A DNA stretch of 36,350 bases. Origin: a virus. The stretch is from the IMG/VR virus record IMGVR_UViG_3300012008_000022, positions 1 to 36,350 of that record. One strand, 5' to 3'. A model generated the notes under the pieces. The model saw nothing but the letters and a program-made list of their open reading frames with translations. It had not been told where the DNA came from and did not search any database. This document shows positions 1-36,350 of the stretch, in pieces (position 1 is the first letter of the stretch; the number at the start of each line of letters is the position of its first letter). Position numbers and translations under genes: made by a program.

Positions 1-128
1 TAGTTCACTCTGGCGTGGGTCATTACGAGGGCAAGGGACCATGCAACTTCGACTCTAGGTTCGGAGGGACATCCCAAGGTGACGGAGATTGTCCTTGCCC
101 TAAGTTTAGGAAGGCCGTGAACAAGTGA
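1..128 (+). CDS. C-terminal fragment of a small Cys-rich protein
   Basis: An open frame runs from base 3 to the TGA at 126-128 and its start lies before the window. The visible 41 residues include GKGPCNFDSRFGG and DGDCPCPKFRK, so three cysteines cluster near the C terminus, as in small zinc-binding phage proteins. The stop overlaps the GTG of the next gene by 4 bases (GTGA), the same coupling seen throughout this cluster, which supports it being real. I do not recognise the family. Confidence 0.6.
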   Translation, partial: VHSGVGHYEGKGPCNFDSRFGGTSQGDGDCPCPKFRKAVNK

Positions 129-391
129 GAGTAATCGGTAGCATCGAAACCAAAATTGGAGGCAAGAAGCGTGAGCGTTCTGTTCTCCTTGGCGTCGAGC
201 AGACCCTACAAGCCGCCGTAAAGCGCGGCGTCGAGCACCTTCGTACAATGACCAAGAAGGGCATGGGGGCCGGATTCCGTGTCGTGGACAAGGAGTCGGG
301 GGAGATTCTGGCGGACTATAGAATTGCACCCCCGGAGCCAGTGGTCATCCAAGCGGATGAAATTGACTTCATCGAGTCAGCGCACAACTAG
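125..391 (+). CDS. Hypothetical basic protein, 88 aa
   Basis: It starts at GTG 125, preceded by AGGAAGG at 108-114, and overlaps the preceding stop by 4 bases. The N-terminal half is Lys/Arg-rich (KIGGKKRERS, VKRGVEHLRTMTKKG). The C-terminal half is acidic and hydrophobic (EPVVIQADEIDF). There are no cysteines and no recognisable domain. It is the last gene before a 140-base gap containing a long inverted repeat. Function unknown. Confidence 0.6.
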   Translation: MRVIGSIETKIGGKKRERSVLLGVEQTLQAAVKRGVEHLRTMTKKGMGAGFRVVDKESGEILADYRIAPPEPVVIQADEIDFIESAHN

Positions 392-396
392 GCCGC

Positions 397-515
397 TATA
401 TGCGGCCTGTAGGACAGGACAGCGCGGCCCATTAGCGCCAGCACGGAGTCTAACCCCCAACGTCGATGGGCGAGGGGGCAGCCCGACGTGCAGCCTGTCC
501 TACAGGGCGCATATA
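397..515 (+). ncRNA. Intergenic long inverted repeat, candidate structured RNA
   Basis: Two 22-base arms (397-418 and 494-515) are reverse complements with one mismatch and enclose 75 bases. The loop contains further pairing potential: a run of five C at about 454-458 with five G at about 474-478, and GCGC/GCGC. Together these would give a roughly 119-nt folded RNA between two co-oriented genes. The right arm ends in TATAAT (512-517) just before the Shine-Dalgarno AAGGAG (521-526) of the next gene. It could be a processing site, a terminator/antiterminator or an RNA regulator; nothing in it looks like a tRNA. This is inference from pairing only. Confidence 0.45.
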
Positions 516-531
516 ATCGAAAGGAGTTACG

Positions 532-825
532 GTGATTCTAGCCATTGACTTCGATGGCGTAATCCACGACTACAAGCATCCGGTCCTAGGTAGGACGATG
601 GGAATGCCCCTAGAAGGCGCTAGGACGGCGCTGGAGGCGTTTAAAGCGGCGGGACATACAATTGTAGTGTTCACAGTCAGAGACGGGGAACCATACGTCC
701 ACGACTGGATGCACTACTACGGAATCCCCTACGATTCCATTACAAGAATCAAGGGGGACTTTGACCTAATCATTGACGATAGAGCGGTCAACTTTACGAG
801 TTGGGAGGACTTTAATGCAATCTGA
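532..825 (+). CDS. HAD-superfamily phosphatase-like protein
   Basis: Start GTG 532 follows AAGGAG at 521-526. All HAD signatures are visible in 97 residues: motif I DFDGV (D6, D8), motif II in VVFTVRD (Thr48), a lysine in RIKGD and the acidic motif IV LIIDDRAV. The protein is short, without a cap domain, like phage HAD proteins related to polynucleotide 3'-phosphatase or 5'-nucleotidase domains. HAD enzymes hydrolyse phosphoesters through an aspartyl-phosphate on the first Asp; the substrate here is unknown. A role in nucleotide or nucleic-acid end processing is inferred. Its 3' end overlaps a very small frame starting at 815. Confidence 0.8.
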   Translation: MILAIDFDGVIHDYKHPVLGRTMGMPLEGARTALEAFKAAGHTIVVFTVRDGEPYVHDWMHYYGIPYDSITRIKGDFDLIIDDRAVNFTSWEDFNAI

Positions 826-871
826 CATCCCAATTGACCGAGCCACCCTCGGAGGGAAGAGCGATGGATAA
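815..871 (+). CDS. 18-aa peptide coupled to the next gene
   Basis: ATG 815 follows GGAGGAC (804-810) and the frame stops at 869-871, overlapping the ATG at 864. The translated end is ATLGGKSDG, because the frame reads through the repeated Shine-Dalgarno cassette at 843-860. Its main effect may be translational coupling between the HAD gene and the gene at 864. No function is suggested for the peptide and it may not be a true protein gene. Confidence 0.3.
   Translation: MQSDIPIDRATLGGKSDG
843..860 (+). repeat. Shine-Dalgarno repeat cassette, copy 1
   Basis: The 18-mer CCACCCTCGGAGGGAAGA holds a strong ribosome binding site (GGAGGGAAGA) inside a self-complementary CCCTC-G-GAGGG. It lies 3 bases before ATG 864. 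Near-identical copies precede the genes starting at 1304 and 2422, with shorter variants before 1653 and 2935. Confidence 0.7.
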
Positions 872-1307
872 CGGGGTCGGGCGGTGGGATGACAAATACG
901 GTCACGCTCATTGTGAGTGTGGACTCGGGAAGCACGACTGCTGTGACGAGCCTCCCGGCGATCACATAAGGCAGGGCGTCGAGCAGCAGCAGGCGCTTGT
1001 AGCGCGCCTACAGGAAGCAGAGGCAGAGAAGCAAGCCATGCCTGCTCATCTCGCGCAGAGGTCATCCGACTGGCTCTCAAGCAATGAGAAGCAGCCAGCC
1101 GAAGTGCGATGGGGTCGCTTCCCCCTCGGGATGGTCCAACGCTGGGTCGAACGTGCCGAAATAGCCGAGGCCCGCCTACAGGAAGCAGAGAAGGTAGTGG
1201 AGGCAGCGCGGATCTACAGCCACCAGCACACGGTGATGCAAAGCCTCGACCTCGAAGATGCCGTTCGCGCCTACGACTCCACCCTCGGAGGGAAGACCGA
1301 GCAATGA
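864..1307 (+). CDS. Hypothetical protein with N-terminal Cys/His cluster and repeated coiled-coil segment
   Basis: Start ATG 864 is placed after GGAGGGAAGA (851-860); an upstream in-frame TTG at 834 has no such signal. The 147-aa protein begins with a possible metal site (HAHCECGLGKHDCC). Two copies of RLQEAE follow in Ala/Glu-rich, probably coiled-coil stretches, and the tail is DSTLGGKTEQ, encoded by the repeat cassette. The stop overlaps the next ATG by 4 bases (ATGA). It lies in the GATC-containing island. Family not recognised. Confidence 0.65.
   Translation: MDNGVGRWDDKYGHAHCECGLGKHDCCDEPPGDHIRQGVEQQQALVARLQEAEAEKQAMPAHLAQRSSDWLSSNEKQPAEVRWGRFPLGMVQRWVERAEIAEARLQEAEKVVEAARIYSHQHTVMQSLDLEDAVRAYDSTLGGKTEQ
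1005..1190 (+). repeat. 18-bp direct repeat inside the gene at 864-1307
   Basis: CGCCTACAGGAAGCAGAG occurs at 1005-1022 and again at 1173-1190, encoding RLQEAE twice in the same frame. The exact identity at DNA level suggests a recent internal duplication of a coiled-coil unit. Confidence 0.75.
1274..1296 (+). repeat. Shine-Dalgarno repeat cassette, copy 2 (extended)
   Basis: A 23-base stretch matches 2398-2420 with one mismatch. It encodes DSTLGGK at the C terminus of one gene and supplies GGAGGGAAGA for the next start (ATG 1304). Confidence 0.7.
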
Positions 1308-1366
1308 AAGAGATCAACGTCAAGATCGACGCGCACGATGCGATTGCTATGCGAAGGGGGAAGTGA
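1304..1366 (+). CDS. 20-aa basic peptide
   Basis: ATG 1304 overlaps the preceding stop (ATGA) and follows the repeated GGAGGGAAGA. The product is MKEINVKIDAHDAIAMRRGK, 20 residues with a basic end. Its own 3' end supplies GAAGGGGGAAG, the ribosome binding site of the next gene. It could be a true small protein or a coupling device. Function unknown. Confidence 0.4.
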   Translation: MKEINVKIDAHDAIAMRRGK

Positions 1367-1367
1367 A

Positions 1368-1652
1368 GTGAGAGAAGAAAAGAGGGCGGTTCTGCGACGC
1401 ACGTACTTCCCGACCACCGAGGCTTATGTGTCGGTGCTCACGCGCGACCTTGCGGAATTGCTCGATACGGACGGTTCATCGGAACGGCCGATAGGTCGAA
1501 TCGACCCGAAGCCCTGTGTGCTTTGTGGTGGTCGAGGTAAGTACTGGGTCCCCGGTGATTTCTACGAGCATGGGTACTGGGAGTTGTGTCAGGGATCTAA
1601 AGACCGCCCCCACTTCCCTTATTTGCTGAAGACCCACGGAGGGAAGAAATAG
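1368..1652 (+). CDS. Small zinc-binding protein, 94 aa
   Basis: GTG 1368 follows the purine-rich GAAGGGGGAAG with 5-6 bases spacing and the stop at 1364-1366. The protein has CVLCGGRGKYW, a CxxCGGxG knuckle like the DnaJ zinc-finger type, with a later cysteine in WELCQG. This suggests a metal-binding fold. It ends THGGKK, encoded by a degenerate copy of the cassette, and its TAG directly abuts the next ATG. Function unknown. Confidence 0.65.
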   Translation: MREEKRAVLRRTYFPTTEAYVSVLTRDLAELLDTDGSSERPIGRIDPKPCVLCGGRGKYWVPGDFYEHGYWELCQGSKDRPHFPYLLKTHGGKK

Positions 1653-1928
1653 ATGGACCGCAGAGGATTTCTCGTTCGGGCCGCAGCGATAGCCACGGCT
1701 GCTGCCCTGCCGTTCCAACGCGTGGCCCAAACAGTTCCCCCGATGGCGGCAAGGGCATCCGACGCTGCGCGGACCCTCGGTTTTAGCGTGACCGAGGCCC
1801 CCGTTGGTGGGCCAGCAGTCATGAATATCTGGCGTCAGTTGACCGAAGAGACCAGCGTGATGGTCGGCTGGATTTACCGCGACGGGTCAACAGTCTGGGC
1901 AGGCACGATGTTTGAGGCGCTGCGATGA
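1653..1928 (+). CDS. Small exported protein with twin-arginine (Tat) signal
   Basis: ATG 1653 directly follows the previous stop, with GGAGGGAAG at 1638-1646. The N terminus MDRRGFLVRAAAIATAAALP fits a Tat signal: RRxFL followed by a hydrophobic Ala-rich stretch to about residue 21. The remaining 70 residues include MNIWRQLTEETSVMVGWIYRD and are not recognised. Tat signals send folded proteins across the bacterial inner membrane, so a phage protein acting outside the cytoplasm is inferred. The nearby RlpA-like gene also looks exported. The stop overlaps the next start by 4 bases. Confidence 0.65.
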   Translation: MDRRGFLVRAAAIATAAALPFQRVAQTVPPMAARASDAARTLGFSVTEAPVGGPAVMNIWRQLTEETSVMVGWIYRDGSTVWAGTMFEALR

Positions 1929-2191
1929 CCCTCGGAGATCGGTGTGAATGCCGGGGGGAGTGCGGGACTGAGCACGGCTGGGGATCGGATGGTTGGTGCC
2001 CGCAGGTGGCAGGTGAGCCAGTTCGCGGACGAAGCCCGATGGTTGATGGTCGCCGCGTCGAATTTGTCGTGCTCGCGGACGCTATCTGCGACCTCTGCTA
2101 TTTCCGCCGTGAGGCAAAGCGCAAGCGGATGGACAAGGCGTATGCGGACATCGCGGGCGACCCACGTCAAGGAAGGTTGTTGGAGCCGTGA
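1925..2191 (+). CDS. Cys-rich zinc-binding protein, 88 aa
   Basis: ATG 1925 overlaps the preceding stop (ATGA). The N terminus has clustered cysteines and a histidine (CECRGECGTEHGWGSDGWC) and a second knuckle CDLCYFRRE follows near residue 60. Such CxCxxxC...H...C arrangements are frequent in small phage zinc proteins and HNH-like remnants, but the HNH catalytic histidine is not visible. The C-terminal third is basic. Function unknown. The stop overlaps the next GTG by 4 bases. Confidence 0.65.
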   Translation: MTLGDRCECRGECGTEHGWGSDGWCPQVAGEPVRGRSPMVDGRRVEFVVLADAICDLCYFRREAKRKRMDKAYADIAGDPRQGRLLEP

Positions 2192-2283
2192 GTGACCTCA
2201 TGAGACTCTCTGATCGACTGGCGGAGTTTGCGGACTACTGGGACAACCTCACCCGTGAGGAACAGGAGAATGAACGTGACTGA
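2188..2283 (+). CDS. 31-aa acidic peptide
   Basis: GTG 2188 overlaps the previous stop (GTGA) after GGAAGG at 2171-2176. The product (MSDLMRLSDRLAEFADYWDN...) is an amphipathic helix with an acidic tail and ends at TGA 2281-2283. That stop overlaps the next gene by 14 bases in another frame. Function unknown; the length and coupling fit the other microgenes here. Confidence 0.5.
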   Translation: MSDLMRLSDRLAEFADYWDNLTREEQENERD

Positions 2284-2425
2284 CTTGCTTCGAGAGGCGC
2301 TTGTTGAGGCTCAGTGGAGGCTCATTTCATGGATTCCTCGCGGGCAGAACCCCAACCCTGAAGTGCGGGCGCTGCTCGAAAAGATAGCTGCTGCTCTCGA
2401 CTCCACCCTCGGGGGGAAGAAATGA
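2270..2425 (+). CDS. 51-aa hypothetical helical protein
   Basis: ATG 2270 was chosen over an upstream in-frame alternative at 2228 because GAGG/AGGAG precede it and translation appears coupled to the gene ending at 2283. The protein is two predicted helices (DLLREALVEAQWRLISWI and PEVRALLEKIAAAL) ending DSTLGGKK from the repeated cassette. The stop overlaps the next ATG by 4 bases. Function unknown. Confidence 0.55.
   Translation: MNVTDLLREALVEAQWRLISWIPRGQNPNPEVRALLEKIAAALDSTLGGKK
2398..2420 (+). repeat. Shine-Dalgarno repeat cassette, copy 3
   Basis: It is identical to 1274-1296 except for one base (GGGGGG for GGAGGG), which breaks the small palindrome but keeps a strong Shine-Dalgarno ahead of ATG 2422. 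Confidence 0.65.
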
Positions 2426-2772
2426 TAGTAGAACGGATGGGCGACTATTGGCGCCTACTCCACACAGTTGTAACGACAGCGGTACTCCCCGCCGTTCAGG
2501 CTACAATTTTCGTCGTAGCCTCTTGGTACGGACCGGGGTTCTACGGCAATCACACCGCATGTGGACAGATGTACACCCCCGAGTCGGTAGGGGTTGCTCA
2601 CAAAAGTCTGCCTTGTGGAACATTGGTAACAATTGACCACAATGGTAATCAGGTGACGGTCCCAGTAATCGACAGAGGACCATACATTGTAGGCCGGACA
2701 TTCGACCTGTCGCCTAGAGTGAAGGCGATGCTTGGATGCACGGACCTGTGCACGATTGGATGGAAACAGTGA
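2422..2772 (+). CDS. RlpA-like double-psi beta-barrel protein
   Basis: ATG 2422 overlaps the previous stop (ATGA) and follows GGGGGGAAGA. Residues 10-31 are hydrophobic and could be a signal peptide or membrane anchor. Residues 33-113 match the RlpA/DPBB fold: ASWYGPGFYG near the start, TACGQMYTP, AHKSLPCGTLV, then VIDRGPYIVGRTFDLSP with the Asp pair (D84, D95). RlpA-family proteins include lytic transglycosylases acting on denuded peptidoglycan. The copy lacks a SPOR domain. A role in cell-wall modification, entry or superinfection exclusion is inferred. No GATC is seen from this gene onward until the fiber. Confidence 0.8.
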   Translation: MIVERMGDYWRLLHTVVTTAVLPAVQATIFVVASWYGPGFYGNHTACGQMYTPESVGVAHKSLPCGTLVTIDHNGNQVTVPVIDRGPYIVGRTFDLSPRVKAMLGCTDLCTIGWKQ

Positions 2773-2918
2773 GTATCGCACCGTGGGGTCCATTCGGACC
2801 AATCTACAACATCAAAGGCGACTTCGGTGGGATGACAGACAGGCCGCAGAAGCCTAAGAAGAAGGGTAAGAAACGTGAAAACGCTAGCAAAAAGCGAACG
2901 CCTCGCCCCTCCGGCTGA
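2769..2918 (+). CDS. 49-aa basic protein
   Basis: GTG 2769 overlaps the preceding stop (GTGA). The N-terminal half is Gly/Pro-rich (APWGPFGPIYNIKGDFGGM) and the C-terminal half is highly basic (KPKKKGKKRENASKKR), suggesting nucleic-acid contact. Function unknown. Confidence 0.5.
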   Translation: MSIAPWGPFGPIYNIKGDFGGMTDRPQKPKKKGKKRENASKKRTPRPSG

Positions 2919-2934
2919 CCCCTCGGGGGACCGG

Positions 2935-3126
2935 ATGAGCGAGGCGATTGCTCGTCGTCACGGTGTTGACGAAGAGCACTATCAGGAGCACCTGAACAAG
3001 TTGGAGCGGCAGTTAAACGAACGCCGCATCGGTCCGGGGAAGTACGAGAAACTTCCGTTTCCTGCGGGCTTTAAGCCGGGTCAACGCAAGCGCAACCGTT
3101 ACCTGCGCCCCGGTTCGTCGCCCTAA
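2935..3126 (+). CDS. 63-aa charged hypothetical protein
   Basis: I place the start at ATG 2935, after CCTCGGGGGA (2921-2930), which resembles the recurring cassette. GTG 2875 in the same frame would add 20 residues but overlap the previous gene by 44 bases. The protein (MSEAIARRHGVDEEHYQEHL...) is helical and charged, with a basic end. Its last 56 bases overlap convergently with the minus-strand gene at 3071-3244. Function unknown. Confidence 0.5.
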   Translation: MSEAIARRHGVDEEHYQEHLNKLERQLNERRIGPGKYEKLPFPAGFKPGQRKRNRYLRPGSSP

Positions 3127-3244
3127 GTCGGATACGGGCGAGGTAGTCCTCGTAACCGGGGGTTACTTCGCCCATGTCCCTAGCGACCGTCGAGAACAGG
3201 GCCAACAGCACCCCCGTCGCCGCTCCCAGAAAGAGGAACGTCAT
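3071..3244 (-). CDS. 57-aa membrane protein
   Basis: ATG 3244 overlaps the stop of the upstream HNH gene (ATGA), and AAAGGAG lies 9-10 bases upstream. The N terminus (TFLFLGAATGVLLALFS) is one transmembrane segment, then a charged region and two cysteines near the end (NGCACVDPA). It is the last gene of the leftward operon and overlaps the convergent plus-strand gene by 56 bases. Function unknown; a small inner-membrane protein is inferred. Confidence 0.6.
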   Translation of the reverse strand: MTFLFLGAATGVLLALFSTVARDMGEVTPGYEDYLARIRLRATNRGAGNGCACVDPA

Positions 3245-3471
3245 TGTGTTTTGGCTCCTTTTCGCTCTCTGTGTCTAGCAGCATGGTGCTCACGGCAGAG
3301 ACTCTCCAAGTTCCACTCCGCGTCGGGACCACCGTGAGAACGGTACGTCCTGTGGTGAATGTCCGTAGCCACGCAACCACAGAGGACTCCACTTCTGAGA
3401 GCGTACTCGCAATAAGGGTGTGCGTTACCGTATAAAAGGATGACCCTGCGGCTGACTTCACGGCTTGTCAC
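3241..3471 (-). CDS. HNH endonuclease, small
   Basis: GTG 3471 starts inside the upstream gene's end (14-base overlap). The 76 residues contain CEYALRSGVLCGC and the HNH core: DIHHRTYRSHGG, then WNLESLCREHHAARH. This gives the HH, N and H pattern that binds a divalent metal and cuts DNA. HNH proteins in phages are often homing enzymes or packaging partners; this one is far from the terminase. The frame starting at 3461 covering the same bases lacks such motifs. Confidence 0.7.
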   Translation of the reverse strand: MTSREVSRRVILLYGNAHPYCEYALRSGVLCGCVATDIHHRTYRSHGGPDAEWNLESLCREHHAARHRERKGAKTQ

Positions 3472-3676
3472 GTTTATGCCAATTCACATGCAGTACTTTC
3501 TGACCTAGTACAAACAGGTCTTTCTTCATATTGCACTCCACAGACGAAACCTCCCCGGTTTCGGCGTCCTTCGTCATGAGGGATGCGGTGCAAGTTGTGA
3601 CTCTCAGTCCTTGAGAGTTAAATCCCACTAATTGCATTAAACTGGCGCAATTTGGGCATCTTTCCGTGTATTTCAC
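3458..3676 (-). CDS. Zinc-ribbon-like protein, 72 aa
   Basis: GTG 3676 overlaps the preceding stop (GTGA) and follows GAGGTAA. CPNCASLMQLVG and later single cysteines (TTCTASLM, VECNMKK) resemble a zinc ribbon. No enzymatic motif is visible. It is in the downstream half of the DNA metabolism operon. Function unknown. Confidence 0.6.
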   Translation of the reverse strand: MKYTERCPNCASLMQLVGFNSQGLRVTTCTASLMTKDAETGEVSSVECNMKKDLFVLGQKVLHVNWHKRDKP

Positions 3677-3897
3677 GGTCTTACCTCAACTACAGTTCTT
3701 CCAACCCATTTTCCAAACGCGGAAGCAGTATCTCTAAGTAGCCACCCGCGAATACGATGCCGAACTCGCCAATCTCCCCGCCAGTCGTGGTACTCCACAT
3801 GCGACGAGAACAGGTGCCAGTGCGGGTCGTCGTACTTGTGGTAAACATAGTTGGGGTCCTGTTTACGGTCGCTCAAGGTCCCAGCCTGCTTTCTCAA
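3673..3897 (-). CDS. Hypothetical His/Trp-rich protein, up to 74 aa
   Basis: The longest reading starts at TTG 3897 but overlaps the upstream gene by 35 bases. TTG 3876 is an alternative with a 14-base overlap, and neither has a strong ribosome binding site. The centre is rich in His, Trp and Arg (YDDPHWHLFSSHVEYHDWRGDWR). Not recognised. The 4-base coupling to the next gene supports the frame. Confidence 0.45.
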   Translation of the reverse strand: MRKQAGTLSDRKQDPNYVYHKYDDPHWHLFSSHVEYHDWRGDWRVRHRIRGWLLRDTASAFGKWVGRTVVEVRP

Positions 3898-4090
3898 ACG
3901 GTCCCATCACTTTAAAGTCGCGTCCCGGTACAAACTCGGGGTCGCCCTCCGTCAACGGACGAATCACCGTCAGCCAGTATACGCTGTACGGATTCCCCTG
4001 AACAACTCGCGCTAATCTAACTATCGCCTTGGGCTCTTTTAGTTCCAAGTATCGGTAGTCTTCCCCGATTACGGGTATGACGTTGTTCAT
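3863..4090 (-). CDS. Hypothetical protein, 75 aa
   Basis: ATG 4090 overlaps the previous stop (ATGA). The protein looks compact and beta-rich (AIVRLARVVQGNPYSVYWLTVIRPL, FVPGRDFKVMGPFEKAGW) with no cysteines. Its placement among DNA enzymes suggests a small accessory role, but no family is recognised. Confidence 0.55.
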   Translation of the reverse strand: MNNVIPVIGEDYRYLELKEPKAIVRLARVVQGNPYSVYWLTVIRPLTEGDPEFVPGRDFKVMGPFEKAGWDLERP

Positions 4091-4305
4091 GCTACCCCCT
4101 TGTCATATGCTTTGCTAGGAAGCATATGTTCGTACATGATGTGCTCGTCAATCGTGTACGGCTGGCTCCGCTCAAACCGATTAAGGTATGAGTCGGAGCG
4201 CCAGCCGCATGTCTTGCAGATTACAACGCTCTGAGGTATCTCATTACCGACTGTGTGTTTCTTTCGTACCAACCCAGTTGCGTGTTGCACTGTAGGCACA
4301 GCCAC
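4087..4305 (-). CDS. Zinc-finger-like protein, start uncertain
   Basis: The clear part is VVICKTCGWRSDSYLN followed by DEHIMYEHML: CxxC then spaced histidines, a likely zinc site. The frame is open to GTG 4305, but that would overlap the endonuclease VII gene by 85 bases. Shorter starts (GTG 4290, TTG near 4272) still overlap. A non-canonical start near the Cys motif is possible. The 4-base overlap with the next gene supports the 3' end. Confidence 0.5.
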   Translation of the reverse strand: MAVPTVQHATGLVRKKHTVGNEIPQSVVICKTCGWRSDSYLNRFERSQPYTIDEHIMYEHMLPSKAYDKGVA

Positions 4306-4556
4306 CCTCGTATCTCTCCTGTTCCGTGGTCGTGGTCAATGTTCATGCGAACGTCCGACCTCCCGCAGATATCACATGGCATCCCAAATCGGGCGGCATA
4401 GAAACTCTCTGCCTTATCTGGGTCCATCCCATGCTTGCGCCAACTCTCTCTACGGTAACATAGTCTGCCCTGTTCTGTCCTATACCACCACCGTTTATAG
4501 GCGGCGTTATCCGAACGGGCTGGCCTAATCGAGCGGTCTATTGTCCCACGCCCCAC
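4221..4556 (-). CDS. Recombination endonuclease VII-like protein
   Basis: The start taken is GTG 4556, inside the upstream gene's end (32-base overlap). The endonuclease VII signature is clear: CDICGR (C61, C64), NIDHDHGTGEIRGWLC (D74, H75, D76, H77, C87) and LQCNTQLG (C90, N91), with the usual C-terminal MRYLRAL. T4 endonuclease VII resolves branched DNA, using a zinc bound by four cysteines and the DHDH active site. Here it probably debranches DNA before packaging or serves as an HNH-type homing nuclease. At 111 residues it lacks the longer C-terminal dimerisation region of the T4 enzyme. Confidence 0.8.
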   Translation of the reverse strand: MGRGTIDRSIRPARSDNAAYKRWWYRTEQGRLCYRRESWRKHGMDPDKAESFYAARFGMPCDICGRSDVRMNIDHDHGTGEIRGWLCLQCNTQLGWYERNTQSVMRYLRAL

Positions 4557-5208
4557 AACTAGGATTTTGACACTGAACGCGCTGTTTGTTGTTTTTTAGA
4601 GCCGTTACTGAGATGCCCCTCTTCTGTAGTCTGCTCTCGCCGCAGAAGCGGCAGGGTAGCAGTCCGTTGACTCTCGGGTGAGAGCGAACGTATGGGCGCA
4701 ACTTAAGGTACACGTCCCGCAGCACGTCGATGTCCGCGATGTTGTGAATCTCAATCTCTCGTAGTGCTCTTAGGTTCCCCGCCATTGCAGACTTCCAGAG
4801 TCTACCTTCCACGGGGGACTTTTCATGAGAGACTTGCGAGAAGTACGCTACGTTCTGCATGGACTTACGCGACAGGCTGAAATTGCTCTTAGCCGTCCAG
4901 TAGATGTCCACATGCGGTAGATTAGGGAGGGGGTCAAACCCGTACTCCAGCATCTTACTGTTAAGGAACGGGATGTCGTATCCCTTGCCGTAGTAGGATA
5001 GCAGAACATCAAGTCCCATTATGTGCTTACGCACGTCTCTGACCAACTGCTTCTCGTATTGCAACGGGTTGCCGTCACCGTACTGGCGCAGGCTGAACAG
5101 GGTTACTTTCTTCTCCCCCACGTTCCCGAAGGAGCACGTTAGGAGGAAGGCGAAGTCCGCCTTAAGCCCTGTGGCCTCAATGTCGAAGGCGGTTACTTTT
5201 GCTGTCAT
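4525..5208 (-). CDS. RNase H-fold 3'-5' exonuclease (DEDD type) with zinc ribbon
   Basis: ATG 5208 overlaps the previous stop (ATGA). Exo I motif FDIEATGL carries D9 and E11. Exo II is in SYYGKGYDIPFLNSKM (D78), and a later acidic segment HNIADIDVL (D159, D161) supplies the last metal ligand, as in YprB/RNase_H_2 proteins. Residues 184-218 add a zinc ribbon (C186, C189, C213, C218). The enzyme should remove nucleotides from nucleic-acid 3' ends with two metal ions. It sits between endonuclease VII and the Hjc-like nuclease, suggesting a recombination or repair module. Confidence 0.75.
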   Translation of the reverse strand: MTAKVTAFDIEATGLKADFAFLLTCSFGNVGEKKVTLFSLRQYGDGNPLQYEKQLVRDVRKHIMGLDVLLSYYGKGYDIPFLNSKMLEYGFDPLPNLPHVDIYWTAKSNFSLSRKSMQNVAYFSQVSHEKSPVEGRLWKSAMAGNLRALREIEIHNIADIDVLRDVYLKLRPYVRSHPRVNGLLPCRFCGESRLQKRGISVTALKNNKQRVQCQNPSCGAWDNRPLD

Positions 5209-5384
5209 TGTTTTAAGGGTACCTCATGTCTGCGAATTTGCCGTTCGTCTGAGTCGTCTATGATACCGTACTTCGCACAGTACTGGTGCCAAGTTAGACC
5301 CTCTTTCTTGGCGGCTTGTCTTAGGAAAGACTCGGCGTCCCGAACATCGGTGTCTTCGTTCGTAAGTCTACCCACGAATACCAC
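5205..5384 (-). CDS. Small hypothetical helical protein
   Basis: The 3' end is supported by the ATGA coupling to the exonuclease gene. The start is uncertain: GTG 5384 or 5375 follow GAGGGGG/GTAGGG, while longer starts (5402, 5426) overlap the upstream nuclease more. The core (DVRDAESFLRQAAKKEGLTWHQYCAKYG) is helical with a charged C terminus. No family is recognised. Confidence 0.45.
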   Translation of the reverse strand: MVFVGRLTNEDTDVRDAESFLRQAAKKEGLTWHQYCAKYGIIDDSDERQIRRHEVPLKQ

Positions 5385-5650
5385 CCTACCCCCTCTTGCC
5401 ATATGGCTAGGGACTTGTGGGTGCAATCAGGGCACCGAAGGTCGATTAACTTCTGTACGTCCGCGTCGTACTTCCCTAGGCGCTTCTTGAACTTCTTAAC
5501 CTGCACTAGATAGATTCGACTGGGCGCAATGCCAACTACGTCGAATTCAGAGTGCGACCCCGCTGTTCTCACAGCGGTAATCCCCTTACTACGCAGCATG
5601 GCTACTGCCTTGTATTCTATAGCCCTACCCGCCGTATAGTTCGTTGACAT
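5321..5650 (-). CDS. Holliday-junction-resolvase-like (Hjc/PD-(D/E)XK) nuclease
   Basis: The start is ATG 5650, overlapping the previous stop by one base (TAATG). An upstream in-frame extension to 5713 would run deep into the ClpP-like gene. The fold reads GRAIEYKAVAMLRSKG (E12), TAGSHSEFDVVGI (D37) and IYLVQVKKFKKR, the order of an archaeal Hjc-type nuclease. The usual E-x-K is Q50-V-K52, so one metal ligand is replaced; activity may be altered or the ligand come from elsewhere. A CPDC knuckle follows at 73-76. A junction-cutting or DNA-repair role is inferred from family and neighbours. Confidence 0.65.
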   Translation of the reverse strand: MSTNYTAGRAIEYKAVAMLRSKGITAVRTAGSHSEFDVVGIAPSRIYLVQVKKFKKRLGKYDADVQKLIDLRCPDCTHKSLAIWQEGVGWYSWVDLRTKTPMFGTPSLS

Positions 5651-6354
5651 TAGCGATAACCAATCCGGTCTGCAAACCCAAATTTGATGCACTCGTCTGC
5701 GTTGAGCCACCACTCGGCCAACTTGGCCTTTCTCCCAATCTCGGCAGCAGTCATCGTGCTACGCTCGGCAAGAATGCTCATCATGTTCTTACCAAGACGC
5801 TTATGGAATGCGCTCTGCTCTTCCATATCACGCATCTTGCCTTTGAGTGCGCCTGACCCCTCATGGATAAGGAACCAAGAGTTCGGTCCGACTACACGCT
5901 CCGACCCGGCTTGCAGCAGTACCGCTGCCATTGACGCGGCTTGTCCTAGAGCCACTGTGATGATGGGAGTCCCTTCATCCTGAATTGCTCGCAGAGCGTC
6001 GAATAGAGTGAGTCCAAATATGGCCTCGCCTCCGGGGGAAGTAAACCGAACTGTAATCGGCTTTCCCTGTTCCATTCGATGCCACCTGCTAACCACATCA
6101 ATCGCCTGTTCGACGGTTTCGTGGAGGATGGGCGCAGAGAATCCCAGAGTCCTGTTTCGGAAGTTGGCCGCTGCATTGAACTGGTCCTCAATCTGAGCGT
6201 CGCGCAACTCAATCTCAGCCTTCGTGGCTGCCGATTGTGCTGCCCGCGTCATTATCTTGGCCGTCTCCAACTCCTGCTCACGCAGTTTCGTTGTGGCCTT
6301 GATAAGGGATACTTCGTCCTTAGTAGGTTCCCTATCCGGCAATACTAGGGTCAT
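5650..6354 (-). CDS. ClpP-like serine protease
   Basis: ATG 6354 follows GGAGGTG and was chosen over an upstream in-frame extension. Residues 95-234 match the ClpP fold: TSPGGE (105-110), nucleophile S141 in GQAASMAAVLL, H164 in FLIHEGSG, and the C-terminal ADECIKFGFADRI. The usual third Asp (RD in ClpP) aligns near GRKAKLAEWW, where no obvious aspartate is present. An N-terminal helical extension of about 70 residues precedes the domain. ClpP-like phage proteases normally mature heads and lie next to the portal, but this one is in the DNA metabolism operon. That suggests another role, such as acting on host or regulatory proteins. Confidence 0.75.
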   Translation of the reverse strand: MTLVLPDREPTKDEVSLIKATTKLREQELETAKIMTRAAQSAATKAEIELRDAQIEDQFNAAANFRNRTLGFSAPILHETVEQAIDVVSRWHRMEQGKPITVRFTSPGGEAIFGLTLFDALRAIQDEGTPIITVALGQAASMAAVLLQAGSERVVGPNSWFLIHEGSGALKGKMRDMEEQSAFHKRLGKNMMSILAERSTMTAAEIGRKAKLAEWWLNADECIKFGFADRIGYR

Positions 6355-6739
6355 TCGGCACCTCCGCAACTGTGGCCTCTACCGTAGTAGGAGCCCGCTG
6401 AATCTTCACGACGCCCTTGTCCAAATCGAATCCCCGAAACTCGTCGGGAACGATGCCAAGAGTGACGATAATCTGTCGTAGTGCCGTCTGCACATCGCGC
6501 TCCGCTTCCTGCGCTTCCGCCCCTTTGCTAGCGGTCATAGCGACCATCTTCGCAAGAGAGATGCCCATAGAAGCGGACTCTTCGGCAACCTTGTCGGCGT
6601 TCTCCATCGCTGTCTTGGCGACAGACAACTGACCTACGTCAATCGGAACATGCTCTTCCAGCACAGGTACTTCTCCGGGGACTACCCCGGCCTGTGCCTT
6701 CTCAAGAACCTCTGAAACTTTGTCTGGACTTACTGCCAC
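6332..6739 (-). CDS. Hypothetical acidic helical protein, 135 aa
   Basis: GTG 6739 follows GGAGAAATAAC. The protein is Ala/Glu/Val-rich with heptad-like helices between residues 35 and 85 (TAMENADKVAEESASMGISLAKMVAMTASKG) and a beta-like C terminus. Its end overlaps the ClpP-like gene by 23 bases. Function unknown; it could be a partner of the protease. Confidence 0.6.
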   Translation of the reverse strand: MAVSPDKVSEVLEKAQAGVVPGEVPVLEEHVPIDVGQLSVAKTAMENADKVAEESASMGISLAKMVAMTASKGAEAQEAERDVQTALRQIIVTLGIVPDEFRGFDLDKGVVKIQRAPTTVEATVAEVPNDPSIAG

Positions 6740-6921
6740 GTTATTTCTCCTGTGAACTTCTCGTCATACCACGCCCGTACGTCTGCGGCTCCTTGCCTCT
6801 GTTGTTCCGAGGAAACCCTATCCAACGTCGGAGAGTATCCCAAGGCAGCCAAGAGGCTATCCCTAAGGGGACTGGTCGGAGCGCCAGCGATTGCTCGTAC
6901 AACATTAGCCGGGGCCTCCAC
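6730..6921 (-). CDS. Hypothetical protein, 63 aa
   Basis: GTG 6921 overlaps the previous stop by one base (TAGTG). The sequence is helical (NVVRAIAGAPTSPLRDSLLAALGY, QGAADVRAWYDEKF) with no cysteines. Not recognised. It overlaps the next gene by 10 bases, consistent with coupling. Confidence 0.5.
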   Translation of the reverse strand: MEAPANVVRAIAGAPTSPLRDSLLAALGYSPTLDRVSSEQQRQGAADVRAWYDEKFTGEITWQ

Positions 6922-7433
6922 TACTCAGCCCTCTTCGGGTTGAGCCAGATGCGCTTGTCGCATGTCTGACACACGTACGAAGAACTGTAGGAGTTACCCT
7001 TCTTGGAGACACGTCCGTGCACGTCAGTGCCGGGGACGTATTCCATCGTGCCGGGGCAGCCGTTCGGACATTCCTTATCGACCCCACCGGGGAACATGTC
7101 AGAAGCAGCCTCTTCCATCTGCTTCTCTACCGGGGCCTTACGGCGCGCACCCGTTGCCTCTTTGACTGGCGCAGCGAACTTCGCTCCACCGAACGAGGAA
7201 TCTGGAGAGCCGCCGTCGTTGATGATGCGGACCTTCGCACTCTCCAAGAGGCCCATGAACGGAGTTAGGACTCCGGTGTCGGACTCTTGGGTAATCTTCA
7301 AGTGATGTTTGATGCCTTCCTTGGACTGGTAGAAGATGTTACCCTCAAAGAGGGTCTGACCCCCGACTTTTCCCTTTGGCTCGTCCGGGGTGGAATCTTC
7401 GAACGGGACTTCGCTTGTTTTCCTAGGCGCCAC
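6921..7433 (-). CDS. Hypothetical protein with C-terminal zinc ribbon, 170 aa
   Basis: GTG 7433 starts 11 bases before the upstream stop. The N-terminal 30 residues are acidic and low complexity. A beta-rich domain follows (GNIFYQSKEGIKHHLKITQESDTGVLTPFMGLL). The C terminus has CPNGCPGTM and YVCQTCDKRIW, a four-Cys zinc ribbon. This architecture in a replication operon could suit a single-stranded-DNA or replication-accessory protein, but I do not recognise a family. Confidence 0.6.
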   Translation of the reverse strand: MAPRKTSEVPFEDSTPDEPKGKVGGQTLFEGNIFYQSKEGIKHHLKITQESDTGVLTPFMGLLESAKVRIINDGGSPDSSFGGAKFAAPVKEATGARRKAPVEKQMEEAASDMFPGGVDKECPNGCPGTMEYVPGTDVHGRVSKKGNSYSSSYVCQTCDKRIWLNPKRAE

Positions 7434-7746
7434 TAAATCTCTCTCCCTTTAACATGCCTAATGAGGCAATGATTTGCGTATTGCAGCCTTTAACGGCTGC
7501 CTCTAGGTAATCTTCGTAGAACTGCAACTTGGTCTTTTCTCCGTTAGAACGTCTGCGCTTCTCGTCTTTTACTAGAGCATACCAGTACGAGAGAATCTGG
7601 TAGGCTTCTACGAGGAACGGTATCTGCGTCTGCGCTTCGCCCAGTCGGGTGTGCGTTAGGCGGAATGCGTTGAGCAACCGCGTGGAGTCGTCCTCGTCGT
7701 AACACAACTCAGCGCAGATTTCAACTTCAACGTCGGCTAGGGCCAA
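7423..7746 (-). CDS. Hypothetical helical protein, 107 aa
   Basis: TTG 7746 lies within the stop region of the upstream 32-aa gene. The sequence is strongly helical (DDSTRLLNAFRLTHTRLGEAQTQIPFLVEAYQIL), basic in the middle (KDEKRRRSNGEK). Not recognised. It overlaps the next gene by 11 bases. Confidence 0.5.
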   Translation of the reverse strand: MALADVEVEICAELCYDEDDSTRLLNAFRLTHTRLGEAQTQIPFLVEAYQILSYWYALVKDEKRRRSNGEKTKLQFYEDYLEAAVKGCNTQIIASLGMLKGERFSGA

Positions 7747-7835
7747 TTATCGTCTCGCATGGACGGATAGTCAGTTAAGAGGACAAGTGACCCGACTACG
7801 AGTATGATGATGCCTACCGCGATTAGATACTCCAC
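7737..7835 (-). CDS. 32-aa single-pass membrane peptide
   Basis: GTG 7835 lies 2 bases after the helicase stop, with AAAGGAG about 12 bases upstream. The frame encodes a transmembrane helix (EYLIAVGIIILVVGSLVLL) and a short acidic tail, and overlaps the next start. Single-helix phage peptides can affect membranes or host proteins; no family is recognised. Confidence 0.5.
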   Translation of the reverse strand: MEYLIAVGIIILVVGSLVLLTDYPSMRDDNWP

Positions 7836-7836
7836 T

Positions 7837-7845
7837 ATTATACCA
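7837..7845 (-). promoter_or_regulatory. Possible extended -10 promoter
   Basis: On the minus strand TGGTATAAT overlaps the helicase stop, just before GTG 7835. The TGn extension can replace a -35 box; no good -35 is visible. The same 14-mer (GTGGTATAATAGTG) recurs at 9597-9610 inside the Prim-Pol gene. Confidence 0.3.
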
Positions 7846-9118
7846 CACTCCTTTCAAATCGACTCTCGTCCTTAATCATGCTCAGGCTGAACCTTCCGGT
7901 GTCCCCGTGACGATTCTTAAGGATTGAGACGTGCGTGACGGAGACTCGTCCGTCGTCCACCCCTTCGTTGTCTCTCCATAGAGCAAATATCTGGTCGGAG
8001 TCGTTCTCAATACCCCCGGATTCCCGCAAGTCGGACATACGGGGTTCGCCCCCGCGAATCTCAGCGGCGCGTGATAGTTGTGAAAGCATGAGCACAGGAA
8101 CACCCAAGTCTCTAGCAAGATGCTTGAAGGCTCGTACCGAGGCGCTGACTTCCTGCTCACGCGAATCGGCTTGCGGCGGCGTAACAAGTTGTACATAGTC
8201 CACCACCACAAGGCCGACGCCGCGTTCGTGATTGAGTTTCCTAGTGCGAGCCGAGATTTCGTAGGGGGTAAGGCCGCTTGAGTCGTCAATGTACAGGGGC
8301 CACCTTTCCATTTCTACGAGGGCTTTGGCTACGCTCTCAACCTCTCGGAAGTCGAGTTCGTGGCGTCTAAACTTCGCCTTAGGGATTCTGGAGGTTCGCA
8401 TAATAAGACGTTCCACGATTTCGTCCCGTCCCATTTCCAAAGAGAAAGCGGCGACTCCCAGCCCGGCAGCAGCCACGTTGGACGCAATGTCGAAAGCGAG
8501 TGTCGTTTTGCCCACACCCGGACGCGCTGCCAACGTGATGAGCCTTCCGGCTCCCAAATCTCCAAGATATGCGTCCAGAGGAACAAACCCCGACTTTGTG
8601 GTTCGGGATTCACCCGATAGAGACTCCCCTTCGCCTGAAAGTAGATGTTGTAGTCCAGACGCCGATTCAGGACGTAGGCTTTGCAGAGCGGTTTCCAGAC
8701 CATCTAAGACCTCCATCGGTTCGGAACGGTAGGCGGCGCTTTTTGTCTCTTCCCCAAGCCGTACAAGTTCTCTAGATAGCCACTTGGACTGAACGATTCG
8801 TGCCTGTTCTTCCAGACTCGTAGTATCTCCCCGGTACTTTGCGAAGTCAGAAATAATGGATAGGGCTTCGGGGACGCCCACATCACGAAGAGCCTCCGCA
8901 ACAACCACCGCATCCGGCTTACCGCCTCCTTCCCAAACGGAGCGTGCCGCGTCGAAGGCGGACCTGTTCATCCGTTCGGAAAAATGGTCGCTCTTGAGGA
9001 AGTCTATCCTCATTAGCGCGTCCCCCGCTGTTGCCAGCACTTCCGCTATCACGGCTCTCTCCGCGTCCGGGGCTGTAGGAAGGTCTGAATCGAATACTGG
9101 ACCTTGCGATTTGCTCAA
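7838..9118 (-). CDS. dnaB: DnaB-type replicative helicase
   Basis: TTG 9118 follows GGAGAGAGA. Residues 15-110 match the DnaB N-terminal domain (PDAERAVIAEVL, DFLKSDHFSE). The RecA-like motor has Walker A ARPGVGKTT (198-206), Walker B VVVDYVQL (304-311), SQLSRAAE, LRESGGIENDSDQI (364-377) and the arginine-finger segment KNRHGDTG (401-408). It should form a hexameric 5'-3' helicase at the fork, with primers from the Prim-Pol encoded just upstream. No loader is visible. The first 200 bases overlap the 3' end of the Prim-Pol gene in another frame. Confidence 0.92.
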   Translation of the reverse strand: MSKSQGPVFDSDLPTAPDAERAVIAEVLATAGDALMRIDFLKSDHFSERMNRSAFDAARSVWEGGGKPDAVVVAEALRDVGVPEALSIISDFAKYRGDTTSLEEQARIVQSKWLSRELVRLGEETKSAAYRSEPMEVLDGLETALQSLRPESASGLQHLLSGEGESLSGESRTTKSGFVPLDAYLGDLGAGRLITLAARPGVGKTTLAFDIASNVAAAGLGVAAFSLEMGRDEIVERLIMRTSRIPKAKFRRHELDFREVESVAKALVEMERWPLYIDDSSGLTPYEISARTRKLNHERGVGLVVVDYVQLVTPPQADSREQEVSASVRAFKHLARDLGVPVLMLSQLSRAAEIRGGEPRMSDLRESGGIENDSDQIFALWRDNEGVDDGRVSVTHVSILKNRHGDTGRFSLSMIKDESRFERSVV

Positions 9119-9794
9119 TCTCTCTCTCCGGTAGCGGTGGGTCGCACCGCGTTAGGTTCGTTGCTAGCAGCGCATCCAAGACGGCATCCGCAGGTGCTCC
9201 GTATCGTCGCATAGCCCCTGCCAGTCTGGTGAGTGCCTCATTACGTGTTCCTGAGGGGAACATGTCGTCGTCGGCCACCGCATCGAACTGCCGTCTGGAT
9301 TGCTGGCACAGATATGCAGGAGCGGGAGCAATGTCCCGAGTGAGCGCCCATCGGTACGGATTACCGCTCGGGTGCCTTGATGGTGGAAGAACAACGTACC
9401 CTCCGTCACCGCGAATGTCTATCCCGTCGTACCCGTTGAAGCGGGTGGTGTTGCGGACATCAAATCCGGGGTGCTGGAAGAAGTAGTGCATCCCACCGCC
9501 ACCCGTGAAAGACGTAAGCGTGTCAGGAAGCAGCCCTAGGTCAGCCTGCATCGTGTTAAGGGACATGATGCCGCCGTGGCCCTTGTCGATGTCCAACACT
9601 ATTATACCACTGACCGCACCAGTGGCTACGCCGATGCCTAGGTCGCCTTCGGTCCACCGTTCCTTGATTACGAACGGGTCATCCGTGGCGTCTAGGAATC
9701 CGTTTGACCCCGGAAGCGGGGTCTTGCCGCGCACGGGGAAGATGTGCCATCCCCGCGAGGCGTACCCTACCGCCGCAGAGAGCACTTCGGACAT
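8919..9794 (-). CDS. Bifunctional primase-polymerase (Prim-Pol, AEP superfamily)
   Basis: I place the start at ATG 9794, where the family's usual N terminus begins (LSAAVGYASRGWHIFPV). ATGs at 9830 and 9836 are alternatives. Catalytic motifs are present: LDID (67-70), GGGGMHYFF with H103 (98-106), and DIRGDGGYVVLPPS (126-139). A PriCT-like helical domain follows at about 178-232. The last 60 residues, rich in Arg, Ser and Gly, overlap the helicase start by 200 bases and look non-conserved. AEP Prim-Pols make primers and can extend them; pairing with DnaB suggests a phage-encoded replisome core. Confidence 0.88.
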   Translation of the reverse strand: MSEVLSAAVGYASRGWHIFPVRGKTPLPGSNGFLDATDDPFVIKERWTEGDLGIGVATGAVSGIIVLDIDKGHGGIMSLNTMQADLGLLPDTLTSFTGGGGMHYFFQHPGFDVRNTTRFNGYDGIDIRGDGGYVVLPPSRHPSGNPYRWALTRDIAPAPAYLCQQSRRQFDAVADDDMFPSGTRNEALTRLAGAMRRYGAPADAVLDALLATNLTRCDPPLPEREIEQIARSSIRFRPSYSPGRGESRDSGSAGNSGGRANEDRLPQERPFFRTDEQVRLRRGTLRLGRRR

Positions 9795-9916
9795 ATAGTC
9801 GGCTCGTTCATACTGTGTCCCTTCGGGCATGTCCATCCGTCTCCCTGCGTGTAGAATAGGCTCCCGTCCGGCCACCTATACGGTTCGCCTAACTTCTTTT
9901 GTGTCGGAATGTTCAA
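9767..9916 (-). CDS. Zinc-ribbon microprotein, 49 aa
   Basis: TTG 9916 follows AAGGAG with 4 bases spacing. The product ends WTCPKGHSMNEPTICPKCSLRR, with CxxxH and CxxC knuckles typical of a zinc ribbon, and has a compact aromatic region before it. It overlaps the upstream gene's end and the Prim-Pol start in different frames, which makes it uncertain. The motif quality suggests it is translated, and it argues for the shorter Prim-Pol start. Confidence 0.45.
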   Translation of the reverse strand: MNIPTQKKLGEPYRWPDGSLFYTQGDGWTCPKGHSMNEPTICPKCSLRR

Positions 9917-10157
9917 GATGCTCCTTCGATGGAACGGTCGGCTCGATGTAACTATCAACTGCCCGATGGAGAACCTCAATCAGTGCCTCCGTCTGCTTCT
10001 TCGTCAGGGCCAAATGGGTAAAGCCCGAGGTAATCTCGATTAGGCCCGGAGTTAGGCGTACCGTCCAAGCCGGACCGATATACTCGATGGACTTGCTCAA
10101 GGGTCGGTGCGGCAAAGGCGCTCGCTCTCCATCGTTGGCAGATTTGAATGTCCTCAT
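9876..10157 (-). CDS. Hypothetical protein, 93 aa
   Basis: ATG 10157 follows AAGGATA with 6-7 bases spacing, better than the longer GTG 10223 start. The protein has a beta-like middle (WTVRLTPGLIEITSGFTHLAL) and a helix (KKQTEALIEVLHRAVDSYI). No motif is recognised. A frame overlapping its first half (from 10266/10236, with CSVCGGGVW) could be another zinc microprotein, but most of it looks like a shadow. Confidence 0.55.
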   Translation of the reverse strand: MRTFKSANDGERAPLPHRPLSKSIEYIGPAWTVRLTPGLIEITSGFTHLALTKKQTEALIEVLHRAVDSYIEPTVPSKEHLEHSDTKEVRRTV

Positions 10158-10253
10158 GTCTGTATCCTTGGTATCCTGTCTGGATATAATTCGTCTTTGC
10201 CCCACGCCATACACCCCCACCACAGACGCTACACATTAGGTATCGTCCTTGTT

Positions 10254-10712
10254 TCAATTCGTCCACCTAGGCGCCAGATTTTTCCTCAGTACGTCTAGCA
10301 ATTCGTCCTTGTTGTCGAAGACACCCGAAGCAAGACCGTACATAACGTCCCATCGGTCGTAGTCTTGGTCGAGCAGAACGTACCCTCTCTTACCCTGTCC
10401 CACGATGTAGCCCAACTCCAAGTGACCGGAGCGGCCCGCTGGCAGGGCTAGGATGGCAACCGACGCTCGGTTAAGGTGCTGTAGGTCAAAGTGTAACACA
10501 TGTTGAGCCGCAAGTCCAACGAGAGCCTCAGAGTAGGTATGGCCCCGCTCTTTCTCGTACCTGCGCCACTCGTCGTCCGCTATTGGGCCAGCAGCGTGCC
10601 AGTCATCGAATACGTCGTATCCAACGGCCCTAACCGACGCTCCCAACTCTGTGATGGAAGGGTTGCGAAGCGAACCGATGATGTAGACAGTAGGCTTAGG
10701 AACGGTCTGCAT
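10254..10712 (-). CDS. Nucleoside 2-deoxyribosyltransferase-like protein
   Basis: The start is ATG 10712, with GAGAAAT before it. The fold signature is visible: VYIIGSLRN, GYDVFDDWHAAGP, RASVAILALPAG and SGHLELGY (95-102), with E99 in the place of the catalytic nucleophile. Family enzymes exchange or hydrolyse nucleobases on deoxyribose; in phages they salvage or alter the nucleotide pool. It overlaps a second protein of related fold upstream. Confidence 0.75.
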   Translation of the reverse strand: MQTVPKPTVYIIGSLRNPSITELGASVRAVGYDVFDDWHAAGPIADDEWRRYEKERGHTYSEALVGLAAQHVLHFDLQHLNRASVAILALPAGRSGHLELGYIVGQGKRGYVLLDQDYDRWDVMYGLASGVFDNKDELLDVLRKNLAPRWTN

Positions 10713-11292
10713 ATTTCTCGTACACCATTTCCGCTGTCTCCGCATACCCCGCGATATCTACGCGGTTGTCCCGTTTGGGGATATGTGTCTCTCTGGACAA
10801 CTTGACCGCTATCATCGCAAGCGGTACGTCGTGCGGCTCGAAGGGGCTTCCGTCGGCTTTGCCGCCAAAAAGCACGTTCCAAATATTAGCCGTTCGCTGA
10901 AAGTCCTCAATCGGATGCCCATAGTTATGTCCTCTGTCACCGTGGACAAGACGATGCGCTTCAAGAAGGGCACTTTCACGGTAAAGAACCTCACCGTCGT
11001 AGGTCGAGTCCCAGATTGGGATGCCCAACTCTCTTGCAATAGCGACCTCAAGACGAGCGCCAGCGGAGCCTTGCCATCCGGGCAGAACTGCCACCGCGTC
11101 CGCATCAAGAACGAATTGAATATCAGCGCGCATGTAATCCCTACGGGGCCTACCTGTGTCACCAGAGAAGTTCTCGGACGGGTCGAGGACATCATACCCT
11201 TTCTCTCGGTACCTCTTGGCGGCGTCTTTGAACGAGGGGTAGTTGAACTCCGGTATCCCCGTCATTGGGCCGCTTAAGTACACTGTAGTCAT
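10696..11292 (-). CDS. DUF4406 deoxyribosyltransferase-like domain fused to a DUF6378-like domain
   Basis: ATG 11292 follows GGAGAGA. Residues 3-95 form the DUF4406 pattern: VYLSGPMTGIPEFNYPSF, GYDVLDPSE, YMRADIQFVLDADAVAVLPGW and GARLEVAIARELG (E82). Residues 112-198 carry RLVHGDRGHNYGHPIEDF and VKLSRETHIPKRDNRVDIAGYAE, which I associate with the DUF6378-type phage domain. The fusion suggests action on nucleotides or modified bases, alongside the next gene. The exact reaction is not known to me. Confidence 0.72.
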   Translation of the reverse strand: MTTVYLSGPMTGIPEFNYPSFKDAAKRYREKGYDVLDPSENFSGDTGRPRRDYMRADIQFVLDADAVAVLPGWQGSAGARLEVAIARELGIPIWDSTYDGEVLYRESALLEAHRLVHGDRGHNYGHPIEDFQRTANIWNVLFGGKADGSPFEPHDVPLAMIAVKLSRETHIPKRDNRVDIAGYAETAEMVYEKYADRS

Positions 11293-11315
11293 TCTCTCCA
11301 CACCTTGCACACGTT

Positions 11316-12119
11316 TTATTTGCTGGGTGAATCGCTACCCCCCAAAAGTGGGGGCTTCTCAATCGGTGCTCTATCGGCGCAACACTGTCCTTTTCCGGTG
11401 TAACCACAGTAGCGCGTTCTCCAATCCGTGTCAGGTAGCGCATCTGGTAGAGCGCCAGTAGCCTTGTACGCTTGGTACAACTCTTCAAGATGGGTAAACT
11501 CGCTCTCGATGCTCTGGTCAATCTTGGGGGTTCTGTTGATGACAAACTCTTCCATCAGAGCGTCGTCTTTAGACCAGTATATCAGACGGCCCCGCGAAGG
11601 TAACTGCCCAAGTCCCCCGGCTTCGTTGGGACTCTTCCCGCAGAAATCGCAGCCGTAGTCCATTTCTAGTTGGTCTTTCGTGGAGTGGGGCAGTGGACAG
11701 AACACAGGCCATCGCAGATAGCATCCAACTTGAAGGACATGTGCCCGCTCAGGTAGGTTTCCATACTTGAACTTGTTGGAGTTGACGGACTTGAACTCGA
11801 TGGCTTCGTACCCGGAAGTTCCCCGAATGAGCATGTCCAAGCGACCCGAAACTTTAAGGCGCTCATCTCTGAATGGAACTTCAACACCCACCACGTCCAG
11901 AGTGGTTCGGTAGAGAGTTTGTAGGGCGTCATGGATTCGATTCCCCATCCAGAACACGCGGAGGGTTCGGGCGTCCAGTTCCTCTTTGGCAACTCCGCCG
12001 TGCTCAAGTACCGCTTGTCGATAGCACTTGCCCAGTTGAGAGGGGTACCAATATCCGCTCTGTTCATGCACTTCCTCGTCTGCGCGTAGTTTGTCAGAGA
12101 GCGCCCTTGTTAGTGTCAT
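11316..12119 (-). CDS. Cas4/RecB-like PD-(D/E)XK exonuclease
   Basis: ATG 12119 overlaps the previous stop (ATGA). Nuclease motifs are in order: YWYPSQLGKCYRQAVLEH (C32), GNRIHDAL (H63), SGRLDMLI (D95), EAIEFKSV (E108, K110) and HVLQVGCYLRW (Q130, Y135 region). A Cys group near the C terminus (RYCGYTGKGQCC) together with C32 is placed like the Cas4/AddB iron-sulfur site. Such enzymes degrade DNA ends. In phages they act in recombination or host-DNA breakdown. No CRISPR genes are near. Confidence 0.75.
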   Translation of the reverse strand: MTLTRALSDKLRADEEVHEQSGYWYPSQLGKCYRQAVLEHGGVAKEELDARTLRVFWMGNRIHDALQTLYRTTLDVVGVEVPFRDERLKVSGRLDMLIRGTSGYEAIEFKSVNSNKFKYGNLPERAHVLQVGCYLRWPVFCPLPHSTKDQLEMDYGCDFCGKSPNEAGGLGQLPSRGRLIYWSKDDALMEEFVINRTPKIDQSIESEFTHLEELYQAYKATGALPDALPDTDWRTRYCGYTGKGQCCADRAPIEKPPLLGGSDSPSK

Positions 12120-12346
12120 CCGCTCCAATCAGAGGCGGTAATCGTGCATACGTCACCGTCCACGGCCGCCTCTCCCTCACCCTCTATGTACCAGTTAGCG
12201 CAGGGGGTGTGCCCCTCTTTGCGAGTCTCCGTTGGCACCCATATAAACACTTCCTGCAACTGAATCGGGGGTCCCCCGTCAATGTGCAGCGCCCACGGGG
12301 TCTTGAACGGGTCTGCCGTCCAGACGTGTAGTATAAACCTAGCCAA
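12116..12346 (-). CDS. Hypothetical beta-rich protein, 76 aa
   Basis: TTG 12346 is chosen because GGAGG lies 6 bases upstream, and it overlaps the previous stop by 8 bases. The sequence looks beta-rich with several aromatics (RFILHVWTADPFKTPWALHI, VFIWVPTETRKE) and two cysteines. Not recognised. Confidence 0.55.
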   Translation of the reverse strand: MARFILHVWTADPFKTPWALHIDGGPPIQLQEVFIWVPTETRKEGHTPCANWYIEGEGEAAVDGDVCTITASDWSG

Positions 12347-12527
12347 GAAATTCCTCCGAAACAATCCACTCCGCGAGGAGACTCTTTTCTTTGAAGTCTA
12401 CGGGAAGGTCCTGAATGAACTCCAAGGCTGCCAGTCGCGTACATCCATCACAGTCATCCGGCGTCCTGTGCCATTTGTACCCGTGGCGCCTAAGGAATTG
12501 CCGTAAGGCGATGCCCGCGTCATCCAC
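12339..12527 (-). CDS. Hypothetical protein, 62 aa
   Basis: GTG 12527 follows GGGAGG with 6 bases spacing. It is probably the first substantial gene of the DNA metabolism operon, about 90-150 bases downstream of two promoters. It has a CDGC motif and a helical C terminus (FKEKSLLAEWIVSEEFLG). Function unknown; an early-expressed regulator or host-takeover peptide is possible. Confidence 0.6.
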   Translation of the reverse strand: MDDAGIALRQFLRRHGYKWHRTPDDCDGCTRLAALEFIQDLPVDFKEKSLLAEWIVSEEFLG

Positions 12528-12587
12528 TCAGAACCTCCCGCTTCCAGAACGCACATAGAACGCATGTTTGGTCTGTACGGTGGGCAT
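12528..12587 (-). CDS. Possible 19-aa leader peptide
   Basis: ATG 12587 opens a 19-codon frame (MPTVQTKHAFYVRSGSGRF) whose TGA directly abuts the GTG of the next gene and spans that gene's ribosome binding site. It lies just downstream of the promoters. No Shine-Dalgarno precedes it, so it may be translated from a near-leaderless end or not at all. Confidence 0.25.
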   Translation of the reverse strand: MPTVQTKHAFYVRSGSGRF

Positions 12588-12613
12588 ATATTGTAGTATA
12601 CCCATGTAGGTGT

Positions 12614-12641
12614 GTTATAATAGAGGTACCATATGAGTCAA
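12614..12641 (-). promoter_or_regulatory. Sigma70-like promoter, proximal
   Basis: On the minus strand: -35 TTGACT (12641-12636), 16-base spacer, -10 TATAAC (12619-12614). It reads leftward into the DNA metabolism operon. It is the closer of two tandem promoters. Confidence 0.6.
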
Positions 12642-12677
12642 TAGACAGTTTCGTTATCATCTTACTCATTGATAGAT

Positions 12678-12706
12678 AGGGTAACACATCTTGGTCGGTT
12701 TGTCAA
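12678..12706 (-). promoter_or_regulatory. Sigma70-like promoter, distal
   Basis: On the minus strand: perfect -35 TTGACA (12706-12701), 17-base spacer, -10 TACCCT (12683-12678). It lies just downstream of the terminator of the virion operon and should start leftward transcription of the 3-12.5 kb genes. The consensus -35 suggests recognition by host RNA polymerase. Confidence 0.7.
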
Positions 12707-12718
12707 TAGGCAAAGTGA

Positions 12719-12755
12719 AGCCCCCGGCAAGTGGGAGAGACACCTACCGGGGGCT
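12719..12755 (-). terminator. Terminator-like hairpin between lysis and DNA-metabolism operons
   Basis: AGCCCCCGG and CCGGGGGCT pair as a perfect 9-bp stem with a 19-base loop, about 18 bases beyond the last lysis gene. A U-run is absent (TCACTTTGCC follows on the minus strand), so termination may be weak or factor-assisted. The hairpin works equally on both strands. Confidence 0.65.
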
Positions 12756-12772
12756 GTCCTCTGTTTAGGAGG

Positions 12773-13042
12773 CTACGGGTTCTTGGCCGCGTCCACTACG
12801 GGCACGGGGTTAGTAGCAGGGGTCGCAGCCGGGGCCGTAACCGCCTGCTGTTCACGTCCATCCTTGCCTGCCTCGGCAAAACCAAAGGCGACGAGGGCGG
12901 TTAGAGCGGCTAGGGTAGCGGTGTGGGCGTCCAGTGCTCCCGAGAAGTAACCGGAAAGGTCAGCGACTATTGCGCCCCCCAACGCGGCTTCGGGAGTATT
13001 CTTTTCGAAGAACTCCTTGAACTCGGTCAGTACATTAAACAT
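12773..13042 (-). CDS. Putative holin-like membrane protein
   Basis: ATG 13042 follows GGAGAGATAAGT. Two hydrophobic stretches (EAALGGAIVADLSGYFSGA and TATLAALTALVAFGFAEAG) and a flexible Ala/Pro tail fit a small holin. It lies immediately after the endolysin. Assignment rests on topology and position, not on a recognised family. Confidence 0.55.
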   Translation of the reverse strand: MFNVLTEFKEFFEKNTPEAALGGAIVADLSGYFSGALDAHTATLAALTALVAFGFAEAGKDGREQQAVTAPAATPATNPVPVVDAAKNP

Positions 13043-13053
13043 ACTTATCTCTC

Positions 13054-14205
13054 CTAACTTGCGAGTCTCGCTGCTGCTTCTTTGAGCGCTTCTGCTACGG
13101 CTTCCTTGCCACGCTGTTGTATCTCTGCCTCTAAACCGGGACCTATCAGTCTAGTATACTTTTCCTTGAACTCCGTGTCGTCCACAGTTTCCCCTCCCGA
13201 GGTAGTTATCGCTTGTAGAATCTTAACTACGGCGTCTCCGTAGCCCAATCCCGGCGCCCATTTGATGCGACCTTGGCTGTCGTTCCCGCCGAGAACTCTG
13301 ATGTCATTCGGCAGGTTGTGGTGAGCCCCGAAGTGGCGGGGGTCCTTCTCACAGAACCCAAGTACTGGGTGAGTAGGACCAAAGTACCAGAGTAGATGAC
13401 CTAAGTGCGCCCTGACCCCTTCTTCCTTGGTTGTAAATCTGTTACCAATGTCGGGTGCGCCAGTAACGCCGATACCAGCAGGGTTGTTCCACTCTGGCTT
13501 GGCAGTACCCGCAAATGCGAAGTTTCCCGTCTCATGGAGCGCCTGCGCGTATGCGACTGCGCCGTCCACTCCGGCCTGCGGTGCTAAGGTTCGGTATAGA
13601 GTTGACCAGTCCGTCTCGGACGCCGTAAACGCCCTCGTAGCGCCTAGTACGGGCACGGTAGCAGCGGGTGCAGGAGCAACCCCGCCGAAGTCTAGTAACG
13701 CGGACACCCACACTCCCGCGATGGCGTCAATGTTATCCCGCAACCACGCCTTGTCTGCGCCCCAACCGACTCCGTGTTCAACAAGAACGCCGGGTGTCTT
13801 GGCGCTGGTAAGGCGAAACCCGTAGTAGTCCGTTACATTAGGATTAGACCATTCGAAATGCTCTGGGGGCACTCCCTGTAACGCAGAATATCGCGTCCAA
13901 AAAGCGGTCCCAAGTTTATCATCCAGAGCGGCAGTAAGGCTGGCAGCGGCGCGCCCCCAAAATCGTCCCCCAGTGCCGTGTAAGTCGGCCTCATAATGAG
14001 GGGCAACGAAGGCATCATAATCGGAATGGAATGCTGGATGGTCTTGGAGGTCCCCGTCAACTCTAACAACTTCTACACCTTTGCTCTTGAGATTCGTTTC
14101 AATTCTGTCGTTTAGGGCCATTACCCAGTCTGCTTCGCCCGGGGCACCTGACCACCCGTTAGCACGGCCAGTTTGTACATGGCTGTTATGAAGTAGAACT
14201 CTCAC
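13054..14205 (-). CDS. Two-domain endolysin: amidase_3 plus glucosaminidase
   Basis: GTG 14205 overlaps the upstream stop by one base. Residues 1-170 form a zinc amidase_3-like domain: HNSH (H9), APGEADW (E24), APHYEAD (H70) and VLVEHGVGWG (E143). Residues 200-280 form a glucosaminidase-like domain: AYAQALHETGNFAF (E225), NNPAGIGVTG and FTTKEEGVRAHLGHLLWYF. The last 60 residues are helical. The enzyme should cut both the stem-peptide amide and the glycan. A linker of Ala/Pro/Val joins the domains. Confidence 0.88.
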   Translation of the reverse strand: MRVLLHNSHVQTGRANGWSGAPGEADWVMALNDRIETNLKSKGVEVVRVDGDLQDHPAFHSDYDAFVAPHYEADLHGTGGRFWGRAAASLTAALDDKLGTAFWTRYSALQGVPPEHFEWSNPNVTDYYGFRLTSAKTPGVLVEHGVGWGADKAWLRDNIDAIAGVWVSALLDFGGVAPAPAATVPVLGATRAFTASETDWSTLYRTLAPQAGVDGAVAYAQALHETGNFAFAGTAKPEWNNPAGIGVTGAPDIGNRFTTKEEGVRAHLGHLLWYFGPTHPVLGFCEKDPRHFGAHHNLPNDIRVLGGNDSQGRIKWAPGLGYGDAVVKILQAITTSGGETVDDTEFKEKYTRLIGPGLEAEIQQRGKEAVAEALKEAAARLAS

Positions 14206-14474
14206 TATTCCTCTATCACCTTGGCCTTCACCTTACGCTCAGTTGTCCTGTCCGCGCTTTTTAGTTTGATAGCCGTTTCCACGTTATCATCATGTAGACG
14301 GTCCACTCTCTCCGAAACCGTGGAAAGAGTAACTGCCACGTCTCGTAACACATCCGTTTGGTGGGACTGGATAGCATCCGAGTCCTTATGAATCCCGCGC
14401 ATCTCGCGCACGACGTATATCAATCCTAGGATTGCAGCGACACCCACTGAAAGGTTCGCCCAGTCAACTCCCAC
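14205..14474 (-). CDS. Membrane-anchored coiled-coil lysis protein candidate
   Basis: GTG 14474 directly follows the previous stop. A single N-terminal transmembrane helix (LSVGVAAILGLIYVV) precedes a charged coiled-coil (residues 25-89: DVAVTLSTVSERVDRLHDDN). This resembles XhlA-type haemolysin/holin-associated proteins or a second holin. Its position directly upstream of the endolysin supports a lysis role. No signal for an outer-membrane spanin is seen. Confidence 0.6.
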   Translation of the reverse strand: MGVDWANLSVGVAAILGLIYVVREMRGIHKDSDAIQSHQTDVLRDVAVTLSTVSERVDRLHDDNVETAIKLKSADRTTERKVKAKVIEE

Positions 14475-16010
14475 TTAGTTCGTTCCAATCGTCTTGATTT
14501 GTGCGCTGTCTACGGCCACCGAAGTAACCCTAGGCTGTAGTGTCGCGTCCGCTCCCCTAGAAAGGACAAGGTGCAGTTGAATCTGTCGGGAGTTCAGTTT
14601 GTACTGAGCAAGCGTCGGTGCGTCATCAGGGAAGGGTATCTTCTTCGCTCCCGATGCGGTCGCCACAGTTCCCCCAAGCCACGAACCTGTTAACGTACCT
14701 ACACGGTAGTACAGGGTGCAGGATTCGGTTGGCGTTGCGGACTCCATGAGTAACTCGGTGAACCGCCACGTCTTAATGTGGTCGGGAGCCTTAAGGTCGT
14801 AGATACTTGAGTCAAGGTACCCCTGAATGGCATAATTGGTCTTGCTACGCTTCCAGATACCCGTTGGTGTAGAGATGATAACCTCACCGTTTATCATGGC
14901 TGCGGAGTACACCTTCCCAGCGACGTTACCGGGGGCTGTGTCAATCGCTGCCTCGGGGCTAACATTCTCTAGCCCTTGGTTATCCACGTTGTACCAGTAA
15001 ACTCCGGGGATTCCTACAGTCCCAGAGAAGTTAGGCGCACGCATAGGAGCGCCAACCCACAGGTTCTCTCCATCGGCTACCAAGGCCCTGATGCCAAAAT
15101 CTTGAGAAGCCACCACTCCACGGATTCCGTCTCCGATGGTCTGTACGATGCGGGGCATCTGACCACGCTCTTTACGCCATAGAGGACCGTTGCCCGTAGT
15201 AGCGCTACCTCCGCCGATGCCCTTCTTGCTACCGATGTAAGCCGCTCCCGCATACTGCACCACCCTGTAGAAGAACGTGTCTTTTTCGGTCATCCACGTC
15301 ACCACCGACGCCGTTGTAGCCGCGCCCTCCGGGGTAAAGTATTCGTGCATACTAGAACCCTTGGAGTCGCTGGTGACGATAAGTACAGCACCAGTAGAGC
15401 CGTCTAGGAGGTCACACGTAGCCTCGTCTGGGTCGGAAGCAGCGGGCCACACCTTAGTCCACGTAGTCCCGTCAGGGGAGTTGTAGAGTCCCTTGCCATG
15501 CACCCACGCTAGAATCTTGTCGTCAGGACCGACGCCTACCATGTCCACGTTGGTACCGCCTACCGGGGCAGTGAAGGTCGTCCATGCCTCTGCCGCTGAC
15601 AGTACGAAAGGGGTAGCAGCGTTGGCAGCGACTACAAGTTGGTTCCTCCACACGGTCCCGCCCCTGATAGCGAGGGTCGGACCAGAGGCCATAGAAACCG
15701 GAGTCCAAGTTACCCCGTCACTGGACTTCGCCATTCCGGGGGTCGTCACACTATCCAAAGAGTACTGAAAACCATTAAACTCAACGAAGAATGCCTGTGT
15801 GTCAGTCGTTGACCTGACCTGTTCAAACAGACGGGCTAGTTGTATCTCTCCCTCTGTGACTGAGGACGTGTTGAAGCCGTCCCAATAGCGAGGTTCGCTA
15901 GGTGTACTGTTGTTCTGGAAGTACAGACGGTTGTAACCCCCATTCCAGTCGGACTGGCGGACAGTGTATTTGTAATCGCCTGACTCACGTACCGGGATTT
16001 GGATGGTCAA
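14475..16010 (-). CDS. Beta-propeller-like tail structural protein (possible nozzle)
   Basis: TTG 16010 directly follows the upstream stop. The 511-aa protein has repeated Asp-box-like blades (SSDGVTWTPVS, NSPDGTTWTKVW) and many beta-like Gly/Thr/Val segments, as in phage beta-propeller nozzle proteins such as the T7 gp12/P22 gp10 class. It follows the connector candidate, which fits a short-tail tube. No enzymatic motif is visible. Assignment is inference from fold hints and order. Confidence 0.6.
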   Translation of the reverse strand: MTIQIPVRESGDYKYTVRQSDWNGGYNRLYFQNNSTPSEPRYWDGFNTSSVTEGEIQLARLFEQVRSTTDTQAFFVEFNGFQYSLDSVTTPGMAKSSDGVTWTPVSMASGPTLAIRGGTVWRNQLVVAANAATPFVLSAAEAWTTFTAPVGGTNVDMVGVGPDDKILAWVHGKGLYNSPDGTTWTKVWPAASDPDEATCDLLDGSTGAVLIVTSDSKGSSMHEYFTPEGAATTASVVTWMTEKDTFFYRVVQYAGAAYIGSKKGIGGGSATTGNGPLWRKERGQMPRIVQTIGDGIRGVVASQDFGIRALVADGENLWVGAPMRAPNFSGTVGIPGVYWYNVDNQGLENVSPEAAIDTAPGNVAGKVYSAAMINGEVIISTPTGIWKRSKTNYAIQGYLDSSIYDLKAPDHIKTWRFTELLMESATPTESCTLYYRVGTLTGSWLGGTVATASGAKKIPFPDDAPTLAQYKLNSRQIQLHLVLSRGADATLQPRVTSVAVDSAQIKTIGTN

Positions 16011-16844
16011 CTAATTAACACCAGATGGCAGAGAGATGGACTGACGAACTGACTCTAGGCGGGTGTCGAACTCATGTTGCGCGGCGTTTCGTCCGCTCTG
16101 CAACGCCTGATAACTTACGTCAGATACCTTGTCGGCGGTTAGGAAGTACTTGAAGTTCTCTCGCTCTTGCAGTCTCCTGTCAAGATACTTTAGACGAATT
16201 CCCCAGTAGATGAGCATGAAGATTTCTTGGTCGGCGTCTGCGAGGTTTCTGAGGTATCCGATTCCGTATACGTTGTACGTGTACGAGGTCTTGGGGTAGA
16301 GTAGTCGTAAGTACCGCCCGTACTGTTCCCACGCGGGAGTTGACGTAACTCGTCCACCGGAAGAGTCCACCATCTCAACGCGAGTTACCTTGCGAATGTC
16401 CGCGTTAATCGGATGGTCTACGTCAGTAAAACCGGAGGGCACGACAGACTGTGGCGGGTAGACAAACCGACCGATATACTTAAGAGATAAGTCAGTTAGT
16501 GTCTCGTCGCGCCACCTATCCCAGTCGGTGTCGAATATGTCTGTGTCTGGTATGTCGGCCTTCACCCACTGCCGAATGATTGAGTCACCCGCTTGGATAG
16601 CGGTGGAGTAATCAGATAAGATAGTCAGTCCGGTATTCGCGTAGCGGTAACGATACCAGTCTGTGGATGTGCCCCCGGTGTCTGTAAACGAGATAAACTC
16701 GTTGTACGGGTCGTTAGACAGGCTAGCGACTTTGGCGTACGCACCCGGAGTACCACCAGAGTCGGGGGCTCTTTCTATAAGGGTGAGTTGGTAGGTGGTT
16801 ATACCGTCGGCGGGAGTAGCCGCCGTTATGATTGTCTGCGCCAT
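16011..16844 (-). CDS. Head-tail connector or tail adaptor candidate
   Basis: ATG 16844 directly follows the stop of the 36-aa gene. The N-terminal 85 residues look like an Ig/FN3-type beta domain (TTYQLTLIERAPDSGG, DWYRYRYANTG). The rest is mainly helical (RQWVKADIPDTDIFD, IFMLIYWGIRLKYLDRRLQE). Size and location between fiber and propeller genes fit an adaptor that joins portal to tail. Family not recognised with certainty. Confidence 0.55.
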   Translation of the reverse strand: MAQTIITAATPADGITTYQLTLIERAPDSGGTPGAYAKVASLSNDPYNEFISFTDTGGTSTDWYRYRYANTGLTILSDYSTAIQAGDSIIRQWVKADIPDTDIFDTDWDRWRDETLTDLSLKYIGRFVYPPQSVVPSGFTDVDHPINADIRKVTRVEMVDSSGGRVTSTPAWEQYGRYLRLLYPKTSYTYNVYGIGYLRNLADADQEIFMLIYWGIRLKYLDRRLQERENFKYFLTADKVSDVSYQALQSGRNAAQHEFDTRLESVRQSISLPSGVN

Positions 16845-16955
16845 CTACTTGCCCCTCGTCAGCTTGAAATAGTCGGCATTGTGCTCGCGGTTCTTGGCCC
16901 GCCATCCGCGCATGTAGAGCGTTCGGGGAGCGGGATTCTCGATGAGTTGCTTCAT
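16845..16955 (-). CDS. 36-aa basic protein downstream of the fiber
   Basis: ATG 16955 directly follows the fiber stop, with GAGAGGGC before it, and its stop directly abuts the next ATG. Product: MKQLIENPAPRTLYMRGWRA then a basic tail ending in FKLTRGK. It contains AGCT at 16861 and abuts the GATC-containing fiber tip, so it was probably acquired with it. It might assist the fiber, but nothing proves this. Confidence 0.6.
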   Translation of the reverse strand: MKQLIENPAPRTLYMRGWRAKNREHNADYFKLTRGK

Positions 16956-17401
16956 CTAACGCCCTCTCGTGGCGGTGATGGTAAACTGTGTGTTGATCCA
17001 TGTCGCGCCGTAGAGGGTTGCTGTCCCTGCAGTCGTTGCCCATAGGAGAGCGATACGGTGCTTGCCTGCCGCAAGTCTCAGCGCAGAGGCAGCCCTTGTC
17101 GCCCGCGCTACAAGCGGTGTCACGGCGGCGGCAACCATTGGCGACTGCTGGACAACGGTGAACGCAACACCATCGACGCTGATCTGAAGAACATTCCGAT
17201 TAGCGCCACTGTTCGCCCAAGACCCCAGCACGTTCACCTCGACACTGGCGTCCCACGGAAGGAAGATTTCGATGGCGAGATCACGGGAGTCGATTTCTAC
17301 GGCAGCCGCCGAGGTTGTCGTAAGATCGGCAATCTGGAGTGTTGCGACTTCCAGTGCCCCGCCATCGTCCGGCGCGTTCCGCCATGCCGTGGCTGCTGAT
17401 C
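16861..17401. other. Fiber-tip GATC/AGCT-containing island
   Basis: GATC occurs at 16995, 17181, 17279, 17334 and 17398 and AGCT at 16861, whereas flanking virion genes contain neither. The island covers about the last 135-150 codons of the tail fiber gene plus the 36-aa gene. This is what a recent swap of a receptor-binding tip would leave. Confidence 0.65.
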
Positions 17402-18905
17402 CCTGCTCCAACTGGGGGAGCATGAAGTAGGCGGTGCCTGTGGCGGTGGAGGACGGGTTCACCATCATGCGAACCTGGAAACCACGGGTAGTTGCGGTGG
17501 TGGTTACAGCGCCAGATTTACGGGTCCACGCTGTCTCTGCCGCATCGTTGAAGTCGGTAGTGGAACCGCCCGACCCAGACGAACTTTCTTCATAGATACG
17601 CCAGCGAACGAGAGCGCCACTGCCACCCAATCCGCTGACTTTGTGATAACCAGAGAACGTCCAACTCTGGCTCGTTCCATTTGCTACACCGATAGGGATG
17701 GCCTTGTTCTGGTCAAGTTCAAAAGTGCGAGAGGCCGCAGGAATATAGACACGCATCGCCCACTGCTTGCCGAGTGGGCCAGCGTCCACCGACTCATCGA
17801 AGCCGATGGCCTGACCGCCCAGTGTCCCGCCGAACGACCCGTCAGCCCACGACTCAGGCAGCCATGTCTCTACATACACCCCGCCGTTGCCGGTGGCGAT
17901 GCCGCCCCATTGGGAGGAGTTTTGGTCAGAAGTGATGGAGATGGTTGCCCCTGCGACGACCTGTCCAACATTGACTCCCGCGAGGGTAGAGACCAACGTG
18001 TCTGCCGTCTTGAGCACGCCGGGGACGGTGCCACCAGTGTTGTAGATTTTGGCGGTCCAGATTTGTCCCTGCGCTTCAATCTCCAGCCAGTACCAGTTGT
18101 TCAGCGTGAGCGCCACGGGCGTCGTCGACTGAACGACGTCCACGCCGGCAATGGCCTTCGTGATGGTGAAGTTACCGTTGTTCTGCTTGACGCTGACCCA
18201 TATGTTCGCGTCCACACGGAACTTCAACTGGTAGATGCCTGCCGTCGCAATGGCCTTGAACGCCGCGCTGGCCCGACCGTCGCGCCACACGAACGACCCG
18301 GCGCACCAGTACGGCTCGCTGTTCGCATTCGTAATAGTCAAGATGTTCGCCGCTACTGAGCACGCAACCCCGCTGGCTGAGACTCCTGCCGTATCCGCAA
18401 ATGTCTCCGGCATCGCCAGCCCGAACACGGTCCTGCGGGCGAAGTCGGAGTTGAGGACGAGGTTGGGCTGAACTTGAACGCTGGCCTGCTGAATAGTGAT
18501 AATGCGCGGGGTGATGTTGCTGTTTTGAATGTTGACAGCAGCGCCCGCCACGGACACGTAGGCCAACAGAACGCTCGTAGATGGTAGAGCAGGTGGCTTC
18601 TGATTGGGACTTGCCGCTGGCGTCCCGGTCACAACCTGAACGACGCCAGCACTTGTGACATGAACTAGGTCAACGCGCGGGTTAGTTGGGTCTGCCACCG
18701 CGATGGCTAGAGAAGCGGTCGCGCCTACGGAGGTGGTTGACCCGGAGTACTGTAGGACGCCAGCCGTTAACTGGACAGTCATATTTGGGGAACCCTGTGC
18801 GGATACGGCTAGCCCACTTAGGACGCCGTTTCCTAGGACAGCCTGAATTAGATTGTCAACATCCGCTTCGTATGTGGTCTGACCGTCTGAAACGTACTTA
18901 GCCAC
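16956..18905 (-). CDS. Tail fiber / receptor-binding protein
   Basis: GTG 18905 follows AAAGGTAGC. The 649-aa protein starts with a virion-attachment type region (VDNLIQAVLGNGVLSGLAV, MTVQLTAGVLQYSGS, NPRVDLVHVTSAG) found in many phage fibers. Two carbohydrate-binding-like jelly-roll segments (around residues 150-330 and 340-500: WYWLEIEAQGQIWTAKIYN, GYHKVSGLGGSGALVRWRIYE) and a C-terminal beta domain (residues 510-649) follow. The last domain alone contains GATC sites and is probably a newly exchanged tip. The gene reads more GC-rich than its neighbours by eye. It should bind the host surface. Confidence 0.72.
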   Translation of the reverse strand: MAKYVSDGQTTYEADVDNLIQAVLGNGVLSGLAVSAQGSPNMTVQLTAGVLQYSGSTTSVGATASLAIAVADPTNPRVDLVHVTSAGVVQVVTGTPAASPNQKPPALPSTSVLLAYVSVAGAAVNIQNSNITPRIITIQQASVQVQPNLVLNSDFARRTVFGLAMPETFADTAGVSASGVACSVAANILTITNANSEPYWCAGSFVWRDGRASAAFKAIATAGIYQLKFRVDANIWVSVKQNNGNFTITKAIAGVDVVQSTTPVALTLNNWYWLEIEAQGQIWTAKIYNTGGTVPGVLKTADTLVSTLAGVNVGQVVAGATISITSDQNSSQWGGIATGNGGVYVETWLPESWADGSFGGTLGGQAIGFDESVDAGPLGKQWAMRVYIPAASRTFELDQNKAIPIGVANGTSQSWTFSGYHKVSGLGGSGALVRWRIYEESSSGSGGSTTDFNDAAETAWTRKSGAVTTTATTRGFQVRMMVNPSSTATGTAYFMLPQLEQGSAATAWRNAPDDGGALEVATLQIADLTTTSAAAVEIDSRDLAIEIFLPWDASVEVNVLGSWANSGANRNVLQISVDGVAFTVVQQSPMVAAAVTPLVARATRAASALRLAAGKHRIALLWATTAGTATLYGATWINTQFTITATRGR

Positions 18906-19065
18906 TTTGCGCTACCTTTATCGTCGGGAGTATGTTCTGGGTTACGGAGAGTGCAGGGGGGCGTAGACCGGAGATGACGTTAAACGTCCCCGGAAGTCCG
19001 CAGGTGCTCGTACCCACCTTAGATACGCCCACGACGGAGGCACCGCCTAGGCACCCTGTTGGCAC
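18898..19065 (-). CDS. 55-aa hypothetical virion-region protein
   Basis: GTG 19065 overlaps the upstream stop by one base (TAGTG) and the frame ends at TAA 18898-18900, overlapping the fiber start by 8 bases. The product (MPTGCLGGASVVGVSKVGTS...) is Gly/Val/Ser-rich with two cysteines. Tight coupling on both sides supports it. Function unknown. Confidence 0.55.
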   Translation of the reverse strand: MPTGCLGGASVVGVSKVGTSTCGLPGTFNVISGLRPPALSVTQNILPTIKVAQSG

Positions 19066-19433
19066 TAGGTAACTACGTTACCGGGGACTACTGACCCCTC
19101 GCGGATAGACTCGGACACTATCTCTGCGTTAGACTTGTGCATCCTAGAATGTCCTTGGACGGCCGCCTGAGAGGCAAACCCTCTGGAACAGATGGGGCAC
19201 TTAAACGGGAGGTCCTTCTCCTCGTACTTCTGGACCCCCGAGGCTCCTAGCGTGGTCGCCAACTTCTCTAGTGCTGCTTCTGCTAGCAGTTTCTCGTCCT
19301 CTGAACAGTCGTCAGTATCGAAGATTCCGTTCTGGAAGAAGAACATCTTAAGTCCCCCTCTGTCAGCGAACTCTTCGTCCTTAGTCTTGATATAGAAGGA
19401 TAGATTTGGATATACCGCTGTAGTGAAAATCAC
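19065..19433 (-). CDS. C2H2 zinc-finger protein in the virion operon
   Basis: GTG 19433 follows GGAG with 6 bases spacing. Residues 1-65 are an unrecognised alpha/beta region (MIFTTAVYPNLSFYIKTKDEE, DEKLLAEAALEKLATTL). Residues 77-101 are a textbook C2H2 finger: C79-x2-C82-x12-H95-x3-H99, with F84/F86 in FKCPICSRGF and RMHKSN after it. Single C2H2 fingers are uncommon in phages. Lying between fiber and capsid-associated genes, it could bind DNA or serve as a structural clamp in the virion. Confidence 0.75.
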   Translation of the reverse strand: MIFTTAVYPNLSFYIKTKDEEFADRGGLKMFFFQNGIFDTDDCSEDEKLLAEAALEKLATTLGASGVQKYEEKDLPFKCPICSRGFASQAAVQGHSRMHKSNAEIVSESIREGSVVPGNVVT

Positions 19434-19442
19434 GTTACTCTC

Positions 19443-19772
19443 CTAGGCTCCTACTGCTGTCGCTTTGATAGACGTTGCCGTACCGAGCACGATAGCCGTG
19501 CAGCGGGTACGGAAGTACGCCACGGGGGTTAGAACTCCGGCCGCTTGGAAGATAGGAAGTCCCTTTCCGGGGGCTGCCTGAGTGTGGGTCAAAATCGTGA
19601 CCCAAGTGACACCATCATTGCTACCCTCAAGAACGACAGTCCACGACGTAGCGGTGCCACCGACTTCGTTTACAGACAGGGAGAATGAGTCGGGAACAGC
19701 ACTGTAACTTTCCTGTGTTGCCCCGCTCGTCGCCGCTGCGAACGAGTCTGTCGATTTGAAGAATCCAGCCAC
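19443..19772 (-). CDS. Putative small virion (decoration-like) protein
   Basis: The start is GTG 19772, after AGGTGA; the frame is open to 19781. The 109-aa sequence is beta-rich (TATSWTVVLEGSNDGVTWVTIL, PVAYFRTRCTAIVLG) and ends TSIKATAVGA. Size and its position directly downstream of the capsid gene suit a head decoration or minor structural protein. Not recognised by family. Confidence 0.55.
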   Translation of the reverse strand: MAGFFKSTDSFAAATSGATQESYSAVPDSFSLSVNEVGGTATSWTVVLEGSNDGVTWVTILTHTQAAPGKGLPIFQAAGVLTPVAYFRTRCTAIVLGTATSIKATAVGA

Positions 19773-19793
19773 TAGTATCACCTACATAAAGTT

Positions 19794-19821
19794 GGCCCCC
19801 TATTTATCAGCACCGGGGGCC
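19794..19821 (-). terminator. Hairpin after the capsid gene
   Basis: GGCCCCC and GGGGGCC form a perfect 7-bp stem with a 14-base loop, 15 bases beyond the capsid stop. It may act as a partial terminator or mRNA stabiliser that sets high capsid expression relative to downstream genes. There is only a short AACTTTA after it on the minus strand. Confidence 0.5.
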
Positions 19822-19835
19822 TAAGTGCTAGCCTA

Positions 19836-20939
19836 TTAAGTTAGGCCAGTCATAACCGCGCTGTGCGCCTGAGCCTTGACTTCGACTGTGTACCAGCCGA
19901 CAATCTGACCCTTGCGGGCCGTACCAGTACGCCCTAGGTTCTCTAGGGTGAATGGCATCCCCTCGATGACGGCGACGTTGCCCTCTTCGAGAATGAAGAT
20001 TGTGTCAGTAGGAAGGTGACGGTCAGTGATAACATCTAGCGTACCGAAGTCCGAGATGTACTGAGTCACGCTTCCACCCGCTGCCTCAGAACCACCCATG
20101 CGTGGGTAGTACTTCTGCGTAGCGGCGATAAGGCCCGTAATCTTACGACGCTGCTTCGGAGAAGCAACGATAAGAGTTGGAACCCCACCGGCTGCATAGG
20201 CCAACTGAATGGAGTCATTCAAGTTAGTCTCAGTCAGAGCACCAGCAACCGCCGTAGCGTTTGTGGTGATGAAGGACAACAGACCGCCGAAGGTGCGGGT
20301 GTTGTTGGTAGAGTCAGAGTTGGCCCTACCGTGGATAATACCCTTCTCACTACGGATAGCGAGAACACGAAGCCACTTCTCAACTTCGTAAGAGTACTTG
20401 TCCTGAATTCCGTAACCACCAGCCCACATGTCGAGGTCGGATACCTCAATCTTCTCTTGGAAGACCTGCATGTAGTTGGAAGCGACCGTACGGTTAGTCG
20501 TTGCGAACTGCTCCGGGTCGGCGCCATCAGTTACGGCGTAACCGATGATGTCGATTGCCACTGCGTTCGCGTGGTTTACGTTGGCCGTCCCAGCGTAAGC
20601 CGTGGACACCGTGACCGTTGTGGTCGTCGGAGTCGTGGTAACGCGCATCAACTCCGCTTCAATCTTGAGCACGTAGCCCTTCTTGAAGAGAGTGAAGTCC
20701 GTTACCACGATGGTGCCACCGGCAGCCGTGTACATAGCGCCAAGAGCGTCGGTAGACGCTGGTAGCGTGTCTTCTAGCCACTGGTGTAGGATTGCGGGCT
20801 GGACAGGAGCCTTCTTAGGAAGGCGCGTGAACAGCGGAGTGTCTGAGGGCGTTGTGATTACCGGCAACATATCAGACAGGTCAATTTTCAGACCAACTGT
20901 ATCGTTGAAGGTAGTTCTGGCGCCCGTCTGGTTTGCCAT
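19836..20939 (-). CDS. Major capsid protein, SU10/DUF5309 type
   Basis: ATG 20939 follows GAGGAAC. The 367-aa protein has the DUF5309 look: an N-terminal DLSDMLPVITTPSDTPLFTRLP, HQWLEDTLPAS, long beta stretches, DMWAGGYGIQDKYSYEVEKW, and the C-terminal TLDVITDRHLPTDTIFILEE. This HK97-fold family is typical of SU10-like podoviruses. It lies directly after the scaffold, in the usual order. Confidence 0.8.
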   Translation of the reverse strand: MANQTGARTTFNDTVGLKIDLSDMLPVITTPSDTPLFTRLPKKAPVQPAILHQWLEDTLPASTDALGAMYTAAGGTIVVTDFTLFKKGYVLKIEAELMRVTTTPTTTTVTVSTAYAGTANVNHANAVAIDIIGYAVTDGADPEQFATTNRTVASNYMQVFQEKIEVSDLDMWAGGYGIQDKYSYEVEKWLRVLAIRSEKGIIHGRANSDSTNNTRTFGGLLSFITTNATAVAGALTETNLNDSIQLAYAAGGVPTLIVASPKQRRKITGLIAATQKYYPRMGGSEAAGGSVTQYISDFGTLDVITDRHLPTDTIFILEEGNVAVIEGMPFTLENLGRTGTARKGQIVGWYTVEVKAQAHSAVMTGLT

Positions 20940-20960
20940 GAACTATGTTCCTCTTATTTT

Positions 20961-21647
20961 TTAAGAGGCCCCTTGCTTATCGAGGCGCTGCTTTTCGGCC
21001 ATCAGGTTCAACAGGGCTACTGTATCCTTAGACTTCTTAGCATCCTCAATCTGCTTGTCGAGGCTTGGACGGGTATTCGCAGCCCTCTTAGATTTCACCT
21101 TTGGCGGCTGTTCTTCGTCGTCTTGTTCCTCTGTGTCGGCGGACTGTACTGTGGAATCCCCCACATTTTCACGGATGAGGTCAATCTGTTTCTTGGACAG
21201 AACCTCACCCTTCGCTACCGCAGCGGTCAGGATTTTCTTGACCGTTGGATTCTCTTCTAGAAGGATTGCCTTAAGCATGGCATTCTCAGCCTTGGTCTGC
21301 TGGGCCTCTGTGAGTGCAGACGTTTTGGCTCTCTCTTCGAATGCTGCTCTATCCTCTGGGTGTTCCCTTAGCCATCTGTCACGCCATTGGGCGTTAATCT
21401 GGCGGGCGGCGTCCATCTCGCTTCTGGCCGCAGTCAACTCGATTCCGAGTTGGTGCTTCTCTTGGTCAATCTGCGCTCTGGAACGTCCTTCCTTGGTGCG
21501 GCGTGTCTCTAGGTCACGAATGCGCTCTCGGAGTGAATCTACTGTGTCTTGCGCCTGACTTTCAGCCTCTTTGAGAGTTTCCTCTTCTTGAGGGGTGTCC
21601 TGCGGAGTTTCACCATCACCCTGAGCGGCGTTTACCTCTTGGGACAT
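20961..21647 (-). CDS. Scaffolding protein candidate
   Basis: ATG 21647 starts a 228-aa highly charged, coiled-coil protein (DSLRERIRDLETRRTKEGRS, EMDAARQINAQWRDRW, EERAKTSALTEAQQTKAEN). It has an acidic N-terminal stretch, an acidic cluster near residue 170 and a basic C-terminal third (KVKSKRAANTR). Size, composition and position directly upstream of the capsid gene fit an internal scaffold. Confidence 0.7.
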   Translation of the reverse strand: MSQEVNAAQGDGETPQDTPQEEETLKEAESQAQDTVDSLRERIRDLETRRTKEGRSRAQIDQEKHQLGIELTAARSEMDAARQINAQWRDRWLREHPEDRAAFEERAKTSALTEAQQTKAENAMLKAILLEENPTVKKILTAAVAKGEVLSKKQIDLIRENVGDSTVQSADTEEQDDEEQPPKVKSKRAANTRPSLDKQIEDAKKSKDTVALLNLMAEKQRLDKQGAS

Positions 21648-21665
21648 GGTATTTAGTTCGCCTTT

Positions 21666-21926
21666 CTATCCGTTGATGCGGATAACTATTGCTAGAATTA
21701 GCAGGGCGAGGGCGATTGTGCCCGCGCCGAATGCGTAACCTACGATGAAGGTTTTGAGTTCAGGGACGCCTACAAAGACTTCCCTAACCGGCTCTGTCAT
21801 CCGTTCGACGGCCTCATAGACAGGCTCGGTGATTTTCGTCATAACTCCCGTTGGAGTCTGCCCGAGTTCCTCTGATAGTTTCTCTAGTGCGCTGCGGTCT
21901 ATGACCGCCCGACCCATAGTCGCCAT
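21666..21926 (-). CDS. C-terminally anchored membrane protein, 86 aa
   Basis: ATG 21926 overlaps the upstream stop by one base (TAATG). The first 55 residues are amphipathic (SALEKLSEELGQTPTGVMTK, EPVYEAVERMTEPVREVF). The C terminus is one transmembrane helix (AFGAGTIALALLILAIVI). In the virion block it may be an ejected membrane protein or a minor structural component. Family unknown. Confidence 0.6.
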   Translation of the reverse strand: MATMGRAVIDRSALEKLSEELGQTPTGVMTKITEPVYEAVERMTEPVREVFVGVPELKTFIVGYAFGAGTIALALLILAIVIRING

Positions 21927-24900
21927 TACCACTCCACGGGGGCGGCTTTGGCCCCCATCTTCTCCTGAGGTAGATTAGCGCCCTGAGGGCCTAATCCCGG
22001 TAGATTACCTTGATAGTCTGTGTTCTGTAAGATGTTCTGTATGCCAATCGGCATAACCTTCTTGACTAGCGGGTTGGTCAACAGGTTCGGGTCTGTAGGG
22101 TTAAACTTGTTGCCCGCCATATCCTGTCGGTCTGCCATGTCGGTAAGAAGTGCGGGGCCGGGTGCAAACTTTCCACGGGCAAAGTCCCAGATGAGGTGTG
22201 CTCCGCTCGTCTGCCCGTACTTCACGTTAGCGAGGTCCGTGACCTTTCCGTCACGGGCTACCGACTGTCCTTGGATTAACCGAGCCGCTAGACGCACGTC
22301 CTGAGAGGCGCCGCCCCATGGGTCGATGGAGATGTATGACTCCTTATCGGCCGCTGCCAACTTGGCCGGGTCAACCTGTCCAGTCCAGTCCCCGCTCGTA
22401 TCCTTAGGTCCGGAACCTTGCGACTGTTGAGTACGGACACCTAGGAGTTCGGCTATGGAGGCAATCCCGCCGAGGGCGCCACCGACCTTACCGATACGGA
22501 CTCTTCCGTAGTCGGTGGCTGTGGGGTCGTCTACAGAGGTGACACCGGGGAGCAACTGTAACGCAGTAATGGCTACCTGATTGCCAGCAGTGTACGCCCC
22601 CACAGAACGGAGGATTTCCTTGTCCACTGGGTCCAGTCCCGCGATGACCTTACCGATATCTCCACCACTGTTCGCAATAGCGGGTAGAAGGTCCTTAGCC
22701 AAACTCCCAGCAGCGCCAATCGTATCTGTCGCAACTTGGAACTTGGATAGGACGTACCGAGGGGAGAAGAACAGACTGTTGAACAAGTTGGCCGCGCCCT
22801 GAGCACCCTTAGGGAGCGTTCCTCTACCCGTGGCGTGCTCTAGAAAACTGGCGAGTCTATCCTTCTGGCCTTGGTCGAGAGCAAACTCGGGACCCGCCTT
22901 AGCGTACTTCTCGATGATACCGTTACCCACTTCGGATACCATAGAGTTGAGGTAGGTGGAGTACGCTTGGTCGGAGGCGGTGACAACCTTACCCAACACA
23001 GGGAACTTCTCGGCAACCGTAGAACCGAACTTCTCGTCCTCTTTGTTAATGTTACCGACATCCCGCCAGAAGGGGTGAAAACCGTTAGCCTCTGAACGCG
23101 TCACAAACTCCCCGTTCACCTTCTGAAAGGTGTCTGGGTTCTGCACTACGGCAGAGAGTTCTCTCGCAAAGGACTTGACCGCCTGAACAGGATGTCCTGC
23201 GGATAGGATTGCCCCCTGACCGAGCGTTCCGGAGAGGTCCGTTGACGCTTCATAAGCACGGGGGACATTCAGAACGTCGGCCACGCTGTTCATCTTATCA
23301 TTCAAGGAGCCGCCAGCGATGGAGTCCTTGATGGACGACACAGCGTCCATAATTCGGCCTACCCGACTAGGAGGGGCCGAGTACTTGTCGGCGTTGGTAG
23401 CCACGGCCTCTGCCAACTGGTCGTTGGTACGTGCGGTGGCCGCAGAAGTGCCCCCAGAGGCTTCCACAGCCCTCTCAGAGGCCGTAGACTTGCCAGCAGC
23501 GATTGCATCGGTCAACGGAGTCTTCCCGCTCACACGGGCCGCTAGGGGGGATTCGGCCACGTTAGCCCCTCCGGCGCCGAATGTCTTAGACACTTCCCCG
23601 TCGCCGTTCTTTAACGCATCCGTCGCGGCTGCTTTGACCTGAACGTAGCCGTCCTTTATCTCTTGGTCAGTTAGTCCGACTGTATCCTTCAAGAATGACA
23701 CGTAGGCGTCGTGAGATGCACTAGCACCTTTGTTTCCGGCAATCAGGAGCGCCTTGTCTACATCAGATTGAAATGTCGGAGCGCCCAGAGAACCGATGTT
23801 TGGCCGCGCCCCACTCAAACCCTTTGGTAGGGTCGCATCCAGATTGCGTGCTGCTATGGGCGTGTCTACGATAGGAGCCCGTGCCTTTGAGACAGTCCCC
23901 GGAGTAGAGAACGCCTCCCTAGCAGCCTTGTTCTGGCTGGTATCAATTCCGATGGCCTGACGTACTTGGTCAGCCACGTCCCCGCGACCTTTCGCTTCCA
24001 GAGAGTTCGCATAGGTCTTAGCAGACCGTAACAGTAGCAACTCGTCGTTGGATGCCGTCTGGTTAGCAGCCTTAGCCGCTAGGCCCTTTAGGTCCGCTAT
24101 GTCTTTGGATGAAATCAGGTCCGCTATCGGACTGGACTTCCCACCGACAGCATCAGAAATAGTCTTTGGGGTGGCAGTGGTGTTGAACTTGTCTGCTGCG
24201 GCCTGCGCTGCGGCCTTAGTGTCGCCTTCGAATCCGTTACCTCGGGCGAACACAGGACCGTCTTTCCCAGATGGGTAGACTACTTGATGAACGTCTGGTG
24301 CTAACTCTCTGACTGTCGCGCCACCTGCCTTAGGGACCTCGCTACCAGCGACTATCGCCCCGCCTTGACGGACACCCATAGAATCAGCGAAGTCGCTAGC
24401 CATCTTAGGCGCAGCATTACTGATTATGTCTTTGATAGTGCCACCAGCGGCCTTAAGACCGCGCACGCCAGCGCCGACTTCTCCAAGTCCGGCGAGGGCA
24501 AGGTTAGAAGGGTCAAGCCCTGCTTCTAACCCCTGCTTCACCGGAACGTCCCATCCTGCGATGTTTGGGTTTTTCGTCTCTCCCCAGACCTTCTGGCCTG
24601 CTGCCCACTGGGCTTGGTCAATCGGAACCCCGTTAGCCATCTGTCGTTGAACTTCGGCGTTGTACGAGTCTCTGTGGGTAGGGTCAAGGGCTGCAATCTG
24701 TCCCAAACCGCCGCGAGTCAGTTGGCTAGACTTGTCCAGCACGTTACCGACTGCCCCAGCCGCAGCACCGGCGGCAACGTCAATAGCGTTCTGTTGATGT
24801 GGTGGTCCGCTGTACGCTGCCGTTATATCGGGTCTGTCGTACGAAGGACGTGCCGGTTGGTAGGGCTGCGGATTGGCGAACTGTTTGAACCAGTCGAGGT

Positions 24901-25150
24901 AGCCTTGGACATTAGAGTTGCCCTGCGCTGTGTTGGTTAGAGGTAGGTCAGAAGGCGGCGCCGCACCTTCCGACGGAGCAGACTGATATGCGGGAGCGGT
25001 TGCCTGTACGTCCGCGCTACCAGAAGAGTACTGGTATCCCTGACTTACTGGCGGTGGAGGGCTACCAACTCCGGGGTCGAGTGAGTTTTGCCCTGAGTCT
25101 GGTGGAGGTGCGACAATGCCGTTTCCACCGGGGTCGAAACTAGTGTCCAC
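21926..25150 (-). CDS. Very large putative internal virion / ejection protein, 1074 aa
   Basis: GTG 25150 follows the upstream stop by 2 bases. The N-terminal 100 residues are Pro/Gly/Ser-rich with FDPGGNG (5-11) and LDPGVG (24-29), motifs shared with the 337-aa neighbour. The middle is Ala/Lys/Asp-rich and helical. Residues of about 640-850 (VQAVKSFARELSAVVQNPD, FHPFWRDVGNINKEDEKFG, AANLFNSLFFSPRYVLSKF) resemble a large-polyvalent-protein type domain (LPD38-like, from memory). Ejected inner-core proteins of podoviruses are of this size. No lysozyme or transglycosylase motif is evident. Confidence 0.65.
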   Translation of the reverse strand: MDTSFDPGGNGIVAPPPDSGQNSLDPGVGSPPPPVSQGYQYSSGSADVQATAPAYQSAPSEGAAPPSDLPLTNTAQGNSNVQGYLDWFKQFANPQPYQPARPSYDRPDITAAYSGPPHQQNAIDVAAGAAAGAVGNVLDKSSQLTRGGLGQIAALDPTHRDSYNAEVQRQMANGVPIDQAQWAAGQKVWGETKNPNIAGWDVPVKQGLEAGLDPSNLALAGLGEVGAGVRGLKAAGGTIKDIISNAAPKMASDFADSMGVRQGGAIVAGSEVPKAGGATVRELAPDVHQVVYPSGKDGPVFARGNGFEGDTKAAAQAAADKFNTTATPKTISDAVGGKSSPIADLISSKDIADLKGLAAKAANQTASNDELLLLRSAKTYANSLEAKGRGDVADQVRQAIGIDTSQNKAAREAFSTPGTVSKARAPIVDTPIAARNLDATLPKGLSGARPNIGSLGAPTFQSDVDKALLIAGNKGASASHDAYVSFLKDTVGLTDQEIKDGYVQVKAAATDALKNGDGEVSKTFGAGGANVAESPLAARVSGKTPLTDAIAAGKSTASERAVEASGGTSAATARTNDQLAEAVATNADKYSAPPSRVGRIMDAVSSIKDSIAGGSLNDKMNSVADVLNVPRAYEASTDLSGTLGQGAILSAGHPVQAVKSFARELSAVVQNPDTFQKVNGEFVTRSEANGFHPFWRDVGNINKEDEKFGSTVAEKFPVLGKVVTASDQAYSTYLNSMVSEVGNGIIEKYAKAGPEFALDQGQKDRLASFLEHATGRGTLPKGAQGAANLFNSLFFSPRYVLSKFQVATDTIGAAGSLAKDLLPAIANSGGDIGKVIAGLDPVDKEILRSVGAYTAGNQVAITALQLLPGVTSVDDPTATDYGRVRIGKVGGALGGIASIAELLGVRTQQSQGSGPKDTSGDWTGQVDPAKLAAADKESYISIDPWGGASQDVRLAARLIQGQSVARDGKVTDLANVKYGQTSGAHLIWDFARGKFAPGPALLTDMADRQDMAGNKFNPTDPNLLTNPLVKKVMPIGIQNILQNTDYQGNLPGLGPQGANLPQEKMGAKAAPVEW

Positions 25151-25152
25151 GC

Positions 25153-27492
25153 TTAGTATCCATGCGTAATTCCGGTCATATCTCCTGCGTAACCACCGTA
25201 TCCTTGTTGTGGGTCAACGGCAGCCTGAGGGTCTGATGGCGGCTGCCACATACCGTTGTCGTTCTGAGTTATAGAGTTGCTTCCGGGTGTACCGTAATTG
25301 GACATGTCAGGAGCAAAGGCGGACATATCAGGTGCGAAAGACGGTGCTGGCGGTAGGTCCATCGGAGTCGGTGTGTTATCGAAAGTTATTGGCGTTGGAG
25401 AGTTTAGGAAACTCTCTGCGCTAGCGAATGGGTCAGAAGAGTCGAACAACTGATGGCGTTGGTCGGATGCTATGCCGCCACTACCCGCTGGCGCGCTAGA
25501 TTCCTGCGGCGGCGTCTGCTGAGAACCCTCGTAAGACTGGAACTCGTTCGTTGGAGGGGCCATACCGGCGTACGGGTCTTGAAGGTCAGCCTGCGGTTTG
25601 TCGCCCAGCCCGCCTCCGGAAGACGAATCGAGAGATAGTCCAGCCGGAGCGGTTGGGAACTGCTCACCCGGAGCGGCGCGTAGTTCGTTGGTAGGTATAG
25701 CGTTGACTTGGCTGTTATACCACAACTGTTGTGGGGTAGCCTCTCCGTTGGCCCCGGACTGCAATTCGGATTTGTTTAGGGAAGCATCTTGACCGAACTG
25801 ACCTCTAGTTAACTGGTCAAACAGGTCCATCCCTTGAGTGACGTTCGTCGCTGCGTCAGCGTTACCGACGACACTGTTCGTCATTGAGTCGTAGTGGGCA
25901 GTGCGACTAGTTAAGCCCTGTAGTTGGTCCCATGTGGCCTGAGAGATTGGTCCGCCCAACTGTGCACCAGCAGAGTTCTTGTCGGTGCTACCCTCTAGAA
26001 TACCTAGCCACGTACTGAACCCTTTAGTACCACCAGCAGCAGTGTACTTACCAAACATCTCATGCAGTGTGCCAGTCTCATCTGCGTTGTATGGAACCGG
26101 CTTCATCAGAAGTTGAATGGCCTTCTGGGATGCCGAGTTGGCTTGGTCCGCCTGCGCGGAAACGGCCTGTTGAGTGTTAAAGTTACGCATCCTAGGGATA
26201 GCGTACTTTAGGTCCGTAGCGTGGTTAACGAGTGCTTCCGCTCTCTGCGCTGCCGTAGGTAGCGCTGCCACAGACGCGTTGAACGCTGCTATGCCTTGAG
26301 GGCTAATGTCCAGACCGCCGAGCATCGCTTTGTCAACTGCATCTCGTATGACAGTCCCCGCCTGAGAGGCAGTAAGTGCCTCGGTTCGCGCAGTGCGCGA
26401 TGCTCCGGCAGACGTGTTAGGGTCGCTCGCTATAGCCTCGCTCATCTGCTGTACTAGCCCGCTGGCTATATCGACAGCCTGCAACTGTTGGTCTGATACC
26501 GTCCCGCCAGCAGAGAGTGTGTCCTTAATGGACGCCTGCGCTTTCTCAAGAGCAGTACGGGCATCGTTCAGTTCACCTGTCTTAGACTGAGCGCCAGAAG
26601 CCGCAGCCCTTGAAGCAGATGCCGTCGCACGGGTGTACATGCCATCTACCATCGTCTGTAGATGGGCTACTTCGGACGCAGTTATGTTGGGGTCGTGAGC
26701 AATGTCCTGCAACTTCTGGACGGCATCAGCCGTACTCAACTTGCCGGAACGGCTATCAGCCTCGATGGATAGCGCCTTCTGCGCCCTCTCCGACTGCTGC
26801 TGAACCGTGATGCGAGACGAGATGTCGGTTATCTGCTTCGCAATCGTCGTCTGAATCGCCGGGTCCGTGGTACGAGCCAACTTCATGCTCAAGTAGTCGC
26901 GGTACCCTGTGGCCGACTGAACTGACGGGTCAGTAACGTACTTAGTGAACGCCGCCACATCGTTCTTGTTCTCGTCGCGGGCTGTAATCTGTTGGGAGAT
27001 AGTTGCTAGATTTGAGGCGTAGTTACGAGCCGCAGTGGACCCCGGAGCAGCGGCGTTTAATCTGTCTTGAACGTGACTCTGGAACTGCTCAAGAGTAGCG
27101 GTTCCAGCCTTAATCTTGTCCGCCCACCCTAACTCATCGGACTTCTGATTAGCGGCGTCTAGTAGTCCCTTCCACTTAGCGTACTCTGGGTCGTTCTGAG
27201 ATAGACCTTTGAGTTTAGCCTGAGCGTAGGGAATAATAACTTCTGGGTTTTGTCCCGTAGCCAAATCTGTGAGTTTGGAGTTATCCTGTATCTCAGTGAG
27301 TTGGTTGTTTAAGAAGGCAATCTGTTTTACATATGGGTCGTTGGCCCTCGCTAAAGCGTCTATGGACGACTGGTTGCGTGCGTTGGCTCCCGCTGCCGCT
27401 AGAGCAGGGTCGCCCACGGTAGACGCAGGAGTTCCGCTAAAAACTCTCAGCGGAGAACTAGATGTAGAAAACCTGTTTCTAACTGTCGCCAT
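25153..27492 (-). CDS. Large helical putative internal virion protein, 779 aa
   Basis: ATG 27492 directly follows the previous stop. Residues 30-560 are almost entirely helical and Ala/Gln/Asp/Thr-rich with few aromatics (LNNQLTEIQDNSKL, TAISQQI-type repeats). The last 200 are low complexity, Pro/Ser/Gly-rich, with SFAPDMSAFAPDMSNYG near the end, a direct APDMS repeat. The pattern matches internal core proteins ejected with the DNA. No catalytic motif is visible. Confidence 0.6.
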   Translation of the reverse strand: MATVRNRFSTSSSPLRVFSGTPASTVGDPALAAAGANARNQSSIDALARANDPYVKQIAFLNNQLTEIQDNSKLTDLATGQNPEVIIPYAQAKLKGLSQNDPEYAKWKGLLDAANQKSDELGWADKIKAGTATLEQFQSHVQDRLNAAAPGSTAARNYASNLATISQQITARDENKNDVAAFTKYVTDPSVQSATGYRDYLSMKLARTTDPAIQTTIAKQITDISSRITVQQQSERAQKALSIEADSRSGKLSTADAVQKLQDIAHDPNITASEVAHLQTMVDGMYTRATASASRAAASGAQSKTGELNDARTALEKAQASIKDTLSAGGTVSDQQLQAVDIASGLVQQMSEAIASDPNTSAGASRTARTEALTASQAGTVIRDAVDKAMLGGLDISPQGIAAFNASVAALPTAAQRAEALVNHATDLKYAIPRMRNFNTQQAVSAQADQANSASQKAIQLLMKPVPYNADETGTLHEMFGKYTAAGGTKGFSTWLGILEGSTDKNSAGAQLGGPISQATWDQLQGLTSRTAHYDSMTNSVVGNADAATNVTQGMDLFDQLTRGQFGQDASLNKSELQSGANGEATPQQLWYNSQVNAIPTNELRAAPGEQFPTAPAGLSLDSSSGGGLGDKPQADLQDPYAGMAPPTNEFQSYEGSQQTPPQESSAPAGSGGIASDQRHQLFDSSDPFASAESFLNSPTPITFDNTPTPMDLPPAPSFAPDMSAFAPDMSNYGTPGSNSITQNDNGMWQPPSDPQAAVDPQQGYGGYAGDMTGITHGY

Positions 27493-28506
27493 TTAACTTA
27501 AGTTCGTCAATCCGCCGCCTGCGGTCGCTACGGCGTCTAGAGGTGGGGCTACTAATGTTGGGTCTAGGGTTGGGTCCGTGAAGGCGGAATCAAAGATAGT
27601 TGTGTCGAGTGGAGAGTAGTCTGCGTAACCCCCGGCAGCGATGCTCGATGGCGTGCTGTAGAACAAGGGGGCGACATCATTGACCGTGGTCGGAGCCGGA
27701 GCAGCGAATGGTCCGGTCGATGGAAGGGGCCCGCTACCCGTCCCCGGTGCTGGACCCCACTCGGTCGTCGGAGACGCAGTGGACGACGTGGGGTCGGTTG
27801 GTGCAGAGGGTCCTGTAGGCCCAACCGCGCCAGTAGGTCCGGTAGGTGCTGGCTCTGGTGGCGGAGCAGTGACCGCTCCGGTTAGGCTGCTGGTATTCTG
27901 GTCAGGTAGCCCGAATACCCCTGTGGACGGACCTTGCGGCGCTAGTGAGCCCTGCTGTATCGTAGGGTCGGTCGGGCTGCTTCCAGTACCGGGGTCTAGT
28001 GTCGCCCCGTTTGGCGCGCCTGCTGCCCCTCTGTCCGGAACGGTGCCACTGTCCTGCACTGTCGCTGACGCGTTGGAGGCGGCGCCGGAGTCCACTGTTG
28101 CGGAGTTGTCCAATACGACCTGTCCACTCTGCTCGGCTGCGATAAGACGGTCTAGCATTGGACGCAGTTCTGGAATATTAGCCATCCTCTGAATTTCGTC
28201 AGGGGTAAACGTAAGAGGCTGTTGGTTATTACCACCTTGAGGACCGCTCGGACTAGCCTGCTGACCATTAGGACCGATTGTCAAAGAGGGGTCTAGGGTG
28301 ATGTGGTTAGGGTTCAACGGGACGTTTGGGATACCGGGGTCGAACGGTGGCCCGCCGCCAGTTCCGGGGTCTAGGACAGGCGCGTTAGAAGTAAGCGGAC
28401 GCGCATAGTCAGAGACACTCCGTGCGCGCGACATCGGTGTATCAAACCTAAGCGGTGAGCCGGTACGCCTTTGGTTGAACTTGGTCTTTAAAGTATAGCC
28501 TGCCAT
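27493..28506 (-). CDS. Pro/Gly-rich disordered virion protein with collagen-like stretch
   Basis: ATG 28506 follows GAGGTAAT. The protein is mostly low complexity: LDPGTG (45-50), FDPGIP (55-60), a second ATLDPGTG later, a collagen-like GPTGAVGPTGPSAPT, and TDPTLDPTLVAPPLD near the end. A short folded-looking part is FTPDEIQRMANIPELRPMLDRLIAAEQ (about residues 99-125). Shared LDPG motifs tie it to the N terminus of the 1074-aa protein. It may be a flexible portal-proximal core protein. Confidence 0.55.
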   Translation of the reverse strand: MAGYTLKTKFNQRRTGSPLRFDTPMSRARSVSDYARPLTSNAPVLDPGTGGGPPFDPGIPNVPLNPNHITLDPSLTIGPNGQQASPSGPQGGNNQQPLTFTPDEIQRMANIPELRPMLDRLIAAEQSGQVVLDNSATVDSGAASNASATVQDSGTVPDRGAAGAPNGATLDPGTGSSPTDPTIQQGSLAPQGPSTGVFGLPDQNTSSLTGAVTAPPPEPAPTGPTGAVGPTGPSAPTDPTSSTASPTTEWGPAPGTGSGPLPSTGPFAAPAPTTVNDVAPLFYSTPSSIAAGGYADYSPLDTTIFDSAFTDPTLDPTLVAPPLDAVATAGGGLTNLS

Positions 28507-28507
28507 A

Positions 28508-30613
28508 TTACCTCATCGGCTGTTGCGGCTGCCCCGGTGGTACCGGAGGTAGATTTGGTGCTACCGGCTGACCGGGCACTGCGGCCGGTGGTAGCATCGG
28601 AGCCTGTCCTGCGGGAGTTGAGTTAGACGCCTGACCTAGTTTTGGCGTCTGTGCTGCCAAGTTGGTGCGCTGCGTGTTCTGCAGTTGAGCGAGCATCTGC
28701 TGCAACTCTTGTGGGTTTGTAGGCATCTGCCCTATAGGTGGCTGCTGCGTCTGACTAGCAACCTGACTTAGGCTAGTTGGCGCCCCCTGCTGCTGACCAA
28801 TCAATCCAAGGCGTGCTTCCTCGGACTGTTGCGCCTCGGGGGTCATCTTGCCGGTTAAGGTTAGACGGGTAGTAGTATTCTTCATACCAGACGACATAGC
28901 CATCATACGGAGCGATGTCTCTGCCTGAACAGTCGCGCTCACCCTGTCTGGGTGCATGATGATGTCTTGACGTTCCTTGCGAATCTTCTCTATCTCATCG
29001 AGCGCGCTCTGAGAACCGGTGCGCTTCATAACGCTCTCGTCGGAGAGCCACCCGCCACGACCTAGGTTCATCGCCAGTTCGGCGGTCTTAATCGCGTCGC
29101 GTGGAGTAACGTCCGGCCAAATCCAGTCAACCCGGTTGAATCCCACGAATAGGGGGGCCAACTTGTAAGTGACGTTCTTATCCGACTTGTCGTCGTACGC
29201 CTTGTGCTTTCCGTACTTGATAAGCAACGGAACCCAGATATCAGTGAATAGAGACTGCCATGCCCACTGTATAGGGGTACGAATTACCTCTAGACGGGAG
29301 ATGGAGGCGTGAAGCATGTTCTGCATGGCTTCTCCCGAAGTCTGGGAACCGGGTGGGAGAGAACCCATGATAAGACGAGACAGACCTGAGGAAGTCAGAA
29401 TCATCGTCTCGGCTCTACCAAGCCATGCGTCGAACGCTGCTGGGTTTATCTGTTCAACGATAGGGATGAGGTCTTGGTTTAGACCCATCGGTATCGTGTT
29501 GGAGTATTCTGCGAAACGCGGGGCGTTTAGAGCCGTGAAGCCCTTGGCCTTGTACTTCGGGTAGACCAAGCGCATCAGCATGTCCGATAGGGCGCTGAAC
29601 CGCTCGTTGTACTCGGTGTTGATGCCTACAACATCGTCCAGCACTCCCGCGCCCCTGTGCGGGGCCTCTCCGGGGGTCTGGAACTTCGTAGCCCAACGAA
29701 CAGGGATATCAGGGTACTTGGTGTCGTCCTCGCGGTAAAGAACGGCTGGCTGGCCGTCTTGTGTGCCGTCGTAGGCAATCTCGGCGTACCCGATGTGCTC
29801 CTTACCACGTTTGTTGGTCTTCCTCGTCTCTTCGCGCCAGCGCCACCAGACCTTGAGAATCTGAGTAGAGCCAACTTGGAAGAACTCCTGCGAACGTCCA
29901 TCCGGTCGCATGGAGAGGTCAATCATGCTCGCTTGGAAGTGAGTGTCGGGGTAAAGACGCTGTGCAGCGTCTATCGGCATACGCTCAGTTAGGATGCACG
30001 ACTCTAGGGCCTCGTCTCCACGCCCATAGCGGTCGCTCCCCCACTGGGGAAGAACGTCACCCGGCCAAGAGATAGCCTGCGTGTGTAGCCGTCTATCCTC
30101 GGTGTCTATCCAACTGTACACGTATCCGATTCCGAATAGAACCACAGACGTGCAGAAGTCTAGGAAGTGCATCGGGATGCGCTGAGAGTACAGTTCCGAA
30201 CGGATAATCTTCTCTTGCGCGTCCGCTAGGAACCGCTGAACTGGGTCCTCCACGTCAATCGGAGGAATGTCGATATCGAAGGGTAGGGGCTTTTGCCCTG
30301 CTAGAAGGGACCCGTAGACCTCGATGATTGGACGACACCAGTTGTAAATTTCAACAGAGAGTCCTTCCGAAAAATACAACTTCGGCAACGGGTTTCCGAA
30401 GGAGTCCTGCCAGTGGTCAACGAGGGTTCTCGGGTGAAAGAACCGTAGCAAGCGCATCCAGCGTCCAATATCTGGGAGCATTTGGGTACGGTAATACATG
30501 TACCGTAACTTCCACTCCATAGCGAAGCGGTTGTTATCGAGTTCATCAAAATCCTCTAATGTACCGTCCCAATCGGTATCGGGGGTGCCTGTGTTAGGGC
30601 TGTTAATCGCCAC
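28508..30613 (-). CDS. Portal protein
   Basis: GTG 30613 starts within the terminase 3' end (11-base overlap), giving the terminase-portal order. The 701-aa protein has portal features: an acidic N terminus, the aromatic RFAMEWKLRYMYYRTQMLPD, LSVEIYNWCRPIIEVYGSLLAG, the helical stem region near RLIMGSLPPGSQTSGEAMQNMLHASISRL, and a Gln/Pro-rich, disordered C terminus. The length and tail resemble podovirus portals. Twelve copies should form the DNA-packaging vertex. Confidence 0.8.
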   Translation of the reverse strand: MAINSPNTGTPDTDWDGTLEDFDELDNNRFAMEWKLRYMYYRTQMLPDIGRWMRLLRFFHPRTLVDHWQDSFGNPLPKLYFSEGLSVEIYNWCRPIIEVYGSLLAGQKPLPFDIDIPPIDVEDPVQRFLADAQEKIIRSELYSQRIPMHFLDFCTSVVLFGIGYVYSWIDTEDRRLHTQAISWPGDVLPQWGSDRYGRGDEALESCILTERMPIDAAQRLYPDTHFQASMIDLSMRPDGRSQEFFQVGSTQILKVWWRWREETRKTNKRGKEHIGYAEIAYDGTQDGQPAVLYREDDTKYPDIPVRWATKFQTPGEAPHRGAGVLDDVVGINTEYNERFSALSDMLMRLVYPKYKAKGFTALNAPRFAEYSNTIPMGLNQDLIPIVEQINPAAFDAWLGRAETMILTSSGLSRLIMGSLPPGSQTSGEAMQNMLHASISRLEVIRTPIQWAWQSLFTDIWVPLLIKYGKHKAYDDKSDKNVTYKLAPLFVGFNRVDWIWPDVTPRDAIKTAELAMNLGRGGWLSDESVMKRTGSQSALDEIEKIRKERQDIIMHPDRVSATVQAETSLRMMAMSSGMKNTTTRLTLTGKMTPEAQQSEEARLGLIGQQQGAPTSLSQVASQTQQPPIGQMPTNPQELQQMLAQLQNTQRTNLAAQTPKLGQASNSTPAGQAPMLPPAAVPGQPVAPNLPPVPPGQPQQPMR

Positions 30614-32252
30614 TGATGGACTTTGCTTCCTTTAACATATGTTCTCTCGCGTCGTGTTGAGCCACTAGGGCCTCCCACTTTCGCGTGAGAGGGGACTTGT
30701 TTGAGTTTACTGATGGACCGAAGGTCATACCTTGACCGGCGTATATTTGTTGCATGTCATTGAACTGAAACGCCTGCTGGTCCGTGGTCAAGTAGTCTTT
30801 TGCTACCCAAGCACAGTACACTTGTGCCATGAGACGGTCGGTTCTCTTTCCGCCATCTTTGAGTTTGTAGGATAGGAGTTGAGCCTTGAGTCCGGGGATG
30901 TTTGGACAAGACCACAGTTTGTTGTTTAGGAAATGCCTAAAGTTGGCTAGTGCGTCGGCTTTTTGCTGCGAGGTGCCGCCCTTTTGGGTTTGACCGCCGA
31001 ACTTGACCGGGACGTACCACCCTTGGGCTGCGACCGTTTGGTGTTCGAATTCCACTCCGAGAGGACCCTGCGCGTCGAAGCCGACTTGGCAGGAGAACTC
31101 TTGGATGAGGATTTCGCAGAACGCGATGACGGTACCAACTGGTGTACCCCTCGGAAAAACCTTTTCCAGAATGACAAGGTGGGGAACTTCTGTGATGTCC
31201 CAGAGGGTGACGACTGAGAAGTCAGCCGTGGACCCTTCTGATACAGCAATATCAACCCCGGCACAGTAGGTTCGGCCTTTTTGGGGTTTGCCCCCGTACT
31301 CTGCGATGTTCGACGGCTCTTTGCCGTCTTGGAAGCATTCATTCACTCTCTCCGATATGAAGTATGCGTCTGGGGGTTCTACGAACTGTCCAGCAAGCAC
31401 CTGCTCGCGTACGCGTTCGTCTAGGTTACGGCGAATCTTCTCTACCTGCTCGCCAGATAGGTAGACGTTCTCTCTGATGTGCCCAGTACGTGCCCACCAG
31501 TCGGGGTCGCCCTGTTGCCCGCGCTTTAGGAATTCTAGAAGTTCGTAGGAGTCCATTAGGGGCGTAGAACCGAGCAGAATCTTCATGTTTGGGGCACGAA
31601 CACCACGGGCGAGCATGACCTCGTTGACTATATAGTCCAAGTGGTCCTCTAGACGGGCCTCATCGTAGATGATGAGGTTGGTAGCCCAGCCTTCGATGCT
31701 GGACGCCTTACCCTCGGCTGATTCGAAGCGAATCGTCGCCTTATTGTGGGTCCAGCGGAACGCTAAATGATTATCCGGTCGCGTGGTGAACGGCACCAGA
31801 CGAGACTTAAGAAGAAACTTGTGGTCCTCGCCGTCCCAGTGTTGCCCCGCATGACGGTCATTACGAATGGCCTCTATCTCTTGGTGAATAAGGAGCGCGT
31901 GCTTCATCTCCGGGCCAAGGGCTACAGCAAGGTAGTTCTTCCAGTAGTAGGGCGCCCACGCCTCAGTGTATGTGGCCCAGAGAAGCAGGAGAGCGTAGAA
32001 TAGAGTCTTCCCCCATCCGTTCGCAGCCGCTAGGACCCCGAAGTCCTTTTCGTTCATCAAGTTGAGAACGTCAATCTGACCGGGGTGGGCGCGAACTCCT
32101 ACAAGGTACTCGCAGAAGTGGGGGAAGTTTCCAACGGAGAGTTGAGAGTGGTACAGGAGCAACTTGTCGGCTTCTGTCAGCCTACTAACTGCTCGGGAGG
32201 CTACTAAGTCCTTACTGTACTCTCGGGGCGCTTCGTTCCTTAATCTTGCCAA
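30603..32252 (-). CDS. terL: Large terminase subunit
   Basis: The start taken is TTG 32252, which overlaps the small-subunit candidate by 41 bases; no strong ribosome binding site is seen. ATPase motifs: Walker A AAANGWGKT (75-83) and Walker B LIIYDEA (193-199), with a LGSTPL coupling motif (227-232). The RNase H-like nuclease has GVDIAVSEGSTADFSV (332-347) and GFDAQGPLG (391-399). It packages and cuts DNA with the portal encoded just downstream. Confidence 0.9.
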   Translation of the reverse strand: MARLRNEAPREYSKDLVASRAVSRLTEADKLLLYHSQLSVGNFPHFCEYLVGVRAHPGQIDVLNLMNEKDFGVLAAANGWGKTLFYALLLLWATYTEAWAPYYWKNYLAVALGPEMKHALLIHQEIEAIRNDRHAGQHWDGEDHKFLLKSRLVPFTTRPDNHLAFRWTHNKATIRFESAEGKASSIEGWATNLIIYDEARLEDHLDYIVNEVMLARGVRAPNMKILLGSTPLMDSYELLEFLKRGQQGDPDWWARTGHIRENVYLSGEQVEKIRRNLDERVREQVLAGQFVEPPDAYFISERVNECFQDGKEPSNIAEYGGKPQKGRTYCAGVDIAVSEGSTADFSVVTLWDITEVPHLVILEKVFPRGTPVGTVIAFCEILIQEFSCQVGFDAQGPLGVEFEHQTVAAQGWYVPVKFGGQTQKGGTSQQKADALANFRHFLNNKLWSCPNIPGLKAQLLSYKLKDGGKRTDRLMAQVYCAWVAKDYLTTDQQAFQFNDMQQIYAGQGMTFGPSVNSNKSPLTRKWEALVAQHDAREHMLKEAKSISGD

Positions 32253-32652
32253 GTTGAGCCAATATGTCGTCTGCCTCTCCGCGCTTATCGGCCCCCTCTT
32301 CGGCCTTCATAGCCTGAACAATGAAGGGGATGAGGTCACGCGCTTTAACCTCGTCGGGAGAGTTCTGGAGTTTGCTGTATAAAACACGAATGGCGAGGTC
32401 CCGTACATCCTGTAAGGGAGGTACGTCCTCGCCAATCTCTATGGGATTCTTGCGTGGCCGTCCACGGGCGCGTGGAGAAAGGCCGAGGCAACCGAGGGAG
32501 TGCCTTGAAAGGGCGTACCGCTCGATTGGAGACTCATTGTGCTCGATGAGGTACGTTCGGATTGTTCCGTACGTCCCGCTCGGGCTCTTGAGTAAGTCGT
32601 TAATGTCCTCAATTAGTGGATGACTGTCTAACGGACAGGTCTTAGCGGCCAC
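32212..32652 (-). CDS. Putative small terminase subunit with AT-hook
   Basis: I place the start at GTG 32652, overlapping the upstream stop by 11 bases. A longer in-frame start at 32745 would overlap by 104 bases. The protein has a helical N terminus (DINDLLKSPSGTYGTIRTYL), a basic SPRARGRPRKNP that matches an AT-hook core (RGRP), and an acidic helical C terminus. Position before the large terminase and DNA-binding features suggest TerS. Confidence 0.55.
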   Translation of the reverse strand: MAAKTCPLDSHPLIEDINDLLKSPSGTYGTIRTYLIEHNESPIERYALSRHSLGCLGLSPRARGRPRKNPIEIGEDVPPLQDVRDLAIRVLYSKLQNSPDEVKARDLIPFIVQAMKAEEGADKRGEADDILAQLGKIKERSAPRVQ

Positions 32653-32974
32653 GGGCCGCTGCGTTCTTAGGGAACGCTGAACTTGAGGCCGGATTACGAG
32701 TGGTCTTGGAGCCGCCTGCTCCGTATGACTTACCATCACCCGCATAGTCGGAACCGACTGCTACTTTAGGATGACGACCGGGACTTAACTGCTTCGCTCC
32801 GGTGTTCTTGCTGCTAGAAGGGAAGTTCGAAGGGTTGGGTAGGCTACGCGCTTTGGTTGGAGCGGCCTTGCCACCCGTCTTGCCCCCGGTCATCCCATTG
32901 CGGGAGCCCTTCGACGTGACTTGCTGGACGCCGGGGTTTTTACTAGCCCCCTGTGTTTTGATTCCTAGTGCCAA
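32642..32974 (-). CDS. Basic low-complexity protein, 110 aa
   Basis: TTG 32974 follows GAGGAA with good spacing. The sequence is Gly/Ser/Lys-rich and probably disordered (GMTGGKTGGKAAPTKARS, GDGKSYGAGGSKTTRN) with about 20 Lys/Arg. It may bind DNA in packaging, or be a structural peptide. Not recognised. Confidence 0.55.
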   Translation of the reverse strand: MALGIKTQGASKNPGVQQVTSKGSRNGMTGGKTGGKAAPTKARSLPNPSNFPSSSKNTGAKQLSPGRHPKVAVGSDYAGDGKSYGAGGSKTTRNPASSSAFPKNAAARGR

Positions 32975-33365
32975 CGGTGTTTCCTCTCAATAGGGCGGTT
33001 GCGTAGTTGTCACAACCGCGCTCGTTTGTTGGTAGTCCACGAAGATGCTGGACGTGGTGTCCTAGTTCATGGGCAAAAGTGAACAAATCGACATTGAACT
33101 TCTTAGTTCGGTCTTTAAAGTCGAACTTTCGACAGGGAGAAGAATCCACCCATACACGAATACGGTTCTCGATGCCCAAGTAGTCGCCAATGGTAGCCTT
33201 GCCTTTACCGATTCCGAAGATGCGTTGGGATTCCGCTGGCGGATTGTATCCTACCCCGTAGCCGTACACCAAGAGGGTGCCGTCGAAGCCCGCCTTCTTT
33301 GCTAGGAGGCGCCAGAGGCGCTCACCACCGGGTAATCTCTCAGAGCAATGTCTAACGATTTTCAT
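32943..33365 (-). CDS. Zincin-type metallopeptidase, HExxH
   Basis: ATG 33365 is taken; GTG 33383 is possible. The clear motif is FAHELGHHVQHLRGLP with H99, E100 and H103, followed by NERGCDNYA, where E115 could be the third ligand. The N-terminal half (LLVYGYGVGYNPPAESQ, RIRVWVDSSP) is unrecognised. A zinc peptidase between an HNH gene and the terminase could process virion or host proteins. The target is unknown. Confidence 0.7.
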   Translation of the reverse strand: MKIVRHCSERLPGGERLWRLLAKKAGFDGTLLVYGYGVGYNPPAESQRIFGIGKGKATIGDYLGIENRIRVWVDSSPCRKFDFKDRTKKFNVDLFTFAHELGHHVQHLRGLPTNERGCDNYATALLRGNTVGTRNQNTGG

Positions 33366-33750
33366 AGCACGTACAACTTTCACAGTGTCTCTGTTCTCTT
33401 GCACGTTGCCCGGATGGTTGCTGGATAACCCAAAGTTCCAAGTTATCCGGCCTGTTGTCCGTTCTGTCTCCGTTCTTGTGGTGAACAGTCTCGCCGGGTT
33501 GGAGTGGCCTTCCAAGTATCTGTTCCATCACAAGGCGGTGTTCCGGAATGTACTTTCCGGGGGCTACCCAGACTCGCCTGTAGCCCTTGTATCCTTTGTC
33601 CTGAACCCCTCCTTTCCATTTCGGATTGTTAGACCCAACTTGGTAGGACACGGAGCAGGACTCGGTACAAAACTGCTGGCCCCTATTCCACGGTCGGAAC
33701 TTGGCGTCGCAGTTAGTACACTCTTTATATGCCCTCATTCGGACACTCAT
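33352..33750 (-). CDS. HNH endonuclease with N-terminal zinc finger
   Basis: ATG 33750 follows AGAGGTAAC. The N terminus holds CTNCDAKF and FCTESC, a four-Cys zinc site. The catalytic part is EHRLVMEQILGRPLQPGETVHHKNGDRTDNRPDN, with the HH (90-91) and N103 of the HNH_3 fold. HNH genes beside a terminase can be required for packaging, or can be homing elements; the zinc finger plus HNH_3 arrangement is common in homing types. Confidence 0.8.
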   Translation of the reverse strand: MSVRMRAYKECTNCDAKFRPWNRGQQFCTESCSVSYQVGSNNPKWKGGVQDKGYKGYRRVWVAPGKYIPEHRLVMEQILGRPLQPGETVHHKNGDRTDNRPDNLELWVIQQPSGQRAREQRHCESCTCYENR

Positions 33751-33847
33751 AGAATGTTACCTCTTGTAGTTTACTGTTGCAGCGAGGGGAGATGAGCCCC
33801 TTTACGATGGCTTATGAGGCCACGTCAGTTACCGAACTTCGCTGCGG
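33751..33847. other. Spacer between HNH gene and tRNA array
   Basis: Ninety-seven bases without a gene. A small hairpin (AGGGG at 33785-33789 with CCCCT at 33797-33801, loop of 7) lies in the centre. No convincing -35/-10 pair is visible, so whether the virion operon has its own promoter here or is continued from the tRNA transcript is unclear. Confidence 0.4.
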
Positions 33848-33920
33848 TGCCCCTTACAGGATTCGGACCTGTACTGAGAAGGTTTTAAATCTTCCGCCTC
33901 TGCCGTTGGGCTAAAAGGGC
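33848..33920 (-). tRNA. tRNA-Leu(UAA), short variable loop
   Basis: 7-bp acceptor GCCCTTT/AAGGGGC, D-stem GCC/GGC, anticodon loop TTTAAAA (UAA), T-stem ACAGG/CCTGT, A73. The T-loop is TCCGAAT, giving C55, and A31 faces C39. The variable region is 5 nt, unlike the long arm of bacterial Leu tRNA. No encoded CCA. Confidence 0.8.
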
Positions 33921-33978
33921 TAGTGCCGCGTATTTACCACGGCCCTGTTGGGTTCCCGCTCGCGCAAGGACCCCACGG
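33921..33978 (-). other. Spacer between Leu tRNAs
   Basis: Fifty-eight bases with partial GGGTTCC/GGACCCC pairing around a GC-rich loop. It does not fold as a tRNA. It may be a processing spacer or a decayed tRNA. Confidence 0.25.
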
Positions 33979-34051
33979 TACCTTCCGAGGGATTCGGACC
34001 CTCACTATACAGGTTTTGAATCTGTTGCCTCGACCGTTGGGCTAGGAAGGC
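33979..34051 (-). tRNA. tRNA-Leu(CAA), short variable loop
   Basis: Acceptor GCCTTCC/GGAAGGT (G1-U72 wobble), D-stem GCC/GGC, loop TTCAAAA (CAA), T-stem GAGGG/CCCTC, A73. T-loop TCCGAAT (C55), A31-C39 mismatch and a 5-nt variable region repeat the oddities of the UAA isoacceptor. Confidence 0.8.
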
Positions 34052-34055
34052 TCAG

Positions 34056-34128
34056 TAAGCCATATGGGATTCGGACCCATGACACGCGGGTTAAAAGTCC
34101 GCTGTTCTTACCGCTGAACTAATGGCCT
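34056..34128 (-). tRNA. tRNA-Lys(UUU)
   Basis: Acceptor AGGCCAT/ATGGCTT, D-stem GTTC/GAAC, anticodon stem GCGGA/CCCGC with A31-C39 mismatch, loop CTTTTAA, T-stem ATGGG/CCCAT, T-loop TCCGAAT (C55), A73. Only 4 bases separate it from the preceding tRNA. Confidence 0.88.
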
Positions 34129-34129
34129 G

Positions 34130-34202
34130 CGACCCATAGGGGACTCGGACCCCTTTTCTCCTGACTGACAATCAGGCATCTTAACCCGCTGACTCATGGG
34201 CC
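34130..34202 (-). tRNA. tRNA-Asp(GUC)
   Basis: Acceptor GGCCCAT/ATGGGTC, anticodon stem CCTGA/TCAGG, loop TTGTCAG, T-stem AGGGG/CCCCT, T-loop TCCGAGT (C55). G73 fits Asp identity. Position 8 reads G instead of U, and the D-stem is 3 bp. Confidence 0.85.
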
Positions 34203-34208
34203 GTGCTG

Positions 34209-34279
34209 CACGTACGGAGGGAATCGGACCCTCAATAAGAGATTTGGAGTTTCCTGTGTTACCGTTACACTACGCACGC
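34209..34279 (-). tRNA. tRNA-Trp(CCA)
   Basis: Acceptor GCGTGCG/CGTACGT, D-stem GTGT/ACAC, loop CTCCAAA, T-stem GAGGG/CCCTC, T-loop TCCGATT (C55), G73 as in bacterial Trp. The anticodon stem GGAAA/TCTCT has an A30-C40 mismatch. Confidence 0.85.
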
Positions 34280-34281
34280 TG

Positions 34282-34354
34282 TAAGCGAGATGGGATTCGA
34301 ACCCACGTCCACGGAGGTTAAGAGTCTCCTGCACAACCGCTGTGCGACTCGCCT
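34282..34354 (-). tRNA. tRNA-Lys(CUU)
   Basis: Acceptor AGGCGAG/CTCGCTT, D-stem GCAC/GTGC, loop CTCTTAA, T-stem GTGGG/CCCAT, canonical T-loop TTCGAAT. The anticodon stem GGAGA/CCTCC has A31-C39. With tRNA-Lys(UUU) it covers both Lys codons separately. Confidence 0.87.
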
Positions 34355-34355
34355 G

Positions 34356-34426
34356 AGGCATCTGGGGGAATCGGACCCCCGACTTCTGCTTTGCAGGCAG
34401 AGGTCTTACCACTTGACGAAGATGCC
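34356..34426 (-). tRNA. tRNA-Cys(GCA)
   Basis: Perfect acceptor GGCATCT/AGATGCC with U73 (Cys identity), anticodon stem TCTGC/GCAGA, loop CTGCAAA, T-stem GGGGG/CCCCC. The T-loop TCCGATT again has C55 although every other element is canonical. Confidence 0.92.
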
Positions 34427-34433
34427 GTAACTG

Positions 34434-34507
34434 TAGCCCACAAGGGATTCGAACCCTTAAAATCGCGCTTCTAAGGCGCGCACGTCTGCCAATTGCGTCA
34501 ATGGGCC
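34434..34507 (-). tRNA. tRNA-Leu(UAG), short variable loop
   Basis: Acceptor GGCCCAT/GTGGGCT, Leu-like D-loop (AATTGGCAGA), anticodon stem CGCGC/GCGCG, loop CTTAGAA, 5-nt variable region ATTTT, T-stem AAGGG/CCCTT, canonical TTCGAAT, A73. It is the third Leu tRNA here without a long variable arm. Confidence 0.87.
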
Positions 34508-34582
34508 AAGTAGTGGCTGCCTATCCGTCTAGAAACTTTGGCACTTCTCGTCCGGACCTCATGAGGGCCACTGGAACCACTG
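34508..34582 (-). ncRNA. Structured inter-tRNA element, possibly a degenerate tRNA
   Basis: AGTGGC and GCCACT pair across about 60 bases, enclosing the perfect palindrome CCTCATGAGG and a GTGCCAA segment that could be the remains of a Gly(GCC) anticodon loop. No T-arm is recognisable. Either a decayed tRNA or a small structured RNA. Confidence 0.3.
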
Positions 34583-34654
34583 TATCTGCCTCAGGAATCG
34601 AACCTGATACGCTCGGGGCTTCACGCCGACGTTCTACCACTGAACTAGACAGAT
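34583..34654 (-). tRNA. tRNA-Phe(GAA)
   Basis: Acceptor ATCTGTC/GGCAGAT, D-stem GTTC/GAAC, loop GTGAAGC, T-stem TCAGG/CCTGA, canonical T-loop TTCGATT, A73. The anticodon stem TCGGC/CCCGA has a C31-C39 clash, G32 could pair with C38, and G37 is unusual for Phe. Confidence 0.78.
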
Positions 34655-34658
34655 GCGG

Positions 34659-34731
34659 AGCCGAGTGAGAGGGTCGAACTCTCCGGTGGGACGCTACAAG
34701 TGTCCTGCACCACCATCGGTGCTTACCCGGC
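34659..34731 (-). tRNA. tRNA-Thr(UGU)
   Basis: Acceptor GCCGGGT/ACTCGGC, D-stem GCAC/GTGC, loop CTTGTAG, T-stem GAGAG/CTCTC, canonical T-loop TTCGACC. The anticodon stem GGACA/CGTCC has A31-C39, and position 8 is A. The 3' end of the neighbouring HNH gene overlaps its 5' half. Confidence 0.85.
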
Positions 34732-34999
34732 GTTTATGAGTGCGCTCGCGGTGGCAATTGGAACATACCACGTCGCATTTGTCAATCTCTCTACGTATCT
34801 TGTCTAAGTTCCAACTCATCATCTTTGATACAGACGTAAGTTTGTTGCCTCGGTGGTCGAAATCCATGATGTACGGAGGGTATTTCGTACCACAGTCAGA
34901 ACATGGAATGGACTTCGCCTCATCGGTGAGGGCACGCCTCTCAGCGTATCGAACCCTCTGGTACTTATCGTGAGTCTGCTTATACTCAAGTGGGTATAT
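34694..34999 (-). CDS. HNH endonuclease inside the tRNA array, no canonical start
   Basis: A frame closed by TAG 34696-34694 encodes CSDCGTKYPPYIMDFDHRG and, after a helical stretch, CDVVCSNCHRERTHKRR, the two-knuckle HNH-type zinc nuclease pattern. No in-frame ATG, GTG or TTG exists early enough. AGGAG (35011-35007 on the minus strand) stands 7 bases before an ATA at 34999, giving 101 aa. Its end overlaps tRNA-Thr by 38 bases. It is probably a homing-type insertion, either using AUA or having lost its start. Confidence 0.6.
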   Translation of the reverse strand: MYPLEYKQTHDKYQRVRYAERRALTDEAKSIPCSDCGTKYPPYIMDFDHRGNKLTSVSKMMSWNLDKIRREIDKCDVVCSNCHRERTHKRRVSTDGGAGHL

Positions 35000-35012
35000 T
35001 GCTTTACTCCTG

Positions 35013-35083
35013 TACTCTACGGCGGTACTGACCCGCCTTCATCTGCTTGAAAGGCAGACGGCTTACCTTTGGCCTAGTAGAGC
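35013..35083 (-). tRNA. tRNA-Glu(UUC)
   Basis: Acceptor GCTCTAC/GTAGAGT, D-stem GGC/GCC, anticodon stem TCTGC/GCAGA, loop CTTTCAA, T-stem GGCGG/CCGCC. The T-loop reads GTCAGTA: U55 and C56 are kept but 54 is G and A58 is absent. Discriminator A. Confidence 0.82.
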
Positions 35084-35152
35084 GGTAGCCCTGATACACA
35101 CACCAGCCTCAGGGTAGGCTTTATCGAATTATCAGGTCGTTTAGTGTGCTTG
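35084..35152 (-). other. Spacer with terminal GTGTGT/ACACAC pairing
   Basis: About 70 bases between the two Glu tRNAs. The ends pair (ACACAC with GTGTGT) around a GCCTACCCTGAGGC hairpin. It cannot be folded as a tRNA. Possibly a processing element or a decayed tRNA. Confidence 0.25.
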
Positions 35153-35226
35153 TACTCTACGTGGGACTCGGACCCACTATCTCTTCCTTGAGAGGGAAGT
35201 GCCTCAAACCGTTTGGCCTGTAGAGC
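35153..35226 (-). tRNA. tRNA-Glu(CUC)
   Basis: Acceptor GCTCTAC/GTAGAGT (same as the UUC isoacceptor), anticodon stem CTTCC/GGAAG, loop CTCTCAA, T-stem GTGGG/CCCAC, T-loop TCCGAGT (C55). Position 8 is A. D-stem GCC/GGC. Confidence 0.87.
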
Positions 35227-35315
35227 AATTGGGGGTTATCAGTCCCCCGCGCTATCTACTTGACGGCATCATCGGTTTCCCGATTTAACCATTAGCCGTC
35301 TTTTGCTTCACGCTG
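35227..35315 (-). ncRNA. Structured RNA with GNRA hairpin between tRNAs
   Basis: On the minus strand, GACGGC/GCCGTC (35300-35295 with 35267-35262) closes a region containing a perfect ATCGG-GAAA-CCGAT hairpin (35284-35271). A second stem GGGGG/CCCCC (35248-35231) follows. There is no T-loop or anticodon loop. The GNRA tetraloop and nested stems suggest a real folded RNA. Confidence 0.45.
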
Positions 35316-35390
35316 TTATAGCGGGAGGGGTCGAACCTCCGATGACGAGTTTCAAAGACTCGCGCCCACACCGACACAGGCTACGCTACA
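35316..35390 (-). tRNA. tRNA-Gln(UUG)
   Basis: Acceptor TGTAGCG/CGCTATA with the U1-A72 pair typical of Gln, anticodon stem CGAGT/ACTCG, loop CTTTGAA, T-stem GGAGG/CCTCC, canonical T-loop TTCGACC. The D-loop is long (about 12 nt). Confidence 0.85.
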
Positions 35391-35391
35391 G

Positions 35392-35463
35392 TTAGCGGGG
35401 AAGGGGTCGGACCTTCGTATCACAGGTTCAGAGCCTATTGCCTTACCACTTGGCTACCCGCCA
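35392..35463 (-). tRNA. tRNA-Gln(CUG)
   Basis: Acceptor TGGCGGG/CCCGCTA (U1-A72), D-stem GCC/GGC, anticodon stem ATAGG/CCTGT, loop CTCTGAA, T-stem GAAGG/CCTTC, T-loop TCCGACC (C55). Confidence 0.88.
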
Positions 35464-35464
35464 G

Positions 35465-35536
35465 TATTCTCGCGGGGAATCGGACCCCGACATTGTGCGT
35501 ATCAGGCACATGCGCTAACCGTTACGCTACGAGAAC
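35465..35536 (-). tRNA. tRNA-Ile(GAU)
   Basis: Acceptor GTTCTCG/CGAGAAT, D-stem GCGT/GCGC, anticodon stem TGTGC/GCACA, loop CTGATAC, T-stem CGGGG/CCCCG, T-loop TCCGATT (C55), A73. Its D-arm is identical to that of the Ile(UAU) tRNA. Confidence 0.9.
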
Positions 35537-35538
35537 GG

Positions 35539-35610
35539 TGGACCATCAGAGAATCGGACTCTGACCTCCGCATTGCAAGTGCGGCGTGCTCCCATTAGCA
35601 CTAAAAGCCC
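35539..35610 (-). tRNA. tRNA-Ala(UGC)
   Basis: The acceptor GGGCTTT/ATGGTCC keeps the G3-U70 Ala identity pair but has a U6-U67 mismatch. D-stem GTGC/GCAC, anticodon stem CCGCA/TGCGG, loop CTTGCAA, T-stem CAGAG/CTCTG, T-loop TCCGATT (C55), A73. Confidence 0.86.
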
Positions 35611-35634
35611 ATGGCCGCAGAACGACTGCGACTG

Positions 35635-35707
35635 TCATCCCGCAGGGAATCGAACCCTGTCACTGGTGTATATAAGACACCTGCGCTAACCGTTACGCTA
35701 CGGGACT
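35635..35707 (-). tRNA. tRNA-Ile(UAU)
   Basis: Acceptor AGTCCCG/CGGGATG with an A1-G72 mismatch, D-stem GCGT/GCGC, anticodon stem GGTGT/ACACC, loop CTTATAT, T-stem CAGGG/CCCTG, canonical T-loop TTCGATT. It reads AUA directly; most bacteria use a lysidine-modified CAU tRNA instead. Confidence 0.87.
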
Positions 35708-35708
35708 G

Positions 35709-35784
35709 TCAGTGTGGCAGGATTCGAACCTGCGATATCATAGCCCCAAACTACGCGCCTTGAACCAAACTAGGCCACACACTG
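35709..35784 (-). tRNA. tRNA-Pro(UGG)
   Basis: Perfect acceptor CAGTGTG/CACACTG (C1-G72 as in Pro), D-stem GCCT/AGGC, anticodon stem CGTAG/CTATG, loop TTTGGGG with G37 typical for Pro, T-stem GCAGG/CCTGC, canonical T-loop TTCGAAT. Confidence 0.92.
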
Positions 35785-35790
35785 ATGCTG

Positions 35791-35863
35791 GGTGATGGGC
35801 GGGAGTCGCACCCGCTTAGTCGGATTCACAGTCCGAAGCCGCAACTACTTTGGCTTCCATCAC
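35791..35863 (-). tRNA. tRNA-His(GUG), atypical
   Basis: Perfect acceptor GTGATGG/CCATCAC with C73, anticodon stem TCGGA/TCCGA, loop CTGTGAA. Oddities: the base at -1 is T rather than the G needed for His identity, the D-loop lacks GG, the T-loop is TGCGACT (G55), and positions 8-9 are AA. Confidence 0.85.
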
Positions 35864-35865
35864 AG

Positions 35866-35937
35866 AACCCCCGACAGGAATCGAACCCGCGTTTCGTCGT
35901 TCGTAGCGACGTGTTAAATCCACTCAACTACGGGGGC
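35866..35937 (-). tRNA. tRNA-Arg(ACG)
   Basis: Acceptor GCCCCCG/CGGGGGT, D-stem GTT/AAC, anticodon stem CGTCG/CGACG, loop CTACGAA, T-stem GCGGG/CCTGT with wobbles, canonical T-loop TTCGATT. A34 needs deamination to inosine. Discriminator T, the same as the second Arg tRNA. Confidence 0.86.
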
Positions 35938-35943
35938 ATACGG

Positions 35944-36018
35944 TGGGCTACCGGGGAATCGGACCCCGCTGAACCATTTTGTAGGAATGGCGTCTAACGA
36001 CCAGCAGACTCGTAGCCT
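35944..36018 (-). tRNA. tRNA-Val(UAC), with C33 and A1-C72
   Basis: Acceptor AGGCTAC/GTAGCCC has an A1-C72 mismatch. D-stem GTCT/AGAC, anticodon stem CCATT/AATGG, loop CCTACAA with C in place of the universal U33, T-stem CGGGG/CCCCG, T-loop TCCGATT (C55). Position 8 is G. A73. Confidence 0.82.
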
Positions 36019-36019
36019 G

Positions 36020-36112
36020 AGGAAAGTAGAGGATTCGAACCCCTGTGGCAGCCTTTACGCCACCTATCCGTTTTCTAGACGGAGGCCCTAGACCAGACTA
36101 GGCGAACTTTCC
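36020..36112 (-). tRNA. tRNA-Ser(AGA), long variable arm
   Basis: Acceptor GGAAAGT/ACTTTCC, anticodon stem TCCGT/ACGGA, loop CTAGAAA, a real class II variable arm (GGTGGC...GCTGCC), T-stem AGGGG/CCTCT, canonical T-loop TTCGAAT. It shows that the array keeps class II structure for Ser but not Leu. The A34 anticodon is rare for bacterial Ser. Confidence 0.87.
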
Positions 36113-36196
36113 ATGAGGGTTCGGATAAAGCATGAACCGACAAACTGCTGGCCCGCGTATCGGGGCTGCCAAGCCAGCCGCCCTGAGGCGGGGCTG
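36113..36196 (-). ncRNA. Structured inter-tRNA element with three hairpins
   Basis: Hairpins: GGTTC...GAACC (36118-36139), GGCTG-CCAAGC-CAGCC (about 36164-36179) and a perfect CCGCC-CTGA-GGCGG (36178-36191). There is no tRNA fold. At 84 nt it is comparable to the tRNAs, so a small stable RNA is plausible. Confidence 0.35.
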
Positions 36197-36273
36197 CTCC
36201 GGGTCAAGGATTCGGACCTTGACATTCCCTCGTTAACAGCGAGTTGGGATACCATTCCCCTGTTCAACCCGGA
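36197..36273 (-). tRNA. tRNA-Asn(GUU)
   Basis: Perfect acceptor TCCGGGT/ACCCGGA with U1-A72 and G73 (Asn identity), D-arm GGGG-AATGGTA-TCCC, loop CTGTTAA, T-stem CAAGG/CCTTG, T-loop TCCGAAT (C55). Four extra bases (AACA) lie between acceptor and D-stem, and A27-G43 is mismatched. Confidence 0.82.
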
Positions 36274-36297
36274 GTACTGCTAGTAGTGCGCCACCTG

Positions 36298-36350
36298 AAC
36301 CCCCGGCGGGAGTCGAACCCGCCTTGTTACTCTTTAGGAGAGAGTCGGTC
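36298..36350 (-). tRNA. tRNA-Arg(CCU), cut by window edge
   Basis: The 3' half is visible: anticodon stem ACTCT/AGAGT, loop CTCCTAA, T-stem GCGGG/CCCGC with canonical TTCGACT, and acceptor 3' strand CGGGGGT as in the other Arg tRNA. The 5' half lies beyond position 36350, showing the array continues. Confidence 0.8.

What the first reader, a model, noticed from the sequence alone, without database searches (positions are those of the whole stretch)
33848..36273. Half of the tRNAs carry C55 instead of the near-universal U55 in the T-loop
Twelve of 24 tRNAs (Leu-UAA, Leu-CAA, Lys-UUU, Asp, Trp, Cys, Glu-CUC, Gln-CUG, Ile-GAU, Ala, Val, Asn) have the T-loop UCCGA where UUCGA is expected. Ten in the same array keep UUCGA, and His has G55. 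U55 is the TruB pseudouridine site and contacts G18. Several affected genes, such as Cys, are otherwise perfect and carry correct identity bases, so decay is unlikely. Two explanations: the phage tRNAs have escaped dependence on, or recognition through, pseudouridine 55; or a C-to-U editing step restores U55, as CDAT8 does for C8 in Methanopyrus kandleri tRNAs.
Basis: partly seen in the sequence, partly recalled or inferred. Interest (0 to 1): 0.93.

Follow-up and report, generated by a model that had tools for sequence, protein, structure and literature searches.

The report
Phage tRNAs with rewritten elbow contact
Half of this phage's transfer RNAs carry C at a T-loop position that is almost always U (the site of the commonest tRNA modification), and surveys of other phages show this contact being rewritten repeatedly, as C55 with G18 or as G55 with A18, which suggests these viral tRNAs fold without the host's pseudouridine 55.

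Summary
Of 24 tRNA genes at the right end of this phage fragment, 12 read T54-C55-C56-G57-A58, 10 keep TTCGA, His has G55 and Glu-TTC has an odd T-loop. An unselected sample of phage arrays has 0.6% C55 (binomial p about 5e-21). The genes are intact: stems pair, D-loop GG is kept, and the C55 genes do not descend from one C55 ancestor.

C55 recurs in well over 100 other viral contigs, mostly singly, with about 20 unrelated C55-rich arrays, and in cultured Lactobacillus plantarum phages, where close relatives switch between U55 and C55.

Editing is not supported. Cytidine deaminases are not enriched. A sister class cannot be edited back: phage tRNAs with G55 almost always carry A18 instead of G18. 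Within the same contigs, A18 occurs in 304 of 342 G55 tRNAs but only 8 of 886 U55 tRNAs, and some arrays are wholly G55 (27 of 27). The window's His tRNA is of this class.

Best reading: phages recode the 18-55 elbow contact (G18-C55 or A18-G55), giving tRNAs that TruB cannot modify. The base in mature RNA, the function and the selective cause remain inferred. I found no published description.

The parts
33848..33920 (-). tRNA-Leu(UAA), C55
33979..34051 (-). tRNA-Leu(CAA), C55
34056..34128 (-). tRNA-Lys(UUU), C55
34130..34202 (-). tRNA-Asp(GUC), C55
34209..34279 (-). tRNA-Trp(CCA), C55
34282..34354 (-). tRNA-Lys(CUU), U55
34356..34426 (-). tRNA-Cys(GCA), C55
34434..34507 (-). tRNA-Leu(UAG), U55
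34583..34654 (-). tRNA-Phe(GAA), U55
34659..34732 (-). tRNA-Thr(UGU)-like, U55
   Evidence: read by eye; not called by ARAGORN or Rfam
35013..35083 (-). tRNA-Glu(UUC), unusual T-loop GTCAGTA (G54/G58), U55
35153..35226 (-). tRNA-Glu(CUC), C55
35316..35390 (-). tRNA-Gln(UUG), U55
35392..35463 (-). tRNA-Gln(CUG), C55
35465..35536 (-). tRNA-Ile(GAU), C55
35539..35610 (-). tRNA-Ala(UGC), C55
35635..35707 (-). tRNA-Ile(UAU), U55; nearest relative in the array is the C55 Ile-GAU gene
35709..35784 (-). tRNA-Pro(UGG), U55
35791..35863 (-). tRNA-His(GUG), G55 with A18 (the A18-G55 elbow class)
35866..35937 (-). tRNA-Arg(ACG), U55
35946..36018 (-). tRNA-Val(UAC)-like, C55
   Evidence: read by eye; not called by ARAGORN or Rfam
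36020..36112 (-). tRNA-Ser(AGA), U55
36197..36273 (-). tRNA-Asn(GUU), C55
   Evidence: below the Rfam cut-off
36299..36350 (-). 3' part of a tRNA-Arg(CCU)-like gene, U55, cut by the window end
   Evidence: read by eye

Best explanation
The array holds functional phage tRNAs in which the tertiary contact between D-loop base 18 and T-loop base 55 has been rewritten gene by gene. In 12 genes G18-U55 has become G18-C55; in His it has become A18-G55. The rest of the elbow (U54-A58, G19-C56, purine 57, G53-C61) is kept. The coded base is taken to stay in the mature RNA, so these tRNAs are not substrates for the pseudouridine-55 synthase TruB and fold through a direct 18-55 contact without pseudouridine. 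Shown: the sequences, their intactness, recurrence in unrelated phages, reversible U/C switching between close relatives, and coupling of base 55 to base 18 for G55. Inferred: that C55 is unedited in RNA, that C55 contacts G18, that the tRNAs work in translation, and that the driver is escape from a host process acting on U55 or pseudouridine 55 (TruB dependence, or an attack on the T-loop), with simple tolerance of C55 as the main alternative cause.
For: 12 of 24 against 5 of 837 distinct tRNAs in unselected arrays. In C55-rich arrays (15 loci with at least 3 further C55, pattern-matched genes removed) position 55 departs from U in 30% of tRNAs, while C56 (1.4% against 2.2% in controls) and purine 57 (0%) do not rise, so this is not general decay. 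C55 genes have acceptor stems as well paired as U55 genes of the same arrays (81% and 83% perfect) and keep D-loop GG in 123 of 123 (293 of 295 in the wider set). In the window the nearest relative of a gene shares its base-55 state in only 7 of 23 cases, so C55 arose several times. Related arrays keep C55 while T-stems change by paired substitutions (Thr-CGU 80% identical, Met 78%, Phe 81%) or differ in the T-arm at base 55 alone (Ile-GAU). Phages 8014-B2 and LP65 share a tRNA-Leu(UAG) differing only at pair 52-62 and base 55. G55 goes with A18: 304 of 342 G55 against 8 of 886 U55 tRNAs in 85 contigs holding both, and some arrays are entirely G55. C55 genes not chosen by the search pattern have more G57 (90% against 76%) and more T-stem GC pairs (3.63 against 3.45).
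Against: No RNA data: the mature base at 55 and activity in translation are unproven. The structure of a G18-C55 contact is not shown; G18 retention in C55 genes is the same as in U55 genes, so covariation supports the G55 class, not C55 directly. Half the array keeps U55, which weakens a strong selective need. C55 also occurs sporadically in bacterial chromosomal tRNAs, so tolerance without special selection is possible. Positions 54 and 58 also depart more often in C55-rich arrays (about 6% against 1%). The T-arm context effects are small. No close relative and no host of this phage were found.
Confidence: 0.62

Rival explanations
1. Simple tolerance: U55 to C transitions are nearly neutral in phage tRNAs, which work only for one infection, and accumulate by mutation and drift in some lineages without any selection to lose U55. 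The tRNAs still work with C55.
For: Transitions (C) outnumber other changes in the C55-rich arrays (81 C, 7 G, 1 A; the arrays were chosen for C55); half the array keeps U55; C55 occurs as scattered single genes in many phages and in some bacterial chromosomes; positions 54 and 58 are also somewhat freer.
Against: Most phage arrays have almost no C55 (5 of 902), C56 and R57 are not freed, and whole arrays of A18-G55 need two coupled changes in every gene, which drift does not readily give; but that argument is about the sister class.
Confidence: 0.35
2. Escape from an attack on the T-loop: a host nuclease or toxin that recognises U54-pseudouridine 55 destroys host and normal phage tRNAs, and C55 or A18-G55 tRNAs survive.
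For: A tRNase with this cleavage site exists: CdiA-CT of strain E479 cuts in the T-loop between the conserved T and pseudouridine (PMC9086364). Phage tRNAs are known to escape anticodon nucleases through changed anticodon loops (PMC10264068) and to counter retron effectors (PMC11555353).
Against: Ten U55 tRNAs remain in the same array; no such nuclease has been tied to these phages or their hosts; the host is unknown.
Confidence: 0.2
3. C-to-U or C-to-pseudouridine editing restores base 55 in the RNA, as CDAT8 does at base 8 in Methanopyrus or TrcP at base 32 in Vibrio.
For: Both editors exist (PMC3695527, PMC9553926); TrcP lacks a recognisable deaminase motif, so sequence searches could miss a similar enzyme.
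Against: PF00383 deaminases in 1 of 24 C55 records against 4 of 22 controls; none in the window proteins scanned; G55 arrays cannot be edited to U; T-arm context differs for C55 genes.
Confidence: 0.1
4. The host lacks TruB, so U55 has no modification to lose and drifts in phage and host alike.
For: Of 11 Patescibacteria with neighbouring C55 tRNA genes, 9 lack a TruB match.
Against: In 80 Patescibacteria drawn without regard to C55, C55-like sites were in 14 of 40 TruB-negative and 10 of 40 TruB-positive genomes, so the link does not hold; other C55-bearing bacteria have TruB; C55 phages of L. plantarum have a TruB-positive host (own knowledge).
Confidence: 0.12
5. The C55 genes are decaying pseudogenes.
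For: A few of the 24 genes are missed by ARAGORN or Rfam cut-offs, and Glu-TTC has an odd T-loop.
Against: Stems, D-loop GG and anticodon loops about as intact as in U55 genes; C55 kept across divergence with paired stem changes; the three best-scoring tRNAs of the window are C55 (Ile-GAU 63 bits, Cys 62, Lys-UUU 60.6).
Confidence: 0.04

Closest known systems
Canonical elongator tRNA (Rfam RF00005) with the G18-pseudouridine 55 elbow
   Same: Cloverleaf, U54-A58, G19-C56, R57, G53-C61 and anticodon features kept; Rfam scores up to 63 bits.
   Different: Base 55 is C in 12 genes and G (with A18) in one, so TruB has no uridine to act on.
Desulfitobacterium hafniense tRNA-Pyl (PMC7609411)
   Same: A natural tRNA with C55 whose elbow contact involves a G (G13) rather than the usual pair.
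   Different: It is a highly unusual tRNA; here standard elongator tRNAs of many isoacceptors carry C55 with a normal G18-G19.
Phage tRNAs with anticodon-loop changes that evade tRNA nucleases (PMC10264068)
   Same: Phage tRNA arrays carrying changes at positions normally conserved in host tRNAs.
   Different: There the change is in the anticodon loop and the proposed attackers are known; here it is the elbow contact and no attacker is known.
tRNA base editing by CDAT8 and TrcP (PMC3695527, PMC9553926)
   Same: A U or pseudouridine of the mature tRNA is encoded as C in the gene.
   Different: No editor found; the partner class with G55 cannot be edited; no RNA evidence.
Artificial E. coli suppressor tRNAs with changed D- and T-loops (Zagryadskaya, Kotlova, Steinberg; cited in PMC7912444 and PMC4191394, originals not readable here)
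   Same: Alternative D-loop/T-loop contacts can support function.
   Different: Those were selected in the laboratory; whether they included C55 or A18-G55 could not be checked.

Membership tests
Functional elongator tRNA | Cloverleaf with paired stems, U33, R37, D-loop GG, T-loop U54/C56/R57/A58 | tested here: met
   20 genes over the Rfam cut-off; all 12 C55 genes keep U54, C56, G57, A58
Functional elongator tRNA | U55 as substrate for pseudouridine 55 | tested here: not met
   C55 in 12 genes, G55 in His; so they are not ordinary tRNAs in this respect, though they may work as tRNAs
Functional elongator tRNA | Expression, aminoacylation, use on the ribosome | not testable with these tools
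   no RNA or protein data
tRNA pseudogene | Broken stems or conserved positions beyond the variant one | tested here: not met
C-to-U edited tRNA (CDAT8/TrcP type) | Editing deaminase in the phage | tested here: inconclusive
   PF00383 not enriched; none among the window proteins scanned; many records are fragments and a TrcP-like domain escapes sequence search
C-to-U edited tRNA (CDAT8/TrcP type) | U or pseudouridine in mature RNA at a C of the gene | not testable with these tools
   needs tRNA sequencing
A18-G55 elbow class (described here) | G55 together with A18 | tested here: met
   window His-GTG; class defined
Nuclease-evading phage tRNA | Resistance to a host tRNase compared with the host tRNA | not testable with these tools
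   host and nuclease unknown

The most novel reading that the evidence does not exclude
Phages have, many times independently, replaced the near-universal G18-pseudouridine 55 elbow contact of tRNA by coded alternatives, G18-C55 (often part of an array) and A18-G55 (up to whole arrays of 27 tRNAs), under selection to make their tRNAs independent of, or invisible to, a host process that acts on U55 or pseudouridine 55.
Probability: 0.35. Interest if true: 0.93.

Novelty: new variant of a known kind. Interest (0 to 1): 0.8.

Why it matters
[quoted passage not shown] Phage arrays with coded C55 and with a coupled A18-G55 swap are natural experiments that show which elbow contacts are compatible with function, and cultured L. 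plantarum phages make it testable. They may also reveal an unrecognised host attack on, or control through, the tRNA elbow. tRNA finders that weigh the TTC motif heavily may miss such genes.

Tried and rejected
Restriction avoidance of TTCGAA/TCGA: rejected, neither is under-represented (12 against 11.5; 131 against 141), although GATC and AGCT are. TruB-less host: a first association (9 of 11) vanished in a sample not chosen for C55 (14 of 40 against 10 of 40). Duplication of one C55 ancestor: rejected. A shared helper gene near C55-rich arrays: none beyond a short ORF family found in several phage tRNA arrays. First G57 and T60 associations of C55 were partly made by the search pattern; repeated after removing all pattern-matched genes. 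Relatives of the window by TerL, MCP and an MCP alignment: only capsid-level relatives of about 22-34% identity, none with a tRNA array. Literature searches for C55, A18-G55 or G18-U55 covariation in phage tRNAs found no description in the open-access library; subscription papers were not searchable.
Full report
WHAT IS THERE. The window is a complete IMG/VR virus record of 36,350 bases, linear, probably a fragment. It carries terminase, portal, capsid and endolysin genes, DnaB helicase, a Prim-Pol primase and a ClpP-like protease. At its right end, minus strand, lie 24 tRNA genes. Twelve have C at T-loop position 55, ten have U55 in a normal loop, His has G55, and Glu-TTC has U55 in an unusual loop with G at 54 and 58.

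IS IT MORE THAN CHANCE. To get an unbiased rate I scanned IMG/VR with a pattern for the D-arm and anticodon of tRNA-Asn that ignores the T-loop, and ran ARAGORN on the 120 loci: C55 in 5 of 902 tRNAs, G55 in 3. Twelve of 24 at that rate has a probability of about 5e-21. In 150 genomes of the phylum of Oenococcus (Bacillota) a tRNA-like C55 pattern gave 40 hits in all, many of them probably chance since the tool's reversed-pattern control also hits often, against 5 to 36 U55 hits in every genome.

IS IT DECAY. No. Among the C55-rich arrays the C55 genes have acceptor stems as intact as the U55 genes (81% and 83% perfect), and all 123 keep the D-loop GG. In 15 C55-rich loci, after removal of every gene that the search pattern had selected, departures are 30% at position 55, 6% at 54 and 58, 1.4% at 56 and 0% at 57; controls show 0.8, about 1, 2.2 and 0.1%. 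Only position 55 is broadly freed. In the window, C55 genes are not a family of duplicates: the nearest relative has the same base 55 in 7 of 23 cases, and the two Ile genes, the closest pair of all, are C55 and U55.

WHERE ELSE. C55-rich arrays share no neighbouring genes except within a few related groups, so they arose many times. Cultured phages of Lactobacillus plantarum have C55 tRNAs: ATCC 8014-B2 (Leu-UAG, Met), LP65 (Thr), Iacchus (Arg-CCU), Bacchae (Arg-UCU, Leu-UAA, Phe). The Leu-UAG genes of 8014-B2 and LP65 differ only in the 52-62 pair and base 55. Between related metagenomic phages C55 is kept while T-stems change by paired substitutions (Thr-CGU, Met, Phe), or base 55 is the only T-arm difference (Ile-GAU). 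C55 tRNA genes also occur in some bacterial chromosomes, for example Asn in uncultured Bacilli, Asp in Prevotellaceae, Gly in Muribaculaceae, Val in Aeriscardovia, Ile and Gly in Oenococcus kitaharae, and several Patescibacteria.

THE SISTER CLASS. G55 was rare in the unbiased sample, but in the C55 sets it came with a changed D-loop: 54 G55 tRNAs, 47 of them with A18 by a simple rule, while U55 and C55 tRNAs keep G18. A scan for neighbouring G55 T-loops, blind to the D-loop, gave at least 120 stretches; 439 G55 tRNAs, 387 with A18. In 85 contigs holding both kinds, A18 is in 304 of 342 G55 tRNAs and 8 of 886 U55 tRNAs. Twelve loci are at least 90% G55, among them 27 of 27, 18 of 18 and 15 of 15 tRNAs. 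An A18/G55 pattern had two hits, apparently not tRNAs, in 300 Bacillota genomes. Cultured control phages DSS3_MAL1, Gaia and Bonray have ordinary U55 tRNAs in the stretches read. The window's His tRNA has G55 and A18. This coupling is strong evidence that bases 18 and 55 contact each other in phage tRNAs as coded, without repair by editing.

HOW IT PROBABLY WORKS. In the standard elbow, pseudouridine 55 pairs with G18 and C56 with G19, with R57 stacked between (PMC7912444). The phage genes keep everything but the 18-55 pair and use G18-C55 or A18-G55. TruB acts on uridine, so these tRNAs lack pseudouridine 55 unless edited. C55 genes that were not picked by the pattern have more G57 (90% against 76%, p below 0.001 within loci) and slightly more GC in the T-stem (p 0.001), as if other T-arm contacts offset the change; this is a modest effect. 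Coarse modelling suggests that the 18-55 contact is redundant when the other elbow contacts are kept (PMC4191394). Why phages do this is open: escape from dependence on TruB, escape from a T-loop nuclease (precedent for the cut site in PMC9086364; precedent for evasion by phage tRNAs in PMC10264068 and PMC11555353), or plain tolerance.

EDITING. PF00383 deaminases are in 1 of 24 records with C55 arrays and 4 of 22 controls, and none was found in the window proteins scanned. Editors that lack the usual motif exist (TrcP, PMC9553926), so RNA evidence is needed.

TRUB. A first look showed 9 of 11 C55 Patescibacteria without TruB, but a sample of 80 drawn without regard to C55 gave 14 of 40 TruB-negative and 10 of 40 TruB-positive genomes with C55-like sites. 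I drop this link.

LIMITS. The open-access library held no description of C55 or A18-G55 phage tRNAs, which is not proof of novelty.

Noticed in passing
L576, L520, L490, L516, L558, L577 (IMG/VR loci): Phage tRNA arrays in which every or nearly every ARAGORN tRNA has G55, nearly always with A18 (for example 27 of 27 G55 in L576): a complete rewrite of the 18-55 elbow pair.
   Followed up: partly
viral loci: The 54-58 pair also covaries: U54-A58 in 2836 tRNAs, A54-U58 in 56, A54-A58 in 17, C54-A58 in 10, G54-G58 in 8.
   Followed up: partly
window 35013-35083 and other phage tRNA-Glu(UUC) genes: T-loop GTCAG (G54/G58) occurs almost only in tRNA-Glu(UUC): 10 of 11 cases (redundant copies not removed).
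   Followed up: no
window 1-36350: GATC (13 against 136 expected) and AGCT (2 against 114) are strongly avoided, which suggests restriction or methylation pressure from the host.
   Followed up: no
window about 841-2420, + strand: A repeated stretch close to ACCCTCGGAGGGAAGA stands near several ends or starts of plus-strand ORFs.
   Followed up: no
window 36020-36112: tRNA-Ser with anticodon AGA (A34), unusual for bacteria and their phages.
   Followed up: no
L175, L189, L191, L197, L234 and other genome-contig loci: Bacterial chromosomal tRNA genes with C55 in single isoacceptors (Asn, Asp, Gly, Val, Ile), in genomes that have TruB.
   Followed up: partly
116 Patescibacteria genomes: 40 of 116 have no TruB match; incomplete genomes may explain part of it.
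   Followed up: no
window 34697-35038, minus strand: Short open stretch inside the tRNA array with relatives near other phage tRNA arrays (L015, L047, L033), no Pfam match; possibly a mobile endonuclease. An ORF just beside the array (33352-33750) matches HNH_3.
   Followed up: partly
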